NCBI RefSeq assembly: GCF_013372125.1
Contig: NZ_CP053826.1
Span: 248,001 to 312,000, forward strand
Reading direction: 5' to 3'
Origin: Campylobacter curvus
GTDB taxonomy: Bacteria > Campylobacterota > Campylobacteria > Campylobacterales > Campylobacteraceae
Length of the DNA: 64,000 nucleotides
Shown piece after piece: positions 1-64,000 of the stretch; positions within the stretch are counted from its first letter, which is position 1; each line of letters begins with the position of its first letter. The notes beneath the pieces were generated by a model. The model did no database searches. It saw nothing but the letters and a program-made list of their open reading frames with translations, and had not been told where the DNA came from. A program made the position numbers and the translations under genes.

Positions 1-1064
1 AACAATACATGAGCGAAGCGGTCAAGGTCAGCAACAACTCCCCCGTGCTGCTTGATAAATTTTTACAAGACGCCACCGAGCTTGACGTCGATGCGATAAG
101 CGACGGCAAAGACGTTTATATCGGTGCGATAATGGAGCATATCGAGGAAGCGGGCATCCACAGCGGCGATAGCGCGTGCATCCTGCCGCCCCTTAGTCTC
201 TCACCCGAGATGATCGCAAAAGTCGAGGCGCAAACACGCGACATTGCACTAAATTTAGGCGTCGTGGGACTCATGAATATCCAGTTTGCTATCTATGAGA
301 ATGAACTATACATGATCGAGGTAAATCCGCGCGCGAGCCGCACCGTGCCCTTTGTCAGCAAGGCAACGGGCGTGCCGATGGCAAAGGTCGCTACGCGCGT
401 GATGTGGCAGGGCGACCTGCGCGAGGCGCTTAAATTTTACGATCAATACGGCATCGTGGAGCAAGCGGGTGAAATTTTAAAGCCTCGCGTGAAGGATCAC
501 GTATGCGTGAAAGAGGCGGTCTTTCCGTTTAACAAGCTTAGCGGAGCCGATCTCATCCTTGGTCCTGAGATGAAATCCACGGGCGAAGTGATGGGCATAA
601 GTGCCGATTTTGCAAGCTCGTTTGCCAAGTCTCAGATCGCCGCGAGCAACTGCCTGCCAACCGGTGGGAATGTCTTTTTGACGCTAACTGACGCGGATAA
701 GCCCTATGCTGCGCAGCTAGCAAAGGAACTCATAAATTTAGGCTTTAACATCGTCGCGACCGGCGGAACGCATAAAATTTTAAGCCAAAACGGCGTGGAG
801 GCGGAGTTTGTCTATAAGATCAGCGAAGGACGCCCGAATATCGAAGATAGGCTAAAAAACGGCGATATCGCGCTCGTGATAAACACCAGCGACAGCAAAT
901 CAAGCGTAGATGACGGCAAGAAAATCCGTCAAAACGTGTTGCGATTTAAAATTCCGTATTTTACCACTATGCGTGCGGCTCTTGCAGCGGCAAGATCGAT
1001 AAAAAGCGTGCAAGAAGGCAGCGCGCTGGAAGTAAGAAGTTTACAGGAGTATTTACAGAAATAA
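1..1064 (+). CDS. carB: Carbamoyl-phosphate synthase large chain, C-terminal part (start outside window)
   Basis: This is the 3' third of carB; the reading frame is open from base 3 (Gln-Tyr-Met...), so the gene begins upstream of the window. The large subunit makes carbamoyl phosphate from bicarbonate, ATP and the ammonia supplied by CarA, for pyrimidine and arginine synthesis. Visible are the end of the second ATP-grasp domain (YMIEVNPRASRTVPFVSKATG) and a C-terminal MGS-like regulatory domain starting near NVFLTLTDADK, with the GFNIVATGGT motif. The partner carA lies 26 kb away at 27493 rather than next to it. A short hairpin follows the stop codon. The first ATG in the window (9) is internal and not the start. 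Confidence 0.96.
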   Translation, partial: QYMSEAVKVSNNSPVLLDKFLQDATELDVDAISDGKDVYIGAIMEHIEEAGIHSGDSACILPPLSLSPEMIAKVEAQTRDIALNLGVVGLMNIQFAIYENELYMIEVNPRASRTVPFVSKATGVPMAKVATRVMWQGDLREALKFYDQYGIVEQAGEILKPRVKDHVCVKEAVFPFNKLSGADLILGPEMKSTGEVMGISADFASSFAKSQIAASNCLPTGGNVFLTLTDADKPYAAQLAKELINLGFNIVATGGTHKILSQNGVEAEFVYKISEGRPNIEDRLKNGDIALVINTSDSKSSVDDGKKIRQNVLRFKIPYFTTMRAALAAARSIKSVQEGSALEVRSLQEYLQK

Positions 1065-1082
1065 TTTGCCTTTTTTGGCAAA
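1065..1082 (+). terminator. Hairpin after carB
   Basis: TTTGCC (1065-1070) and GGCAAA (1077-1082) pair around a loop of six T, directly after the carB stop codon and followed by a T-rich stretch. This is probably the transcription end of carB and separates it from the AT-rich restriction gene. Confidence 0.5.
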
Positions 1083-1121
1083 ATCTTCTTTTATTAAATG
1101 AAATTTTAGGATTATCAAAAA

Positions 1122-4100
1122 ATGATAACAAAAGAAAATTTACAAGAACTTGCGATTTTTCTAGGTTTCACAAAAGACAAGAAATGTGAATATTACGTTA
1201 GTGAAAATGGACTGGCGATAGACTTTGAAAATGAAAAACTAATATATCCTAAAGAACTTAAAAAGAGTGATGAGACTACATCAAATTTCTCACATAATGA
1301 AAATTTTGTTGTTTTTGAGTGTGTGAATGCACTTTTAGATTTAGGATACAAGCCTGAAAATTTAGAGATCGAGCCAAGATGGAAGCTTGGTAGAAGCACA
1401 AAAAGTGGTAAGGCTGATATTTTAGTTTGCGATCACTCAAAAAACGCTTATCTTATTATAGAATGTAAGACCTATGGGGACGAGTTTGAAAAAGAGTGGA
1501 ACAATATGTGTTCTAATGGCGGACAACTTTTTAGCTACGCTTGGCAGGAACAAAAGACAAAATTTATCTGCCTTTATGCGAGTGATTTTGACAAAAAACT
1601 AACTCATCAAAGTAAAATCATAAATATACAAAATATCTTTAAAGCATTTAGTCCGCAAAATAACGATGAGTTGGTTGCATCTTGGATAAATAATGGGAGT
1701 ATTTTTAACGAAAGTGGGATCTTTGAAAATAGTGAGCCTTATTTTATCGGCGAAGCTCGAAAAACGACACAAAATTTGCAAGATATTGGTGAGCAAATAG
1801 ATGAAAAATATAATAAATTCGCAACTATTTTAAGAAAACACAACATTTCAAGTAAGGAAAATGCCTTTGACAAGCTTGTTAATCTATTCTTATGTAAAAT
1901 CGTCGATGAGATCAAAAATAAAGATAATCTAAAATTTACCTATAAAGGTGATCTGGCTGATAGCTTTTTTGATATGCAAGACCGCCTAGAAGAGCTTTAT
2001 CAAATAGGTATGAAAGAGTTTTTAAATGAGGATGTTACCTATATAAATGACGACGCGATAGATCGCTCTTTTTTAGAATTTAAAGATAACGCCTTAAAAC
2101 AAACTATAAAAAAATATTTTTTAGAGCTTAAATTTTTCTCGTCAAACAACTTTGCTTTTTTGGAAGTTTATAACAAAGAGCTATTTAATAAAAATGCTAT
2201 CGTTTTAAAAGAGATTATTCAAGAATTTGAAAATTTACGTTTAAAAAGCAATAAGCCAAATCAGTTTTTAGGCAACCTTTTTGAGATGTTTTTAGATGGC
2301 GGTTTTCAGCAAAGCGAAGGGCAGTTTTTTACACCATTTCCGATAGTTAAATTTATCATCCGTTCGCTCCCGTTAAATGAGCTTATAGAAAATGATAAAA
2401 ATTTAAGTATCATCGACTATGCTTGTGGGGCTGGACACTTTTTGATAGAGTATGCAAACGAGCTTAAACACTACATTGCACCAAGTGAACTAAGTGCGTT
2501 TTACTCACAAATTTATGGCATAGAAAAAGAGTATCGCCTAAGCAAAGTTAGTAAAGTTTCAGCCTTTATGTATGGACAAGAAGATATAAATATAGTCTAT
2601 GCAGATGGACTTAAATCTCATAAAAATATAAAAGATGGCACTTTTTCGCTTCTTGTCGCAAACCCACCTTATAGCGTAAAGGGCTTTTTACAAACTTTGG
2701 ATGATGAAGATAGGCAAAAATTTAGCCTAAACGAATTTGCAAATGATGAAAGTAATAATATCGAATGCTTTTTTATCGAAAGGGCATATCAGCTTTTAAA
2801 GCCTCACGGTATCGCTGCTATTATTTTACCAAGTAGTTTTTTAAATAAATCCACTCCTAAAATTTATGAAAAAGCTCGTGAGATAGTGCTTAAAAATTTT
2901 AAGATCATAGCCATTTGTGAGCTGTCAAATAAAACTTTTGGCAAAACGGGCACAAACACTATAACATTGTTTTTAAAAAAGCGTTTTGAACCACCAAGAT
3001 ACGCCGATATATTGAGTGATAGAGCGATAAATAATTTCATAAACGATGATGGATATAAAGATGAAAATTTACTTGCTGATTATGCTAAATTTCAAGATTT
3101 TGACGAAAATGAGCTTGGCGAGTTTTTAAATAAAAATATTAAAAATACTATTTTTGAAAGTGAAATTTTTAAAGACTATGAAAGAGAATTTGAAAAATCA
3201 AATGCCTATAAAGAGCTTATAGGAAATTTTGATAAGCCAAAATTTAAACGCATTGAATTTGAAAAAACACCAGAATTTAAAGATATCAATAATGATAAGA
3301 AGGCACTAAATGAGGCGTTAAAAAATTTTAAAATACCGCAGTGGCGAAAGGATGAGCTTAAAAATGAAGCTTTTGTAAAATTTGCAAAAGAGATTGAGCT
3401 TGAAAAGATTTATTATTTTATTCTTGCAAAATCGCAACAAAATGTTTTAATTATCAAAAGTCCAACTGAAAATAAGGAGCAAAAAGAGTTTTTAGGCTAC
3501 GAGTGGAGCGAATCAAAAGGTAAAGAAGGCATAAAGCTTTTAAATAATGTAAGCATAAAAAACGACGAACTTGACGAAGCTCAAAAACAGATCATATCAA
3601 GCATCAAGGGAATGGATATTATAAATACGCCACTTTACAACCCAAAGGATAAAGATGACAATTTAAAATTAAGCTTTTTGATAAGGCAAAATTTTAATGC
3701 AGATTTAAAGCAAATCCCTGGAAATTTAACTAAATTTGCTAGTGTCTCTAAGCTAGTTGATATGATGGATTTTAAAAAGCCAAAATTTGATAAGGCGATA
3801 AATTTGAGTGTGAAAAGTAGTGTTGAAATAGTTAGTAAATTTCCACTTGTAAGGCTTGGAGAGTGTGGCGATTTTTTTATGGGTGGAACTCCGTCAAGAA
3901 ATATATCTCAATATTGGAATGGTGATATAAAATGGCTAACTATTGGTGATTATGCAAATTTTGATTTAATTTTAGATACAAAGGAAAAAATTACGGATCT
4001 TGGTATCCAAAATTCATCCGCAAAAGTAGTTAAATCGGGATGTATTGTAGTTTCTATTTATGCAACTATTGGTAGAGTTGGTATTTTGGGTTCTGACATG

Positions 4101-5009
4101 GCAACAAATCAAGCTATCGTAGCTTTAAAAGTTAATCAAAATTTTATAAATAAATATGTTATGTATTCGATTGACTATTTTAAATTTCAAATGTTTGACA
4201 AGACCATTACAACTTCTCAAAAAAATATCAATCTTGAAATATTAAAATCCATTAAAATCCCAAATCCGCCACGTGAAATACAAGAAAAAATAGTAGCTGA
4301 ATGCGAAAAAGTATATGACGAATTTAAAACAATAAGAATGGAAATTTCAGAGCTTAAAGCTAAAATGAGCGAAATTTTTTCAAAATTTGACATAAAATTT
4401 AGTCAAAATTCGGGGGGGGGGGGGGGACGACCCTATGATTTACTCAAAAATCTTGATATTATCTTTAATCCTTCAAAAGCTTTTATTAGGGAATTTGGTG
4501 ATGAAACTTTGGTGTCATTTGTGGATATGCAAAGTCTTAGCGAAGATGGATATATACAAAAACAGCAAATTAAGCCATTAGGTCAGCTGCGAAGTGGTAG
4601 TTATACTTATTTTGAGAAAAATGACATTGTATTAGCAAAGATAACACCTTGTATGGAGAATGGCAAATGTGCTTTTGCAGAAAATTTATCAACCGATATA
4701 GGACTTGGAAGTAGCGAATTTCATGTGCTAAGATGCAATAAAAATAAAATTTTACCAAAATTTCTATTTGGATTTTTAAATAGGCGAGATATTAGAGAAC
4801 AAGCTGCCAAGCGTATGACAGGAGCTAGTGGACATAGGCGCGTTCCTATTGATTTTTATAAAAATTTAGAGATTTGTACTCCACCACTTGAAATTCAATC
4901 TCAAATCATAGCTGAATTTGAAATTTTAGAAGCACAGATCAAAGTACGAGAAACCAAGCTAGAACAAGCACAAAACGCTTATAGTAAAATTCTAAATAAA
5001 TATTTATGA
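1122..5009 (+). CDS. Fused restriction-methylation-specificity protein (type IIG/type I-like), phase-variable
   Basis: A single 1295-residue polypeptide that should cut and methylate DNA. Residues about 70-130 look like a type I R-subunit N-terminal nuclease, with Asp99 and Glu114-Cys-Lys116 as a PD-(D/E)xK pattern. The centre is an N6-adenine methyltransferase with motif I DYACGAG (432-438) and motif IV NPPY (514-517). The C-terminus carries two type I S-like target-recognition domains, about 905-1080 and 1110-1290, each ending in a helical segment. A run of 15 G at residues 1097-1102 lies between them and is in frame as given. The gene is far richer in A+T than its neighbours, which suggests horizontal acquisition. 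No separate hsd genes are adjacent, so it appears self-contained. The recognition site cannot be predicted. Confidence 0.88.
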   Translation: MITKENLQELAIFLGFTKDKKCEYYVSENGLAIDFENEKLIYPKELKKSDETTSNFSHNENFVVFECVNALLDLGYKPENLEIEPRWKLGRSTKSGKADILVCDHSKNAYLIIECKTYGDEFEKEWNNMCSNGGQLFSYAWQEQKTKFICLYASDFDKKLTHQSKIINIQNIFKAFSPQNNDELVASWINNGSIFNESGIFENSEPYFIGEARKTTQNLQDIGEQIDEKYNKFATILRKHNISSKENAFDKLVNLFLCKIVDEIKNKDNLKFTYKGDLADSFFDMQDRLEELYQIGMKEFLNEDVTYINDDAIDRSFLEFKDNALKQTIKKYFLELKFFSSNNFAFLEVYNKELFNKNAIVLKEIIQEFENLRLKSNKPNQFLGNLFEMFLDGGFQQSEGQFFTPFPIVKFIIRSLPLNELIENDKNLSIIDYACGAGHFLIEYANELKHYIAPSELSAFYSQIYGIEKEYRLSKVSKVSAFMYGQEDINIVYADGLKSHKNIKDGTFSLLVANPPYSVKGFLQTLDDEDRQKFSLNEFANDESNNIECFFIERAYQLLKPHGIAAIILPSSFLNKSTPKIYEKAREIVLKNFKIIAICELSNKTFGKTGTNTITLFLKKRFEPPRYADILSDRAINNFINDDGYKDENLLADYAKFQDFDENELGEFLNKNIKNTIFESEIFKDYEREFEKSNAYKELIGNFDKPKFKRIEFEKTPEFKDINNDKKALNEALKNFKIPQWRKDELKNEAFVKFAKEIELEKIYYFILAKSQQNVLIIKSPTENKEQKEFLGYEWSESKGKEGIKLLNNVSIKNDELDEAQKQIISSIKGMDIINTPLYNPKDKDDNLKLSFLIRQNFNADLKQIPGNLTKFASVSKLVDMMDFKKPKFDKAINLSVKSSVEIVSKFPLVRLGECGDFFMGGTPSRNISQYWNGDIKWLTIGDYANFDLILDTKEKITDLGIQNSSAKVVKSGCIVVSIYATIGRVGILGSDMATNQAIVALKVNQNFINKYVMYSIDYFKFQMFDKTITTSQKNINLEILKSIKIPNPPREIQEKIVAECEKVYDEFKTIRMEISELKAKMSEIFSKFDIKFSQNSGGGGGRPYDLLKNLDIIFNPSKAFIREFGDETLVSFVDMQSLSEDGYIQKQQIKPLGQLRSGSYTYFEKNDIVLAKITPCMENGKCAFAENLSTDIGLGSSEFHVLRCNKNKILPKFLFGFLNRRDIREQAAKRMTGASGHRRVPIDFYKNLEICTPPLEIQSQIIAEFEILEAQIKVRETKLEQAQNAYSKILNKYL
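4412..4426 (+). repeat. Poly-G tract (15 G), contingency repeat
   Basis: Fifteen consecutive G lie inside the restriction-modification gene, in the linker between the two target-recognition domains. Gain of one G brings TGA into frame four codons after the tract. Loss of one G leads to TAG at 4579-4581. Long homopolymeric G tracts are the usual slippage-prone phase-variation sites in Campylobacter. The exact length may vary within a culture or be misread by sequencing. Confidence 0.92.
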
Positions 5010-5054
5010 AAATTATCAAATTTAATAAATAGTAGAATTTGTAGTTTAGGTTAA

Positions 5055-5085
5055 ATCTCAAGTATTAATTAAAGATACTTGAGAT
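5055..5085. terminator. Bidirectional hairpin terminator
   Basis: A perfect 11-bp inverted repeat, ATCTCAAGTAT (5055-5065) and ATACTTGAGAT (5075-5085), with a 9-nt loop, lies between two convergent genes. It probably ends transcription from both sides. Confidence 0.7.
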
Positions 5086-5102
5086 ATATAAATTCTAGGT
5101 TT

Positions 5103-6260
5103 TTACAGCATCTCTATAAACGCTTCCAAGCGCGTTCTGATCTGTCCGGCGTCGCTTGGCGAGTAGTCGGTCTCTAGCGCCATGTATGGCGTACCGATCT
5201 CGTTGCAAGCGCGCTTCATATTTATCGTTTCGATATTGTAGGTGTGACAGGCTTGCAAAACCACGTCTATGACGCCGTCCGCCTTATACTCCTTTATCAT
5301 CTCTTGTATCACGCGCTCGCGGTCCTTGTTTGGTGACATTATGGAGCAAGGTATGCTCATATAGCGCTTTGCGATCGCCATCAAAGGCTCGTCTTCTTCG
5401 TTTATCAGGTTGGAGAAATTTTTACTTCCCGTGCAGTTTTCAAAGGCCACGACCACGCCGCCGGCCTCCTCGATAGGCGGCACGATCTTGTCAAACATGC
5501 CACCGCTCGGACAGCCCGTGATGATGATGCGTTTGGCGCTTTTATGCACCGCGCTTTCGCCGTTTTTGACCATCTCTTCGAGCCTTTTTATGATGATCTC
5601 AAGGTCTTTTAGCTGCTCTTCTTTGTCAAAGATAAAGCCATTGCCATATAAAATTTGATGTAGCTCTTTGCCGTTAAGAGGCGGTGGGACAAGCTTTGAA
5701 AAGCTTTGAAATTTATCCATCAGCTCGCGTTCTTTGTTGAAAATTTTGATCGCCTCTCGCAGCTCGTCGTCATTTACCGTAGTGCCAAATTTCTCCTCCA
5801 GCCTGCTTTTTAGCTTCGCGACCTCTTCACGCCAAAGCTCTAGGCTCTTTTCATTTTTTACGTGAGGCAGGTGCATAACGTGAATGTCCTTAAATTCGCC
5901 CATCAGCTCATACATTTTTTTCTTGCCATCACAGGTGGTCTCGCCGATTACTAGGTCGGAATTCCTCACAAACGGGCATTTGCCGGCTCTTGCTAGCCCG
6001 TAGCTTGCCTTTATCAGCGGGCAGAGATTTTTAGGCAGATATTTTTCACCCTCCGTGACCGCCGCATCTCCCGTAGCGCAGACGCTTACACTGTATGCGC
6101 CGGCTGCGTGTATGACCTCGCGCGGCGTGTAGGTGCAAAATATCGCGGCTATATGCTTGCCGCTGTTTTTGACCTCTTCGACCGATTTGGCTAAATTTTG
6201 CTTTGCCGTATCGTAAGTAGCGAAAATTTCGCTCATACTCATATTTTCATTTAGTGCCAT
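5103..6260 (-). CDS. yjiM: Double-cubane-cluster-type 2-hydroxyacyl-CoA dehydratase family reductase
   Basis: A 385-residue member of the HgdB/BcrB/DCCP superfamily. Proteins of this type hold iron-sulfur clusters and receive electrons from an ATPase activator to reduce difficult substrates; the YjiM/DCCP branch has no firmly known physiological substrate. Cysteines at 42, 61, 80, 95 and 110 in the N-terminal half (for example [23 protein letters not shown]) and further ones in GCPSGG, ENCTGS and QACHTYN are the likely cluster ligands. It is a single protein rather than the alpha/beta pair of true dehydratases, which favours the DCCP branch. AAAGGAGA lies before the start. The activator gene is immediately upstream with a 14-base overlap. 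Substrate is unassigned. Confidence 0.82.
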
Positions 6261-7026
6261 TTTCTCTCCTTTGATCTTTTGCGCCGATGAGTGCAGCGCC
6301 TATGCTTCCGCAATATATCGCATTTTCATGCGTCGCGACCTTGCTTTGTAGGGCTTTTTGCAAGCATTCTTTGACGTAAGAGTTCTTACTAAAGCCACCG
6401 CTTAGAAAATAAAGCGTATTGCTTTGTTTTTTGACTAAATTCGAGATTTTATTTACAGCCGAGTTTATGATTGCGTTTGCGATATTTTCGCGTGAGATGT
6501 TTTGCGCGATGAGGCTTATTATTTCGGACTCTGCAAAGACCGTGCACATCGAGCTTATCGCGACCTCTTGGTCGGAATTTCGCGCCAGAGCCGTCAGCTC
6601 TTCAAAGCTAACTCCCAGGCGGTTTGACATCACTTCGAGGAATTTGCCCGTTCCGGCCGAGCATTTATCGTTCATCGTAAAGTCGCTGACAGCGCCGTAT
6701 TCGAGCTTTATGGCCTTCGTGTCTTGTCCGCCGATGTCGATAACGGTGCAGTCTTTGCCAAAAAGATGGTGCGCGCCCAGGGCGTGACAGGTGATCTCGG
6801 TGATCGTTTTATTGGCGTATGGCACGCTCACGCGACCGTATCCGGTGGCTACGAAAAACGTCTCTTTTAAATTTAGGCTCTTGATCTTTTCAAATATATC
6901 TTTAGCCGTTTGTGCCGTACTCCAGCCCGTTGGCATGATGAAAAATTCTAAAAATCGGCTCTCGTTCGTGTCAAATACCGCGACTTTTGCGGAGGTAGAG
7001 CCTATGTCGATGCCGACTGAGTGCAT
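6247..7026 (-). CDS. yjiL: ATP-dependent activator (activase) of the adjacent dehydratase-family reductase
   Basis: A 259-residue ASKHA-fold ATPase of the HgdC/BadF/BcrAD type. It binds ATP through [15 protein letters not shown] at the N-terminus and [10 protein letters not shown] near residue 97. Cys122 (NDKCSAGTG) and Cys161 ([11 protein letters not shown]) are the two residues that in this family hold the [4Fe-4S] cluster between two subunits. It hydrolyses ATP to push a low-potential electron into the partner encoded directly downstream (14-base overlap, same operon). The electron donor could be flavodoxin or ferredoxin, and both flavodoxin and NifJ are encoded in this window; that link is inference. 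Confidence 0.87.
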
Positions 7027-7212
7027 TTTTGATCCGTTGTAAAGGTGTTTCTAAACTTAGAACTGTGGGAATTTTACATTTTTTAGGTCGCTTTGTCAAT
7101 AAAATTTCGCTCTTAAATTTGTAGGATCGGGCAAGGATTTTGTAGGATCGTTCTATCTTGAAATTTTAAAAATGGATATAATTTAGCCTAGATTTTAAAT
7201 TTAGGAGTGAGC

Positions 7213-8552
7213 TTGCCGTCTCAAAGACTATTTTCCAATATCGACCTTGCAAAGCTGTTTTTGCCTATCGTGATCGAGCAGTTTTTAGAGTACACCGTGG
7301 GGCTGGCGGCTCCATAATGGCCGCTCACGTGAGCGAAAGTGCAGTCTCGGCGGTGTCGCTCGTGGAATTCGTGATGGCGCTGTTTATCAGCGTGTTCTCG
7401 GCTCTTGCTACCGGTGGTGCGGTCATCGCCGGGCAGTATCTTGGCGATAAGCAGATAGGAAACGCCAGAAACGTCACGGATCAGCTTGTCTGGTTTAGCC
7501 TCGTATTTTCCGTAGCGGTGATGATCTTGCTTTATCTCGTGAAAGATTTGATGCTTGATTACGTTTTTGGCGACATCACGGAGACGGTCAGGCAAAATTC
7601 CAGCCATTATTTTTTATTAGTGCTTCCTTCGCTGCCTTTTTTGGCGCTTTATGCTTGCGGTGCGGCGATATTTAGGACGATGGGAAACTCCAAGCTGCCG
7701 ATGTATATCATGCTCGTGATGAATATAACCAACGTCATTTTGACCGCCATTTTTATCTATGCTTTTAAATTTGGCGTCTTTGGCATCGGCGCGGCCGCTT
7801 TGATAACTAGGGGGCTGGCTTGCTTCATCGTTATTTACTTGCTTTTAGACATTAAGCTGAAGCTTCATATAAGAAAGACGCTAAGGCACAAATTTGACCT
7901 TGCGATGATAAAAAGGATCTTGAGTATCGGCATGCCTTATGGCTTTGAAAACGGGATGTTTTACGTGGGTCGCATCATCGTTTTGAGCCTAGTTACTATG
8001 TTTGGCACGGCAGCTATCGCGGCAAACGCCGTTGGCGGGACGATCGCGATGTTTCAGGTGCTGCCTGGTATGGCGATAGGTATGGGTCTGACAGTCGTCA
8101 TCTCGCGCTGCGTGGGTGCGAGCGACTACGAACAGGCGAAATTTTACACCAAGCGCATAACCGCGATAGTCTATGTAGCGCAGTTTATAAGCTGTGTCGT
8201 CGTTATATTGCTACTTGAGCCTATATTGAATTTATACGCGCTTTCTAACGAGGCTCGCACACTCACCGCGCAGATAATCTGGTGGCACGGTGCGATGACG
8301 ATAGTGTTTTGGCCATTGGCCTACACGTTACCAGTCGTATTTCGCGCTGCAGGAGACGCGAAATATCCGATGATAGTCAGCATCGTCTCGATGTTCGTTT
8401 GCCGCGTGGCACTAGCTTATGTCCTTAGCCTCATGCTTGGGCTTGGTATGATGGGGACGTGGTTTGCTATGTTTGTTGATTGGATCGTGAAAGCGGCGAT
8501 ATTCGTTTATAGGTATCTTAACGGCAAATGGATGGAATTTCGAGCGATTTAG
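7213..8552 (+). pseudogene. MATE-family multidrug efflux pump, frameshifted near its N-terminus
   Basis: A Na+- or H+-coupled exporter with about 12 membrane segments if intact. The N-terminal coding frame starts at TTG 7213 (or GTG 7207) after TTTAGGA and reads PSQRLFSNIDLAKLFLPIVI, then VGLAAP, before hitting TAA at 7315-7317. The rest of the protein (MAAHVSESAVSAVSLVEFVM onward, typical MATE sequence) is in another frame from about 7302 to 8552. One missing base near 7308-7310 would join them as GLADSIMAAHVS, a usual MATE first helix. Translation from ATG 7317 would give 411 residues but lose the first membrane segment and has no ribosome site. It may be a real mutation or a base-calling error; no homopolymer is present to explain it. 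Confidence 0.8.
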
Positions 8553-8577
8553 GAGCAGAATTTAGACGAAGTCGAAG

Positions 8578-8630
8578 CAGAAAATCGGCGGCGATAGTGC
8601 GACATCACAAAATTTCATTACGCTCAAACG
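8578..8630. repeat. Fragment of the interspersed MITE-like element
   Basis: The spacer between the convergent MATE and oxidoreductase genes holds AAAATCGGCGGCGATAGTG followed by a CATCACAAAATTTCATTACG stretch. The same block occurs in the complete elements at 10777 and 16165. No terminal repeats are visible, so this is a decayed piece. Confidence 0.6.
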
Positions 8631-8646
8631 TTTAAATTTATGAGGG

Positions 8647-9606
8647 TTATATCTGCAGTGACCTTGAGGTAAATTTACCAGTTCGCTCGATGATTTTTAG
8701 CGTCTGCAAGCTATCTTTTATCGTCGCACCCTCTTGCTCGCCGCCATTTAGTAGATGAACAAAGCTTTCAAGCTCGCTCGTTAGCGCGTCGGCGCGCTTT
8801 ACAAAGCAGTTTTGCACGCGGTAAGAGTTCGCGTCAAATTCAGTGAATTTAACGAGCGTTTGAGCTAACATATCCTCCTCAAAATACGCTCCCTTGCACG
8901 CTACTTCGATTTTTCGCTCTCTTTTTGGCGCAAGCCAGCTCGTGCTTATGGAAGCTAAAATTTCGCCCTCCAGCAAAAATGATAAATTTGCATTATCTTC
9001 AAATTTAGCATGCAACTTCTTTGAGCTCATCACGCTCATATCTTTTATCTCTTTTCGGCTCAGGTATCTTATCAGATCGATGTCATGCACGGCTAGATCG
9101 GTGAGTATCCCCACGTCTGCGATACGCTGCGGAAACGGCGCATTTCTCGTGATACGGATACTAAAAATTTCCTCATTTTCAAGCTCGTTTTTTAGCGCGA
9201 CCACGGAGGGATTAAACCGCTCGATATGCCCGATGGCTACCTTTAAATTTATCCTTTGCGCCTCGTCAAGTAAAATTTGAGCGTCAGCCGCGTTTGAGGC
9301 GACCGGCTTTTCTATCAGCAAATTTACGCCCTTTTGCATGCATTTTAGCGCGGCGTCCTTATGCAGCGACGTTGGCGTGGCGATGATTGCGGCATCAAGT
9401 GGCTCGCCTGCGAGCATTTCGTCCAGGTCGCGGTAAAATTTAGGAGCTAAATTTCGCTCTTTAAACGGCCTGCAAAGCGCCGTCACATCGGTATCCGATA
9501 TGCACGGGTCGCACACAGCGGCTAGCTTTATGCCTGAGATGTTTTGTAGTGCGCGGAAGTGATTTTTACCCATCACGCCAAGCCCGACGATGGCAAATTT
9601 AAGCAT
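8647..9606 (-). CDS. Gfo/Idh/MocA family NAD(P)-dependent oxidoreductase, probable nucleotide-sugar dehydrogenase
   Basis: A 319-residue oxidoreductase that probably oxidises C3 of a UDP-sugar, as WlbA/WbpB do, preparing it for the aminotransferase next door. The Rossmann motif GLGVMGKNH is near residue 8 and the family motif EKPVAS near residue 100. The C-terminal half has the alpha/beta substrate domain with the HDIDLIRYL segment. It overlaps the upstream aminotransferase gene by 8 bases and is surely cotranscribed. No acetyltransferase, epimerase or glycosyltransferase is adjacent, so the rest of the pathway must be elsewhere. The exact sugar is not determinable from sequence. Confidence 0.85.
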   Translation of the reverse strand: MLKFAIVGLGVMGKNHFRALQNISGIKLAAVCDPCISDTDVTALCRPFKERNLAPKFYRDLDEMLAGEPLDAAIIATPTSLHKDAALKCMQKGVNLLIEKPVASNAADAQILLDEAQRINLKVAIGHIERFNPSVVALKNELENEEIFSIRITRNAPFPQRIADVGILTDLAVHDIDLIRYLSRKEIKDMSVMSSKKLHAKFEDNANLSFLLEGEILASISTSWLAPKRERKIEVACKGAYFEEDMLAQTLVKFTEFDANSYRVQNCFVKRADALTSELESFVHLLNGGEQEGATIKDSLQTLKIIERTGKFTSRSLQI

Positions 9607-10678
9607 TATTCACGACCTCAATGACCTTTTTTTGCTCCTGCTCGCTCAAAAACGCCGACATCGGCAGAGCCATTATGTCTTCGCTCACGCGCTCGCTCAC
9701 GGCAAAGTCGCCGCGCTCATAGCCAAGCGGCGCGAACACCTCTTGCAAATGTAGCGGCACAGGGTAATAAACCCCCGTCGGCACGCCCTCACGCGCGCAT
9801 GTTTCAAGCATCTTTTGCCTGTCTTTGACGCGGATGCAGTATTGCGCCCACGCCGAGACGTTGCCCTGTGCGACGAAAGGTGTAACGACGCCGCGTAAAT
9901 TTTCGTTGTAAATTTTGGCGATCTCTTGGCGTTTTTCTATCTCGCCCGCCAGATATTTTAGCTTCACATTTAGCACTGCGGCTTGGATCGCATCGAGCCT
10001 GCCGTTTATGCCGATATGCGTGTGGATGTAGCGGCGCGTCTGACCGTGATTTAGCAGCACTCGTATCTTTTGGGCCAGTGCGTCGTCGCCCGTAAATATC
10101 GCGCCCCCGTCGCCGTAGCAGCCAAGCGGCTTTGCCGGGAAAAACGAGGTCGTGGCGATATGCGAGAGGTTGCAGGACATGCGACCGTTTTGTTGCGCGC
10201 CAAAGCTTTGCGCCGCGTCCTCGATGACGGTAATACCGTGCTTTGCTGCGATCTTATTTATCGCTGCCATATCCGCCGCCTGACCAAAAAGCGACACCGG
10301 CACGACCGCCTTCGTGCGTGGCGTGATCGCCGCCTCGATCAAATTTGCATCGATGTTATAAGTGCGCTCGTCGATATCGACAAACACGGGCTTTGCGCCG
10401 ATAAAGGCGATCATCTCGGCTGTCGCGATAAAAGTAAATGGCGTCGTGATGACCTCATCGCCCGGCTTTATATCAAGTGCCATAAATGCGAGCAATAGCG
10501 CGTCCGTGCCACTACTGCAAGCGATCGCGTGCTTCGCACCCGTAAATTTAGCCAGATTTTCTTCCAGCTCGCCGACCTTGCCACCGATATAAACGCCACT
10601 ATCGAGCACCTCGTGGATCTGTGCGTCGATCTCGCCTTTATACGCTTCATACTGCGCTTTTAAATTTATGAAATTCAT
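9599..10678 (-). CDS. DegT/DnrJ/EryC1/StrS family PLP-dependent sugar aminotransferase (WbpE/WlbC-like)
   Basis: A 359-residue nucleotide-sugar aminotransferase. It should transfer the amino group of glutamate to a 3-keto UDP-sugar made by the neighbouring dehydrogenase, giving an amino sugar for surface polysaccharide or glycan. Lys183 in SFFPAKPLGCYGDGG is the expected Schiff-base lysine; the cofactor loop SSGTDALLLA is near residue 55, and DAAQSFGA provides the ring-stacking aspartate (about 154). Length is typical. First gene of a two-gene minus-strand operon. Promoter elements are not obvious, but a MITE copy lies 100 bases upstream. Confidence 0.88.
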   Translation of the reverse strand: MNFINLKAQYEAYKGEIDAQIHEVLDSGVYIGGKVGELEENLAKFTGAKHAIACSSGTDALLLAFMALDIKPGDEVITTPFTFIATAEMIAFIGAKPVFVDIDERTYNIDANLIEAAITPRTKAVVPVSLFGQAADMAAINKIAAKHGITVIEDAAQSFGAQQNGRMSCNLSHIATTSFFPAKPLGCYGDGGAIFTGDDALAQKIRVLLNHGQTRRYIHTHIGINGRLDAIQAAVLNVKLKYLAGEIEKRQEIAKIYNENLRGVVTPFVAQGNVSAWAQYCIRVKDRQKMLETCAREGVPTGVYYPVPLHLQEVFAPLGYERGDFAVSERVSEDIMALPMSAFLSEQEQKKVIEVVNNA

Positions 10679-10776
10679 CTTTGCCCCCTTGTTTTATGAA
10701 TTTTGGATTATACTACGATTTGCTTGAAATTTGGCTACGATGTCAATTGAAAATTTACTGCCGTATAATAAATTTA

Positions 10777-10974
10777 GGCTCTTTTTTATAAGGTGTTGAT
10801 ATCCTTAAACGAACGCTTCGCAAATCTTATTTACTCCACAAGGCGCCGAACATATAGCACGATTTTTGCGGTCAGTCTTGCGACTTCCCTAAAAATCGGC
10901 GGCGATAGCGTCGTTTCATAAGATTTGACTTCGCTTAAATTTTAAAAAAACTAATGTTTTGCCATAAAAGAGCC
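10777..10974. mobile_element. MITE-like element with perfect 8-bp target duplication
   Basis: This 198-bp element fills most of the gap between the aminotransferase and the CsgG-like operon. Its ends are inverted GGCTCTTTT copies (left 10777; right end reads AAAAGAGCC to 10974). It is flanked on both sides by TAAATTTA (10769-10776 and 10975-10982), an exact 8-bp duplication. Internally it holds the AAAATCGGCGGCGATAGCGTC block, and its left end resembles the right end of the 44119 copy. No coding capacity. Confidence 0.8.
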
Positions 10975-11070
10975 TAAATTTATGACGACGAGGGCGATAA
11001 CGGGGAATTTATAAAATTTTTAGCTTAAATTGTTAATATCATTGATAAATTTCAACTAAAAGGACGGAAC

Positions 11071-11745
11071 ATGATTTTAAGAAACGGATTAAAACTGGCT
11101 CTTGCAGGCTGCTTTATAGCATTGCTGGCTGGCTGCGCGACGGAGTCCTCTAGGACTATCGAAGCCCCGAAAGTAGCCTCTTTTGGCACGCCGTATAACG
11201 GCACGAAAGTCGCGGTCTCGATCGGACGCTTCAACAACCAGTCCTCCTATCAAAACGGCATATTTTCAGACGGCGAGGATCGTCTAGGCAACCAAGCTCA
11301 AAGCATCTTGATGACTGACTTGCAGCAAAGCGGGCGCTTTTCGGTGCTTGATCGCACGAATATGAAAGCCATCAAAGAGGAGAGCACCATCAACAAAAAA
11401 GCGCAAAATCTAAAGGGCGCAAAATACGTCATCACGGGCGATGTGACAGAATTTGGCAGGAAAACGACGGGCGATCATCAGCTCTTTGGCATCCTTGGCA
11501 AGGGCAAGACCCAAACTGCCTACGCGAAGGTAAATTTAAACGTAGTCGCGGTCGATGACTCCGAGGTCGTATTTTCGGTGCAAGGAGCAGGCGAATACGA
11601 GCTCTCAAACAGAGAGATCATCGGCTTTGGCGGCACTGCGGGCTACGACTCGACGCTAAATGGCAAGGTGCTTGGCCTGGCGATCAGGGAAGCCGTGAAT
11701 AACCTCGTAAACGGACTTGAAAGCGGCGCATGGCAGGTAAAATAG
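11071..11745 (+). CDS. CsgG/HfaB-family outer-membrane lipoprotein
   Basis: A 224-residue lipoprotein with a signal peptide and lipobox LLAGC (Cys22), so the mature protein is probably anchored to the outer membrane. The body is a CsgG-like domain: VAVSIGRFNNQS, then SILMTDLQQSGRFSVLDRTN and AKYVITGDVTEFG. CsgG relatives form secretion pores or support envelope assembly, but this short form, with DUF4810 and DUF799 partners, is not a curli exporter; no curli genes are present. AAAGGACGG is a good ribosome site. First gene of a tight three-gene operon. Confidence 0.82.
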   Translation: MILRNGLKLALAGCFIALLAGCATESSRTIEAPKVASFGTPYNGTKVAVSIGRFNNQSSYQNGIFSDGEDRLGNQAQSILMTDLQQSGRFSVLDRTNMKAIKEESTINKKAQNLKGAKYVITGDVTEFGRKTTGDHQLFGILGKGKTQTAYAKVNLNVVAVDDSEVVFSVQGAGEYELSNREIIGFGGTAGYDSTLNGKVLGLAIREAVNNLVNGLESGAWQVK

Positions 11746-12137
11746 CTGAAATTTTAAATTTTAAAACGCTTTTCGCGCTCGCCCTTGGCGTTTTTTTAGC
11801 AGGCTGCGGCTCTGAAAGGCCAAGGCCGCTTTATTATTGGGATGGCTCTTATTCAAGCTCACTTTACGAATACATGAGCGAGACGGGCGATGTGAACGAG
11901 CAAATAGGCGCGCTTGAAAATTCCATCCAAAAAGCCTACGAAAACGCTCAAAAAGTGCCTCCCGGACTTTACGCGCACCTTGGGCTTTTATACGCAAATA
12001 ACGGCGATAACGTGAAGGCGAATATAAATTTCGACAAAGAGATAGAAAATTTCCCGGAGTCAAAAGAGTATATAACGTTTTTACGCATGCACGGTGCCAA
12101 AAAAGCAGCTAAAAAAGGCGATAAAAATGAAAAATAA
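11730..12137 (+). CDS. DUF4810 lipoprotein
   Basis: A 135-residue predicted lipoprotein, with signal peptide and lipobox LAGC (Cys26). After the cysteine it has PRPLYYWDGSYSSSLYEYM and a helical repeat-like segment (YAHLGLLYANNGDNVKANINFDKE) similar to one tetratricopeptide unit, then a Lys-rich tail. DUF4810 proteins occur between CsgG-like and DUF799 lipoproteins in many Gram-negative bacteria, and the same order is seen here. It overlaps the end of the CsgG-like gene by 16 bases and the next start by 11. The function is not known; a shared outer-membrane complex is likely. Confidence 0.82.
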   Translation: MAGKIAEILNFKTLFALALGVFLAGCGSERPRPLYYWDGSYSSSLYEYMSETGDVNEQIGALENSIQKAYENAQKVPPGLYAHLGLLYANNGDNVKANINFDKEIENFPESKEYITFLRMHGAKKAAKKGDKNEK

Positions 12138-12798
12138 CGTTAGAAATATATTTTTAGCGGCCTTTGTCGCGATGTTTTTTTCAGCTTGCGCCGAGCCTAA
12201 AATTTACGATTATTCAGCGCTTTTGCAAAGCAAGCCAAAGTCTATCTTGGTGCTGATGCCAACTAATGAGACGACAGAGATAAACGCCTCGCCTGCGGTG
12301 CTGGCAAATGCGGTCAGGCCGCTGGCAGAGGCCGGGTATTATGTGTTTTCACCGGCTCTTGTAAATGACACTTTCAAGCAAAACGGTATATACGAGGCCG
12401 ACGAGATCGCTAAAATTTCACTGGCCAAGATCAGGCAGATCTTTGACGCTGATGCCGTGCTTTACATGCATGTGACAAGATACGGCACGAACTACGCGGT
12501 CGTTTCAAGCAGCACCGTCGTATCGGTAAGCGCCTCTTTGATCGATACTAGGACCGGCACGAAGCTCTGGGAGGGCTCAGCCAGCGCTAGCGACGATCAA
12601 AACAGCGGCAACGGCGGCGGACTGCTCGGCATGCTGATAACTGCCGCCCTAAATCAGATCGCAAACACGGTCGCTGACAAGTCCTACGACCTGTCCGTCG
12701 CTGCGGACGCTTATTTGTTCGCTACGGGCTGCAACGAGTGCATACTTTACGGACCGTATTCGCCTAAATACGGGCAAGACCCTCAGCTTGCGAAATAA
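12127..12798 (+). CDS. DUF799 (GNA1162-like) lipoprotein
   Basis: A 223-residue lipoprotein starting at ATG 12127 (MKNNVRNIFL), with lipobox FSAC (Cys21). An in-frame start 33 bases upstream would push the signal peptide inward, so 12127 is preferred. The body contains KSILVLMPTNETTEINA, then VLYMHVTRYGTNYAV and a Gly/Asn-rich SGNGGG loop, as in the Neisseria GNA1162 family, whose fold resembles the CsgG/TolB N-terminal type. It closes the lipoprotein operon and is followed by a hairpin. Role unproven; probably envelope assembly together with its two partners. Confidence 0.82.
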   Translation: MKNNVRNIFLAAFVAMFFSACAEPKIYDYSALLQSKPKSILVLMPTNETTEINASPAVLANAVRPLAEAGYYVFSPALVNDTFKQNGIYEADEIAKISLAKIRQIFDADAVLYMHVTRYGTNYAVVSSSTVVSVSASLIDTRTGTKLWEGSASASDDQNSGNGGGLLGMLITAALNQIANTVADKSYDLSVAADAYLFATGCNECILYGPYSPKYGQDPQLAK

Positions 12799-12799
12799 C

Positions 12800-12818
12800 G
12801 AAGCGGCCAGTCCGCTTC
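12800..12818 (+). terminator. Hairpin after the lipoprotein operon
   Basis: GAAGCGG (12800-12806) pairs perfectly with CCGCTTC (12812-12818) around a 5-nt loop directly after the DUF799 stop codon. The following AT-rich tract has no pure T run, so termination may be partial. Confidence 0.5.
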
Positions 12819-12842
12819 AAATTTAAAATTTAAGGGCGAAAT

Positions 12843-13355
12843 TTGAGCGAATTCGACGCATTGAAGGCGAGATTTGACACCATAGACGCGAATTTAAAGA
12901 GACGCTACGATCTTCATCGCTTGATAAGGCGTGCGGGCGTCGCATTTTTGCTATCGTCGTTCATATTCGGCTCGTTTGTCTTCGCCTTTTTAGAGGGCTT
13001 AAATGCCCCTTCTTTGATCTCTTGCGTCCTTGGGATAGCGACTTTTTTTATAAGCGGCGCAGTATTTGCGTCAAAGTCTGTGAAAAGGCATAAAGTAAAG
13101 CGATACAGTAGGCTTTTCGTGCAAAAGCCGCGCCTTTCTTTGGCTATTTTTGCTCTTGAAAATTTCATCGTTTTTGCGTTTTTTGTGTTTCTTGTCTGCA
13201 TTTTTATCGTTTCTAGTATGAATATCTCGATAAATAGCGAGGTCGGGATAGTATTTGAAATTTCAGTTTTTCTTTGGCCGCTGTTTTTTATCGCCTTTCT
13301 TGCTTGCTTTTTTGCGAACAAAAGTATGTTTTGCTTCGATGAAAATTTCGTATAA
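12843..13355 (+). CDS. Hypothetical four-helix membrane protein
   Basis: A 170-residue inner-membrane protein of unknown function. The start is a TTG preceded by AAGGGCG. A charged N-terminal segment (KARFDTIDANLKRRYDLHRLIRRAG) is followed by two hydrophobic helices (about 32-50 and 56-75), a basic loop with VKRHKVKRYSR, then two more helices (about 98-122 and 135-160). Two clusters of basic residues next to the helices suggest the loops are cytoplasmic. Its end overlaps the start of the downstream DMT transporter by 17 bases, so the two may be cotranslated. No family recognised. Confidence 0.6.
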   Translation: MSEFDALKARFDTIDANLKRRYDLHRLIRRAGVAFLLSSFIFGSFVFAFLEGLNAPSLISCVLGIATFFISGAVFASKSVKRHKVKRYSRLFVQKPRLSLAIFALENFIVFAFFVFLVCIFIVSSMNISINSEVGIVFEISVFLWPLFFIAFLACFFANKSMFCFDENFV

Positions 13356-14238
13356 AACCGATATTTTCGGTATCTTAATAACGCTTTTAGGCGGCATTTT
13401 ATGGGGTTTTAGCGGAGTTTGCGGGCAGTATCTTTTCTCTCAAGGCATCAGCGCCGACTGGCTCGTGCCTTATAGACTGCTGATATCAGGCACGATTTTA
13501 GTCGCGTTTTATCTGCTTAAAAGCTGGGAAAATGCGCTCGCACCGCTAAAAGATCTGCGCCTTTTGCCTCAGCTTTTCATCTATGCCTTGCTTGGGCTCA
13601 TGATGACGCAGTATAGCTACTTTTACTCGATCGAGCTCTCAAACGCCGCGGTAGCTACGGTCATACAATACACCGCCCCCGCTCTCATCCTAGCAGTCGT
13701 TTGTATAAGACAAAAAAGAGCGCCGAAGATAAACGAGCTAGTCGCACTCATCTTAGCCATGCTAGGGGTCGTCATCTTAGCCACTCACGGCGATCTGGGC
13801 TCTTTGGTGATCTCGGCTAGGGCCTTGTTTTGGTGCTTGGTGAGTGCGGTTTGCGTTTGCGTCTATAACCTCGCTCCCGCAAAGCTAAACGCAAAATACC
13901 CGGTCGTGCTCGTGCTTGGCTGGGGCATGGTGATCGCGGGCGTGGTTTTGTGCGTTTTCATGCGAGTTTGGCGGCTTGAAGGAGCGGCTACAGCGCAACA
14001 ATGGCTGGCATTTTGGGCGGTCATCACGCTAGGCACGATATTTGCGTTTAGTTTTTACATGATCGGCGTTAAAACTATCGGAGCTAGCAAAGCAAGTCTA
14101 ATTGCTTGTATAGAGCCCGTGAGTGCGGCGTTTTTCGCGTATTTTTGGCTGGATACGCAGTTTGTATTTTTGGATTTCGTAGGATTTGCGCTTATCATTT
14201 GCTGCATATTTTTACTGGCTAAAAAGCAAAATTCTTGA
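13339..14238 (+). CDS. EamA/DMT-superfamily transporter
   Basis: A 299-residue inner-membrane protein with ten hydrophobic segments in two EamA repeats, as in RhaT/YdcZ-type drug and metabolite exporters. The start ATG 13339 (MKISYKTDIFGILITLLGG) gives the normal family N-terminus; an upstream in-frame ATG at 13255 would add a non-conserved extension lying inside the previous gene. Typical motifs are GGILWGFSGV near the N-terminus and the second-repeat ASKASLIACIEPVSAAFFAY. The substrate cannot be assigned. Confidence 0.85.
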   Translation: MKISYKTDIFGILITLLGGILWGFSGVCGQYLFSQGISADWLVPYRLLISGTILVAFYLLKSWENALAPLKDLRLLPQLFIYALLGLMMTQYSYFYSIELSNAAVATVIQYTAPALILAVVCIRQKRAPKINELVALILAMLGVVILATHGDLGSLVISARALFWCLVSAVCVCVYNLAPAKLNAKYPVVLVLGWGMVIAGVVLCVFMRVWRLEGAATAQQWLAFWAVITLGTIFAFSFYMIGVKTIGASKASLIACIEPVSAAFFAYFWLDTQFVFLDFVGFALIICCIFLLAKKQNS

Positions 14239-14259
14239 TGCCTAAATCAAAGGAAATTT

Positions 14260-14682
14260 ATGATCTATCTAGCACAGACTGACACGACGGCAGGGTTTTT
14301 GAGTAGGGATTTTGGTGAGATCAACCGCGTCAAAGAGCGCCCGCTTAAAAAGCCTTGTCTCATCACTACCTCTAAATTTAGCGTCTTGCAAACCCTCGTG
14401 CGAGTGCCGTCGAAATTTAAAAACCGCGTCAGAAGGTCGAGGAAAACGACTTTTCTTTATCCAAACGGCAAAGCCGTGCGTGTGGTGAAAGATTGCGCTC
14501 ACGAGAGGTTTTTACAAAAATTCGACTGGCTTTACTCAAGCAGTGCGAATTTAAACGGAGCTAAATTTGACGAGAGCTGGGCCAGAAGCGTCGCAGACGA
14601 GGTCGTCGATGAGAAATTTCACGAGAGTGCAGCCTCTAAAATTTTAAAAGTTTCGATACGAAACATCAAAAGGCTAAGATAA
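14260..14682 (+). CDS. Short Sua5/YciO/YrdC-like protein
   Basis: A 140-residue protein resembling the N-terminal YrdC fold. MIYLAQTDTTAGFLSRDFGEINRVKERP aligns with the PTDTxYGL...K.R core of threonylcarbamoyl-AMP synthase, and YSSSANLNG matches the conserved S-S-A-N-x-S-G segment. It is shorter than normal YrdC (about 190 residues), so it is probably a divergent relative rather than the main tRNA t6A enzyme. RNA-binding or an accessory role is possible. AAAGGAAATTT is its ribosome site; it follows the DMT gene by 21 bases. Confidence 0.72.
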   Translation: MIYLAQTDTTAGFLSRDFGEINRVKERPLKKPCLITTSKFSVLQTLVRVPSKFKNRVRRSRKTTFLYPNGKAVRVVKDCAHERFLQKFDWLYSSSANLNGAKFDESWARSVADEVVDEKFHESAASKILKVSIRNIKRLR

Positions 14683-14761
14683 TTATATTAAATTATCCTT
14701 AAGCAAAAAAATATTATAGCCGTGCTAGTATTTGACTATAAATTCACCCTAAGGAGCATTT

Positions 14762-16120
14762 ATGAGCGAATACGTAAATAAAATTTTGGAAGGCTTGAAA
14801 AAGTCTAACCCGGGTCAGGATATCTTTATCCAGGCGGCGACCGAGGTGCTTCATAGCCTTGCTCCGCTTTTAAGCAGGGAAGAAAAATACCAAAAACACG
14901 CGATCCTGGAGCGTATCACCATCCCCGAGCGCGCGGTGCATTTTAGAGTGACATACATAGACGATAATAAAAACGTTTGCGTGCATAACGGCTGGCGGAT
15001 ACAGTTTAACTCCGCTATCGGCCCGTATAAGGGCGGCCTGCGGTTTCATCCTAGCGTCAATGCCGGCGTGCTGAAATTTCTAGGCTTTGAGCAAATTTTT
15101 AAAAATTCGCTGACCGGAGTAGCCATAGGCGGCGCAAAAGGCGGTGCGGACTTTGACCCCAAAGGCAAGAGTGACCGCGAGATAATGAAATTTTGCCATT
15201 CGTTCATGGACGAGCTATACCGTCATATCGGCAACACCACCGACGTTCCGGCCGGCGACATAGGCGTGGGCGGACGCGAGATAGGCTATCTTTTCGGCCA
15301 GTATAAAAAGCTAACAGGCAGGTTTGACGGAATTTTGACCGGCAAAGGGCTAGGCTGGGGCGGCAGCCTTGCCAGGACGGAGGCTACGGGGTATGGGCTG
15401 ACGTATTTTACCGAGCAGATGCTAAAAAGAGCCGGCCTTGGGCTGGAGGGTAAGAAATGCTGCGTCAGCGGCTCGGGTAACGTCGCGATATACACGCTGC
15501 AAAAACTCTATCAAGTAGGCGCGCTGCCTATCACGGCATCGGACTCCGGCGGCTTTATCTATGACGAAGAGGGTATCGACGTAGCGCTCATAAAGGAACT
15601 AAAAGAGCTCAAGCGTGCGCGCCTAAGCGAATACGTCAAATTTAGACCGCATGCTAAATATACGCCGATCGAGCGGTACCCTGCCGGACGAAACGGCGTG
15701 TGGAGCGTGCCTTGTGAGGGGGCTTTTCCTTGTGCGACGCAAAACGAGCTGAATTTGGCCGATATCAAGACCCTTTACGCAAACGGCTGCCGCTTCGTGA
15801 GCGAGGGTGCGAACATGCCAAGCACGCTTGAAGCGATGGAATTCATGCTTGGTAAAAAGGATTTTTATTTCGCTCCCGCAAAGGCTGCAAACGCCGGTGG
15901 TGTCGCGACTAGCGGGCTAGAGATGATGCAAAATGCCGGCATGGACTCATGGAGCTTTGATGAGGTCGATAGGCGCTTGCAGGGTATAATGAAGCACATT
16001 TTCGAGCTTTCTTATGAGACGAGTAAGGAATTTGGCGACGAGGGTAACCTGGTGCTAGGCGCGAATATCGCGGGCTTTAGAAAGGTCGCCGATGCGATGA
16101 TAGATCAAGGATATGTCTAG
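14762..16120 (+). CDS. gdhA: NADP-type glutamate dehydrogenase
   Basis: A 452-residue hexameric glutamate dehydrogenase, normally used to fix ammonia into 2-oxoglutarate with NADPH. Motifs include PYKGGLRFHPSVN, GVAIGGAKGGADFDPKGKSD with the catalytic lysine, DVPAGDIGVGGREIGYL, and the nucleotide-binding CCVSGSGNVAIYT. Serine after the second glycine helix and length near 450 fit the NADP-specific bacterial class (50-kDa type). CTAAGGAG precedes the start, and TATAAA at 14737-14742 is a possible -10. A strong hairpin follows the stop. Confidence 0.95.
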   Translation: MSEYVNKILEGLKKSNPGQDIFIQAATEVLHSLAPLLSREEKYQKHAILERITIPERAVHFRVTYIDDNKNVCVHNGWRIQFNSAIGPYKGGLRFHPSVNAGVLKFLGFEQIFKNSLTGVAIGGAKGGADFDPKGKSDREIMKFCHSFMDELYRHIGNTTDVPAGDIGVGGREIGYLFGQYKKLTGRFDGILTGKGLGWGGSLARTEATGYGLTYFTEQMLKRAGLGLEGKKCCVSGSGNVAIYTLQKLYQVGALPITASDSGGFIYDEEGIDVALIKELKELKRARLSEYVKFRPHAKYTPIERYPAGRNGVWSVPCEGAFPCATQNELNLADIKTLYANGCRFVSEGANMPSTLEAMEFMLGKKDFYFAPAKAANAGGVATSGLEMMQNAGMDSWSFDEVDRRLQGIMKHIFELSYETSKEFGDEGNLVLGANIAGFRKVADAMIDQGYV

Positions 16121-16128
16121 GAAACGAT

Positions 16129-16156
16129 GGCGCGCTTCATACTTGGCGCGCCTTTT
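16129..16156 (+). terminator. gdhA intrinsic terminator
   Basis: GGCGCGC (16129-16135) and GCGCGCC (16146-16152) form a 7-bp GC stem with a 10-nt loop, followed by TTTT. The T tail merges directly into the left flank of a MITE insertion. Confidence 0.75.
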
Positions 16157-16164
16157 AAAATTTT

Positions 16165-16690
16165 GACCCTGCTAAAATAAATCATTGACACTTGCTTCGC
16201 TTCTGCTTTGCAGTTGCAAACGAAGTGAAGCAAAAACCTTGCTCGCTCCAGGAACAACCTAACACAGGCGCAAACAGCGTTTCAAGGAAATTTTTTTGCT
16301 TCGCAAAAAACTACTCAGCCCCTGCGGGCTTCCCTAATTTTGTGCGGGAGTGAGTAGCCGTTCCCGAGCTTAGCGATGGTAGCAAACGAAGTGAAGTTAG
16401 TCCTTAACACGATTTTTCTGCTTCGCGTTGCTCACAGCTTTTCAAGACGCTTCGTTGCACTCGCAACTGCAAGCAGACCGCGGTCAGCCACAGCTTCCTG
16501 TCCTCGTAGTGAAGCGTAGCCCAAGAGGACGCTTCACTACGTTTGCAACTGCAAAGCAGAACGTTACGAGTGCGTAGCACAAAGTAAAAATTGGCGGCGA
16601 TAGCGTCGCTTCACAAGGTTTTTACAGGGATGCTGTTCGCATTCTCCTGCTTTTGAAAGTTAAAAATCAATGAAATATTTTAACAGAGCC
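16165..16690. mobile_element. MITE-like element, 526 bp
   Basis: This copy fills the gap between gdhA and the amidohydrolase gene. The left end (GACCCTGCTAAAATAAATCA) is a degenerate form of the family end seen at the right of the 35914 copy; the right end reads AACAGAGCC up to 16690. TAAAATTTT flanks it on both sides (16156-16164 and 16691-16699). Inside are ACTACTCAGCCCCTGCGGGC, also present inverted at 44319 and 63258, and the TTGGCGGCGATAGCGTCG block. No protein-coding gene. Confidence 0.75.
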
Positions 16691-16709
16691 TAAAATTTTA
16701 TATGAAATT

Positions 16710-17693
16710 TCACTCTGCGATGATCTTTTTATAGTTGCTCCATATCGCGTTATCTTCGCTAAAATATGACAAGATCCCTTTCGCGTATCTATCGAAGGGG
16801 TTTTGCTCTTTATGAAGCTTTAGTCTTTGGCGAAATTTTAGATCGTAGCTGTTGTAGATCGCAGAGTATGGCACCGGGAAATCCGAGCCATAAAGCAACT
16901 TTTCGTGCACGCTCGTCTCTTGGCTTAGATGCCTTAGCATCTTGGCGCGAACGGGCGTTAGCAGCGCCGAAACGTCGGCGTAGAGGTTATCGTGCGTTTT
17001 TAAAAGCTCCAAAAGCGCGAAGTATTCTTTGTTGAAATTTCGAGGATTTTTGGAGAGCGATCTAAAGATATGCCTGCCCTCATAGCCAAGCGCCATGTGC
17101 GCGCAGATCGTTTTAACGCCTATTTTTATGGGATGATAGAGCATGCTTATCTGCTCGCAGCTTTTATCGGAATTTACCGAGCTTTCGCTACCGATGTGCA
17201 CTACAAGTGGCAGATCAAGCTTCTTTAGCTTTTCAAAATATGGCGTGAATCTATCCTCTCTAGTATCCACGCCCCAGTAGTTTTGCAAAAATTTCGCCCC
17301 CTTAAAGCCCTTTTCGTAGTAATGATCGATGAGATCAAGCGCGTTTGGGCGCAGAGGGTTGATGGAGAAAAACGGCACGATGATGTCTTTGTTTTGCTCG
17401 TAAATTTCCAAAACATCGTCGTTTGAGGCGCAGACTGTTTTGTCTTTGTGTAAAATTTCGCCTTTTTCATTGACCTTCGCATCTACGCCAAAAAGTACGA
17501 TCTTGTCCATAAATTTCGAGCTCCTGACGTTTCTTACGAGCCCTGCTTTATAGGACTCGTAAGGATTTTCGTAAAGCTCTTTTGCGCTTAGACCGAATTT
17601 CTTAGCAAAAAGCGTTATGGCGAATTTGTCGAAAATTCTATCGAATTTCACTTCGCTACTAAGCAGATGCGTGTGGCTATCGACGGTTTTCAT
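16710..17693 (-). CDS. Amidohydrolase family protein (metal-dependent, TIM-barrel)
   Basis: A 327-residue predicted hydrolase or decarboxylase of the amidohydrolase-2 type. The N-terminal DSHTHLL supplies the first two metal ligands (His7, His9); LPLVVHIGSESS and TICAHMALGYEG give further histidines, and LLYGSDFPVPYS carries the typical C-terminal aspartate. The substrate is unknown. It overlaps the stop/start junction of the LplT-Aas gene by four bases and is the last gene of that operon, so a role in processing a lipid-derived or envelope compound is possible but not proven. Confidence 0.78.
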   Translation of the reverse strand: MKTVDSHTHLLSSEVKFDRIFDKFAITLFAKKFGLSAKELYENPYESYKAGLVRNVRSSKFMDKIVLFGVDAKVNEKGEILHKDKTVCASNDDVLEIYEQNKDIIVPFFSINPLRPNALDLIDHYYEKGFKGAKFLQNYWGVDTREDRFTPYFEKLKKLDLPLVVHIGSESSVNSDKSCEQISMLYHPIKIGVKTICAHMALGYEGRHIFRSLSKNPRNFNKEYFALLELLKTHDNLYADVSALLTPVRAKMLRHLSQETSVHEKLLYGSDFPVPYSAIYNSYDLKFRQRLKLHKEQNPFDRYAKGILSYFSEDNAIWSNYKKIIAE

Positions 17694-20600
17694 CGCTCAC
17701 CTAAAAGTGAGACCGCTAGGCTTTTTGCGCCTTTGAAATCGACCTTGCCGCTTCCAAGCATCGGCACGTCATCGACTAAAAACATGTAGCTTGGAAACAT
17801 TATCGCAGGCAGGTTCGAGCTTTTTAATACCTGCTCGATATCCTCTGGTGCACTACTTTGCTTTACTAAAAGCGCGACGGCTTCGCCCTTTTTATCGTCA
17901 GGGACGTTTACCGCCGTAAATACCGCCTCGCCGCCAAGCACCTTGGCGATCTCCTCCTCGACGCTTCCTAGGCTTATCATCTCTCCGCCGATCTTGGCAA
18001 AGCGCGAATATCGATCGACGATGCTTACAAAACCGTTCTCGTCGACATGACCCTTGTCGCCTGTTTTGTAGTATCTGATGCCGTCTATCACGGCGATGAC
18101 CTCGTTTGTTTTTTCTTCGTCGTTTAGATAGCCTTTCATTACCTGCGAGCCGCCTATGATGATGAGGCCGTCCTCGCCGACGTTAAGCTCTTCAAGCGTA
18201 TTTGGATCGACGATCTTTATGATAGTGCCCGGAAGCGGCAGACCTACGGAGCCGGGCTTATTGAAGCTTAGCTCCTTAAGGCTCTCTTTTTCAAGGATGT
18301 TTGGCATATTCACAGCAACGACTGGTGCGGTCTCCGTGGTGCCGTATCCCTCGAAAATTTCGATCCCGAATTTTAGTTTGAATTCATCTTTTATCTCTTT
18401 TTTGAGCTTCTCGGCTCCCGCTACGACCATTCTAACGCTTTGAAACATCAAAGGAAGCAGCTTTTTGTTTTTAGCATAAAGCCTAAAGAACGTCGAAGTG
18501 CCAAAGAGTATGCTGACGTTGTGGCGTGCGGCCATCTTACCTATCATCGCGCCGTCTGTGGGGTCTGGCACGCTTACCATCTTTACGCCCTCGCAAAGTG
18601 GCATGAGCGTGGTCACGGTTAGGCCAAAGGAGTGAAATATCGGCAGAGAATTTAATATCACGTCATCTTTTCTGAAATTTAAAAGCTCGCTGATTTGCTT
18701 GATGTTTGCCAGTAAATTCTTGTGGCTCAGCTCGATGCCCTTTGGCTCTCCCTCGCTGCCGCTGCTAAACAATATAGTCGCCGTATCTTGCAGGCTGACC
18801 TTTTTGAAATTTAGCGCCTTGATGAGCCAAGCAGGGGCTAAAAACGCCGTTAGAAGCGAGCTGAATTTCGCCGATTTTGAAATTTGCTTGCTTAAATTTT
18901 CCACGTAGCGCACCTTGCCATCAAGTGAGCTTTTAAAGTCAAACCCCTTTGCCGCGAGCTTTTCTACGAATTTCTCCGACGTGATGACCTGGCTGATGTC
19001 AGCCTTTCTTAGAGCTGCACTTATGGCTTGTTCGCTTAGCGTGTAGTTGAGATTTACAGGGACTTTGCCGATGACAAAGAGCGCCATATTGACGATCGCA
19101 CCCACAGATGAGCTAGGCAGCAAGACGCCCACATGCTTCTCGCCTGCTAGCTCGCATTTTAAAATTTTAGCGAAAACCAAAACGGCGGTTATGAATTTTA
19201 GATTGCTCAAATTTACGCCGATACTGTCTACTACGCACTCTTTAAAGAGGTCTGATTTCGCCATTTCAAGCCAGTGATGAGTGAGCGGCTTTTGATTTTG
19301 TATGAAATTTTCCCACGACGAGAAGCTGAGCTCAACTACTTTTTGCTTCATCTGCACATTGTCGATGAAGTGCCTTATCGGTTTTCCAAAGGCTACGATG
19401 ATCTCTCTTTTGCCCCTTTTTCTGGTAAGCTCTTTGTAAAATTCGCTCGCTCTTGAAAAGCTCGAGCCCCAAAGTCCTCTTAGATAAAACGGCACGATGC
19501 AAATTTCCTCAAGCTCTCTTATGACTAGCTCAAAGCCCTTTTGAAATTCATTGATCTGGCCGTTGTAGCTGATGTGACCTTCGGGGAAGAGCGCGACTAC
19601 TTCGCCGTTTTTTAGATGCTCTCTTATCAGCTCGATGGACTCTTTGCTGGCACCCGCACCTATCGGGATCACTTTAAAAAATTTAAATATCCAGCTTAGA
19701 TACCATTTGTTGTAAATGCCTCGATACATCACGAATTTTATCCCTCTTGGGCTTGCTATTTGAAGCACGAGCCAGTCTATCCAGCTGATGTGGTTGCCAA
19801 GTAGCAGTACGCCGCCGCTTTGAGGTAAATTTTTAAGCCCTTCTACGTGGAAGCGGTAGTTTGTCTTTAAAATAGGCATTAATAAAAGCCTGGTAAAAAG
19901 GTGCGGAAGCTGCAAGATCGCATAGAGGCTACCTATAAAGCAAACAAACGCAGCAAAGATGAAAAGCCCGGTAGTTGAAATTTGAAGATAAACCAGCGCG
20001 ATACTAATCAGCAAGAAAAGGATCATCGAGACGTTTTGCAAGAAGTTATTCCCCGCCATGATCTTGCCCATCGTTTTATCCGGCGCGAAGTATTGGATCG
20101 TCGCGTTAAGCGGCACGATGAAAATTCCGCCGAAAAGGCCAAACGCAAACGAGCAAAGCGTGACTGCCAGTATGCTCGAGCTCGAGCCAAAGAAAAACAG
20201 CGATAAAAATATGCCAAAAGCACCCACCGGCACGATGCCAAGCTCGATGTGAAATTTACTCATCGCACCGGCCGTATATGAGCCCGCGATGATGCCTATG
20301 GCGCTCACTGCCAAGATGGCTTGTATCGCAAGGGCGTTGTCGTCGTTAAATATCATCTTATAATGAGCCGGGAAGGCTGCGATCACTACCTGTGAAACGC
20401 CCCAAAACACGCTAAGCCCGATGATGCTAAGCCAGATGTTTTGATTTTGCCTGATGGCGCTTAAATTTTCTTTCAGATAGGAGAGCTTGAAGTATTTTTT
20501 AGCGTCGAATTTCTCTTTGAATTCAGCCTCGTTAGCCTCTATAAACGGCAGCTTGTAGGCAAAAAACGCCTCTAGCGTACTAAAGACGACTAGCAAAATT

Positions 20601-21148
20601 CCTATCATGTAGATGCTTGAAAGTATCTGCGAAGGATCGTCCGAGTGGGTGTATGAAATTTCAAAAACGTATGAAAACACGAACGAGCTAAAGAGTATCG
20701 CAACGATGGTGAGCGCTTGTATTATGCCGTTTGCCATACCTAAATTTTCAGTACCGACGAGGGATTTTACGATGCCGTATTTTGCAGGCGAATATATCGC
20801 GCTTTGAACTGCTAGTATGAACGTCATCAAGAATGCGACCTCAAAAAGCCCGGCCAAATAGCTAAAAAGTATCGCCACGCTTATCGCCACGCCCGCTAAC
20901 GCGGCAACTCTGATGACCCTTGTTTTCGAGTATTTGTCGTTTATGAAGCCGGAGGGAGAGAAAAGCAGTATGAAAGGCAGCAAGATCATTGCATTCACCG
21001 CTGCAGTCAGGACGACTAGTGTGTCGCCTTCGTAGGTTTTTAAAAGCACGTTTTGGATCGTGATCTTGTGCGCAAGATCGATGCTTGCGTTTATGAACGC
21101 GATGGCAAGATACGGCAAAAAGCCCTTTATGGCCAGCAAATTTTTCAT
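17690..21148 (-). CDS. aas: Fused lysophospholipid transporter, acyltransferase and acyl-ACP synthetase (LplT-Aas)
   Basis: An 1152-residue three-part protein for recycling lysophospholipids. Residues 1 to about 410 are an MFS domain like LplT, which flips 2-acyl-glycerophosphoethanolamine into the cytoplasm. About 425-640 is a PlsC acyltransferase with the HX4D motif at His453-Asp458 and FPEG at 521-524. About 650-1152 is an AMP-forming acyl-ACP synthetase with SSGSEGEPKG near 793-802, YGTTETAP and YYKTGDKGHV. In E. coli, LplT and Aas are separate genes; the fusion is known in other proteobacteria. It overlaps the MerR gene and the amidohydrolase gene by 4 bases at each end, so all three are one transcript. 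Confidence 0.93.
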   Translation of the reverse strand: MKNLLAIKGFLPYLAIAFINASIDLAHKITIQNVLLKTYEGDTLVVLTAAVNAMILLPFILLFSPSGFINDKYSKTRVIRVAALAGVAISVAILFSYLAGLFEVAFLMTFILAVQSAIYSPAKYGIVKSLVGTENLGMANGIIQALTIVAILFSSFVFSYVFEISYTHSDDPSQILSSIYMIGILLVVFSTLEAFFAYKLPFIEANEAEFKEKFDAKKYFKLSYLKENLSAIRQNQNIWLSIIGLSVFWGVSQVVIAAFPAHYKMIFNDDNALAIQAILAVSAIGIIAGSYTAGAMSKFHIELGIVPVGAFGIFLSLFFFGSSSSILAVTLCSFAFGLFGGIFIVPLNATIQYFAPDKTMGKIMAGNNFLQNVSMILFLLISIALVYLQISTTGLFIFAAFVCFIGSLYAILQLPHLFTRLLLMPILKTNYRFHVEGLKNLPQSGGVLLLGNHISWIDWLVLQIASPRGIKFVMYRGIYNKWYLSWIFKFFKVIPIGAGASKESIELIREHLKNGEVVALFPEGHISYNGQINEFQKGFELVIRELEEICIVPFYLRGLWGSSFSRASEFYKELTRKRGKREIIVAFGKPIRHFIDNVQMKQKVVELSFSSWENFIQNQKPLTHHWLEMAKSDLFKECVVDSIGVNLSNLKFITAVLVFAKILKCELAGEKHVGVLLPSSSVGAIVNMALFVIGKVPVNLNYTLSEQAISAALRKADISQVITSEKFVEKLAAKGFDFKSSLDGKVRYVENLSKQISKSAKFSSLLTAFLAPAWLIKALNFKKVSLQDTATILFSSGSEGEPKGIELSHKNLLANIKQISELLNFRKDDVILNSLPIFHSFGLTVTTLMPLCEGVKMVSVPDPTDGAMIGKMAARHNVSILFGTSTFFRLYAKNKKLLPLMFQSVRMVVAGAEKLKKEIKDEFKLKFGIEIFEGYGTTETAPVVAVNMPNILEKESLKELSFNKPGSVGLPLPGTIIKIVDPNTLEELNVGEDGLIIIGGSQVMKGYLNDEEKTNEVIAVIDGIRYYKTGDKGHVDENGFVSIVDRYSRFAKIGGEMISLGSVEEEIAKVLGGEAVFTAVNVPDDKKGEAVALLVKQSSAPEDIEQVLKSSNLPAIMFPSYMFLVDDVPMLGSGKVDFKGAKSLAVSLLGER

Positions 21149-21789
21149 TTCGTTTCCTTTTTATAAGTATTTAATGTATGCATGTTTAGGATGTAAGGCT
21201 TTACGATGAGTAAGATGTCAAATAGATGCTTTAGCGTGTCGTTCGTGTCTTTTGCCGAGTTTTTGAGCGAGTCGATCGTCAGCGCGACTTCGTCTTTTGA
21301 AAGCTGCTGCGCTAAATTTACGTAGGCTTTGATGATGCCAAGCTCGCTCTTGCTAGAATTTACGATGATAGATAAAATTTCTCTTTCTTTGCCCGTGAAT
21401 ACACCGTCTCTTGGCATCAAAAATCCATCTTCGACCAGCTTTGAAATTTCATCTTTTGAGATCTTAAACTCGCCGGCAAGCTCATCGATGCTGTAAATTC
21501 TCGTGAAATTTGCGCCCATTATGAGCTCGAGCGTCTTAAAAAGCGTCTCGTAGGGGTTGTTCATATCAAAGCTTGGGTGACTAAAAAGCGCCTTTATCTG
21601 AGCGATAGAGGAGTTGAAATTTATCTGAAGATATTTGATAAATTCGATGATCTGCACGCATTTTTCCTCGTATAGATAGAGGTTTGGCTTTGGTTTATCA
21701 GGCTCCGGCAGCAGTCCTTCTTTAACGTAGTAAAGGATCGTGGACTTGGGAGTGTCGCTTTTTTGTATGAGCTCGTTCATCTTTAGCAT
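21145..21789 (-). CDS. MerR-family transcriptional regulator
   Basis: A 214-residue regulator with an N-terminal MerR winged helix: MNELIQKSDTPKSTILYYVKEGLL, then NLYLYEEKCVQIIEFIKYLQ. The remaining 130 residues form an effector or dimerisation region with no cysteine pattern for metal sensing. AAGGAGAT fits the first ATG (21789); a second ATG three codons in is possible. It leads the LplT-Aas-amidohydrolase operon, so it most likely controls it, perhaps in response to a fatty acid or membrane signal. That is inference from position. Confidence 0.85.
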   Translation of the reverse strand: MLKMNELIQKSDTPKSTILYYVKEGLLPEPDKPKPNLYLYEEKCVQIIEFIKYLQINFNSSIAQIKALFSHPSFDMNNPYETLFKTLELIMGANFTRIYSIDELAGEFKISKDEISKLVEDGFLMPRDGVFTGKEREILSIIVNSSKSELGIIKAYVNLAQQLSKDEVALTIDSLKNSAKDTNDTLKHLFDILLIVKPYILNMHTLNTYKKETK

Positions 21790-21845
21790 TTGCGGATCTC
21801 CTTTTTTGAAATTTCGTGAAATATTACACCGGGTTAGCTTAAAAG

Positions 21846-21861
21846 AGTGTTAAGCGACACT
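21846..21861. promoter_or_regulatory. Small dyad upstream of the MerR operon
   Basis: AGTGT (21846-21850) and ACACT (21857-21861), plus a further ACACT at once downstream, lie about 60 bases upstream of the MerR start. Autoregulatory binding is possible; the match is short and no clear promoter boxes frame it. Confidence 0.25.
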
Positions 21862-22027
21862 TTACACTTTGTGAGGTAATCAAAAATATGAACGCCATAT
21901 CAAAACATAGTCCAAATTTTAAACGTTAGCAAACGATAAATTCCTAAATTTACCTTTTTATCATACTTTTATATAAGCAAATATATAATTTTAAAAATAT
22001 AAAACACTAAATTTTAGGAGAAAAAGA

Positions 22028-23062
22028 ATGAATAAAATTCTTAAATTTACGTTGGTGCTTGCGCTTTTTGCATCGTCTTTGTTTGCCGAGCGCACGATAA
22101 CCGATCAGCTTGGCAGAGAGGTGAAGCTACCAGATGAGGTCAAACGCATAGTTGTCTTACAGCATCAAAGCCTAAATGCGCTAAACGAGATAAACGCGAT
22201 GGATAAGGTCGTGGGTGTTTTGCAAAGCTGGGAAAAACAGCTTGGCAAAGCCTATCTCAGGCTAGCTCCAAGTCTAAAAGACATGCCGACTCCGGGCGAT
22301 CTAAAAACGATAAATTACGAGGCGGTGTTAAAGCTAAAGCCTGATGTTGTCATCGTCACAAACTACATCGCAAAAGATCAGCTGGCAAAAATGGACGAGC
22401 TGAAAATCCCTGTCGTTGGCGTGAGCTTTCAAAAGACTGATAGCAGCGTCAAAGACAAGCTAAATCCGACCTTCAAAGATGACGAGGTAGCCTATACTGA
22501 GGGCTTTTACGAGGGCATAGAGCTACTTGGCAAGGTCGCAAACCGCGAGAAAGAGGCTGACGAGCTCATCAAATATGTCAAAAAATCACAATCAGAGCTA
22601 AAAGCCAAAATGACCGGCCTAAAGAGTGCCAAAAGGGTCAAAATTTACATGGCAAATCCCGACTTGCACACCTATGGAAGCGGCAAATACACGGGAATTT
22701 TCTTTGAGCGAGCAGGCGGAGAGAACGTAGCCAAAAAGGACATCGTAGGAGCTAAGCAAATTTCAGCCGAGCAGCTTTTGGCTTGGGGTCCTGATATGAT
22801 ATTCGTCCAAGAGCGCTTCCCTCAAGTGCCAGCCGAGCTAAAGGACAACGCCGCGCTTAAAAATTTAAAAGCAATAAAAGACGGCAAAATTTTCATGATG
22901 CCTGAATACGCAAAAGCTTGGGGCTATCCGACAGCCGAGGCGATGGCGCTTGGTGAAGAGTGGCTAGCCATAAAGCTTTATCCACAGCTTTTTAACGGAG
23001 TGAATTTTGACAAAAAAGTAGAGGATTTTTACCACAAATTTTACAGAACGTCGTATAAATAA
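22028..23062 (+). CDS. Periplasmic binding protein of an iron-chelate/heme/cobalamin-type ABC transporter
   Basis: A 344-residue class III binding protein with a signal peptide (MNKILKFTLVLALFASSLFA). The mature N-terminus ITDQLGREVKLPDEVKRIVV and the later KPDVVIVTNY and LLAWGPDMIF segments are typical of the FecB/BtuF/FhuD family. AKAWGYPTAEAMALGEEWLA near the C-terminus resembles proteins with broad metal-chelate ligands. TTTAGGAG precedes the start. The permease begins one base into the stop codon, so the three genes are translationally coupled. No clear Fur box was found upstream. Substrate not assigned. Confidence 0.87.
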   Translation: MNKILKFTLVLALFASSLFAERTITDQLGREVKLPDEVKRIVVLQHQSLNALNEINAMDKVVGVLQSWEKQLGKAYLRLAPSLKDMPTPGDLKTINYEAVLKLKPDVVIVTNYIAKDQLAKMDELKIPVVGVSFQKTDSSVKDKLNPTFKDDEVAYTEGFYEGIELLGKVANREKEADELIKYVKKSQSELKAKMTGLKSAKRVKIYMANPDLHTYGSGKYTGIFFERAGGENVAKKDIVGAKQISAEQLLAWGPDMIFVQERFPQVPAELKDNAALKNLKAIKDGKIFMMPEYAKAWGYPTAEAMALGEEWLAIKLYPQLFNGVNFDKKVEDFYHKFYRTSYK

Positions 23063-24036
23063 TGCCTCTAATCTTGATCGGTATTTGGGTCTTGCTCTGT
23101 CTGGCTTCGCTGATGAGCGGGCAATACTCGCTAAATTTTCACGAGCTGGCTGAAATTTTGATGCTAAATTCCAGCGACCAGACGGCAAACAGCGTCGTTT
23201 TTGACATCAGGATCCCGCGGATATTGCTATCTAGTCTTTGTGGCGGGATACTGGCACTTTCCGGTCTTAGCCTGCAAGCAGTGTTTAAAAACCCACTCGT
23301 AGGCCCTCATATCATCGGCGTCAGCACAGCAGCAGCCTTTGGCGGTGCGCTTTGCATTTTGATAGGGCTTTGGAAATTTTACATCGTCGCGTTCGCCTTC
23401 TTTTTTGGGCTCGTAGCGCTTGCGATGCTTTATTTCATAGCTAAATTCATCGCCCGTGCCGACGTTTTTTCGCTCATTTTAGCAGGTATCGTGATAAACG
23501 GCGTATTTGCCGCACTAACTAGCCTCGTGCAGTATCTAGCCGACAACGAAGATGTGCTGCCAAACATCATCTACTGGCTGCTTGGAAGCTTTGTGAGCGC
23601 TAATTACGACAAACTGATTTTGATCGCTATCGTCTCGGCTCCTTGCGTCTTGCTGCTTTTGCTTATCAGGTATAGGTTTAACCTGCTTAGTCTAAACGAC
23701 GAAGATCTAAAGGTGCTTGGCGTCAATATCACTCTGCTGCGCTCATTCATCCTGATCGTTTGTACGCTTTTGATAGCCGTTCAGGTCAGTGTCAGCGGCA
23801 ATATCGGCTGGGTCGGGCTGGTCGTGCCTCACATCACGAGGCTCATCTGCGGCAGCGACCACGTCAGATCGATGCCAAACTGCTTCATCATCGGAGCGAT
23901 ATTCATGCTTTTCGTGGACGATCTAGCAAGGAGCATCAGTAGCTCCGAAGTGCCGCTTAGCATACTTTGCGCGCTTATCGGAAGTCCGATATTTGCGATT
24001 TTACTAAAAAGGAGCGCGGGTGGGAGATCTGCTTAA
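23062..24036 (+). CDS. FecCD-family ABC permease
   Basis: A 324-residue permease with about ten membrane helices, forming a homodimeric channel in the inner membrane for the metal chelate carried by the upstream binding protein. Family marks are MSGQYSLNF, FDIRIPRILLSSLCGG, LSLQAVFKNPLVGPHIIGV and SGNIGWVGLVVPHITRLICG, the last being the coupling region that contacts the ATPase. The ATG overlaps the stop of the preceding gene and the end overlaps the ATPase gene by 17 bases. Confidence 0.92.
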   Translation: MPLILIGIWVLLCLASLMSGQYSLNFHELAEILMLNSSDQTANSVVFDIRIPRILLSSLCGGILALSGLSLQAVFKNPLVGPHIIGVSTAAAFGGALCILIGLWKFYIVAFAFFFGLVALAMLYFIAKFIARADVFSLILAGIVINGVFAALTSLVQYLADNEDVLPNIIYWLLGSFVSANYDKLILIAIVSAPCVLLLLLIRYRFNLLSLNDEDLKVLGVNITLLRSFILIVCTLLIAVQVSVSGNIGWVGLVVPHITRLICGSDHVRSMPNCFIIGAIFMLFVDDLARSISSSEVPLSILCALIGSPIFAILLKRSAGGRSA

Positions 24037-24784
24037 GATAAAAAACGCCGCGTTTTATTATGAAAGCGGCAAATTCCTCTTTCGCGGGCTAAATTTTAGC
24101 GTCAAAAGGGGCGAAATTTTAAGTATTTTAGGGCTAAACGGACAGGGCAAAAGCACTCTGATGTTTTGCATGATGGGAGTTTTTGCATTAAAAGAGGGTA
24201 AGATAAGCGGGGAAGCTAAATTTGCATTTTTACCTCAAAGCTTTAACGTAGCGTTTGATTATAGTGTCTTGGATATCGTTTTGATGGGGCGCATACGTGA
24301 AATTTCGATATTTTCAAAACCCGGCGCAAAAGATATCGAAATTTGCAAAAACTGCCTTGATATGCTTGAAATCTCACACCTCATCAAAAAGAGCTTCAAC
24401 TCGCTTTCTGGCGGTCAAAGACAGCTCGTGCTCTTTGCCAGAGCGATGGCTAGCAACAGCGATGTGCTATTTTTAGACGAGCCCACATCGGCTTTGGATC
24501 TTAAAAACCAAGACCGGGTCCTAAGCCTCATCAAGAATTTAAAAGAGCAAAGCCAAGCGAGCATAGTTTTTACGACTCACCAGCCAAATCACGCATTAGC
24601 CGTCGCAAACAACACGCTCATACTAAAAAACGACCTAAGCTATGAATTTGGCAAGAGTCACGACGTGCTAACGGATGAAAATTTAAGTTCGCTTTACGAC
24701 GTAGATGTAAGGACTATAAATTTTAGCCTAAACGGCGCGCAGATCCCCAGCATAACGCAAATTTTTACAACGCAAAAGAGCTAG
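24020..24784 (+). CDS. ABC transporter ATP-binding protein (FecE/BtuD-like)
   Basis: A 254-residue ATPase that powers the FecCD-type importer. Walker A is GLNGQGKST, the signature is LSGGQRQLVLFARAM, and Walker B is VLFLDEPTSALD with the switch histidine in TTHQPNH. GTG at 24020 is taken as the start: it lies inside the end of the permease gene, with GGAGCG just before it. Third and last gene of the operon; it converges with the minus-strand gene at 24808. Confidence 0.93.
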   Translation: MGDLLKIKNAAFYYESGKFLFRGLNFSVKRGEILSILGLNGQGKSTLMFCMMGVFALKEGKISGEAKFAFLPQSFNVAFDYSVLDIVLMGRIREISIFSKPGAKDIEICKNCLDMLEISHLIKKSFNSLSGGQRQLVLFARAMASNSDVLFLDEPTSALDLKNQDRVLSLIKNLKEQSQASIVFTTHQPNHALAVANNTLILKNDLSYEFGKSHDVLTDENLSSLYDVDVRTINFSLNGAQIPSITQIFTTQKS

Positions 24785-24807
24785 GCGTCGTTTGCGTTGC
24801 TGTGGGT

Positions 24808-25407
24808 TTATTCGTCTTTAAAATAAGAACACGTAGATATGTCGCTGTTTAATAAAAAACGATACAAAGTGCCCGTGTGATCGCGTGCTCGCTCTAAATT
24901 TTGTAAAATTTTGACCAAGATCGGCAGTACTTTCTCGTCCTTTTTTAAAAGCTTATTCGCCTTTTTAAGAGCGCTGTTGCTCGCTTTTAGCTCGACACAC
25001 TGCGTCCACCACCACTTTGCGCTCTTTCCGTTAAATTCGCTGTTTTTATCGATTTGATCTTTGAGGTCGATTATTTGGTTCGTGAGAGCTAAATTTTGCT
25101 TCCTCAAGGCCTTTAGCTCCTGCGTTTGTCTAAGAAATTCTTCATCCAGCTCTCTGCTCGCCCAAACACGAAAAAATTTCGCCTCCTTGCCACGAATGAA
25201 AAAGCCTAAAAACTCGACGCCTCTTAGCGTCCATTTTATGATCTCTTGACGTTTGCCGCTAGCGTGATCGTAGCTTTTGAAGTAGTGGATGCCAGGAACG
25301 AGTTCGTCTGAATGTTTGTGCCTAAGGTAGGCCAGGGTTTGATCCGTAGTGCTAAATTTTATTGCCGCTTCTTTGCTGGTAAAAGTTATAGGGTTCGTGA
25401 TTTGCAT
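24808..25407 (-). CDS. Antirepressor-like / phage-type DNA-binding protein with coiled coil
   Basis: A 199-residue protein not firmly assigned. The N-terminal 80 residues (ITFTSKEAAIKF, LAYLRHKHSDELVPG, QEIIKWTLRGVEFLGFFIRG) look like a compact DNA-binding or Bro/KilA-type regulatory domain. Residues about 85-165 are a charged coiled coil (FLRQTQELKALRKQNLALTN). Lys/Glu-rich content and an isolated position fit a mobile-element gene. It lies downstream of an XRE repressor, a consensus promoter and a 16-codon ORF, all on this strand. Its own ribosome site (AAAGGCGG) is inside a hairpin, so translation may be controlled. Confidence 0.55.
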   Translation of the reverse strand: MQITNPITFTSKEAAIKFSTTDQTLAYLRHKHSDELVPGIHYFKSYDHASGKRQEIIKWTLRGVEFLGFFIRGKEAKFFRVWASRELDEEFLRQTQELKALRKQNLALTNQIIDLKDQIDKNSEFNGKSAKWWWTQCVELKASNSALKKANKLLKKDEKVLPILVKILQNLERARDHTGTLYRFLLNSDISTCSYFKDE

Positions 25408-25408
25408 G

Positions 25409-25443
25409 ATTCCGCCTTTAAAATTTTATCTTTAAAAGCGGAA
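25409..25443 (-). promoter_or_regulatory. Hairpin covering the ribosome-binding site of the 24808-25407 gene
   Basis: On the minus strand ATTCCGCTTTTAAA and TTTAAAGGCGGAAT pair around a short loop, with one unpaired base in the stem. The second arm contains the AAAGGCGG sequence that must serve as ribosome site for the ATG at 25407, two bases further on. The stem would hide it until opened. Confidence 0.6.
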
Positions 25444-25487
25444 TTGTTTTTGATCGTTTGCCTAAAGTGTCTTTAAGACCAAGTGGG

Positions 25488-25538
25488 CTACATGCCCAGT
25501 GTGGCTGAAATGATCGAAATTATCGCTAGTATGTCCAT
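25488..25538 (-). CDS. 16-residue hydrophobic peptide (leader peptide or small membrane toxin candidate)
   Basis: ATG at 25538, TAG ending at 25488, encoding MDILAIISIISATLGM. Upstream is AAAGGAG with five bases to the ATG, one of the best ribosome sites in the window, which argues that the ORF is truly translated. The sequence is almost wholly hydrophobic with one acidic residue, like the short membrane peptides of type I toxin-antitoxin systems, but it would also suit a leader peptide that opens the hairpin 45 bases downstream. It is preceded by an untranslated region of about 220 bases with three small hairpins (CGCTT-TTGC-AAGCG, TTAGC-TTT-GCTAA and TGCTAC/GTAGCA). No homolog recognised by eye. 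Confidence 0.5.
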   Translation of the reverse strand: MDILAIISIISATLGM

Positions 25539-25742
25539 TTGATCTCCTTTAATTTGTCGTTAGCAAAGCTAAACTAAAAATGCGTTCGCTTGCAAAAGCG
25601 ATGATTCATGAAGCCTTGTTAGGTTTCAAAACTCGGGTTTGCGTCATGCTACTTAAATTTATCGTAGCACTCGTTTGAGCTCAATTTTAGTGTATTTTGG
25701 CAAACTAATCTAAATTGAACAACGTCGCTTTTAAAAGAACTT

Positions 25743-25758
25743 TACAGATTTTTCTGTA
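25743..25758. promoter_or_regulatory. Palindromic operator candidate 1
   Basis: A perfect 6-bp dyad, TACAGA-TTTT-TCTGTA, sits just downstream of the expected transcription start of the minus-strand promoter at 25770-25798. A near copy lies at 25837-25853. A likely site for the XRE protein. Confidence 0.6.
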
Positions 25759-25769
25759 TCGTGGCTGGT

Positions 25770-25798
25770 ATTATAGAGATTATTTCTTGTAATGTCAA
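25770..25798 (-). promoter_or_regulatory. Consensus sigma-70 promoter
   Basis: On the minus strand TTGACA (25798-25793), a 17-base spacer and TATAAT (25775-25770) match both boxes and the spacing exactly. Campylobacter promoters usually lack a clear -35 box, so this stands out. It points toward the 16-codon ORF and the gene at 24808-25407. Confidence 0.75.
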
Positions 25799-25836
25799 GC
25801 AATATCAAGATTATTTATACATTGGTGTAAAATTTA

Positions 25837-25853
25837 TACAGAGTTTTTCTGCA
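25837..25853. promoter_or_regulatory. Palindromic operator candidate 2
   Basis: TACAGA-GTTTT-TCTGCA differs from site 1 by one base and one spacer nucleotide. It lies between the XRE gene (stop at 25880) and the -35 box of the minus-strand promoter, so the two sites bracket the promoter. Confidence 0.5.
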
Positions 25854-25879
25854 TAAACGGTAGGTTTAAGAGGTGTTTT

Positions 25880-26122
25880 TCAGCGCTCTTTTTGAAGCTC
25901 GGAAATAATTTGCAAAAGGGTATTTATCTTTTCGACTTTATTTTTTAATTTATGATTTTCTAGTAGCAAATCAAGCGTTTTTATAGTGTGTTCAGGCAGA
26001 TTATCGGCGTTTGCGACCCATTTTTGCACAGCCGTTATATGTATCCCCAGCCTTTGAGCCAGTTCTTTTTGCGTGATGCCAAGCACGGCGCAGACTCTTT
26101 TTACGATATTTTTCTCTGCCAT
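25880..26122 (-). CDS. Small XRE/Cro-type helix-turn-helix regulator
   Basis: An 80-residue protein with one helix-turn-helix: residues 9-45 (RVCAVLGITQKELAQRLGIHITAVQKWVAN) match XRE/YdaS-like repressors, with TQKELAQRLG as the first and ITAVQKWV as the recognition helix. The tail is a Leu-rich helix (LLLENHKLKNKVEKINTLLQ) for dimerisation. AAGGACGAAACG precedes the start. It is upstream of, and on the same strand as, the promoter, 16-codon ORF and antirepressor-like gene, and probably represses them through the two TACAGA dyads. Confidence 0.75.
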   Translation of the reverse strand: MAEKNIVKRVCAVLGITQKELAQRLGIHITAVQKWVANADNLPEHTIKTLDLLLENHKLKNKVEKINTLLQIISELQKER

Positions 26123-26438
26123 CGTTTCGTCCTTATATTTTATTTCCCATTACACATCACTATTTTATATGTATGATTTCTTGTTGTTTAAATCCAAATC
26201 AATTTTATGGTGTGTAGTGATTACAGGGAGTTTATTAGTAGAAGCTATGCGCTCGTCGTAAGCAGTACATATCGTAATATTAATTTAATTTATAACGCTT
26301 CGGCTATAAAATAATAAAAGTGAAATTTCCTTTGTAATAGAATTTTCACATATTATCTAAAAATACTTAAAGAGCGCTTGAAAAGGCAAATTTAGTAGTA
26401 TAAGTTTAAATTTAATATAATCTCTCAAAAGGACGCGT
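26123..26438. other. AT-rich gap without a recognised gene
   Basis: This 316-base gap separates the XRE gene (minus) from a membrane-protein gene (plus). TATAAT at 26416-26421 is a possible -10, but it is very close to the downstream start. The stretch near 26300 (AACGCTTCGGCTATAAAA) shares vocabulary with the MITE elements but has no ends. No ORF with a ribosome site was seen. Confidence 0.5.
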
Positions 26439-26879
26439 ATGAAATTTTTAAACACTTTTTTTATCGGGATATTATTTGTCTTGGCTCCCATTTTTACGTT
26501 ATTTGTCGGGCTTAAGAACAACTATTTCGCCCATTACGGCGTAAATGAATACTTCAATGCGATCTTTGTCGATAATGTGCCGTTTTTATGGCTCGTTCCG
26601 CTTTATTTCATATTTGGCTACGCGATGTTTTACGGGCCGTTTAGGAAAATTTTCAGAGGCTTTTATGCACTGCTTTTACTAGCTTGCGCCCTTAGCTGGT
26701 ATCCGAAATTCGGGCTCTTGCTGGGCGAGAAAATCTTTATGAGCGAACCTTATGAAAAAGATATCTCCGTAGCTAAGGACGGCACGCATATACTAAACGG
26801 ACGCGACGTTTATGTCGGGCGAGATAAAATTTATTTTTTGCTTGATGAGAGCGACAAGGTCATAAAAATCCCCAAATAA
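26439..26879 (+). CDS. Hypothetical inner-membrane protein
   Basis: A 146-residue protein with three hydrophobic segments, about 5-25, 48-66 and 74-93, then a hydrophilic C-terminal domain of some 50 residues with a beta-rich ILNGRDVYVGRDKIYFLLDE section. The AAAAGGACG ribosome site is good. No family recognised. It stands alone between the XRE cassette and the DUF507 gene. The C-terminal domain probably faces the periplasm if the N-terminus is cytoplasmic; this topology is an estimate. Confidence 0.65.
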   Translation: MKFLNTFFIGILFVLAPIFTLFVGLKNNYFAHYGVNEYFNAIFVDNVPFLWLVPLYFIFGYAMFYGPFRKIFRGFYALLLLACALSWYPKFGLLLGEKIFMSEPYEKDISVAKDGTHILNGRDVYVGRDKIYFLLDESDKVIKIPK

Positions 26880-26941
26880 AAATTTTAACGGAATTTTACT
26901 TTTGTTTGGTTACAATACGCGTAAAATTTTAAAGGTTTAAA

Positions 26942-27493
26942 ATGCGTATAAAACTACCACATATCCCGTATATCGCACATAAAATAGCAATCGATCTTTT
27001 AAATTGTGGCTTTGTGAAATTAAATAAAGGCGTTGAGCCGATAGTGGCTAAAGCGAGTGAAATTTTGACTGCCGACGTGCAAAAAGAGCGCGCCCTTGAA
27101 GAGAGGGTGAACGAGCTGCTAGAAAAGAACGAGGACGAGATGCAAAAGATGCAGATCGATCGTAAAAATATGTTCTGGCTCATAAAAAAGAAGCTTGCAA
27201 ACGATTTTGGCGTGATTTTGACGCATGAAGATAGATTTAGCGACGTGGCGCACAAAATTTTAGAGGCCACTTGGAAAAGCAGCCTTATCGATTACAACGT
27301 ATCTGAAAATCGCGTCAAAAACGTGATCTATGGCTCTATCGACGAGTATTTGAAAATTTATGAAAAGATAGAGGACGAGGTGCTTGAAAAGATCGATAAC
27401 TACAAGCGTAAGCTAATACCGGGCACCGAGGAATACGATCTGGTATTCGAGCGACTCTATCAAGACGAGCTTAGAAAAAGGGGCATGCTTTAA
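26942..27493 (+). CDS. DUF507 family protein
   Basis: A 183-residue cytoplasmic protein of the DUF507 family, whose function is not known. It begins MRIKLPHIPYIAHKIAIDL and is largely helical and charged, with a segment LEERVNELLEKNEDEMQKMQ likely to form a coiled coil. The stop codon overlaps the carA start by one base (TAATG), so the two are translationally coupled. The same pairing is conserved in other Campylobacter. Confidence 0.85.
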   Translation: MRIKLPHIPYIAHKIAIDLLNCGFVKLNKGVEPIVAKASEILTADVQKERALEERVNELLEKNEDEMQKMQIDRKNMFWLIKKKLANDFGVILTHEDRFSDVAHKILEATWKSSLIDYNVSENRVKNVIYGSIDEYLKIYEKIEDEVLEKIDNYKRKLIPGTEEYDLVFERLYQDELRKRGML

Positions 27494-28611
27494 TGAACGC
27501 TTATATCTACATCGAAAACGGCGTGTTCTTGCAGGCTAAGGCCTTTGGCGCACCCGGTGAATGCGCAGGCGAGCTTGTTTTCAACACCTCTATGACGGGC
27601 TATGAGGAGATAATGAGCGATCCAAGTTACGCCGGGCAGTTTATCGTCTTTACTATGCCTGAGATCGGTATCGTGGGCATAAACGACGATGATATGGAGA
27701 GCTCTAAAATTCATGCAAGCGGTGTGATAATGAGAAGCTACAACGACGATCCCTCAAACTACCGCTCGCAAAGATCCTTGGGTAAATTTTTTGAAGAGCA
27801 GGGTAAATTCGGCGTTTATGATATAGACACCAGGTTTTTGACAAAAATGCTTCGCGACGAGGGAGCTTTGATGGCCTATATCTCGACGCAAATCAGCGAT
27901 AAAGCCGAGCTCAAGCGCCGCCTAGAGGCAAGCAAGCGCATAGAAGAGATAAACTACGTAAAAACTATCAGCGTCACAAAGGGATACGAACACAAAAACG
28001 CCGCATGGGACAAAGGTGCGCAGACGTATAAACCGCTAAAAAGCATCGGTAAAAAGATCGCAGTGCTCGACTTTGGCGTAAAGCGAAATATATTGAACGA
28101 GCTTTGCGAGATAGGGCTTGAGGTGATCGTCGTGCCGCATGATACTAAGGCCGATACGCTCATCGCTAAATTTAAAAGCGGCGAGATAAACGGCGTGTTT
28201 TTATCAAACGGGCCTGGTGAGCCAAAGAGCCTGAAGTCCGAGATCGCCGAGATAAAAAAGATGGTGGAGGCTAGAATTCCTATTTTTGGTATCTGCCTTG
28301 GTCATCAGCTGTTATCAAATGCGATGGGCTATGAGACTTATAAACTGAAATTCGGCCAGCACGGCGCAAACCATCCTGTGCTGAATTTAGAGACCAAAAC
28401 CATAGAAATAACCGCGCAAAATCACAACTACAACGTACCAGAAAGTATCGCTCAGATCGCTCATATAACGCACAGAAACCTCTTTGACGACACGATCGAG
28501 GGCGTGAGATACAAGGAGTATCCGGTATTTTCGGTGCAACATCACCCAGAGGCTAGTAGTGGCCCTAACGAAAGCAAATATATATTCAAACAGTTTTTAC
28601 AAATTCTTTAA
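27493..28611 (+). CDS. carA: Carbamoyl-phosphate synthase small chain (glutaminase)
   Basis: A 372-residue glutamine amidotransferase that releases ammonia from glutamine and passes it to CarB. The N-terminal domain begins AYIYIENGVFLQAKAFGAPG. The class I amidotransferase domain carries the nucleophile Cys268 in FGICLGHQLL and the His351 and Glu353 pair in VQHHPEAS. Length is normal. It is linked to DUF507 upstream and a SafE-like gene 4 bases downstream, while carB is 26 kb away at the left edge. Confidence 0.96.
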   Translation: MNAYIYIENGVFLQAKAFGAPGECAGELVFNTSMTGYEEIMSDPSYAGQFIVFTMPEIGIVGINDDDMESSKIHASGVIMRSYNDDPSNYRSQRSLGKFFEEQGKFGVYDIDTRFLTKMLRDEGALMAYISTQISDKAELKRRLEASKRIEEINYVKTISVTKGYEHKNAAWDKGAQTYKPLKSIGKKIAVLDFGVKRNILNELCEIGLEVIVVPHDTKADTLIAKFKSGEINGVFLSNGPGEPKSLKSEIAEIKKMVEARIPIFGICLGHQLLSNAMGYETYKLKFGQHGANHPVLNLETKTIEITAQNHNYNVPESIAQIAHITHRNLFDDTIEGVRYKEYPVFSVQHHPEASSGPNESKYIFKQFLQIL

Positions 28612-28615
28612 ATCT

Positions 28616-29281
28616 ATGGATCTTGTGAATTACTTGAGCGTCGTGAGCGTCGCTTTTTTTAGCAGTTTTGGCCATTGCATCGGGATGTGCGGCGGCTTTT
28701 TGAGCTTGCAATCGCTCTTTTTAAGAAACAAAAATAAACCTCAAACGATCCTTTTACTAGCGCTTTATCATCTAGCCAGAATTTTAGCTTATGCCTTGCT
28801 GGGCGCGCTATTTGGGGCTTTTGGAGGAGTTTTGGCACTCTCAGGCACTTGGCGTGCGGCGATATTTTTCATCGTTGGAATTTTGCTCGTGGCACTTGGC
28901 GTTGCGCTTTGGGTCAGGGGCGGGCTTTTAAAACTCGTAGAAAACGATAAAATTTCAAAATTCATAGCCTCGTGCGCGCTTAATGTCGGTAAAACCCCCG
29001 GTCTTTTAAATTTCATCACTCTTGGCTTTTTAAACGGCTTATTGCCGTGCGGAGTGGTGTATTATTTCGCGGCTGTGGCGGTGGCTAGTATGTCGGCGCT
29101 AAACGGTGCGACGATAATGCTCGTCTTTGGGCTTTGCACGATACCGGCGATGATGTCGGTCGCTCTGTTTTTTGGGCTGATTAGTGAAAGATTTAAGCAA
29201 ATAATGTTTAAAATATCATTAGTAATCATAATATCAAACGGAATTTATCTTACATTTTTGGGATATATGGCCAATGGATAA
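28616..29281 (+). CDS. SafE/UreH-like membrane protein (sulfite exporter/metal transport family)
   Basis: A 221-residue protein with six hydrophobic helices. ATG 28616 (MDLVNYLSVVSVAFFSSFGH) is preferred over an in-frame ATG at 28559 inside carA, because the family begins near this point. SSFGHCIGMCGGFLSL in helix 1 and GFLNGLLPCGVVYYFAAVA in helix 4 hold paired Cys and Gly typical of the UreH/SafE-like family, often found with cbb3 oxidase genes and copper handling. Its 3' end overlaps the histidine kinase by 8 bases. A role in copper delivery to CcoN is possible but unproven. Confidence 0.8.
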   Translation: MDLVNYLSVVSVAFFSSFGHCIGMCGGFLSLQSLFLRNKNKPQTILLLALYHLARILAYALLGALFGAFGGVLALSGTWRAAIFFIVGILLVALGVALWVRGGLLKLVENDKISKFIASCALNVGKTPGLLNFITLGFLNGLLPCGVVYYFAAVAVASMSALNGATIMLVFGLCTIPAMMSVALFFGLISERFKQIMFKISLVIIISNGIYLTFLGYMANG

Positions 29282-30503
29282 TGTAAAGGCGAGATTTAGA
29301 CAGTATCAAAATGCGATAGAAGAAAGCAATATCGTATCAAAGACCGATGTTAACGGCATCATCACCTTTGTAAACGACGAATTTTGCAAGATCAGTGGAT
29401 ACAGCAAAAATGAGCTCATAGGCGCGAACCACAACATCGTTCGCCACCCCGACGAGCCTGCGCAGAGGTTTAAAGAGCTTTGGGATACGATACTTGATAA
29501 AAAAGTCTATAAAACCATCGCCAAAAACCTGACTAAAGACGGGCGAGTGATCTATCTAAACACGACGATCATCCCGATCCTAAATTTAAAGGGCGAGATA
29601 GAGGAATTTTTAGCGATCCGCCACGACGTGACTAAGGTCATCGAGCTAAACGAGCAGCTTTTAAAGGCGCAAGATGAGCTTAGAGCGCTAAATTTAGGAC
29701 TTGAAGAGCGAGTGAGAGAGCAGACTAAGGAGCTTAGGCAGCTTAATGAAAATTTACAAGATATCGTAAAGACTGAGATCGCTAAAAACGAGGAAAAGAC
29801 TAAAATTTTGCTCGTTCAGTCCAGGTTTGCCAGTATGGGCGAGATGATAGCAAATATCGCTCATCAGTGGAGACAGCCTCTAAACGAGCTTGGCATCGTG
29901 CTTTTTAAAATGAAAAAGCTCGTCCAAGAGGGCGGGTCGGAATTTGAAAATTCCTACAACCGCTGTAAAAACATCATAAAAAATATGTCAAACACGATCG
30001 AGGATTTCAGGGGATTTTTCTCGGTAAATCAGCCAAATGAAAATTTTGGTCTTGAAAGCGTGGTAAAGGACTCGATCTTTATGATACAAGGCATGCTTGA
30101 AAAAGATGGCGTGCGGCTAAATTTGGACTTTAAAGACGATGCTGAAATTTACGGCCACAAACGTCAGCTCGAGCAAGTCGTCATAAACCTGCTAAATAAC
30201 GCAAGAGACGCGCTAAACGAGCGAAACGTGAAAGATAAGCGCATCGATATAAGCGTTTATAAAGAGGCAGGATACGGCGTTTTGAAGGTGCATGATAACG
30301 GCGGCGGGATAGAGGGCGACGTGAAGGATAAAATTTTCGAACCTTATTTCACGACGAAGCATGCCTCAAGAGGGACTGGCATCGGGCTATATATGTCAAA
30401 GCTGATAATTGATAAATTTAAAGGAGTCATAGAGGTGATGAACGAAAACGGGGGAGCTTCATTTATACTAAAGCTTCCGTGCAAAGGAGAGGACGATGAG
30501 TAA
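29274..30503 (+). CDS. PAS-domain sensor histidine kinase
   Basis: A 409-residue soluble kinase. Residues 15-125 are a PAS domain with VSKTDVNGIITFVNDEFCKISGY and a following PAC-like RHDVTKVIEL. A coiled linker (125-180) leads to the H box, MGEMIANIAHQWRQPLNEL, with His197 as the phosphorylated residue. ATP-binding boxes follow: NLLNNARDAL (N), VHDNGGGI (G1) and GTGIGLYMSK (G2). No membrane helix is seen, so the signal is probably internal, such as redox or energy state. The response regulator gene overlaps its end by 8 bases. Confidence 0.92.
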   Translation: MDNVKARFRQYQNAIEESNIVSKTDVNGIITFVNDEFCKISGYSKNELIGANHNIVRHPDEPAQRFKELWDTILDKKVYKTIAKNLTKDGRVIYLNTTIIPILNLKGEIEEFLAIRHDVTKVIELNEQLLKAQDELRALNLGLEERVREQTKELRQLNENLQDIVKTEIAKNEEKTKILLVQSRFASMGEMIANIAHQWRQPLNELGIVLFKMKKLVQEGGSEFENSYNRCKNIIKNMSNTIEDFRGFFSVNQPNENFGLESVVKDSIFMIQGMLEKDGVRLNLDFKDDAEIYGHKRQLEQVVINLLNNARDALNERNVKDKRIDISVYKEAGYGVLKVHDNGGGIEGDVKDKIFEPYFTTKHASRGTGIGLYMSKLIIDKFKGVIEVMNENGGASFILKLPCKGEDDE

Positions 30504-31176
30504 AATTTTAGAAAATTTGACGATCTTGATCGTAGAGGATGAAAATGAGACCAGAAAGCTCATGCAAGATGTCATGCAGGGCGAATTCGCCAAGGTCGTG
30601 AGCGCACAAAATGGCGATGAAGGGCTGAAAAAATTTAAAAAATATAACCCCGATATCGTAGTCACCGATATAGCGATGCCTATATCAGACGGCCTTGATA
30701 TGGCTATGCAGATAAAAGAGATATCAAAAGATACGCCGGTAGTCGTGCTGAGCGCTCACAGCGAAAAAGAGAAGCTTTTAAAAGCTATCGATGTAGGCAT
30801 AGACAAATACGTCATAAAGCCTATCGATATGGACGAGTTTTTGACGACGCTTGAGATCGTAGCTAAAAGCAAGATAGAGACTACGAATATAATTGAGATC
30901 GCAAACGGATATAGCTTTAATAAGATCAAACGCGTGCTCATCAGAAACGGCGTCGAGATCGCGCTGACTAAAAAAGAGCTCGCATTCATCTCGCTTTTGA
31001 TAAAGAGGCTTGGCACGCTTGTGCTGCATGATGAGATAAAAAATGTAGTTTGGGTCGGCGAAAACGTCACGGAAGCCGCGATAAGAACCTTTGTAAAGCG
31101 CGTGCGAGATAAGGTCGGTAGTGATTTCATAAAAAATATCCCGGGACTTGGCTATAAGATCGATATAAATTTATGA
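30496..31176 (+). CDS. OmpR-family response regulator
   Basis: A 226-residue regulator. The receiver domain has Glu14-Asp15, the phosphoacceptor Asp58 in DIVVTDIAMP, a Ser/Thr-like switch in VVVLSAHS and Lys in KYVIKPID. The C-terminal winged helix (about 135-225) ends with VKRVRDKVGSDFIKNIPGLGYKI. It pairs with the PAS kinase directly upstream. The next gene is ccoN, so control of the oxidase operon is a reasonable guess. Confidence 0.93.
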   Translation: MSKILENLTILIVEDENETRKLMQDVMQGEFAKVVSAQNGDEGLKKFKKYNPDIVVTDIAMPISDGLDMAMQIKEISKDTPVVVLSAHSEKEKLLKAIDVGIDKYVIKPIDMDEFLTTLEIVAKSKIETTNIIEIANGYSFNKIKRVLIRNGVEIALTKKELAFISLLIKRLGTLVLHDEIKNVVWVGENVTEAAIRTFVKRVRDKVGSDFIKNIPGLGYKIDINL

Positions 31177-31289
31177 CGTAGCTTAGAATAATATAAATTT
31201 ATATCATTTAAGTTTCTTTATATAGTTAATATTTTAAAATAACATCGATTATATTTTTGATTAATGCGAAATAAACAAGGAGGAATTTT

Positions 31290-32774
31290 ATGCGACCGTC
31301 TGATATGCTGCATTATGACTACAGCGTGGCGAAGCTCTTTATGTTTTCGACGATAATATTTGGCATCGTCGGCATGGCTATCGGCGTTATCATCGCCTTT
31401 GAGATGGCCTGTCCGCAGATAAATCATATCATCGGCGAATACTCGGCTTTTGGCAGATTGCGCCCGCTTCACACAAACGGCATCATCTTTGGCTTTATGC
31501 TTTCTGGTATTTTTTCTACTTGGTACTACATCGGACAGCGCGTCTTGAAGGTCTCGATGAGCGAATCACCGTTTTTGATGTTTATAGGTAAATTTCACTT
31601 TTGGCTTTACATGCTCGTCATGGTAGCTGCCGTGGTGAGCCTTTTTGCCGGATTTAGCACTGCAAAGGAGTATGCCGAGCTAGAGTGGCCTATCGATATA
31701 GGTGTCGTGCTAGTTTGGGTGCTTTGGGGGGTCAGTATATTCGGACTCATCGGGATTCGCCGCGAGAAGACGCTTTATATCTCGGTTTGGTACTATATAG
31801 CGACGTTCCTTGGCGTTGCGATGCTTTATCTTTTTAATAATATGGAAATTCCGACTCGCCTAGTCAGCGGATATGGCTCGTGGCTACACTCGGTCTCGAT
31901 GTATGCAGGCTCAAATGACGCGCTCGTTCAGTGGTGGTACGGGCATAACGCCGTTGCGTTCGTCTTTACCGTCGCCATAATCGCTCAAATTTACTACTTT
32001 TTGCCAAAGGAGAGCGGTCAGCCGATATTTTCGTATAAATTATCGCTCTTTTCGTTTTGGGGGCTGATGTTTATCTATCTTTGGGCGGGCGGACATCATC
32101 TCATCTACTCTGCGACGCCTGATTGGATGCAGACTATGGGCTCGGTATTTTCAGTCGTCTTAATACTGCCGTCTTGGGGATCGGCGATAAATATCCTTCT
32201 AACGATGAAGGGCGAATGGACGCAGCTTAGAGAGAGCCCGCTAATAAAATTTATGGTTTTAGCTTCGACGTTTTATATGTTCTCGACGCTTGAAGGGCCG
32301 ATACTCTCGATAAAATCAGTCAACGCTCTCGCACACTTTACGGACTGGGTGCCAGGTCACGTGCATGACGGCGCACTTGGCTGGGTCGGCTTTATGATAA
32401 TGGCTGCGATGTATCACATGACGCCAAGATTTTTCAAACGTGAAATTTACTCAAAATCTATCATGGAGGCGCAGTTTTGGGTGCAAACGACTGGTATCGT
32501 GCTGTATTTTGCCTCTATGTGGATAGCCGGTATCACACAGGGAATGATGTGGCGCGCGACTGATAGTTACGGCAGCTTACTTTACTCTTTCATCGATACG
32601 GTCGTCGTTTTGATACCGTATTATTGGATAAGGGCTATCGGAGGACTGCTCTATCTCATCGGCTTTTTGATGTTCGTTTATAATATCTATAAATCCATGT
32701 CCGCGCCTAAAATAAGCGCGGAGCCTAAGAGCGCTTCGCCTATGGGCACACGCGCCAGTGCGGAGGTGATGTGA
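31290..32774 (+). CDS. ccoN: cbb3-type cytochrome c oxidase subunit I
   Basis: The 494-residue catalytic subunit, reducing O2 at the heme b3-CuB centre, for respiration at low oxygen. Twelve hydrophobic helices are visible. Metal-binding histidines are in LRPLHTNG, WWYGHNAVAF, AGGHHLIYSATP and VPGHVHDGALGW. AAGGAGGAA is a very strong ribosome site. First gene of ccoNOQP; it overlaps ccoO by 4 bases. Confidence 0.97.
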   Translation: MRPSDMLHYDYSVAKLFMFSTIIFGIVGMAIGVIIAFEMACPQINHIIGEYSAFGRLRPLHTNGIIFGFMLSGIFSTWYYIGQRVLKVSMSESPFLMFIGKFHFWLYMLVMVAAVVSLFAGFSTAKEYAELEWPIDIGVVLVWVLWGVSIFGLIGIRREKTLYISVWYYIATFLGVAMLYLFNNMEIPTRLVSGYGSWLHSVSMYAGSNDALVQWWYGHNAVAFVFTVAIIAQIYYFLPKESGQPIFSYKLSLFSFWGLMFIYLWAGGHHLIYSATPDWMQTMGSVFSVVLILPSWGSAINILLTMKGEWTQLRESPLIKFMVLASTFYMFSTLEGPILSIKSVNALAHFTDWVPGHVHDGALGWVGFMIMAAMYHMTPRFFKREIYSKSIMEAQFWVQTTGIVLYFASMWIAGITQGMMWRATDSYGSLLYSFIDTVVVLIPYYWIRAIGGLLYLIGFLMFVYNIYKSMSAPKISAEPKSASPMGTRASAEVM

Positions 32775-33439
32775 TGTTTGCTTGGTTGGAAAAAAATCCT
32801 TTCTTCTTTGCCGTAGGCGTTTTTATCGTCATCGCATACGCAGGCGTGATCGAAATTTTACCTGATTTTGCAAATCGCGCCAGGCCGCTTGAGGGAGTGA
32901 AGCCGTATAGCGTTTTGCAGCTTGCCGGCAAAAACATATATATGCAAGATGGCTGCAACACCTGCCATTCGCAAATGATACGCCCGTTTAAGTCAGAGAC
33001 CGATAGATACGGCATGTATTCGCTAAGCGGTGAATACGCATACGATCGTCCGCATCTTTGGGGCTCGAAGCGCACAGGCCCTGATCTAAAGCGAGTTGGA
33101 AACTACCGCACGACCGACTGGCATGAGAATCACATGAAAGAGCCGGCATCTGTCGTGCCGGGCTCGATAATGCCGACGTATGAGCATATGTTTAAGAAAA
33201 ATGCCGATATCGATACGGCCTACGCCGAGGCGCTTACCGTTAAAAAGGTCTTTGGTGCGCCTTACGATACGCAGGATATGCCGGCTCTTGGCACTTTCGA
33301 GCAAGTAAGCACGTCCGTGAAAGAGGAAGCCGGTGCGATAGTAGAGCAGATGAAAGACGAAGAGGTGAAAAAGGCTTACGAAAACGGCGAGATACGCCAG
33401 ATAGTAGCCCTCATCGCCTATCTAAATAGCCTAAAATAG
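32771..33439 (+). CDS. ccoO: cbb3 oxidase subunit II (mono-heme cytochrome c)
   Basis: A 222-residue subunit with one N-terminal membrane anchor (residues 10-30) and a periplasmic cytochrome c domain. The CNTCH heme motif uses Cys61, Cys64 and His65; Met in GSIMPTYEHM is the likely second ligand. It passes electrons from CcoP to the CcoN centre. Confidence 0.96.
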   Translation: MMFAWLEKNPFFFAVGVFIVIAYAGVIEILPDFANRARPLEGVKPYSVLQLAGKNIYMQDGCNTCHSQMIRPFKSETDRYGMYSLSGEYAYDRPHLWGSKRTGPDLKRVGNYRTTDWHENHMKEPASVVPGSIMPTYEHMFKKNADIDTAYAEALTVKKVFGAPYDTQDMPALGTFEQVSTSVKEEAGAIVEQMKDEEVKKAYENGEIRQIVALIAYLNSLK

Positions 33440-33448
33440 GAGCCAGAA

Positions 33449-33649
33449 ATGGATATCAGAGAATTTCAAGCTTACGGATATTTTTTCTTCACCGTTTTTT
33501 TAGTGCTCGTTTTATACGGATATTTTTATCATCTTTACAAGTCCGAGCGCACGGGCAGGCGAGACTATGAGAGATACTCGAATTTAGCGCTAAACGATGA
33601 GTTTGAAAGTGAAATTTTAGAGCGAAACAGCGACGAGAAAGGACGATGA
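33449..33649 (+). CDS. ccoQ: cbb3 oxidase small subunit
   Basis: A 66-residue protein with a single membrane helix (residues 9-28, YFFFTVFLVLVLYGYFYHLY) and a charged cytoplasmic tail. It stabilises the oxidase complex. AGGAGCC precedes the start; it overlaps ccoP by 4 bases. Confidence 0.9.
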   Translation: MDIREFQAYGYFFFTVFLVLVLYGYFYHLYKSERTGRRDYERYSNLALNDEFESEILERNSDEKGR

Positions 33650-34512
33650 TGCAGTGGTTCAACCTACAAGATAATGTAAATTTACTCTCCTTGATCGGAG
33701 CGCTCGTCATCATCGTTTTGACGATAGCAGTCGCCGGCAGATATGTCAGTCAGATGAAGGTGGCAAAAGACAGCACCGCACCGCTTAGCGAGCACAGCTG
33801 GGACGGCATAGGCGAATACAAAAACGACGTCCCGCTTGGCTGGGCGATAGTGTTCGTGCTGACGCTGGTTTGGGCGATCTGGTATTATCTGCTTGGATAT
33901 CCTTTGAATTCTTACTCCCAGATCGGTGAATACAACGATGAAGTCAAGGCGATGAATGCGAAATTTGAAAAAGAGTATGCAAACCCTGACGCAAAGACGC
34001 TTCATGCGATGGGCGAGGGCGTGTATCTAGTCCAATGCGCCGCATGTCATGGCATCACGGGTGATGGTATAAACGGCAAGGCCGCAGATCTAAAAATCTG
34101 GGGTAGCCAAAAGGCGATCTATGATGTCATCATGAACGGCTCAAAGGGACTTGACTACCCTATGGGCGAGATGCCAGGAGGGCTGGTTGATGAGGAGAGC
34201 GCCAAGGCCATCGCAGCCTACGTGGCTAAGGATATAAGCGGCATCAAACAAACGCCTAACGAGGATTTGGTAGAGACGGGCAAGGCGATGTTTGCAGCCT
34301 GTGCAGCCTGCCACGGCGAGGATGGCAAAGGCATGGACGGTATGAGCCCCGATCTTAGCAGATACGGCACCGCAGACTTTGTCGTGGATGTCTTGCAGCG
34401 AGGTAAAAAGGGCGCTATCGGCACGATGCCTAAATTTAGCGACGGCAGGCTAAATTCCGTGCAGCAAAAGGCCGTGGGCGAGTATGTTTTGTCGCTTTCA
34501 AGGGGAGAATGA
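33646..34512 (+). CDS. ccoP: cbb3 oxidase subunit III (di-heme cytochrome c)
   Basis: A 288-residue subunit that receives electrons from the cytochrome bc1 complex or a soluble cytochrome c. Two membrane segments (about 14-30 and 65-84) precede two cytochrome c domains, with CAACH at 131-135 and again at 219-223. The second Met ligands are probably MGEMPGG and GTMPKFS. It overlaps the DUF4006 gene by 4 bases. Confidence 0.96.
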   Translation: MMQWFNLQDNVNLLSLIGALVIIVLTIAVAGRYVSQMKVAKDSTAPLSEHSWDGIGEYKNDVPLGWAIVFVLTLVWAIWYYLLGYPLNSYSQIGEYNDEVKAMNAKFEKEYANPDAKTLHAMGEGVYLVQCAACHGITGDGINGKAADLKIWGSQKAIYDVIMNGSKGLDYPMGEMPGGLVDEESAKAIAAYVAKDISGIKQTPNEDLVETGKAMFAACAACHGEDGKGMDGMSPDLSRYGTADFVVDVLQRGKKGAIGTMPKFSDGRLNSVQQKAVGEYVLSLSRGE

Positions 34513-34724
34513 TGGAAAATACCAATAGAAACGTTTTTGCGTTAAACGGCCTGACCGGCATGCTCGTAGCGACTGTGCTTTTGCTCGTTATCTTGGCGGT
34601 TTTGACATGCCTTGGCATATCGGTTCAAAAAGATGTCGCGAGCAAACCTTACACGATACAAGATCCAAGCGGCATCCAGATGAAAAGCCTAGATAACGCC
34701 AAACACGTGAAGATAAAGGAGTAG
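34509..34724 (+). CDS. DUF4006 family protein
   Basis: A 71-residue protein with one membrane helix (about 13-35, GLTGMLVATVLLLVILAVL) and a short periplasmic tail. DUF4006 occurs directly after ccoP in Campylobacter and relatives, as here, so it is probably part of oxidase assembly or a small extra subunit. Function not proven. Confidence 0.85.
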   Translation: MMENTNRNVFALNGLTGMLVATVLLLVILAVLTCLGISVQKDVASKPYTIQDPSGIQMKSLDNAKHVKIKE

Positions 34725-34726
34725 TG

Positions 34727-34828
34727 ATGCTTGGCATTTTAAAAAAAGCCATCGTTTTGTTGATAATCGCTGCCGCCGCTATCTGCGCGTGGTCGGTCTT
34801 GACACCAAATCATCTTTTCGTTGGATGA
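34727..34828 (+). CDS. 33-residue membrane peptide in the cco operon
   Basis: ATG 34727 to TGA 34828 encodes MLGILKKAIVLLIIAAAAIC followed by a short AWSVLTPNHLFVG tail: a single helix with a positive N-terminus. AAAGGAGT precedes it. It is three bases after the DUF4006 stop, and its stop overlaps the next start (ATGA at 34825). Tight packing in an operon argues it is real. Other small cco-operon peptides are known in related bacteria; none identified here. Confidence 0.65.
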   Translation: MLGILKKAIVLLIIAAAAICAWSVLTPNHLFVG

Positions 34829-35406
34829 AATTTGCTCCGGTTTTAGCGTTTATGTTTTGTGTAAATTTACTTTGCGCGCAAAATTTCGTGATAAATGACG
34901 ATAAAATTTTAAGCGATAGAGTGAGCGCGAAGCTGCAAAGCATAGGCGAGGAGCTTTATGAAAAAAGCGGCATCGTTTTAAGCGTCGCAGCCTACGAAGA
35001 TATCGGCGAAGAAGGGCTTAGCGAGCGAGCTAAAAGGCTAAATTTCAAAGCGCCTTATGCTCTTTTGATACTCGCCGTAAAGCCCAAAAAGATAGAAATT
35101 TTCGCCGATGAAGATACGCTAAAGCTCTTTGACAAGGAGCAGGTCTTAAGCCCTCATCCAGAAAGTGGCACGATACTACCGATATTGGTCTCCAAAAACG
35201 GCAAAGACGTCTATAACGCAGCCATTTTAAACGGCTATGCCGATATCGCCGAGCAGATCGCGGAAAATTTAGGCATTACTCTCGTAAATGGGCTTGGAAA
35301 CGCGAACAAAAATACGCTAAATTTCCTAAGAGCGCTGATATATGGCTTTTTAGCAGTCGTTGCCATTTTTATCATCTACAAAAAGCTAAGAGCGAAAAAT
35401 GGTTGA
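34825..35406 (+). CDS. TPM-domain (YgcG-like) envelope protein
   Basis: A 193-residue protein starting at ATG 34825, whose signal peptide (MKFAPVLAFMFCVNLLCAQN) would be lost or distorted with the in-frame GTG at 34789. The periplasmic part has the TPM fold pattern: VINDDKILSDRVSAKLQSIG, YEKSGIVLSVAAYED and YALLILAVKPKKIEIFAD. It ends with a membrane helix (about 170-188) and a short basic tail. TPM proteins assist photosystem or oxidase repair in other organisms; here it may help cbb3 assembly, by position. Confidence 0.72.
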   Translation: MKFAPVLAFMFCVNLLCAQNFVINDDKILSDRVSAKLQSIGEELYEKSGIVLSVAAYEDIGEEGLSERAKRLNFKAPYALLILAVKPKKIEIFADEDTLKLFDKEQVLSPHPESGTILPILVSKNGKDVYNAAILNGYADIAEQIAENLGITLVNGLGNANKNTLNFLRALIYGFLAVVAIFIIYKKLRAKNG

Positions 35407-35881
35407 GAAGCAAAAGAGCTTTTGGCCCTACGGCATCCTCTTAGCCATCGTCCTTTGCGTGGCTGCGTGTGTGGCGACCATCATCATCTCGCTAAATCAC
35501 CCCGTGCAGTTTGATAGCTTTTACATGGACAGATACCAAAACGTCGATGAAAACATAAACGAGATCAAGGCCGCTCAAGGGCGGTTTGAGGAGAAATTTA
35601 GCGTAGGATTTGGCGGTGCTGAATTTAAAAATTTACAAGGTCGTTTTGAGTTTATGATCGCTTCAAAATCAGGCGAGCTCTCAAACCTAAACGCCAAAAT
35701 TTTACTCACGCGTCCTGAAACGAACGAATTTAACAAGGAGCTTGGCTCAAGCTTTCAAGGGCAAATTTTAAAAACCGATGAAATTTCACTGCCAAAAGAG
35801 GGCAGGTGGCAGATCTTGCTGAAGCTAAACGACGGTAACGATACGGGATTTTATAGATTCGACTTTAACGCCACACGCTAA
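35399..35881 (+). CDS. FixH-family protein
   Basis: A 160-residue protein with one N-terminal membrane helix (residues 10-32) and a periplasmic domain containing NHPVQFDSFYMDRYQNVDENIN, the FixH-like start. FixH/CcoH is needed for stable cbb3 oxidase assembly. It overlaps the TPM gene by 8 bases and closes the cco operon. A MITE copy lies just downstream. Confidence 0.8.
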   Translation: MVEKQKSFWPYGILLAIVLCVAACVATIIISLNHPVQFDSFYMDRYQNVDENINEIKAAQGRFEEKFSVGFGGAEFKNLQGRFEFMIASKSGELSNLNAKILLTRPETNEFNKELGSSFQGQILKTDEISLPKEGRWQILLKLNDGNDTGFYRFDFNATR

Positions 35882-35913
35882 ATTTATATCGGTTTGGTTG
35901 GTTTTAATAAATT

Positions 35914-36073
35914 GGCTCTGTTACAATATTTCATTATTTCATTGATTTTTAGCCCTCAAAGTGAAGTCAAACCTTGCTAGCGAACTTATCGCCGCCGATT
36001 TTTGCTTCATGCTATGCGTTCGAAACTACAAAGTAGAAGCGAAGCAAGTGCCAATGCTTTATTAAACAGAGCC
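35914..36073. mobile_element. Compact MITE-like element, 160 bp
   Basis: The shortest complete copy of the family: its left end is GGCTCTGTTACAATATTTC and its right end AACAGAGCC, giving a 9-bp perfect terminal repeat. It holds CTTGCTAGCG, then GCCGCCGATTTTT, followed by AGAAGCGAAGCAAGTGCCAA. Flanks (AATAAATT and TAAAATTT) match only partly. It occupies most of the gap between fixH and addB. Confidence 0.75.
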
Positions 36074-36142
36074 TAAAATTTTGCTATCATTTCGTAAATT
36101 TTAGGCATCGACGCCTTGCTAGAACAAAGTCAAAGAATATCA

Positions 36143-38494
36143 ATGAAAGAAAATACGCTTTTTGTCTTTACCAACTCGCGCAAGATACGCAGTTTCAACG
36201 CTGCATTTGAAAACGGGCTCATCGCTAAGAGCATAACTATCGCGGAATTCGAGAAAAAAGCCGTTTTCGTAGCGGACAGGTTTGAGGCGGATGCGGCTTA
36301 TTTACTTGTGCTGATGCAACGCGCTTGCACTGCCGTCAAAGAGGCGAATTCGGTGCTAAAGATCCCGAACGAATTTTTCGCTTTTTTGAAAAACAACGAC
36401 TATCTTTTTTCGTTTTTCAAAGAGCTAGCCATCAGCAAAAAGAGCGTCGCAGATATAAAATTTAGCGATATTTACGCTGATTTTGAGGAGCACCTATCTA
36501 TCCTGCAGGCCGTGCTAAGCGAGTATAAGAGGCTGCTTGAGGCTGAAAATTTATATGATGACATCCTTTTGCCTGAAATTTACAGCCTAAATGAAAGCTA
36601 TGTGAGAGGATTTGACGAGATCGTCATCGATATAGACGGCTTTTTGAGCGAATTCGAGTGGGAGCTTCTTTTAAAGATTTCAAAGCTTGTTACGCTTAAG
36701 ATCAGGTTTCAAACGAGTAAATTCAATCAAAAGCTGATAGAAAAGATCTCGCAGATCTCGGGGTTAGCGCCACAAAATTTTAGCTTGTATCAAAAATTCG
36801 AGCTAAATTTCAACGACATGTCGCTAACGCAAACCGGCTCGGTAAATCGCCAAAATGTAGTGCAAGTGCGTGAATTTGGGCTTAGAAGCTTGCAGTGCGC
36901 TTACGTGATGGCAAAGGTGAGTGAGTTTATCAAAGATGGTTTGAAGCCCGAAAATATCGTGGTTATCTTGCCTGATGAAAGCTTTAGCGAGATACTTAGG
37001 CTGCACGATAGCGGTCGGATGTTCAACTACGCGATGGGCGAAAATTTAAAGCGAACGAAATTTTTTCAAATTTTAAGCCGCATCGCGCACACTATAAATG
37101 AGGAAATTTCGCCTGATTTTGACTATGAAAATGCGCAAAGCTACGATGAAGAGGGCTTTATCCTCGGCTTGTTGGGAGTGAAAAAGGAGCTTTTTGAGAG
37201 ATTTAAAGCCATTTACGAGCTGCCTTGCGAATTTGAGATGTTTGAAGGGCTCGTAAATGAAATTTTAGCCTTACAAGATGACAAAAGAGTCGGCAAAAAG
37301 GTGCAAAACGAGCTTTTCATACTCGGCAATCTAGCAAGATATTTTAAATTTAGTCTTAGGCAAATTTGCGAGATATTTTTGATGGGGCTATCTCGCCTTA
37401 GCCTTGATGATGTGGGCGGCGGAAAGGTCAGTGTGATGGGCGTTTTGGAGAGTCGTGGCATGCGATTTGACGGCGCCATTATCGTTGATTTTAACGACGA
37501 GCTGATACCAAAACGTAGCATAAACGAGATGTTTTTAAACTCGCGCGTGAGAGAAAAAGCTGGGCTCATCAGCTACGCACAACGCGAAAATTTGCAGAGA
37601 TTTTACTACGAGAGCCTCATAAACGGCGCAAAAAAGGTCGCAATAAGCTACGTTTCAAACGATGAGAGCATCGCCTCGAGATTTTTAAAGGAATTTAGCT
37701 TCGTTAAAGATGCGAGGTTTAGCGACGAGGCGTATGCGAGCTTGCTTGGCAAACCTGGCGTAGCGCTAAATTTAGAGCCTGAAGAGATTATTTTGGAGCA
37801 TGATTTTTTCGCGCAGGAGCTATCGTTTTCGACTCTGAATTTATACCTTAGCTGCCCCAGAAAATACTACTACGCTAAAATCCTAGCTATCCCCGAGCCC
37901 AAAACTATCGGCACTGCGCCAGCTTCTAGGCTAGGCGAGGCCGTTCATAAGGCGCTTTGCGAGTATTATCAAGGTGAGTTTTTTAGGCGGGCGCAGCGCT
38001 TTGACGTGACTGAGTTTAAAAAATGTCTTGGCAAATTCGCCCTCTCATCGCTTGAGTTTGAAATCTTGACTGTAAAATTCGACATTTACGCACAGTATGA
38101 AAACGAACGCCTAAAAGAGGGCGTCAGGGTGCTAGAATGCGAGAAAAACGTAAGCGGCGTGGAGTTTGAGGGCATCAAGATAAGGGGCGTGATAGACCGC
38201 GTGGACGAGCTTTCGGGACAAAAGATGATAATCGATTATAAAAGCGGCAAATTTGAGGATAAATCGCTTCAGTTGCCGTTTTATCAAGCGCTTTTGGGCG
38301 AGCGCTGTGAGGCGTTTTACTACGATCTAGGCGGTGAGATGACGCTAGTGCCCTCAAGATCGTCGCTTGAGGAGCTAAGAGCCGCGATAGAAGGGCTAAA
38401 AAACATAAACAAAACGAGGATAAATTTCGCCCCGAGCCCCGGTCAGCAGTGCAGATACTGCGTGTATAAGATCCTTTGTAAAGGCGAGCTATGA
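36143..38494 (+). CDS. addB: AddB-like nuclease subunit (PD-(D/E)XK family)
   Basis: A 783-residue subunit of the AddAB helicase-nuclease that processes double-strand breaks for RecA. ATG 36143 (MKENTLFVFTNSRKIRSFN) is used; an in-frame TTG further upstream has no support. The C-terminal nuclease has GVIDRVDELSGQKMIIDYKSGKF as its metal-binding Asp and Lys motif. Cysteines in YLSCPRKYYY and in CRYCVYKILC are the expected four [4Fe-4S] ligands. The N-terminal helicase-like half is degenerate and lacks a Walker A, as in other Campylobacter. It overlaps addA by 4 bases. Confidence 0.86.
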   Translation: MKENTLFVFTNSRKIRSFNAAFENGLIAKSITIAEFEKKAVFVADRFEADAAYLLVLMQRACTAVKEANSVLKIPNEFFAFLKNNDYLFSFFKELAISKKSVADIKFSDIYADFEEHLSILQAVLSEYKRLLEAENLYDDILLPEIYSLNESYVRGFDEIVIDIDGFLSEFEWELLLKISKLVTLKIRFQTSKFNQKLIEKISQISGLAPQNFSLYQKFELNFNDMSLTQTGSVNRQNVVQVREFGLRSLQCAYVMAKVSEFIKDGLKPENIVVILPDESFSEILRLHDSGRMFNYAMGENLKRTKFFQILSRIAHTINEEISPDFDYENAQSYDEEGFILGLLGVKKELFERFKAIYELPCEFEMFEGLVNEILALQDDKRVGKKVQNELFILGNLARYFKFSLRQICEIFLMGLSRLSLDDVGGGKVSVMGVLESRGMRFDGAIIVDFNDELIPKRSINEMFLNSRVREKAGLISYAQRENLQRFYYESLINGAKKVAISYVSNDESIASRFLKEFSFVKDARFSDEAYASLLGKPGVALNLEPEEIILEHDFFAQELSFSTLNLYLSCPRKYYYAKILAIPEPKTIGTAPASRLGEAVHKALCEYYQGEFFRRAQRFDVTEFKKCLGKFALSSLEFEILTVKFDIYAQYENERLKEGVRVLECEKNVSGVEFEGIKIRGVIDRVDELSGQKMIIDYKSGKFEDKSLQLPFYQALLGERCEAFYYDLGGEMTLVPSRSSLEELRAAIEGLKNINKTRINFAPSPGQQCRYCVYKILCKGEL

Positions 38495-41292
38495 AGCGGT
38501 ATCTAGCCCTAAAAGCCAGCGCAGGAAGTGGCAAAACCTTCGCACTTAGCGTGCGTTTCATCGCGCTTATCTTAAGTGGTGCGAACATCGCCGAGATCGT
38601 GGCTCTGACCTTTACGAAAAAAGCCGCCAACGAGATGAAAGAGCGGGTGGTCGGGACTTTTTTAAACCTTGAAAAAAAGCCGAGCGAACTGGCTGCGATA
38701 TGCGAAATTTTGGGGCTTGGCGAGGATGAAATTTTAGCCCTTAGAGACGAGAGGATGGCTGATTTTTTACAAAGCGATCTTAAAATCGGCACTTTTGATT
38801 CGTTTTTTACCGGGATTTTACGCCAATTTAGCCTAAATTTAGGCCTTAGCGCGGACTTTAGCGTAAGCAGTGATCTTGCGAGCCTGCAGCGTCAAAAATT
38901 TGTAGAAAAAATAAGCCGCAATCCATCGCTTTTGCGCTCCTTAGCTGAATTCATCGTGGCGGCGGAAAAGAGTCAAAACAGCTTTTTTGAAACGCTCGAG
39001 AGGTTTTATGAAAATTTTGACAGCGTGAAAGCCGATAAAGACGCGAAATTTCCAAACGATGAGGCGGTGCGGACGGCACTAGGGAATTTGCTCGATTACG
39101 CCGTTTCAAACGGCGGCTCTCAAACGGCTCAGAACGCCTTTTTGCCGGGCTCGCCGGCTCAGATCGCTCAGCGCGGGTTTTTAGAGCATGAAAGCCTAGA
39201 ATATAGGACATTTTCTAAAATTTACACGCCAAAGCTAGATGAGCTCTTTGGCGAGCTAAAAGAGGCTTTAAGGAGCTATTTTAGGCAGTTTGAGGAGTAT
39301 AAGCTAAACGAGCTGAATCACTTTTTGACTCTTTATAAAGAGGCCAAGCTCGAGCTTGACAAAGAGCAAAACAGCCTTAGCTTTAGCGATATAAACAAGC
39401 TTGCTTACGAGCTTTTGACTAAAAATATCGACAAGCAGATGCTTTATTTCAGGCTTGACGGGCGCATAAATCACCTTTTGATCGACGAATTTCAAGATAC
39501 GAACGTTACGCAATACGAGATCATCTTGCCTCTCGTGGCCGAAATCGTCTCCGGATACGGCCAAAACGGGCTTGGAAGCTTTTTTTACGTGGGCGATACG
39601 AAGCAAAGTATTTATAGGTTTCGCGGCGGCAAAAAGGAGCTTTTTGATAAGCTAAAAGCCCAATTCACGCAGATCGCGAGCGACGGACTCGATACGAACT
39701 ACCGCAGCCTAAAGGGACTTGTCAAATTCACGAACGCTGTTTTTAAAGATAAAATTTTAAATTTCACCGAGCAAAAGGCGTCTAAAAAAGATGACGAGAG
39801 GCTAAATTTCGCCGTTAGCCAAGAGTGCGAGTATTTTGAGAGCGAGGCTGATGATCACGGCTTTTTGAAGGTCGTTAGTAGCGAAGATATCGTAAGTGGC
39901 GCGGTCGGTGAGGTAAAAAATTTCATCCGAAACGGTGTAGAGCCAAGCGATATAACCCTGCTTTGCTGGAAAAACGAGGATATAAACAAGCTCGCAAACG
40001 CCCTTAGCGAGCAGGGCATAAATAGCGTGAGCGAGGGCAGTCTGGGTCTGCTCGCTAGTCCTTACGCCAGAGCGCTGGTAGAATACGCGAAATTTTGCCT
40101 TTTTGGCGATAAAATTTATAAATTCAATACCCAAGCTATAGTCAAAGCAAATGCACCTAGGCTCGAGGTAAGGGCTGAAAACACGGCCTTTGAGAGCTTG
40201 CATTATCTAGCTATGAGGCTTGGCGTGGATACCTCAAACAGCGATGTTTTGAGGCTTTTTGAGCTAACGAGCGAGTATGAAAATTTAGCCGATTTCATCT
40301 TTAAGCTTGATAGCTTTGAGGGGCTTGCTATGCCAAAAAGTAGCCGGGGTGTGAAGATAATGACCGTGCACAAGTCAAAGGGACTGGAATTTCCCCACGT
40401 GATAGTTTGCGATAAAATGGGTGCGGACAGGGCCGATACTTCAAGCTTTTTGGCTGAATACGACGTGAAAAACGGCTGGCAGATCATGCATAAGGTCAAG
40501 GGCAAGGAAAATTTCGACGAGGATTTTAGGACACTTAAAAATAGGGCCAAAGAGCTTGAAAAAGAGGAGGATATGAATAAAATTTATGTCGCCTTTACAA
40601 GGGCTACTCGCTCGCTAGTCGTCGTGAAAAATGCCGATCCCGGCGGCAGGAACCCGAGCTTTTTTAGCGCTTACGAGAAGAAAACGGGCGAGAGGGTCGA
40701 GTATCTTGATCTAAAGGATTTCACCTTTGGTAAAATTTTAGCCGATACGTCAACGCAAGCGCCAAAAGAAAATAGCGAAATTTTGCCTCAAATCGCACAG
40801 ATCTCAAGACAGGAGACTCAAAGCACAGACAAGGAGGAAGGCACGAATTTAAGGGCGATCTATATCGGTCTGGCCTTTCACTACCTGCTTGAGATGGCGG
40901 CGAAATTTGACGAAGTCAGTCTGATCGCAGCTAGAGATTCCATGCAGAATAAATTTCATAAATTTTTATGTGCCGATGATTTGGATGATGTTTTTAAAAG
41001 AGGACTGAAGCTCATAAATGACGCTAAATTCAGAGAATTTACGGATGCAAAAAGGATATACAAAGAACAGCCAATTAAATTTGATGGAGCTCTAAAACAA
41101 ATCGACCTGCTTTGTGTAGGAGAAGGTGAAATTTGCGTGATAGACTACAAAAGCTCGGATAAGAATATCGATGAAAATGTGTTTCAAGTAAGTGAATATA
41201 AAAAAGCAATCGCTGAATTTTATCCGAATTCGAGCGTCCGTGCGGTGATTTTTTATGCGCTTAGGGATAAAATTTCATATATTGAAGTTTAA
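38491..41292 (+). CDS. addA: AddA-like helicase-nuclease (UvrD/RecB family)
   Basis: A 933-residue DNA helicase. Walker A is ASAGSGKTFAL near residue 10; motif II DEFQDTNVTQYE; motif III GDTKQSIYRFRGG; motif V VHKSKGLEFPHVIV; motif VI IYVAFTRATRS. The C-terminal RecB-type nuclease has IDLLCVGEGEICVIDYKSSD. It works with AddB to unwind and trim broken DNA ends. No clear Chi-like element was looked for. AT-rich 3' end, then rplM after 80 bases. Confidence 0.93.
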   Translation: MKRYLALKASAGSGKTFALSVRFIALILSGANIAEIVALTFTKKAANEMKERVVGTFLNLEKKPSELAAICEILGLGEDEILALRDERMADFLQSDLKIGTFDSFFTGILRQFSLNLGLSADFSVSSDLASLQRQKFVEKISRNPSLLRSLAEFIVAAEKSQNSFFETLERFYENFDSVKADKDAKFPNDEAVRTALGNLLDYAVSNGGSQTAQNAFLPGSPAQIAQRGFLEHESLEYRTFSKIYTPKLDELFGELKEALRSYFRQFEEYKLNELNHFLTLYKEAKLELDKEQNSLSFSDINKLAYELLTKNIDKQMLYFRLDGRINHLLIDEFQDTNVTQYEIILPLVAEIVSGYGQNGLGSFFYVGDTKQSIYRFRGGKKELFDKLKAQFTQIASDGLDTNYRSLKGLVKFTNAVFKDKILNFTEQKASKKDDERLNFAVSQECEYFESEADDHGFLKVVSSEDIVSGAVGEVKNFIRNGVEPSDITLLCWKNEDINKLANALSEQGINSVSEGSLGLLASPYARALVEYAKFCLFGDKIYKFNTQAIVKANAPRLEVRAENTAFESLHYLAMRLGVDTSNSDVLRLFELTSEYENLADFIFKLDSFEGLAMPKSSRGVKIMTVHKSKGLEFPHVIVCDKMGADRADTSSFLAEYDVKNGWQIMHKVKGKENFDEDFRTLKNRAKELEKEEDMNKIYVAFTRATRSLVVVKNADPGGRNPSFFSAYEKKTGERVEYLDLKDFTFGKILADTSTQAPKENSEILPQIAQISRQETQSTDKEEGTNLRAIYIGLAFHYLLEMAAKFDEVSLIAARDSMQNKFHKFLCADDLDDVFKRGLKLINDAKFREFTDAKRIYKEQPIKFDGALKQIDLLCVGEGEICVIDYKSSDKNIDENVFQVSEYKKAIAEFYPNSSVRAVIFYALRDKISYIEV

Positions 41293-41372
41293 ATAATACT
41301 TAATTTAAGCTATATATAAGTAATCTTTAAATAAAATCACACTTCAAAAATTAACTTGGCAAAGGTAAGAAA

Positions 41373-41801
41373 ATGACAAAAATAACAAAGCCAAACGAAG
41401 TTAAGCGAGAGTGGATCGTGCTTGATGCGTCTGGTAAGCGTTTTGGTAGATTGCTGACCGAAGTTGCGACTATACTTCGCGGCAAAAACAAACCATGCTT
41501 TACTCCAAACGTTGATTGCGGCGACTACGTCATCATCATAAACGCTTCAAAGGTAGAATTTACAGGCAATAACAAAGCTGAAGACAAGCTTTATCACAGA
41601 CATTCAGGATATTTTGGTAGCGTAAAGAGTGAGAAGTTTGGCGATTTGATCGCAAACAAGCCTGAGAAGCTCTTCAAGCTTGCCGTTCGCGGAATGCTTC
41701 CAAAAACAAAGCTAGGCAGAGAGATGATAAAAAAACTAAAAGTTTATGCTGGCAGTGAGCATCCTCACACAGCACAAATCGCTAAAAAAGAAGGAAAATA
41801 A
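41373..41801 (+). CDS. rplM: 50S ribosomal protein L13
   Basis: A 142-residue ribosomal protein with the conserved [19 protein letters not shown] start, [18 protein letters not shown] and [24 protein letters not shown] possible -10 (TAAAAT in AAATAAAATC at about 41330) lies upstream. It is followed two bases later by rpsI, the usual pair. Confidence 0.98.
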
Positions 41802-41803
41802 TA

Positions 41804-42193
41804 ATGGCAAAAGTTTATGCAACAGGTAAAAGAAAAACTGCCGTAGCGAAGGTTTGGGTAAAATCAGGAAGCGGGAAAATCGTAGTAAACGGAATGGATC
41901 TTAACACTTGGCTCGGCGGGCACGAAGCGATAAAGCTAAAAGTCGTTCAGCCGCTATTAGTTACGAAGCAAGAGAGCTTGGTAGATGTCACTGCTACGAC
42001 ATTGGGTGGCGGGTACTCGGCACAAGCGGAAGCTTTAAGGCATGGGATATCACGCGCTTTAGCAGCCATGGATGCTGATTTTAGAGCGGCTTTGAAACCA
42101 AAAGGCTTGCTAACTCGCGATGCACGCGTCGTCGAACGTAAGAAATTCGGTAAGAGAAAAGCAAGACGTAGCCCGCAATTCTCTAAACGCTAA
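41804..42193 (+). CDS. rpsI: 30S ribosomal protein S9
   Basis: A 129-residue ribosomal protein. [19 protein letters not shown] at the N-terminus and [14 protein letters not shown] at the C-terminus, the tail that reaches the P-site tRNA, are typical. AAGGAAAATAAT precedes the start. A hairpin follows. Confidence 0.98.
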
Positions 42194-42202
42194 TGTGTTT
42201 TT

Positions 42203-42238
42203 CGCAAAATTCCAAGTGCTTTTTGCTTGGGTTTTGCG
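42203..42238 (+). terminator. Hairpin after rpsI
   Basis: CGCAAAATTCCAAG and CTTGGGTTTTGCG pair with one mismatch over 13 positions, around a loop of 9 bases, ten bases after the rpsI stop. There is no long T run, so it may act as a partial terminator or stabilise the mRNA end. Confidence 0.6.
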
Positions 42239-42363
42239 AGTTGAAATTTTGGAAGTTCGTATTTTAGGTATTAAACTATAATTTACAGATAGTTTATAAA
42301 ATTTTTGTTACAATAACGATTGTCTTTCATAAAAGAAAATTTATTAAAGAAAGGAATTCTATT

Positions 42364-43377
42364 ATGAAAAAGATTGCTTTAGCTATGGTAGCTGCAACTG
42401 CACTTTTTGCATCTAATGCAGCATACAACTACGAAGTTACTCCAACTGTTGGCGGAGTCCACCCAGAAGGTAACCTTGGTATCAACGATCATGTGACTGT
42501 CGGTATCAGAGCTGCTAGAAACCTTGAGAATATATTCTTCGATCAATTAGAGCTTGGCGTTGATTATACTCATAAGGCAAAAGAAACAGTAAATGGCGTA
42601 TCAAGAGAGGGACGTGCACTTAGATATCACGTAAACCTTGTAAAAGATATATTCAACTTTACTGATGCCTTTGGCGTTTATGGCCTTCTTGGCGTTGGAT
42701 ACGAGGATCTTCCAAAACAATTCGTAGATAACGAAGATGGTGGCTTTGGTCAATACGGTCTTGGACTAAGATATCAAGTCACTGATAGATTTGCTCTTAA
42801 AGCCGAGGCTAGAGACGCTATCAAATTTGAGCATGCAGACCACAACCTATTCTATTCACTAGGATTTGGCATCGGTCTAGATTCAAAAGCTGCTCCTGCA
42901 GTAGCTGCAGCTCCTGCTGCGACTGTTACAGAAGTCGTTATTCTTGACGATGACAATGACGGTGTGCCAAATGATATCGACAAATGCCCTAATACCCCGG
43001 CTGGTGTCGTAGTAGACGAGACAGGTTGCGAGAAAGTTATCGTTCTTAGAGACTTAGACGTAAATTTTGCGTTTGACAGCTATAAGGTTGGACCGAGTTA
43101 TGCTGCCGAGATCAAAAAAGTTGCCGACTTTATGGGAGAACACCCAGAATATAGAGTTGTTCTTGCAGGACATACAGATAGCGTAGGCAAAGAGGCTTAC
43201 AACCAAAAACTATCTGAGAAAAGAGCTAAGGCTGTTGCTGAAGTCCTTGAAGGATACGGCGTAGAGAAGAAAAAGATATCTACTATCGGATATGGCGAGC
43301 TTAGACCTATCGCTACAAACAGCACAAAAGAGGGTCGCGCTCAAAATAGACGTGTCGAAGCTACTTTCAATAAGTAA
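42364..43377 (+). CDS. cadF: CadF-type OmpA-family outer membrane protein
   Basis: A 337-residue outer-membrane protein. A signal peptide (MKKIALAMVAATALFASNA) leads to an eight-stranded barrel (about 20-175). A short Ala/Pro hinge is followed by one calcium-binding thrombospondin type-3 repeat (DDDNDGVPNDIDKCPNTPAG) and an OmpA peptidoglycan-binding domain (HTDSVGKEAYNQKLSEKRAK). CadF in C. jejuni binds fibronectin; here the barrel loops are different, so adhesion cannot be assumed. TATAAT at 42277-42282 and TACAAT at 42309-42314 are candidate -10 boxes. A clear terminator follows. Position after rpsI is conserved. Confidence 0.9.
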   Translation: MKKIALAMVAATALFASNAAYNYEVTPTVGGVHPEGNLGINDHVTVGIRAARNLENIFFDQLELGVDYTHKAKETVNGVSREGRALRYHVNLVKDIFNFTDAFGVYGLLGVGYEDLPKQFVDNEDGGFGQYGLGLRYQVTDRFALKAEARDAIKFEHADHNLFYSLGFGIGLDSKAAPAVAAAPAATVTEVVILDDDNDGVPNDIDKCPNTPAGVVVDETGCEKVIVLRDLDVNFAFDSYKVGPSYAAEIKKVADFMGEHPEYRVVLAGHTDSVGKEAYNQKLSEKRAKAVAEVLEGYGVEKKKISTIGYGELRPIATNSTKEGRAQNRRVEATFNK

Positions 43378-43402
43378 TTCACTACTCACTCAACTAATCA
43401 CG

Positions 43403-43430
43403 GGGCTTGGCTTAGGTCAAGCCCTTTTTT
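43403..43430 (+). terminator. cadF intrinsic terminator
   Basis: GGGCTTG (43403-43409) pairs with CAAGCCC (43418-43424) around an 8-nt loop, then TTTTTT. A textbook rho-independent terminator. Confidence 0.92.
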
Positions 43431-43446
43431 ATTTGTAAGGTAAATT

Positions 43447-44097
43447 TTGAAAAAAACGATACTTTTTGACTTGGACGGTACACTCATCGACTCGACTCCT
43501 GCTATATTAGATGGCTTTGATACTGCCTTTAAAACCCACGGACAACCTCTGCCGGATCATGAAAAGATAAAATCTCTAGTTGGCTATCCTCTTGATGTGA
43601 TGTTTGAAGAGCTTGGAGCACCTAAAGATCTTGTCACTGACTATATCAGGGCCTATAAAAAGCGTTACGAGCAAATTTATCTTGATCAAACGACTCTTTT
43701 GGGATCCGCAAAAGATGCGTTAAAGCTTGCAAATTCGTTTGCTGATGTAGGCATAGTAACCACAAAAACATCAAAATTTTCAGCTATTTTATTAAAACAT
43801 TTAGGCGTTATGCAGTATATCGATATAGTAATCGGTAGAGACGATGTCAAGCGTCCAAAACCAGATCCCGAGCCCGTAAATTTAGCCCTCGCACGACTTG
43901 GTAAGGACAGCGCGGAGCACCGCCAAAACGCCTTTATGATAGGTGACACGCTGATGGATATGCTCGCGGCAAAGGCGGCTGGTGTCACGGGGCTTGGGCT
44001 GCTTTGCGGCTACGGGACGCTCGCAGACTTACAAAAATACACGGATTTGATATTTGAAAATTCTCTCGAGGCGACCGAATACGCTGCTAATTTGTAA
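43447..44097 (+). CDS. HAD-superfamily phosphatase (phosphoglycolate phosphatase-like)
   Basis: A 216-residue phosphatase with a TTG start and TAAGGTAAATT before it. The nucleophile motif is LFDLDGTLIDST (Asp8, Asp10); the cap domain spans about 18-85; GIVTTKTSKFS gives motif II, Lys in DVKRPKPDPEP motif III, and MIGDTLMDMLAAKAAG motif IV. Gph or PgpP-like, probably removing phosphate from 2-phosphoglycolate or a related waste product; the substrate is not certain. It follows the cadF terminator by 17 bases. Confidence 0.87.
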   Translation: MKKTILFDLDGTLIDSTPAILDGFDTAFKTHGQPLPDHEKIKSLVGYPLDVMFEELGAPKDLVTDYIRAYKKRYEQIYLDQTTLLGSAKDALKLANSFADVGIVTTKTSKFSAILLKHLGVMQYIDIVIGRDDVKRPKPDPEPVNLALARLGKDSAEHRQNAFMIGDTLMDMLAAKAAGVTGLGLLCGYGTLADLQKYTDLIFENSLEATEYAANL

Positions 44098-44118
44098 GGT
44101 CAAATTAACAAATTTATA

Positions 44119-44577
44119 GGCTTTGTTTTAAAAAGTGTTAATTTTTAAAATTTTAAGTACTCAAGCGTAGCCAAATCTTATTAGCGAGCTTATTGCAGCT
44201 TTTCAAGAAGCAATTGCAAGCACGAAGCAAAAATCGTGCTATGTGTTGGGCTACTAGCTCCCACACTCTACTATCAAGGAATTCGCGAATAGCGTTTGAG
44301 TAGTGTAAAGAAACGAAAAATTAGGGAAGCCCGCAGGGGCTGAGTAGTTTTTTCTCGGTCGCGCTTAGCTTCCCTTAGAAATGTCCCTTTCGGGTCGCGT
44401 TGTTCATTTTTTGCTTCACTTCGTTTGCAACTGCAAAACAAAAAGATTTTCTTGAAACGCTTGTTCTACTCAAATGTTGTTCGCATTCTCCTGTGCTAGG
44501 TATCTCCTGGAGTAGGATAAGATTTGCGAAGCATTTGTTTAAGATTTAAGGCCATCAGCACTTTTTAAAACATAGCC
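44119..44577. mobile_element. MITE-like element with 8-bp near-duplicated target
   Basis: 459 bp between the HAD gene and the SotB-like gene. The left end is GGCTTTGTTTTAAAAAGTG; the right end carries the same sequence inverted with one change (CACTTTTTAAAACATAGCC). Flanks are AATTTATA (44111-44118) and ATTTTATA (44578-44585), seven of eight identical. Inside, TTAGGGAAGCCCGCAGGGG (from 44321) is the block seen inverted at 16305-16340 and direct at 63258. No coding sequence. Confidence 0.82.
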
Positions 44578-44774
44578 ATTTTATATCGATTTGCTTGTAA
44601 TTTTTAGCCGTTTTGCCTTGCAACATGCCAAGGCTTGTTATGGCATAACAGTAAATTTATCCTAAAAAGCAAGAGCAAACATCGAATTTTGTATTAAATT
44701 TACCCGCGTGATGTAATACCAAAGCTCCTCCCAAGCAAATTTATCCCTTTGCGGCAATAAATTCAAAGCCAAAT

Positions 44775-45947
44775 TTACCCTTTGCCGGTGGATTTAAATT
44801 TCCACAGCGCGGCGCAAAATAAAACCAGTCCGCACGCTCCAAATATCGCTCCCGCGTCACCCACACGCGCTAGCCCAAGGTGCGTCATCACCTGATGTCC
44901 TATGAGCGCGCCACCGCCGATGCCGATGTTATAAATCGCCGAATATATCGACATCGCCACGTCCGTCGCCTCGGGGGCTAAATTTAGCACCTTTATCTGC
45001 ATACTTAGCCCGATACCGGAGATCCCAAGCCCCCAGACAAAGGCTAGCAGTAGCATTTGCGTCTCGTTTTTGACGAGCAAATTTAGCGCCAGCAGCGAAG
45101 CCGTGATAAAGAGGATCGAGATTATCAAAAAGCCGTTTGGTATGAGTTTGTAAAATTTGCCAAAAAGCAGGCTCGCCACGATACCCGAAAAGCCAAAAAT
45201 CAGCAAAAATATCGTGATGAAGCCACCTCCGTTTGCGCCAAGCTGCTTGATAAAGGGCTCGATGTAGCTATACGCCGTAAAATGCGCGCTCACGATGAGC
45301 ACGGTAAGGGCGTAAAGCGTCATCAAAAGCGGCTTTTTGGCTAGCAGCGGCATGCTTTTGAGCGAGCCCGCGCGCCTGCTTGGCAAAAGGGGCAAAATTT
45401 TATAAAGCAGCACCGTCTCCGCCGCCGCAAATGCCGCAAGCAAGCCAAAGGTGACGCGCCAGCCAAAGGTGTCGCCCACGATGCGCCCAAGCGGCAGCCC
45501 CAGCACCATCGCAAGCGACGTGCCAAGTGCGAGCAGTCCGATCGCCTGCGAGCCTTTGTTTATCGGCGCGACCCTGACGGCGAGCGATGCGGTGATCGAC
45601 CAAAATATCGCGTGCGAGGCGGCGATACCGATACGAGCGAGCACCAGCACCCAAAAATCCCACGCCACGGCAGCTAAAACGTGGCAGGCGACGAAGAGCA
45701 AAAATACGTTCAAAAGTAGCCTTTTGCGCTCTAATTTCGCGGTCATCAGCATGAAAGGCAGCGACAAGATCGTGACCATCCACGCGTAGATCGTGATGAT
45801 GAGCCCGGTGTCTGAAACCCTCATGCTAAAATCGCTCGCGATGTCGCTAAGAAGGGCGACGGGGACAAATTCGGTGGTGTTAAAGATAAATGCGGCAAAT
45901 GCAAGCGCAATGACCCTAAAATAGGCAATACGATGAACGTTTATCAT
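44775..45947 (-). CDS. SotB/AraJ-like major facilitator superfamily efflux protein
   Basis: A 390-residue MFS exporter of the sugar-efflux type. ATG 45947 (MINVHRIAYFRVIALAFAAF) is used, preceded by AAAAGGA; a 12-codon upstream extension has no conservation. FIFNTTEFVPVALLSDIASDF, then LLNVFLLFVACHVLAAVAW and a central loop around residue 190 are typical. Twelve helices. Known relatives export arabinose, IPTG or drugs; substrate not assignable here. The region between 44578 and 44774 downstream contains no gene. Confidence 0.88.
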   Translation of the reverse strand: MINVHRIAYFRVIALAFAAFIFNTTEFVPVALLSDIASDFSMRVSDTGLIITIYAWMVTILSLPFMLMTAKLERKRLLLNVFLLFVACHVLAAVAWDFWVLVLARIGIAASHAIFWSITASLAVRVAPINKGSQAIGLLALGTSLAMVLGLPLGRIVGDTFGWRVTFGLLAAFAAAETVLLYKILPLLPSRRAGSLKSMPLLAKKPLLMTLYALTVLIVSAHFTAYSYIEPFIKQLGANGGGFITIFLLIFGFSGIVASLLFGKFYKLIPNGFLIISILFITASLLALNLLVKNETQMLLLAFVWGLGISGIGLSMQIKVLNLAPEATDVAMSIYSAIYNIGIGGGALIGHQVMTHLGLARVGDAGAIFGACGLVLFCAALWKFKSTGKG

Positions 45948-46128
45948 TAAAATTTTTCCTTTTGAAATGTCTAATTTTAGCAAAATTTATGATGGGCGGC
46001 GGCGGGAATTTGGGTTGTAAATTTTTGGATTTGGCGTGGTGTTGTAAATTTAAGTGAAGTGTCAAAATTTAAGGTTCTATTTTGATAGAGTATTGTTTTC
46101 GTGAATTGTAAAATTTTGCAAATTTATC

Positions 46129-46241
46129 AAGGGGCGGACGGGTGTTCTACTTGCGAAGCGTCTCCCCCTTCCGCCCCTTAGACCCCACCTTCCCCCACTG
46201 CACGCCTAAGGGGTTGCATTCGTGCCTGACGGCACTGCAAC
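46129..46241. other. GC-rich structured region with competing hairpins
   Basis: AAGGGGCGGA (46129-46138) can pair with TCCGCCCCTT (46170-46179). The overlapping CCCCTTAG (46174-46181) can instead pair with CTAAGGGG (46206-46213). A third hairpin, GTTGCA/TGCAAC with inner GTGCC-TGAC-GGCAC, spans 46213-46241. The region is much richer in G+C than its surroundings and has no ORF of note. It may be an untranslated RNA, or a remnant of a repeat. It is about 360 bases upstream of nifJ. Confidence 0.45.
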
Positions 46242-46274
46242 GTTAAATTTGGGTATTCAAAATTTAGTTTCAAT

Positions 46275-46380
46275 CGAAGTCAAATCTTATTAGCGAGCTT
46301 ATCAGCGCCGATTTTTAGAGAGCTGGCAGACGCGACCGAAAATCGTGCTATATGTTTGGCGTCTTGCGAAGCGTTTAGCA
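46275..46380. repeat. MITE-like fragment
   Basis: GAAGTCAAATCTTATTAGCG, then CGAGCTTATCAGCGCCGATT matches one end of the MITE family. The sequence after it, including a GTGCTATATGTTTGGCG stretch, resembles parts of the 10777 and 44119 copies. No terminal repeat is visible. Confidence 0.6.
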
Positions 46381-46399
46381 TATTAAATCTTTGTCAAAA

Positions 46400-46499
46400 C
46401 AAAGTCCAAATTTAAATCTAAATTTTCACTTGCCTTTATCAAAATCGCCTGAAAGCAAAATTTTAAATTCACGTCAAAATCCCTAAATTTTGGACTTTG
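46400..46499. repeat. Long-range inverted repeat upstream of nifJ
   Basis: CAAAGTCCAAATTTA (46400-46414) is the inverse of TAAATTTTGGACTTTG (46484-46499) apart from one inserted base, with about 70 bases between. It sits 100 bases before the nifJ start. Confidence 0.5.
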
Positions 46500-46600
46500 C
46501 TAAATTTACAAAACGCTAAATTTTAAAATCACATCGGCGCGTTAAGGTAAATTTTTAGGATTTAATCTTATAATTAAAGATTTTCAAAATAGGGCAAATA

Positions 46601-49600
46601 ATGAGTAAAATAATGAAAACTATGGACGGAAACGAGGCTGCGGCGCACGCAGCTTACGCATTTACGGAGGTCGCAGGCATCTACCCGATCACTCCTAGCT
46701 CGCCGATGGCGGACTACACCGATATGTGGGCGGCTCAGGGCAAGAAAAATCTATTTGGTATGCCCGTTAAAGTCGTCGAAATGCAAAGCGAGGGCGGAGC
46801 TGCGGGCACGGTGCATGGCTCGCTGCAAGTAGGCGCACTGACCACGACCTACACAGCTTCGCAGGGCTTGCTTTTAAAGATCCCAAATATGTATAAGATC
46901 GCGGGGCAGCTGCTGCCTGGCGTCATCCACGTGAGCGCGCGTTCTCTGGCGGCCCAGGCGTTATCGATCTTTGGCGATCATCAAGACATCTACGCCTGTC
47001 GGCAAACGGGCTGGGCGATGCTAGCTAGCGGCTCGGTGCAAGAGGTGATGGACATCGCGGGCGTCGCTCACCTTGCCGCGATAAAGGGGCGCGTGCCGTT
47101 TTTGCACTTCTTTGACGGCTTTCGCACGAGCCACGAGATACAAAAAGTCGAGGTGATGGATTATTCTCACTTTGATAGGCTTCTTGATAAAGACGCGGTG
47201 CAAAAATTTAGAGACGAGTCGCTAAATCCAGAGAGCCCGAAAACTCGCGGTACAGCGCAAAACGATGACATCTACTTTCAAACAAGAGAGCTTAGCAATC
47301 GCTTCTACGACGCCGTGCCTGAGATAGTGGCGGAGTATCTGCGCGAAATTTCAGCCATAACCGGACGCGAGTATAAGCCGTTTAACTACTACGGCGATCC
47401 TGACGCGACACGCGTTGTGGTGGCGATGGGCTCGGTGACACAGACGCTTGAAGAAGTGGTCGATCATCTATGCGCAAAGGGCGAAAAGGTGGGCGTCATC
47501 AAAGTGCATTTGTACCGACCATTTAGCGTGAAATATCTCTTTGACGTGATGCCAAAAAGCGTGCGAAGCATCGCCGTGCTAGACCGCACAAAAGAGCCCG
47601 GTAGCCTTGGCGAGCCGCTATATCTTGACATCAAAGCGGCGTTTTACGGACGCGAAAACCAGCCCGTGATCGTGGGCGGCAGATACGGTCTAAGCTCAAA
47701 GGACGTTGATCCCGCGCAGATGCTAGCCGTGTTTGAAAATTTAAATTTAGAGCGACCAAAGGACGGCTTTACCGTCGGTATCGTCGATGACGTGACATTT
47801 ACTTCGCTTCCGGTCGGGGAGAAAATTTCACTGAGCGACGAGAGCGTTAAAGAGTGCCTATTTTACGGACTTGGCGCGGACGGCACGGTCGGAGCGAATA
47901 AAAACTCCATCAAAATCATCGGCGACAAGACCCCGCTTTACGTGCAGGCGTATTTTGCCTACGACAGCAAAAAATCAGGCGGCTACACGCGCTCGCACCT
48001 ACGCTTTGGTAAAAATCCTATCCGCTCGACCTACCTCGTCTCAAACCCGCATTTTGTCGCGTGCTCGGTCGCGGCGTATCTTGACATCTACGATGTGATC
48101 GGCGGTATCAGGCAGGGCGGGACGTTTCTTTTAAATTCTATCTGGGACGCGGCTGAAACTGTGGCGAAGCTGCCAAATAAAGTAAAGAAAATTTTAGCCC
48201 AGCGAAGCGTAAATTTCTACATCATCAACGCAACTAAGCTCGCCCGCGAAATAGGGCTAAAAAACCGCACGAACACGATCATGCAGTCAGCTTTTTTCAA
48301 GCTTGCAGACATCATCCCTTTTGAAGACGCGCAAAAATACATGAAAGAATACGCCCACAAAGCCTACGCCAAAAAGGGCGAAGCGATCGTGGAGATGAAC
48401 TACAAGGCGATCGATGTGGGCGCAGACGGGCTGGTGAAGGTCGCGATTGACCCTGCGTGGGTAAATTTAAGCGAGGATAACCACAGCGGCGTGAGTGCGT
48501 ATAGGGGCAATAAATTTATCGAAAATATCGTTAAACCTATCAACGCCGCGCAGGGCGACAGTCTGCCGGTATCGGCGTTTTTGGGTTTTGAGGACGGACA
48601 CTTTGAAAACGGCTCGACAGCTTACGAGAAGCGCGGTATCGGCGTCATGGTGCCAAAGTGGATCGAGGGCAACTGCATCCAGTGCAACCAGTGCGCCTTC
48701 GTCTGCCCGCACGCTGTCATCCGCCCGTTTCTTATTAGTGACGAGGAGCTAAATTCCGCCCCGCAAAGCGTCAAAGATCACGTCCTGGACGCAAAAGGCA
48801 AAGAGCTCAAAGGGCTAAAATATAAAATTCAGGTCAGTCCGCTTGATTGCACCGGCTGCGAGCTTTGCGCGCAAAACTGCCCGAGCAAGGAAAAGTCGCT
48901 CGTGATGGTGCCTCTTGGCGAGGAGCTTGACAAAAACGAGCAAATCAGCGCTGATTATCTATTTAAAAACGTGAGTTACAAAGACGATCTCATGAGCAAA
49001 GAAAGCGTGAAAGGATCGAGCTTCGCGCAGCCGTTGTTTGAGTTTCACGGAGCGTGCCCTGGATGTGGTGAGACGCCATATATCGGGCTCATCACGCGCC
49101 TTTTTGGCGAGCGCATGATCGTGGCAAACGCCACAGGATGTAGCTCCATCTACGGCGGTAGCGCACCGAGCACGCCATACACGACGAACAAAGACGGACA
49201 CGGCGTTGCGTGGGGAAATTCGCTATTTGAGGACAACGCCGAATTTGGCATGGGTATGAATGTGGCTACGGAGACCATCCGCCACCGTATCGAAGACATC
49301 ATGCTTCGCACCAAGGACGCCGTGCCAAACGCACTCGCCGCGCTTTACACCGACTGGATAAATTTCAAAAACGACGGCGAAAAGAGCGCGCAGATCCGCG
49401 ATATGCTGGTTAAAATTTTAGAGCAAAATTTGGGCGCTCCTGGCGTGCGCGAAATTTTGAGTCTAAAAAAATATCTCGCTAAAAAATCGCAATGGATCAT
49501 CGGCGGCGACGGCTGGGCGTATGACATCGGCTTTGGCGGGCTAGATCACGTGCTAGCAAGCGGTGAAAACGTCAATGTACTGGTGCTTGACACCGAGGTG

Positions 49601-50215
49601 TATTCAAACACGGGCGGTCAAAGCTCCAAGTCAAGCCGCGCTGGCTCGATCGCGCAATTTACTGCCTCTGGCAAACCGATGCAAAAAAAAGATCTTGGCT
49701 ACATCGCGATGACCTACGGCAACATCTTCGTCACGCAGATAAACTCCAACGCCAGCCAAGCAAACACGATAAAAGCGATCATGGCAGCCGAAGCCTACGA
49801 AGGACCAAGCCTAGTCATAGCCTACTCGCCGTGTATCGCGCACGGTATCAAAGGCGGCATGGCGCACTCTGGCGGACAGGGCGAGCTAGCGACGAAGTGC
49901 GGCTACTGGCCGACCTACACCTACGACCCGCGCCTCATGAAAGAGGGCAAAAATCCTCTGAAAATGACGTCAAAAGAGCCTGACTGGACGCTTTACGAGG
50001 AGTTTTTGCTAAACGAGGTGCGATATAACTCGCTCAAAAAAACCAATCCCGAGCATGCAGACGAGCTACTACGCAAAAACAAAGAGGACGCCAAACGTCG
50101 CTACCGCCAGCTAAAACGCCTAAGCTTGGCTGACTTTAGCGATGAGGTGGAGCAAGAAATTTCTGCTGACGCGCAGACGAGCGAGACCGCTACCGACATG
50201 GCGGTAGAGGCGTAA
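46601..50215 (+). CDS. nifJ: Pyruvate:flavodoxin (ferredoxin) oxidoreductase
   Basis: A 1204-residue single-chain enzyme that oxidises pyruvate and CoA to acetyl-CoA, CO2 and reduced flavodoxin or ferredoxin. The N-terminal domain starts MKTMDGNEAAAHAAYAFTEV with the YPITPSSPMADY motif. Two [4Fe-4S] clusters are in CIQCNQCAFVCPHAV and CTGCELCAQNCPSKEKS (about 685-770). A third is likely linked to GACPGCGETPYIG, next to the thiamine site GDGWAYDIGFGGLDHV. The C-terminal tail is acidic. Flavodoxin is encoded at 57389. A terminator follows. The full length with all cysteine motifs argues that it is active. Confidence 0.97.
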   Translation: MSKIMKTMDGNEAAAHAAYAFTEVAGIYPITPSSPMADYTDMWAAQGKKNLFGMPVKVVEMQSEGGAAGTVHGSLQVGALTTTYTASQGLLLKIPNMYKIAGQLLPGVIHVSARSLAAQALSIFGDHQDIYACRQTGWAMLASGSVQEVMDIAGVAHLAAIKGRVPFLHFFDGFRTSHEIQKVEVMDYSHFDRLLDKDAVQKFRDESLNPESPKTRGTAQNDDIYFQTRELSNRFYDAVPEIVAEYLREISAITGREYKPFNYYGDPDATRVVVAMGSVTQTLEEVVDHLCAKGEKVGVIKVHLYRPFSVKYLFDVMPKSVRSIAVLDRTKEPGSLGEPLYLDIKAAFYGRENQPVIVGGRYGLSSKDVDPAQMLAVFENLNLERPKDGFTVGIVDDVTFTSLPVGEKISLSDESVKECLFYGLGADGTVGANKNSIKIIGDKTPLYVQAYFAYDSKKSGGYTRSHLRFGKNPIRSTYLVSNPHFVACSVAAYLDIYDVIGGIRQGGTFLLNSIWDAAETVAKLPNKVKKILAQRSVNFYIINATKLAREIGLKNRTNTIMQSAFFKLADIIPFEDAQKYMKEYAHKAYAKKGEAIVEMNYKAIDVGADGLVKVAIDPAWVNLSEDNHSGVSAYRGNKFIENIVKPINAAQGDSLPVSAFLGFEDGHFENGSTAYEKRGIGVMVPKWIEGNCIQCNQCAFVCPHAVIRPFLISDEELNSAPQSVKDHVLDAKGKELKGLKYKIQVSPLDCTGCELCAQNCPSKEKSLVMVPLGEELDKNEQISADYLFKNVSYKDDLMSKESVKGSSFAQPLFEFHGACPGCGETPYIGLITRLFGERMIVANATGCSSIYGGSAPSTPYTTNKDGHGVAWGNSLFEDNAEFGMGMNVATETIRHRIEDIMLRTKDAVPNALAALYTDWINFKNDGEKSAQIRDMLVKILEQNLGAPGVREILSLKKYLAKKSQWIIGGDGWAYDIGFGGLDHVLASGENVNVLVLDTEVYSNTGGQSSKSSRAGSIAQFTASGKPMQKKDLGYIAMTYGNIFVTQINSNASQANTIKAIMAAEAYEGPSLVIAYSPCIAHGIKGGMAHSGGQGELATKCGYWPTYTYDPRLMKEGKNPLKMTSKEPDWTLYEEFLLNEVRYNSLKKTNPEHADELLRKNKEDAKRRYRQLKRLSLADFSDEVEQEISADAQTSETATDMAVEA

Positions 50216-50226
50216 ATTTAAAATTT

Positions 50227-50258
50227 AAGCCGCATGGATGCTGGTTTGTGCGGCTTTT
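50227..50258 (+). terminator. nifJ terminator
   Basis: AAGCCGCA (50227-50234) and TGCGGCTT (50249-50256) pair perfectly around a 14-base loop, followed by TT and a T-rich stretch, just after the nifJ stop. Confidence 0.75.
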
Positions 50259-50497
50259 GGTTTAAAATTTTATTTATGGTGTTTGTAAATCGCTCGCTCA
50301 TCACGAACGAAAATCGCGGCTATGCTTTCGCCTGTCTGATTTTGGCTGGTTAGAATTTCGCTCATGACCTGCTACTTGCCTAACGGCAGGTTTAAAAATC
50401 AGCTTGACCCTCGTTGCCATGTGAAATTTTACCTCATCGTTTTCTGACTTTATTATTAAATTTGGCTAAAATTCGTTCTAAATTTAAAGGAGCTAAA
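50259..50497. other. Gap between nifJ and racemase, no gene seen
   Basis: Apart from a small ACCTGC/GCAGGT hairpin (50367-50391) nothing recognisable is present. The stretch CACGAACGAAAATCGCGGC near 50300 shares words with the MITE family but has no ends. An in-frame start at 50414 for the racemase lies here; the one at 50498 is used instead. Confidence 0.5.
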
Positions 50498-51190
50498 ATG
50501 AAAAAGATAGGTCTTATCGGTGGTATGAGCTACGAATCGACGATCGCTTATTACCAGCTCATCAACAAAAAGATAAACGAAAGGCTTGGCGGGCTAAATA
50601 GCGGCGAAATTTTGCTAAGTAGCGTGAATTTCGAGCATATCGAAGAGTGCCAAAGGCTTGACAAATGGGACGAGGCGGGCGAAATTTTAGCCGCTCACGC
50701 TAGAATTTTACAAAGAGGCGGTGCGGACGCGATATTTATTTGCACGAACACCATGCACAAGGTCTATGACGCGGTGCAAAGCGCTGTGAGCGTGCCCGTA
50801 GTGCATATCGCCACTGCGACACTAAAGGAGCTAAAAAGATGCGATATAGATAAAGTGGGACTGCTTGGCACGATCTACACGATGAGCGAGCCTTTTTATA
50901 AAGATGAGCTAATGCGTGGCGGTGTAGAGGTCATTACTCCTAACGCGGACGAGATGAAACTCGTAAATGACGTCATCTTTGACGAGCTTTGCCATGGTGA
51001 AATTTCACCCGCTTCAAAGCAAAAATTTCTCTCTATCATTGTAAATTTAAAGGCTCGCGGCGCAAAGGGTGTAATACTTGGTTGCACCGAAATAGGGCTT
51101 TTGGTAGCGCAAAAGGATACGGACGCGAGACTCTTTGACACCACTTTGATACATATTGGTGAGGCTATTGAGCTAGCTTTATCTTTCTAA
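50498..51190 (+). CDS. Aspartate/glutamate racemase family protein
   Basis: A 230-residue racemase. ATG 50498 (MKKIGLIGGMSYESTIAYYQ) follows AAAGGAG; the earlier in-frame ATG at 50414 would add 28 unrelated residues. Catalytic cysteines are Cys82 (FICTNTMHK) and Cys196 (LGCTEIGLL), both conserved in the family. It probably interconverts L- and D-aspartate, or a related amino acid, in the cytosol. Directly upstream of a C4-dicarboxylate transporter, so an amino-acid/organic-acid role is consistent. Substrate not proven. Confidence 0.87.
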   Translation: MKKIGLIGGMSYESTIAYYQLINKKINERLGGLNSGEILLSSVNFEHIEECQRLDKWDEAGEILAAHARILQRGGADAIFICTNTMHKVYDAVQSAVSVPVVHIATATLKELKRCDIDKVGLLGTIYTMSEPFYKDELMRGGVEVITPNADEMKLVNDVIFDELCHGEISPASKQKFLSIIVNLKARGAKGVILGCTEIGLLVAQKDTDARLFDTTLIHIGEAIELALSF

Positions 51191-51281
51191 TTAAAAAATA
51201 ATTTTTATTTTAGCTCAATTTATTTTGGTTTGTAGTAAAATTTCGCCAAACTTTAAACAAATTCAAAACAAAGGAGCTAAA

Positions 51282-52670
51282 ATGTTTGGTGTCATAATAG
51301 GAACGATAACATTATTTATTGTCGGTTGGGCGATCGTAAAGGGCAAATACGCGCCGCTCGTGCTTTTTCTTTCGGGGATTTTTATGCTAGCTTGTTCGGT
51401 CGCTTTGGGGACGGGGCACTTTATGCCAAAGCAAGCCGTCGCGACAGGAAACGAATATCTAAATATCATCGAATACATCCGCTACATGTTTTCAAACAGG
51501 CTGGCAAATTTAGGCCTCATCATCATGTTTATGGTCGGTTTTGCCACGTATATGACGCATATCGGTGCAAACAGCGCCTTTGTCTCTATCGCTACGAAGC
51601 GTCTAACGAATATCAAAAATCCTTACTTTATGATATTTATCGCCTTTGCTATAGCAAAGCTCGTAAGTATGGTCATCACGAGCGCAGTTGGGCTTGGCGT
51701 GCTCTGCCTTGCGCTGCTTGGACCGGTGCTTATTTCCTTGGGGCTAAATAAACTTACCGTTGGCTCGATATGCTGCATGTCCGGAGCCGCGTCAATGGTG
51801 CTTATCGGCGCATCGACCGCCGCCGCGGCAAAGGCGTGCGAGCTTTCGCTTTTGGACTATGTTTTTACGTATAAAATTCCCGCCGCACTGCCGACTACGA
51901 TCGTAATGGGCGTGGCTTTGGTGTTTTGGAACAGATACCTTGATAAAAAGGAGGGCTGGGTTTGCAGCGAACATGTGGGTGAGACGATAGAATTTGACGA
52001 AAAGACGCAAGCCCCGCAAGCCAGCGCGCCTAAAATTTACGCTATCTTGCCATTTTTGCCGATGATATTGGTCGTCGTTTTTTCTCAATACTGCATCAAG
52101 TCCATCAAGCTTGACATCTCGGCTATCATAATCCTTTCCGTCGTCATCGCGATGCTTTGCGAGGCGATCAGGCATAAATTTAGCTTTGAAACGATCGCCG
52201 AGGGGCTAAAAATATTTTTCCAAGCCATGGGTAGGAGCGTGAGCGGAGTGGTCGCGCTCATCATCGCAGCGGGCGTATTTGCGGAGGGCTTTAAGGCTCT
52301 TGGAATGCTCGATAGTATCGTGAGCTTGGCAAATTCTTTGGGCTTTGGTGGCTTTGGTATGTCGGTACTTTTTGTCGTCATCACCACGCTTATTACTATC
52401 ATCTCGGGTTCAAACGGTGCGAGCTTTTACCCGCTCGTCGAGATGGTACCACACATCGCATCAAAGCTAAACGTAAGCTCCGTTATGCTAGTACTCCCGA
52501 TGCATCAAGCCTCCACCATCGCCCGTCCACTCTCGCCCGTAGCCGGTGTCGTGGTCGCGATAGCCGGTATGCTAAAATGCAGCCCGCTAAGCCTCGTAAA
52601 ACGTTGCAGCGTGCCGGCGATCCTTGGTCTTATCAGCCATCACATTTTTGTATTTTTGCTCGCTTTGTGA
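51282..52670 (+). CDS. dcuC: C4-dicarboxylate transporter, DcuC family
   Basis: A 462-residue inner-membrane transporter, about 12-14 helices. ATG 51282 (MFGVIIGTITLFIVGWAIVK) follows AAAGGAGCTAAA, identical to the upstream gene's site; the 19-codon extension to 51225 is discounted. Family signs include ITSAVGLGVLCLALLGPVLI and MHQASTIARPLSPVAGVVVA. It exchanges or exports succinate, fumarate, malate or aspartate under low oxygen. It precedes pepF by 8 bases. Confidence 0.88.
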   Translation: MFGVIIGTITLFIVGWAIVKGKYAPLVLFLSGIFMLACSVALGTGHFMPKQAVATGNEYLNIIEYIRYMFSNRLANLGLIIMFMVGFATYMTHIGANSAFVSIATKRLTNIKNPYFMIFIAFAIAKLVSMVITSAVGLGVLCLALLGPVLISLGLNKLTVGSICCMSGAASMVLIGASTAAAAKACELSLLDYVFTYKIPAALPTTIVMGVALVFWNRYLDKKEGWVCSEHVGETIEFDEKTQAPQASAPKIYAILPFLPMILVVVFSQYCIKSIKLDISAIIILSVVIAMLCEAIRHKFSFETIAEGLKIFFQAMGRSVSGVVALIIAAGVFAEGFKALGMLDSIVSLANSLGFGGFGMSVLFVVITTLITIISGSNGASFYPLVEMVPHIASKLNVSSVMLVLPMHQASTIARPLSPVAGVVVAIAGMLKCSPLSLVKRCSVPAILGLISHHIFVFLLAL

Positions 52671-52678
52671 GGTGAGAG

Positions 52679-54433
52679 ATGCTGCCTAGATGGACATTTG
52701 ACGATGTTTATGGAGATCTTAACGATGAAAAATTTACAAGCTCGCTTCAAAATTTAGACGCGCTAGTCGGTGAAATTTACGGTGCAAATTTACCGCTAAA
52801 TTTAACGGCGCAAAAATATCAACTCGCACTCGAAGAGGCAAATTCGCTGCTCGCGTTTTGTCGCTGCAAGTCAAGCGAAAATACAAAAGACGAGCGAGTG
52901 GGCGCGATAGAGGCTAAGATAGAGGCGAGCTTATCAAAACTTGAAGAGATAAAAGAAAATTTGTTTGAAAAATTTGACGGGCTTTTGGCGGATGACAAAC
53001 TTTGGAGCGAGCCTGCGATCGCCGCGCTGAAATTTCTTTACGATGAGCGTAAAAACAGCTGGCAGATGAAGCTTTCAAAAAGCGAGCGTAAAATTTACGA
53101 TGAGCTGGCACAGGCTAGCTTCACTCCGCTTTACGGCGTTTTTAGGCACTTAAATAACCTGATAAACATCGAAGCTACCGATCAAAACGGCGCGCGTAGC
53201 ACTTATAGTCTCGCAAAATGTGGCGGCATTTTAAAGGGTTCGCCTGACGGGACGCTGCGAAAGAGCGTGTTTGAGGGCTTGCAAAGACACTACGACAAGC
53301 ACGCGAGCCTATATGTCGATGTGATAAATTTGCTTCAAGGCTTTAGGCTTGATAAATTTAAACGTGCAGGCGTCGATCGTCTTACGCCAAGCTTTGAACA
53401 AAATAAAATAAGTGCGCAGGCTGTGGGCGCGATGTTTGAGGCGCTAAAACTTAGGCTAGAGAGCATAAGAGAGTGCGTAAATTTACGTGCAAAGTATTTT
53501 GAAAGCGGCAAAATTTACGCCTGCGACCTGCTCGCTCCTTCGCCTCACTCCTCAAATGCACAGATCCCTTACGAAAGCGCGATAGATACGATTTGCGAGG
53601 CTTTGGGCGAGGTGGGCGAGGAGATCCCGGGGTTTATACGCATGATGTTGCAAAAGGGCTGGATCGAAGCTGATACGCGAGAAAATAAAGCCGGCGGCGC
53701 GTTTTATACGAGATTTGATAAATTTAAGCAGCCGCGCGTATTTTCCACATATATGGGCACACAAGCGCATATGATCCAGCAAGCCCACGAGCTGGGGCAC
53801 GCGTGGCACTACTGGATAATGCGTGATATGCCAAGCGTGCAAACTCACTTTCCTATGTCGCTAGCAGAGACGGCGAGTACGTTTAACGAAGCGGTTTTGA
53901 GAAACTATCTGCGAAAGAATAGCACGGATAAAAATTTACTCTTTGACATCTTGTGGCAAGAGCTAAAATCAGCCGCAAATTTTATGCTACATATCAGCGT
54001 GAGATACGAGTTTGAGACGGCTTTTTTGGCGGCGAGGCAGGAGCAAATTTTAACCGCTGCAAAGGTAAATGAGCTGATGCTTGAAGCGTGGCGCAAATGG
54101 TACGGAGATAGCGTGCAAGACACCGAGCTTTTCTTGCCGTATTTTAAGCTACATTTTTACAAAACCGATCAATACATCTACAACTATCCTTACACCGTGG
54201 GCTACCTACTATCGCAGTTTTTGCTGGGCGAGTTTAAGGCAATGGGGGCTAAATTTATCGGCGTGTATAAAGAATTTTTGCGCGATTGCGGGCGGATGAG
54301 CGTCGAAGCGCTGCTTAAAAAATACTTTGATAAAGACGTTACAAAGTGCGAATTTTGGCTACTTTGCATAGATAATGCACTTAGCTACGCACAGGAGTTT
54401 AAAAGACTGGAAACAGAGTTGAGCACTCAGTAA
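52679..54433 (+). CDS. pepF: Oligoendopeptidase F (M3 metallopeptidase)
   Basis: A 584-residue cytosolic zinc peptidase that cuts short peptides. The zinc motif is HELGH, with His370, Glu371 and His374; the third ligand, Glu, is in SLAETASTFNE. Length agrees with the family. It begins eight bases after dcuC, so the racemase, transporter and peptidase may be transcribed together as a peptide/amino-acid unit. A short hairpin follows. Confidence 0.93.
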   Translation: MLPRWTFDDVYGDLNDEKFTSSLQNLDALVGEIYGANLPLNLTAQKYQLALEEANSLLAFCRCKSSENTKDERVGAIEAKIEASLSKLEEIKENLFEKFDGLLADDKLWSEPAIAALKFLYDERKNSWQMKLSKSERKIYDELAQASFTPLYGVFRHLNNLINIEATDQNGARSTYSLAKCGGILKGSPDGTLRKSVFEGLQRHYDKHASLYVDVINLLQGFRLDKFKRAGVDRLTPSFEQNKISAQAVGAMFEALKLRLESIRECVNLRAKYFESGKIYACDLLAPSPHSSNAQIPYESAIDTICEALGEVGEEIPGFIRMMLQKGWIEADTRENKAGGAFYTRFDKFKQPRVFSTYMGTQAHMIQQAHELGHAWHYWIMRDMPSVQTHFPMSLAETASTFNEAVLRNYLRKNSTDKNLLFDILWQELKSAANFMLHISVRYEFETAFLAARQEQILTAAKVNELMLEAWRKWYGDSVQDTELFLPYFKLHFYKTDQYIYNYPYTVGYLLSQFLLGEFKAMGAKFIGVYKEFLRDCGRMSVEALLKKYFDKDVTKCEFWLLCIDNALSYAQEFKRLETELSTQ

Positions 54434-54436
54434 ATT

Positions 54437-54460
54437 TTTATATCTTTTTGTCGATATAAA
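54437..54460 (+). terminator. Hairpin after pepF
   Basis: TTTATATC (54437-54444) pairs with GATATAAA (54453-54460) around 8 bases. It is AT-rich and weak, and no T run follows, so it may be only a spacer hairpin between pepF and the next gene. Confidence 0.4.
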
Positions 54461-54486
54461 AAGAAATTCATTTAAAAGGATATTAA

Positions 54487-56202
54487 ATGAACATCATCGG
54501 CACTTTAAATTTAGCTCGCGATACTTACGCTATCGATACGGATATCAAAAATTTACAGCTAAATGCGTCCGGTGCGCAAAAGATAGATCACTTGCTTTTG
54601 ACTAAAAGAGAGGGCTTGCAAAAAGAGGCGCAAAGGCTGATTTCTGAATACATAAGCGCCGAGGCAGCCGGATATAAGCTCGGCACGAACGGCATAAACG
54701 AAAATTTGTATTTTAACTCCATAAACGCACAAGCTTTCATGGATAAAGACAAGTCCTTTTCGGGAGATGTAAAAAGCGATCTTTGGGCCGTGTCTGACAA
54801 AAAATATAAAAATTTAAACGATGATGGCGTTTTAAAAGCCTTAAAGAACGCTTACGGTGATGTGAAGCTGTTTTTAGACTTTTATGATGACGGGACGAAT
54901 ACCTTGGAGCTAAACGGTGCTAGTGCGTTATTTGGGCTTGATAGTAACAAGGACGGGACGCTCTCGTCAGAGGACGAGCTGTTTTACAAGATAAAGGTCA
55001 AGGGCTACGACAAAGACGGGAACGAGAAAATTTCAAGGCTTAGCGATCTGCTTAGCGGCATAGACCTCACGAAATTTATAAAAGACGAGATAATAAACTA
55101 CGCGCAAAAAGAGACGGACGAATATAACGCCAAGATCGATGCGCTGCCAAAAAATAATGCGAAAAAATATCTACTCAAAAAGAAAAATATAGATTATCTC
55201 GACTACCGCCAAACACGCAATGCGTCAAACCCCTACACGCTCATAAAGGCCGAATATCGATACGAAAAGCTACAAAGCGACGAGGTGCAAAATTTCTTTC
55301 AAAAATATACCGGCGCGGACGGCTGGGTCGATCTAAGAGATAACAAAGTCTTTAACAAAACCAGTAAGCTAATAAATTTCGCCTATCTTAAAAAGAGCCT
55401 GGACGGCAACGCGCGCCTGGCGGAATTCAACCCGATCGTAAAGACGCATGAGGGCCTTAGCGAGGACTTCTCCTACACGAAGTATCAAAAGCAAAATTTT
55501 AAAAAGCTTTATGAGGATTACATGGCTGCCTCAAGCGAGCATTACGAGAGAGTCGATGAGCTGATCAAAAATTTAAAAGATGGCGGCGCGCCAGATGCCG
55601 ATGTGCTGATAGCAAAGCTGCGAACGACCAAATCCTCGCGTATGGTAAGCATCGAAAACGAGTTTAAAGCTGCAACGGGAATGAACTTTAGCCAAAAGAA
55701 TTTGCAAAGGGTGAAATTTGGCTTTGAAAATGACGAGAAGGCCACCGCATACGCGCTAAAAGATACCGACGCGGTCGTAGCGATGAAGCTTAGCAAGAGC
55801 GGGTTTATCACGCTTAGATTTGACAGCGGACGCGAGATCGTGGTGAACGAGCTTTACTCTGACACGGGCAGTCTAAATTCCCTCAGCAAAGACAAACGCA
55901 TCAGCCCGAACCAAGAGATACAAACGATGAGCGAGGAGCAGATAAATTCGCTCGATTTTGACAAGATAGCGGTCAAAACTGATGAAGCCAAAAATGAGGT
56001 TAAAAGCCTAAGAGAGCTTGGTGCGAAGCTAGTCTCAAGGCTCACGGACAACAAATACGCGATCTATCTAAGTAACGGCGATATCATGGTGGCAAAGGAA
56101 TTTTACAACATAACCTACATAGATAAATTTCTAAACGGCGATGAAAATTTTAAAGTGGACAGGAAGGATAGGTTTTATCCTAAAGTCGATAAGCTAGCCT
56201 AA
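54487..56202 (+). CDS. Hypothetical protein with EF-hand-like calcium motifs
   Basis: A 571-residue protein not assigned to a named family. Residues 152-163 (DSNKDGTLSSED) fit an EF-hand loop, and residues 175-187 (starting DKDGNEKISR) form a second, weaker one, so calcium binding is likely. No signal peptide or membrane helix is seen; the first 60 residues are amphipathic. The C-terminal 150 residues are rich in Lys and Asp and contain VVNELYSDTGSLNSLSKDKR. TTAAAAGGAT precedes the start. It lies alone between pepF and the DUF2325 gene. Secretion by a flagellar-type route is possible but unsupported. Confidence 0.7.
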   Translation: MNIIGTLNLARDTYAIDTDIKNLQLNASGAQKIDHLLLTKREGLQKEAQRLISEYISAEAAGYKLGTNGINENLYFNSINAQAFMDKDKSFSGDVKSDLWAVSDKKYKNLNDDGVLKALKNAYGDVKLFLDFYDDGTNTLELNGASALFGLDSNKDGTLSSEDELFYKIKVKGYDKDGNEKISRLSDLLSGIDLTKFIKDEIINYAQKETDEYNAKIDALPKNNAKKYLLKKKNIDYLDYRQTRNASNPYTLIKAEYRYEKLQSDEVQNFFQKYTGADGWVDLRDNKVFNKTSKLINFAYLKKSLDGNARLAEFNPIVKTHEGLSEDFSYTKYQKQNFKKLYEDYMAASSEHYERVDELIKNLKDGGAPDADVLIAKLRTTKSSRMVSIENEFKAATGMNFSQKNLQRVKFGFENDEKATAYALKDTDAVVAMKLSKSGFITLRFDSGREIVVNELYSDTGSLNSLSKDKRISPNQEIQTMSEEQINSLDFDKIAVKTDEAKNEVKSLRELGAKLVSRLTDNKYAIYLSNGDIMVAKEFYNITYIDKFLNGDENFKVDRKDRFYPKVDKLA

Positions 56203-56339
56203 AGGTAAAACAAAGCCTTTAAATTTCATGTTACGATTCTTCTCATAAATTGATAATAAATTTCATAACTAAGAAATAATTTAGCTAAGATAATTTATAA
56301 TCACTATCAATAAAAATAAATTTAGTTTAGGAGTTTGAT

Positions 56340-56654
56340 ATGTCAGTTTTAGTAATCGGAGCAGATGAGATAACACCAATAAAAGCCGTTTTGCATGATT
56401 TGGGCGCAGAAAAGATCGAGCACTGGGACGCCAGAAACGAAAACCGCGTAAATCGCAAGCCTATCCCTCAAGATACCGAGTGTGTCGTGATGCTGACTAG
56501 TTTTTTAAATCACAACACGATGAAAACGATAAAAACTCAAGCCAAAAAACGCAACATCCCGATAGTCTGTGCAAAACGAAGCGTCAGCTGCGTATTTTGC
56601 GAATACTGCAAGGTCTTTGGACTGGATAAGGAATTTGGATGCAAAGCAGAATAA
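56340..56654 (+). CDS. DUF2325 domain protein with Cys cluster
   Basis: A 104-residue cytosolic protein. VLVIGADEITPIKAVLHDLG at the N-terminus gives a Rossmann-like DUF2325 core, followed by VVMLTSFLNHNTMKTIK. The C-terminal part has cysteines at 77, 84, 87, 90 and 101, with CVFCEYC a likely metal or iron-sulfur site. Function unknown. TTTAGGAG precedes the start. It forms a unit with the next gene (3-base gap) and flavodoxin, an arrangement conserved in Campylobacter. Confidence 0.8.
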   Translation: MSVLVIGADEITPIKAVLHDLGAEKIEHWDARNENRVNRKPIPQDTECVVMLTSFLNHNTMKTIKTQAKKRNIPIVCAKRSVSCVFCEYCKVFGLDKEFGCKAE

Positions 56655-56657
56655 TCG

Positions 56658-57377
56658 ATGAAATTCGGGCATTCATCAGATATTGGCGAAATAACTCCAA
56701 GTATTTTTGCAGGGCTTGACAAGCTCTCGCAAGCCAGAATTTTCATCACGCTTTACAACGCTAGCGTCGAGCGGGAGCTTATGATCCCGCTTAGCTACGC
56801 GAAATTTTTAAACATCAAAGATATTTTTAACGCTCGTATAAACACGCTTTTAAAGCCTAAATTTTTAAACCCTAAATGTGCAAATAGCCTTTGTTTGGCC
56901 TCAAATGCTGTGATAGAGGCATATTTAAAAAATGAATTCAGCTCGCTGAAATTTATAGCAAAGCAGCCAAAACACGCGGCTGCAAAGATGATAAAAATGC
57001 TTTATGCAAAGGGAGAGTTTGAAATTTGTCTTGATGCAAACGATATGTTTTCTCAGTTTGTTTATGATAAAATAGCCGCCAAACATCACGACAAAGAGGT
57101 CGCTTTTGAAAACGGTATCATCTCGATCAGACAAGGCGGCAGAGAGCTTCTTAGCGTCATGCCAAGCTTTAAATACGTAAATCTTGATGATATGCGAAAT
57201 CTTAGCGATGAGATAAATCGTGCTGTGGGCGTTTTAAATTCGAAAAATCACGAGAGAATTTATATCGTTTTCCCGCGAAATAAAGAATTTAAACATCATG
57301 TTGAGGTTAGGCATTGCGGCTGCATGCAAGGCTCTTTAAAGCTCGTGCCTTATACGATTAGCAATAAAATTTTTTAA
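56658..57377 (+). CDS. Hypothetical protein in the flavodoxin operon
   Basis: A 239-residue cytosolic protein not assigned to a known family. It starts MKFGHSSDIGEITPSIFAGL. Cysteines occur in NPKCANSLC and near the end in VRHCGCMQG, the last a possible metal site. The middle section has a Lys-rich helix (KQPKHAAAKMIKMLYAKGEF). Three bases after DUF2325 and 11 bases before fldA, so very probably cotranscribed and connected with flavodoxin or redox metabolism. No catalytic motif seen. Confidence 0.68.
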   Translation: MKFGHSSDIGEITPSIFAGLDKLSQARIFITLYNASVERELMIPLSYAKFLNIKDIFNARINTLLKPKFLNPKCANSLCLASNAVIEAYLKNEFSSLKFIAKQPKHAAAKMIKMLYAKGEFEICLDANDMFSQFVYDKIAAKHHDKEVAFENGIISIRQGGRELLSVMPSFKYVNLDDMRNLSDEINRAVGVLNSKNHERIYIVFPRNKEFKHHVEVRHCGCMQGSLKLVPYTISNKIF

Positions 57378-57388
57378 AAAGGAAAGAG

Positions 57389-57880
57389 ATGATAGGTATA
57401 ATCTACGGAAGCAGTATGGGAAATACTGAAGAGGCGGCTCAATTTCTAGGTGAAAATTTAGGCCTTGAGAACGAAGTCTTAAACATCTGTGACGTCGATG
57501 CACAAAAGATAAACAGCTTTGATAAGCTGATATTTGGCACTTCTACTTGGGGTAGCGGCGACTTGCAAGACGACTGGGACGCATTTGATTTTAGCGCATT
57601 AAAGCTTAGCGGTAAAACGGCCGCATTTTTCGGTATGGGCGATAGCGAGAGCTACTCGGACGAATACTGCAACGGTATGGCTAAGCTTTATGACGCAGTA
57701 GTGGCGCAAGGTGCAAAACCGGTGGGCGAAGTGAGCACCGACGGATACACATTTGACGGCTCTGATGCCGTAAGAAACGGTAACTTTATAGGTCTTGCAC
57801 TCGATGCGGATAATGAAAGCGACAAAACCGAAGGCAGGATCCTCGCTTGGATAGAGCAGATAAAGCCATTTTTTGCTTAA
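57389..57880 (+). CDS. fldA: Flavodoxin
   Basis: A 163-residue long-chain flavodoxin. The FMN phosphate loop is GSSMGNTEEAA, and the two loops holding the ring are near STWGSGDLQDDWD and FFGMGDSESYSDEYCNG. It carries electrons from NifJ (pyruvate oxidation) to reductases such as the double-cubane pair (inferred). AAAAAGGAAAGAG is a strong ribosome site. Confidence 0.96.
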   Translation: MIGIIYGSSMGNTEEAAQFLGENLGLENEVLNICDVDAQKINSFDKLIFGTSTWGSGDLQDDWDAFDFSALKLSGKTAAFFGMGDSESYSDEYCNGMAKLYDAVVAQGAKPVGEVSTDGYTFDGSDAVRNGNFIGLALDADNESDKTEGRILAWIEQIKPFFA

Positions 57881-57907
57881 GACCCTAAACTAAAATTCTT
57901 TAAATTT

Positions 57908-57931
57908 GGCGCCCTGCTTATACGGGGCGTC
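57908..57931 (+). terminator. Probable fldA terminator
   Basis: GGCGCCC (57908-57914) and GGGCGTC (57925-57931) can pair with one G-T pair around about ten bases, followed by a T-rich stretch ending in TTTTT. It lies 28 bases after the fldA stop. Confidence 0.5.
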
Positions 57932-58012
57932 CGCTTGCTTTTAAATTTTTTAAATTCTAGTCGCTTCGCCACTTTGACTTTTGTACTTTTGAAATAACTA
58001 GCTAAAATTTAC

Positions 58013-58065
58013 TTGACAATCGCAGCTAAATTCCATTAAAATACTACAAATATATTTTCAGTATT
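58013..58065 (+). promoter_or_regulatory. nik promoter with overlapping dyad (NikR-like operator candidate)
   Basis: TTGACA (58013-58018), 18 bases, then TAAAAT (58037-58042) make a good sigma-70 promoter. AATACT (58040-58045) and AGTATT (58060-58065), an inverted repeat with 14 bases between, overlap the -10 box and the expected start point. An AT-rich dyad at this place suits a metal-dependent repressor such as NikR; the spacing is not identical to known NikR sites. Confidence 0.5.
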
Positions 58066-58081
58066 ATTTAAGGGGGTAGGA

Positions 58082-59623
58082 ATGATTAAAAATATTTTTT
58101 TGGCGTTGGTGTTGCTTTTGTCTTTTGCAGAGGCTAAAAATACGCTGAATTTCGCTACATCAAAAAACGTAGGCCCGCTAAATCCGCACCTCTACTCGCC
58201 AAACGAGATGTGGGCGCAAGATATGCTTTACGAGAGCTTGGTCGAGTATAGCGAGGATGGCAAGATAGTGCCTAAGCTAGCCGCTAGCTGGAGGATCGCC
58301 GATGAGGGCAAAACATACGTTTTCACGCTACGAGAAGGGGTTAAATTTAGCGACGGAGTGAGCTTTGACGCAAAGGCCGTAAAGCTAAATTTTGACGCGA
58401 TACTGGCAAATCGCGACCGACACAAATGGCTGGAGTTTGCAAATATCTTAAAAGACTGCGAGATAATAGACGATAAAACCATCGCTTTGCACCTGCAAAA
58501 CGCTTATGAGCCGACGTTAAAAGAGCTCTCTTTGGTGCGTCCGTTTAGATTTATCTCGCCTTTAGCGATGAAGGATGCTAATAGTACAAAAGACGGCATT
58601 ATCGCTCCCGTGGGCACTGGTGCGTGGAAGCTGGCTTCTACCAAGCTTGGCATAAACGATATTTTCGTAAAAAATGAAAACTACTGGGGCCAAAAGCCAA
58701 AATTTGACGAGATAGTCGCAAAGGTGATACCGGACCCAAATACCAAAGTCGTTGCGCTTCAAACTGGCGAGGTCGATCTCATCTACGGCAACGGGCAGAT
58801 CTCTTTTGATATGATAAACGAGCTCAAAAAAAGCTACGAGGTCAAGGTCTCGGAGCCTATGAACACACTAGTTTTGGCGCTAAATTCTAATAAATCTCCG
58901 ACAAACGATCTTGCCGTGAGAGAGGCGCTAAATTTAGCCGTAGATAAAAACGCGATCGCAAATTCCATATTTTTTGGCGTTCAAAAGAGCGCTGACGCCT
59001 TATTTTACAGCAAGTTGCCGTATTGCGACATAGAGCTTAAGCCGTATAAATTCGACAAAAAGGCCGCAAATGAAATTTTGCAAAAAGGCGGCTGGGAGAT
59101 GGGCAAAGACGGCATAAGATACAAAGACGGCAAGGAGCTTAAGATCGAGCTGGTTTATATCGGTACTAACGCCACGTTTAAGAGCATCGGCGAAATTTTA
59201 CAAGCCGAGCTGAAGCAAATCGGCGTAAATTTACAGCTAAATGCCGACGAATCCACGATATTTTATAAAAAGCAACGCAGCGGCGATTTTGGCATGATAT
59301 TTAACTCCACTTGGGGCGTGCCCTACGATCCTGTGATGTTTCTAGCCTCGATGAGACTGCCTTCTCACGCGGACTATCAGGCTCAGCTTGGGCTAAAAGA
59401 CAAAGCTTGGATAGATGAAAACATAAGCGAAATTTTAAAGACCTTCGATGAGAGCAAAAAAGGCTCGCTTATAAAAAACGTCCTTACAAGGCTTCATGAC
59501 GAGGCCGTATATCTGCCTATCTCACATGAGAGCATGATCTGGATATCAAACGATAAAGTAGGCGGAGCAAGGACTAGTATCTTTCAAAATCACTATCCGT
59601 TCAACGAAATTTATCCTAAATGA
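58082..59623 (+). CDS. nikA: Nickel-binding periplasmic protein of a nickel ABC transporter
   Basis: A 513-residue class II binding protein with a signal peptide (MIKNIFLALVLLLSFAEA). It aligns well with E. coli NikA (KNVGPLNPHLYSPNEMWAQD and PSHADYQAQLGL). Residues equivalent to the E. coli nickel-histidine pocket are kept: Arg113, Trp116, Arg153, Trp411, Tyr415 and His429 (E. coli Arg97, Trp100, Arg137, Trp398, Tyr402 and His416 of the mature protein). This makes nickel uptake more likely than peptide uptake. AAGGGGGTAGGA precedes the start. It overlaps nikB by 4 bases. Confidence 0.9.
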   Translation: MIKNIFLALVLLLSFAEAKNTLNFATSKNVGPLNPHLYSPNEMWAQDMLYESLVEYSEDGKIVPKLAASWRIADEGKTYVFTLREGVKFSDGVSFDAKAVKLNFDAILANRDRHKWLEFANILKDCEIIDDKTIALHLQNAYEPTLKELSLVRPFRFISPLAMKDANSTKDGIIAPVGTGAWKLASTKLGINDIFVKNENYWGQKPKFDEIVAKVIPDPNTKVVALQTGEVDLIYGNGQISFDMINELKKSYEVKVSEPMNTLVLALNSNKSPTNDLAVREALNLAVDKNAIANSIFFGVQKSADALFYSKLPYCDIELKPYKFDKKAANEILQKGGWEMGKDGIRYKDGKELKIELVYIGTNATFKSIGEILQAELKQIGVNLQLNADESTIFYKKQRSGDFGMIFNSTWGVPYDPVMFLASMRLPSHADYQAQLGLKDKAWIDENISEILKTFDESKKGSLIKNVLTRLHDEAVYLPISHESMIWISNDKVGGARTSIFQNHYPFNEIYPK

Positions 59624-60552
59624 AAAGCTATATCTTTAGACGGACCGCCTATATCGTGCCGATGCTCTTGGTGGTGTCGGTTTTTATATTTTTGATACTC
59701 CGTCTAAACGGCACTGACGCAGCGATGAGCTATCTAAACGCTTCTGGTATCTCGCCAAGTGATCAAGCTCTAGCCCACGCCAAAGAGGTGCTAGGGCTAG
59801 ATAAACCGCTCTTACAGCAATACCTCTTATGGCTTAAAAAGGCGCTCACGCTTGACTTTGGGCGCTCGTATATCACGGGCTCGCAGGTGAGTGCGGATAT
59901 GGCGTATTATCTGCCAAATACGCTAAAGCTGATCGGCTTTGCTTTGCTTCTTACGGTCGCGGTCTCTTTGCCGCTTGGAATTTTGTCCGCGCTTTATAAG
60001 GACAAATGGGTCGATCATATCGTGAGGTTCATATCGTTTTTGGGCGTGAGCACGCCGAATTTTTGGCTGGCGCTCATATTAATCAGCGTTTTTTCAGTGA
60101 AATTTAAAATTTTGCCTCCGTTTGGCACGGGAGGACTTAGCCATATCATCATGCCCGCCTTTGCGATCTCGTTCATGAGTATAGCCATAAATGCACGGCT
60201 CATACGCACAAATATGCTAGATCTTATGCATTCAAGGCATGTTTTATACGCAAATATGCGTGGCATCGCTAAATTTCAAGTCATCGTCCATTACGTTCTG
60301 AAAAACGCGCTCATACCTATCGTCACGGCTCTTGGCATGCACCTTGGCGAGCTCGTGGGCTCTGCGATGGTGATCGAAAACGTCTTTGCATACGCGGGCA
60401 TAGGCAGATACACGGTCGCTGCTATCATAAACAACGACTATCCGGTCATCCAAAGCTTCATCCTTTTCATGGCGCTGGTGTTTATAGTAAGCAATCTCAT
60501 AACCGACATAATCTACGCATACATCGACCCTCGCGTGAGGCTTGCGGTATGA
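59620..60552 (+). CDS. nikB: Nickel ABC transporter permease
   Basis: A 310-residue DppB-type permease with six membrane helices. KSYIFRRTAYIVPMLLVVSV forms helix 1, then the large periplasmic loop with a GISPSDQALAHAKEVLGLDK segment. HVLYANMRGIAKFQVIVHYV is the cytoplasmic coupling loop that contacts the ATPase. It overlaps nikC by 4 bases. Confidence 0.93.
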   Translation: MKSYIFRRTAYIVPMLLVVSVFIFLILRLNGTDAAMSYLNASGISPSDQALAHAKEVLGLDKPLLQQYLLWLKKALTLDFGRSYITGSQVSADMAYYLPNTLKLIGFALLLTVAVSLPLGILSALYKDKWVDHIVRFISFLGVSTPNFWLALILISVFSVKFKILPPFGTGGLSHIIMPAFAISFMSIAINARLIRTNMLDLMHSRHVLYANMRGIAKFQVIVHYVLKNALIPIVTALGMHLGELVGSAMVIENVFAYAGIGRYTVAAIINNDYPVIQSFILFMALVFIVSNLITDIIYAYIDPRVRLAV

Positions 60553-61382
60553 GAGGGCTTGTTTTAAAGCTTGCTTTCGTAGTGGCGGCTTTGATGGTGA
60601 TATTTTGCGTATTCGCGCCCGTCATCGCGCCTTATGATCCGGAGACGATCGATCTGTCGGCTAAATTTATGCCTGCTTGCAGCGAGCATATTTTAGGCAC
60701 CGATCATCTTGGCAGGGATGTGTTTTCTAGGCTTCTTTACGGCTCTAGCGTCTCTCTTGGCTCGACGTTCGCTACGCTCGGGCTGATCCTTTTAATAGGC
60801 GTGCTAGTAGGTGCTGTCAGCGGCTTTGCGGGTGGCAGGGTAGATCAGGTGTTGATGAGGATCTGCGATGTGTTTTTTAGCGTTCCGACTATCATTTTGG
60901 CGCTGTTTTTGGTAGGCGTTTTAGGCACCGGGCTAATAAACGTCATCATCGCGATCGCCGTATCGCACTGGGCGTGGTATGCTAGGATGGTGCGATCCGT
61001 GGTGCTTTCTTTAAAAAATAAAGAATATATCCTCATAACGCGTATCAGCGGTGCGAGCGAGGCTGTAAATTTTAAAAAAAATATGCTACGCCCGATACTT
61101 TCGCAGTGCGTAATACTCGGCACGCTAGACATCGGACACATCATGCTTCATATCTCGGCTCTTAGCTTTCTTGGGCTTGGCGTGCGCGCACCAAAAGCCG
61201 AATGGGGCATAATGATAAGCGATGCGAAAGACTTTATATTCACACATTCAGAGCTCATGTTCTATCCCGGCATAGCGCTATTTTTATGCGTGGCGAGCTT
61301 TAACATCATAGGCGATCATCTTCGCGACAAGCTTGATGCGGGACGAAATTTAGAGGTTTGCGATGAATACGCTCGAGCTTAA
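60549..61382 (+). CDS. nikC: Nickel ABC transporter permease
   Basis: A 277-residue DppC-type permease with six helices. FMPACSEHILGTDHLGRDVF is the usual N-terminal periplasmic motif, and KEYILITRISGASEAVNF the EAA-like coupling loop. It pairs with NikB as a channel. It overlaps the ATPase gene by 20 bases. Confidence 0.93.
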   Translation: MRGLVLKLAFVVAALMVIFCVFAPVIAPYDPETIDLSAKFMPACSEHILGTDHLGRDVFSRLLYGSSVSLGSTFATLGLILLIGVLVGAVSGFAGGRVDQVLMRICDVFFSVPTIILALFLVGVLGTGLINVIIAIAVSHWAWYARMVRSVVLSLKNKEYILITRISGASEAVNFKKNMLRPILSQCVILGTLDIGHIMLHISALSFLGLGVRAPKAEWGIMISDAKDFIFTHSELMFYPGIALFLCVASFNIIGDHLRDKLDAGRNLEVCDEYARA

Positions 61383-62916
61383 AAATTTAAACATAACTAA
61401 CGGCGAGCACGAGCTGGTAAAGGGCGTGAGCTTTAAGCTAGATCAGGGCGAAATCCTAGCCCTTGTAGGCAAGAGTGGCAGCGGAAAGACGCTAAGCGCG
61501 ATGTCCGTGCTCGGCTTTTTACCTGCTACACTCAAGAAAACGAGCGGCGAAATTTTATATAACGGCACTAAGCTAAATAGCCGCGATATGCGCCTACGGC
61601 CTATCTCCATCATAATGCAAAACCCAAAAACAGCCTTCAATCCTATCCTCACTATCGGCACTCATGCGCTCCACTCGCTAAAAGCGGTCGGTAGGGCGGA
61701 TCGAAATTTTAAAGAGCTCATAATAAGCACGCTTGCTGAGGTCGGGTTGGGCGCGCGAGTATATGATATGTATCCATTTGAGATGAGCGGGGGCATGCTC
61801 CAGCGCGCCATGATAGCGCTCGCACTGCTGGCCTCTCCTAAATTTATAATAGCCGACGAGCCTACGACCGATCTTGATCTGCTGACGCAAGATAAAATTT
61901 TAGAGCTTTTAAAGCGGCTAGTCAAAGAGCGAAACATCGGCATGTTGCTTGTCACGCATGATTTTGGCGTGGTGGCGAAAGTGGCCGACCGACTTGCCGT
62001 GATGAGCGAAGGGCGCATCGTAGAAAGCGGCGATACGAGGGAAATTTTTGAGCGTCCGACTCACCCTGCCAGTCGCGAGCTGGTGGGAGCCTTTGAGTAC
62101 CTTATGAAATTTGCTCCTGCCTCAGACGGCGTCAAAGCAAACGTAAATTTAGACGCACCGACTGCTATCGAAATATCGGGTCTAAGTCACTCCTACGCCA
62201 GCTATACGCTCTTTGGCGGTAAAAAAGAGAGTGAAATTTTAAAAAACGTGAGCTTTAGCCTACGCAAAAACCGTGCGCTAGGGCTACTTGGCAGATCTGG
62301 ATGCGGTAAAAGCACGTTAGCAAATATCATCATGGGGCTGATACGCCCCAGCTTTGGCGAAGTGAAAATTTTCGGCGAGAAACTGCGCGTCGATACGCTA
62401 GCAAGTAGGAGAGAGCTTTATAAAAACGTGCAAATCGTCTTTCAAGACCCGCTAAGCTCGGTAAATCCCGCCTCAAGCGTATTTGACGTGATAAAAGAGC
62501 CGCTTATGTATCTTGGCGAATTTAGCGCGCAAGAGATCAAGACGCGCGTACTTGAGATGCTTAGCTTCGTGCAGCTTGAGCCGAGATTTTTGCAGCGTAA
62601 AGCCACGAGCCTCAGCGGAGGACAGATCCAGCGCGTTTGTCTGGCTCGCGCCCTAGCCGTGAAGCCTAAAATTTTGATACTCGACGAGACGCTTTCAAAC
62701 CTCGATCTGACGCTTAGGATACAAATTTTACAGCTACTTTTGGCGCTCAAAAACGAGCTGTCGTTTCTTTTTATCACGCATGACGTCGCGCTTGCGAGGA
62801 TATTTTGTGACGAGATCATTTTGCTTGATGAGGGCAGGATCGCAGAAAAGATAAGCGCTGATGAGAAATTTAGCACCAAGCTTGGAAAAGAGCTGGAAAA
62901 TGCGGCTTTGTTTTAA
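61363..62916 (+). CDS. nikDE: Fused nickel ABC transporter ATPase (NikD-NikE)
   Basis: A 517-residue protein with two complete ABC domains. The first (1 to about 250) has Walker A GKSGSGKTLS, signature MSGGMLQRAMIAL and Walker B FIIADEPTTDLD; the second (about 265-510) GRSGCGKSTLAN, LSGGQIQRVCLAR and ILILDETLSNLD. In E. coli and C. jejuni the two ATPases are separate proteins. The start at 61363 lies 20 bases inside nikC. The last codons GCT TTG TTT TAA fall within the terminal repeat of a MITE copy, so the natural C-terminus may have been replaced. Confidence 0.9.
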   Translation: MNTLELKNLNITNGEHELVKGVSFKLDQGEILALVGKSGSGKTLSAMSVLGFLPATLKKTSGEILYNGTKLNSRDMRLRPISIIMQNPKTAFNPILTIGTHALHSLKAVGRADRNFKELIISTLAEVGLGARVYDMYPFEMSGGMLQRAMIALALLASPKFIIADEPTTDLDLLTQDKILELLKRLVKERNIGMLLVTHDFGVVAKVADRLAVMSEGRIVESGDTREIFERPTHPASRELVGAFEYLMKFAPASDGVKANVNLDAPTAIEISGLSHSYASYTLFGGKKESEILKNVSFSLRKNRALGLLGRSGCGKSTLANIIMGLIRPSFGEVKIFGEKLRVDTLASRRELYKNVQIVFQDPLSSVNPASSVFDVIKEPLMYLGEFSAQEIKTRVLEMLSFVQLEPRFLQRKATSLSGGQIQRVCLARALAVKPKILILDETLSNLDLTLRIQILQLLLALKNELSFLFITHDVALARIFCDEIILLDEGRIAEKISADEKFSTKLGKELENAALF

Positions 62917-63434
62917 TGGATTGTTGATTTTTTAAAATTTTAAGCACTCTAGCGTAGTCAAACCTTGCTAGCGAGCTTATTGCCGCCGATTTTTACAAAG
63001 CTTTGCTATGCTTGCAACTACAAGTAGAGCGTGCTACGCACTCGTAACGTTCTGCTTGCAGGGAAAACGCGAACAGCGTTTGAGTAGTGCAACGAAGCGT
63101 CTTGAAAAGGGAAGATACGAGCAGTATCTGAGTAGCAACGCGAAGCAGAAAAAATCGTGCTAAGGCTTAGCTTCACTTTATTCGCTACTCTCGCAAGCAG
63201 GGGAACGGCTACTCGCTCTGCACTTCTGCTAGCAGTCGTGAGTGCAACGAAACGAAAAATTAGGCAAGCCCGCAGGGGCTGAGTAGTTTTTTGCGAAGCA
63301 AAAAAAGATTTCCTTGAAACCCTGTTCGCGTCTGTCCTAGGTCGCTCCTGGAGCGAACAGGGTTTTTGCTTCACTTCGTTCGCAACTGCAAGGCAGAAGC
63401 GAAGCAAGTGCCAATGATTTATTATAGCAAAGCT
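62904..63434. mobile_element. MITE-like element inserted at the 3' end of the nickel operon
   Basis: About 530 bp. The left end GGCTTTGTTTTAATGG coincides with the final codons of the nikDE gene; homology to the 44119 copy continues through AAAATTTTAAGCACTC and the GCGTAGTCAAACC block. It holds CTTGCTAGCG, TTAGGCAAGCCCGCAGG (from 63260) and GCAGAAGCGAAGCAAGTGCC near the right. The right end (TAGCAAAGC) is degenerate and no target duplication is seen, so it is probably an old copy. An ORF across it on the minus strand is chance. Confidence 0.75.
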
Positions 63435-63447
63435 TTTTATTTTATGT

Positions 63448-63483
63448 ATTTCACGGCTTGCCCGCAAAGACAAGCCGTGAAAT
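63448..63483 (-). terminator. Strong hairpin after petC
   Basis: ATTTCACGGCTTG (63448-63460) and CAAGCCGTGAAAT (63471-63483) form a perfect 13-bp stem with a 10-base loop, immediately after the petC stop codon on the minus strand. Confidence 0.85.
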
Positions 63484-63484
63484 T

Positions 63485-64000
63485 TCAGTGAAGCTCGCTC
63501 CAGACTTTGCGCTTCCAAAGCCAAGCGAAAATTCCAAGTATGAAAAAGTAGATCATCACGTAAATTCCGAGGCTCTCGCGCTCATCTTTCTTGCTATCAC
63601 CCACTTTTTGTATGTAGGATACGATCTGATCCTCGGCGGCTTTATCCAGACCCACGCGCGGCATAGAGGTGCCCGGTAGCATCTTTTGCGTGTCGTTGAT
63701 GAATTTAGCCAGGTAGTTATCCGAGTTCTTAGAGCGGATCATCATCGAAAGATCGGGAGGATTAGAGCCCATGTAGGCGGCTAAATTTACCTTATTGCTA
63801 AGGGTGTATTTTTTGTCGTATTTCATATCGTGACATCTTTGGCATGCATCCTCAAAGAGTTTTTCGTCGCTTATGGCACCGTGTTGTTTCTCATGCTCTG
63901 CCGAAACAGACTTTAGATAGGCCACGATATCGGCTATCTCTTTGTTTATATCCTCTCCACCGGCTCCGAAAAATGCAGTCATAGGGAAAGGCTTTTCGTC
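63485..64000 (-). CDS. petC: Cytochrome c1-type subunit of the bc1 complex (3' part; start outside window)
   Basis: The last 172 residues of a periplasmic di-heme-type cytochrome c, with its start beyond base 64000 (frame open: DEKPFPMTAFFGAGGE). One heme motif CQRCH is in the window; MLPGTSMPRVGLD probably gives the methionine ligand. A C-terminal membrane anchor (about 20 residues, ending FAWLWKRKVWSELH) tethers it to the inner membrane. It passes electrons from the Rieske protein to cytochrome c and the cbb3 oxidase. A strong hairpin follows. Confidence 0.85.
   Translation of the reverse strand, partial: DEKPFPMTAFFGAGGEDINKEIADIVAYLKSVSAEHEKQHGAISDEKLFEDACQRCHDMKYDKKYTLSNKVNLAAYMGSNPPDLSMMIRSKNSDNYLAKFINDTQKMLPGTSMPRVGLDKAAEDQIVSYIQKVGDSKKDERESLGIYVMIYFFILGIFAWLWKRKVWSELH

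Follow-up and report, generated by a model that had tools for sequence, protein, structure and literature searches.

Within a window of 64,000 nucleotides of Campylobacter curvus DNA (the whole stretch analysed here), we found a run of exactly 15 G (G15) between the two half-S modules of a gene for a putative single-chain Type IIB/IIG-like restriction-modification (R-M) enzyme. The run is very likely a frame switch at the module boundary, and our best explanation for it is a slipped-strand contingency tract. A one-letter slip would probably swap a two-reader enzyme for a one-reader enzyme, possibly marking different DNA sites, a reading we adopt because a similar run occupies the same joint in many relatives.

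A G15 tract within a single-chain restriction-modification gene

The initial annotation had described a fused restriction enzyme with a 15-G run dividing two S-like domains, and both parts of that description are borne out by the features below. We predict that the product belongs to the single-chain R-M enzymes with the RM-TRD1-TRD2 layout given for AloI and CjeI (TRD, target-recognition domain), because Pfam domains, an end-to-end PADLOC match, catalytic motifs and similarity to the solved chains 1yf2 and 8w0p all point to it; as in that layout, a PD-(D/E)XK nuclease, an NPPY methylase and two C-terminal half-S modules share one chain.

1122-5009, + strand: single-chain restriction-modification gene (RM-TRD1-TRD2), 1295 aa; open reading frame, PADLOC REase_MTase_IIG PDLC03624
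1338-1484, + strand: N-terminal PD-(D/E)XK nuclease region, DILVCDHSKNAYLIIECK; HSDR_N_2 (24.0 bits), motif search, alignment with RM.BsaXI
2265-3050, + strand: N6-adenine methylase domain with NPPY; PF02384 (1e-29), PF07669 (3.5e-13), NPPY motif search
3855-4388, + strand: half-S module 1, TRD1 plus helix D1; PF01420, 1yf2 alignment, half-S HMM positions 1-186 of 186
4412-4426, + strand: G15 tract encoding S-GGGGG, presumed slippage site; run scan, shuffles, frame translation
4436-4438, + strand: TGA reached with 16 G, after three sense codons (T-T-L); product 1105 aa
4503-5003, + strand: half-S module 2, TRD2 plus helix D2, absent from both slipped products; half-S HMM positions 21-186 of 186
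4579-4581, + strand: TAG reached with 14 G; product 1152 aa

The PADLOC model covers residues 1-1295 of the protein at 1192.5 bits. Pfam places N6_Mtase at residues 382-643 together with two Methylase_S stretches, and the solved chains that best match by sequence are a Type I S subunit (1yf2) and, for the N-terminal part, RM.BsaXI (8w0p). The nuclease profile falls just below the Pfam cut-off of 25 bits in the window protein, in which the PD-(D/E)XK pattern was found, and reaches 31.3 bits in the homologue from genome G009. A partner S subunit acting in trans was considered and set aside, since no second match to the window protein was found in its own genome at E 1e-3 among four of the eight first-look candidates. 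The family search gave one further match, to the methylase part alone, and a scan of genome contigs with the window protein returned one distant locus; neither the plasmid nor the phage collection held a locus covering 80% of the protein. Window positions 2001-4000, which lie wholly within the gene, have 30% GC compared to 38-52% elsewhere in 2-kb steps, consistent with horizontal acquisition. The flanking genes are, we presume, a carB-like gene and a 2-hydroxyacyl-CoA dehydratase-like gene.

The tract reads TCG (GGG)4 GGA CGA, or S-GGGGG-R at residues 1097-1103, and begins 24 nt past the end of half-S module 1 at residue 1089; it divides the two S-like domains, as the HMM match to module 1 stops at 4388 and that to module 2 opens at 4503. 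No other run of at least 9 G occurs on either strand of the window, and a chance origin is excluded, as 100 dinucleotide shuffles of the window gave no run of that length. Lying at codon 1097 of 1295, about 85% of the way through the gene, the tract leaves the catalytic domains and TRD1 upstream, and as a long in-frame simple repeat in which a change of length shifts the frame it has the form of a contingency locus. The same genome has nine further places with at least 9 G or C. Three of the five inspected (L001, L010 and L060, with G9, G9 and G10) lie at or near the 5′ end of frames for TonB-dependent receptors, as is typical of phase-variable surface genes, and the deep position of G15 stands out among the runs inspected because those three are near 5′ ends. 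At locus L061, also in this genome, C14 at 3128 marks the start of a short open frame, outer-membrane-like by eye, and lies ahead of an internal ATG, where it could affect expression.

Both stops that the initial annotation had predicted, an early TGA with one G more and a stop at 4579-4581 with one G fewer, occur as listed. Its expectation that loss of the second domain would spare nuclease, methylase and one TRD is likewise upheld, in that both slipped products would retain all three along with helix D1 and would lack TRD2. We consider unlikely its suggestion that slippage might split restriction from methylation, given that the two catalytic domains precede the run and would share the same TRDs.

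Tracts and reading frames among homologues

We collected relatives using the RM part of the protein (residues 1-700) as query at a match threshold of 1e-60. In the window's family, at least 23 of 153 genomes had an RM match, its own genome included (up to seven candidates scored per genome), and in the phylum, drawn evenly, at least 68 of 397 genomes did (up to two candidates per genome). The two genome sets overlap, and two more genomes (G110 and G113) were added from another search. The 71 relatives and the window make 72 loci, with L059 (G014, a separate S gene) left out, and a home-made HMM recognises a first half-S module in 69 of these, which leaves out L103, L147 and L149 (no half-S module).

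Of the 69 homologues whose first module is complete, the window among them, 27 have at least 8 G in a row after module 1 and 42 have no such run at that joint. By family, the joint run is found in 15 of 22 genes in f1 (the window's family, which we take to be Campylobacteraceae), 12 of 29 in f13 (presumably Helicobacteraceae) and none of 18 elsewhere, so that the joint tract is recurrent across two bacterial families. Runs start 4-109 nt past the end of module 1 and, with one genome per species, are 8-15 G long between species, plus one of 33 in L125 that may be an assembly fault. Loci L043 and L105 carry G6 and were scored as tract-less. So was L115 (G351), whose contig stops 23 nt past module 1; its near twin G265 has G10 there, and short-read assemblies may hide such G runs.

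Counting all G/C runs of at least 8 inside gene segments (n=36), we found 26 in junction 1, seven at the 5′ end, two in the linker before TRD1, one in the RM part and none inside the half-S modules. Junction 1 makes up only 14.0 of 290 kb (4.8%) and yet contains 26 of the 36, a concentration that is plain even though kinship among the genes makes any formal P value much too small. The fetched stretches held 41 such runs altogether, of which five fell outside the counted segments (L122 G15, upstream of the RM match; L125 G11; L132 G14 and G8; L145 C11). The two linker runs, G15 at 3054-3068 of L112 and G13 at 3069-3081 of L114 (oriented coordinates), lie just ahead of TRD1, where slippage would delete both TRDs.

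These positions bear on plain ON/OFF phase variation, in which RM-TRD1 would be inactive or unstable and the run would merely silence the enzyme, an explanation we regard as a substantial possibility that is nonetheless less probable than not being the case. An off-switch is most effective close to the start codon, but the joint holds far more of the runs than the 5′ end does, and purely silencing runs could sit anywhere, whereas here they sit at the boundary of half-S modules. Three genes (G410, G330 and G216, the last broken elsewhere) carry a 5′-end run besides the joint run, a two-tract layout resembling the on/off and specificity tracts of H. pylori JHP1272; if the switch is real, such members would have three states (off, one-TRD and two-TRD).

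Frame states were scored in 26 tract-bearing genes rather than 27, because L132 has no downstream module on its contig. The downstream module is in frame in 19 of the 26 and out of frame in seven (G009, G072, G196, G410, G352, G319 and G378), compared to 37 in frame and two out (G071 and G261) among 39 tract-less genes (Fisher P=0.024 for the out-of-frame counts, kinship not corrected). In-frame alleles are also commoner than one third (P=4e-5, kinship not corrected), suggesting that in many cases it is the long form that is favoured. This excess speaks for ON/OFF silencing and against a switch of specificity, since it would follow if usefulness lay with the long form. The RM-TRD1 frame is nevertheless intact in six of the seven out-of-frame genes, which counts against ON/OFF silencing; the exception, G378, has its break in module 1. 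Gene decay was partly rejected as a complete explanation, because the RM-TRD1 frame is uninterrupted in 21 of the 26 tract-bearing genes, with other breaks in five (G017, G076, G175, G216 and G378).

On a tree of RM parts (68 sequences, a quick method, some long branches), the seven out-of-frame genes need seven changes, the maximum possible, compared to a mean of 6.8 for shuffled labels; such unclustered states are what rapid, reversible switching should produce. G009 (G8, out of frame) sits beside G017 (G9, in frame, broken further upstream) and then G010 (G10, in frame). Compared between out-of-frame G009 and in-frame G010, module 2 has a dN of 0.184 and a dS of 1.333, and it is under constraint in G009. 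Between G261 and G352, dN/dS is near 0.1 in the RM part (0.035/0.337) and TRD1 (0.021/0.211) and 0.18 in module 2 (0.064/0.355), which lends no more than mild support to a role beyond silencing, because both genes are out of frame now and the run was perhaps lost recently. Both frame states thus exist in nature among relatives.

Slipped frames also tend to end quickly. In 43 of the 52 frames that do not lead into TRD2, a stop lies no more than 18 nt from the tract, compared to 49% of 6120 background draws, where background distances are taken from a random base and observed distances from the tract end (comparable within about 3 nt, kinship not corrected). The window has half of this clean-stop pattern, because one slipped frame reads 153 nt before its first stop; the other reads 10 nt. 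Short forms also occur where no run of at least 8 G is present, in G261 (run lost) and G071 (G6), both out of frame, and in G403, which has a single module and whose frames beyond it resemble unrelated genes. Three half-S modules are present in 15 of the 69 homologues (for example L105, L109, L123, L126, L128 and L139), and the 1803-residue G195 protein has three Methylase_S stretches within one frame; in a gene that combines three modules with the joint run behind module 1, slippage would toggle between one TRD and three.

The two TRDs reassort independently among close relatives: G167 and G076 match in TRD1 (98%) and differ in TRD2 (20%), and G167 and G178 match in TRD2 (99%) and differ in TRD1 (27%). 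The motifs described for C. jejuni CjeNII (GAGN5GT) and its IA3902 counterpart (GAGN5RTG), both with methylation of both strands in the available text, are consistent with two TRDs of which one is in common, in enzymes that may belong to the window's family. Reassortment on either side of the run is what would be seen if its glycines did no more than link the modules flexibly, or if it served to anchor recombination that swaps TRDs. This explanation is extremely improbable: glycine can be encoded without pure GGG, the conserved helices would make better anchors, the gap between the run and the following module ranges from 12 to 554 nt, and in seven of the 26 tract-bearing genes the downstream module is out of frame. 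A change of target spacing by three-G steps, in the manner of the helix repeats of EcoR124I, was considered as well and is unlikely because of the same variation in the glycine stretch.

What the short form may do

With 15 G (or 12, or 18), the gene would encode RM-TRD1-TRD2 in the AloI/CjeI layout, a long form that should methylate an asymmetric, bipartite site and cleave there. Gain or loss of one G would yield RM-TRD1 ending behind helix D1 with a short or roughly 50-residue out-of-frame tail; we infer that this short form would pair through D1 as a homodimer with the HaeIV layout and recognise a symmetric bipartite site derived from the TRD1 half-site. Slippage would thus alter the methylated and restricted motif, beyond mere silencing. 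We favour a switch between AloI-like and HaeIV-like forms because half-S modules can dimerise, HaeIV is an RM-TRD homodimer and the short form ends behind D1. Taken whole, with its change of motif, this switch is in our judgement just barely probable, and we give an even chance to the short form being active with a new motif. Slippage in culture and the stability, dimerisation and activity of the short form we likewise infer.

The weak step of this mechanism is D1-D1 pairing. Identity between D1 and D2 over the last 50 residues of the modules is 29.6% in tract-bearing genes versus 31.5% in other genes, so that this comparison gave no special D1 self-pairing signal in tract-bearing genes; pairing of D1 with itself is without sequence support because the helices are only about 30% identical, and no more so where a tract is present. 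In G403, the one homologue with a single TRD, the final helix looks to be of the D2 type. In the available text of one review (PMC3874165 / PMC4081073), Type IC half-S subunits can dimerise and read a palindrome, with EcoDXXI, truncations of EcoR124I and NgoAV as examples, and half-S homodimers are reported for Type IC only.

The low similarity between D1 and D2 also fits ON/OFF silencing, as does H. pylori JHP1422, a Type I S protein of which TRD1 plus helix alone was inactive and TRD3 alone worked, according to the portions available of that report (PMC3936762). The same portions describe BcgI-like H. pylori systems in which a G13 frameshift in S went with no detected activity, a case confounded by a missing S start codon, the main cause stated (PMC3936762). 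The poly-G tract of C. jejuni cj0031, another Type IIG enzyme gene that an in-frame poly-G splits, has a published on/off role in the text available (PMC4889913); that tract, however, lies at 2573 of 3732 bp (about 69%), relatively further upstream than the tract at about 85% in the window gene, which does not have a tract well upstream with a large C-terminal loss. A further point against a switch of specificity is the danger of self-restriction when a specificity that is new acts together with a nuclease. The proposal of the initial annotation that slippage might change the target site rather than simply switch the gene off thus stands in part: the recurrent run at one joint (27 of 69), the three genes with both runs and the three short forms without a run speak for a role beyond silencing, whereas the inactive TRD1 of JHP1422 and the dissimilar helices speak against it.

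A short form could also be active without dimerising, as a monomeric Type IIG-like enzyme modifying a short TRD1 half-site on one strand. MmeI, Eco57I and many other Type IIG enzymes with a single TRD work in this way, whereas half-S TRDs of Type I and IIB act paired in the systems reviewed (PMC3874165 / PMC4081073, in the parts available); half-sites of a few base pairs would moreover be expected to give a very frequent cut site, and we consider a monomer improbable. A very improbable alternative is that the run also slips in transcription or translation, so that long and short chains coexist in one cell, may mix and supply extra RM domains. Fifteen G is long, and the shortage of RM domains per TRD in AloI and CjeI is called a mystery in the available text of one review; the single-chain enzyme TstI, reported to be a homotetramer, offers a partial answer that needs no short form (PMC3874165 / PMC4081073), and the joint lacks a run of at least 8 G in 42 of the 69 homologues.

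If the AloI-like to HaeIV-like switch is true, one homopolymer would alter both methylation and cutting, and the expression programme and phage-restriction profile would switch together. The family would also hold natural one-TRD and two-TRD versions of one protein, which bear on how AloI/CjeI-type enzymes serve two recognition domains with one catalytic unit, a question raised in the accessible parts of PMC3874165 and PMC4081073.

Comparison with known systems

Switching of specificity by a homopolymer is already published, as far as the available parts of the papers go, for NgoAV (PMC9577141) and for JHP1272/HP1353-HP1354 (PMC3936762). In NgoAV, a Type I system of N. gonorrhoeae, poly-G slippage in hsdS1 changes GCAN8TGC to GCAN7STCA (PMC9577141). 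The poly-G there lies at the end of the first S half and toggles a one-TRD and a two-TRD specificity protein, and the window gene similarly has a homopolymer between TRD1 with its helix and TRD2; in NgoAV, however, R, M and S are separate subunits, whereas the window enzyme has nuclease, methylase and both TRDs in one chain. The Type IIG enzymes JHP1272 and HP1353-HP1354 of H. pylori are single chains whose specificity shifts as a late homopolymer brings a C-terminal recognition domain in or out of the product, and JHP1272 also has an earlier on/off homopolymer. As described in the available text, they differ in being MmeI-like, with a contiguous target, a small CTRD and C repeats, and in having no Type I-like half-S pair (PMC3936762). 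The BcgI-like systems HP1471/HP1472 and JHP1364/JHP1365 resemble the window gene in being Type IIB with a G13/G14 repeat in the specificity gene and are called prone to phase variation; they differ in that S is a separate gene and, in the parts available, the short S has no specificity assigned and the place of the repeat within S is not given (PMC3936762).

Among Campylobacter genes, phase-variable homologues of the cj1051c group are reported in 22 genomes of several species, in a text whose available parts do not state the tract site or a role for the truncated product (PMC6321876). Likened by description, that group and the window gene probably share the same broad family. Among the matches listed in the open-licence literature, taken by titles and starts of abstracts, we found no report of poly-G between the TRDs of a single-chain Type IIB enzyme, and there is a weak case that this placement, its recurrence in two families and the AloI-to-HaeIV reading are absent from that literature.

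The closest likenesses in layout are AloI, CjeI, PpiI and TstI, which have RM-TRD1-TRD2 in one chain of about 1250 aa, and HaeIV, an RM with one TRD whose homodimer works on a symmetric bipartite site, which is what we predict for the short form; for both groups the available descriptions mention no switching, and for the former no tract (PMC3874165, PMC4081073). The window gene would differ from all of these as a one-G converter of an AloI/CjeI-type into a HaeIV-type enzyme, and with it a phase-variable methylome of two motifs from one gene, with restriction coupled to it and the same joint used in two families, a claim we put forward tentatively and hold a little short of probable.
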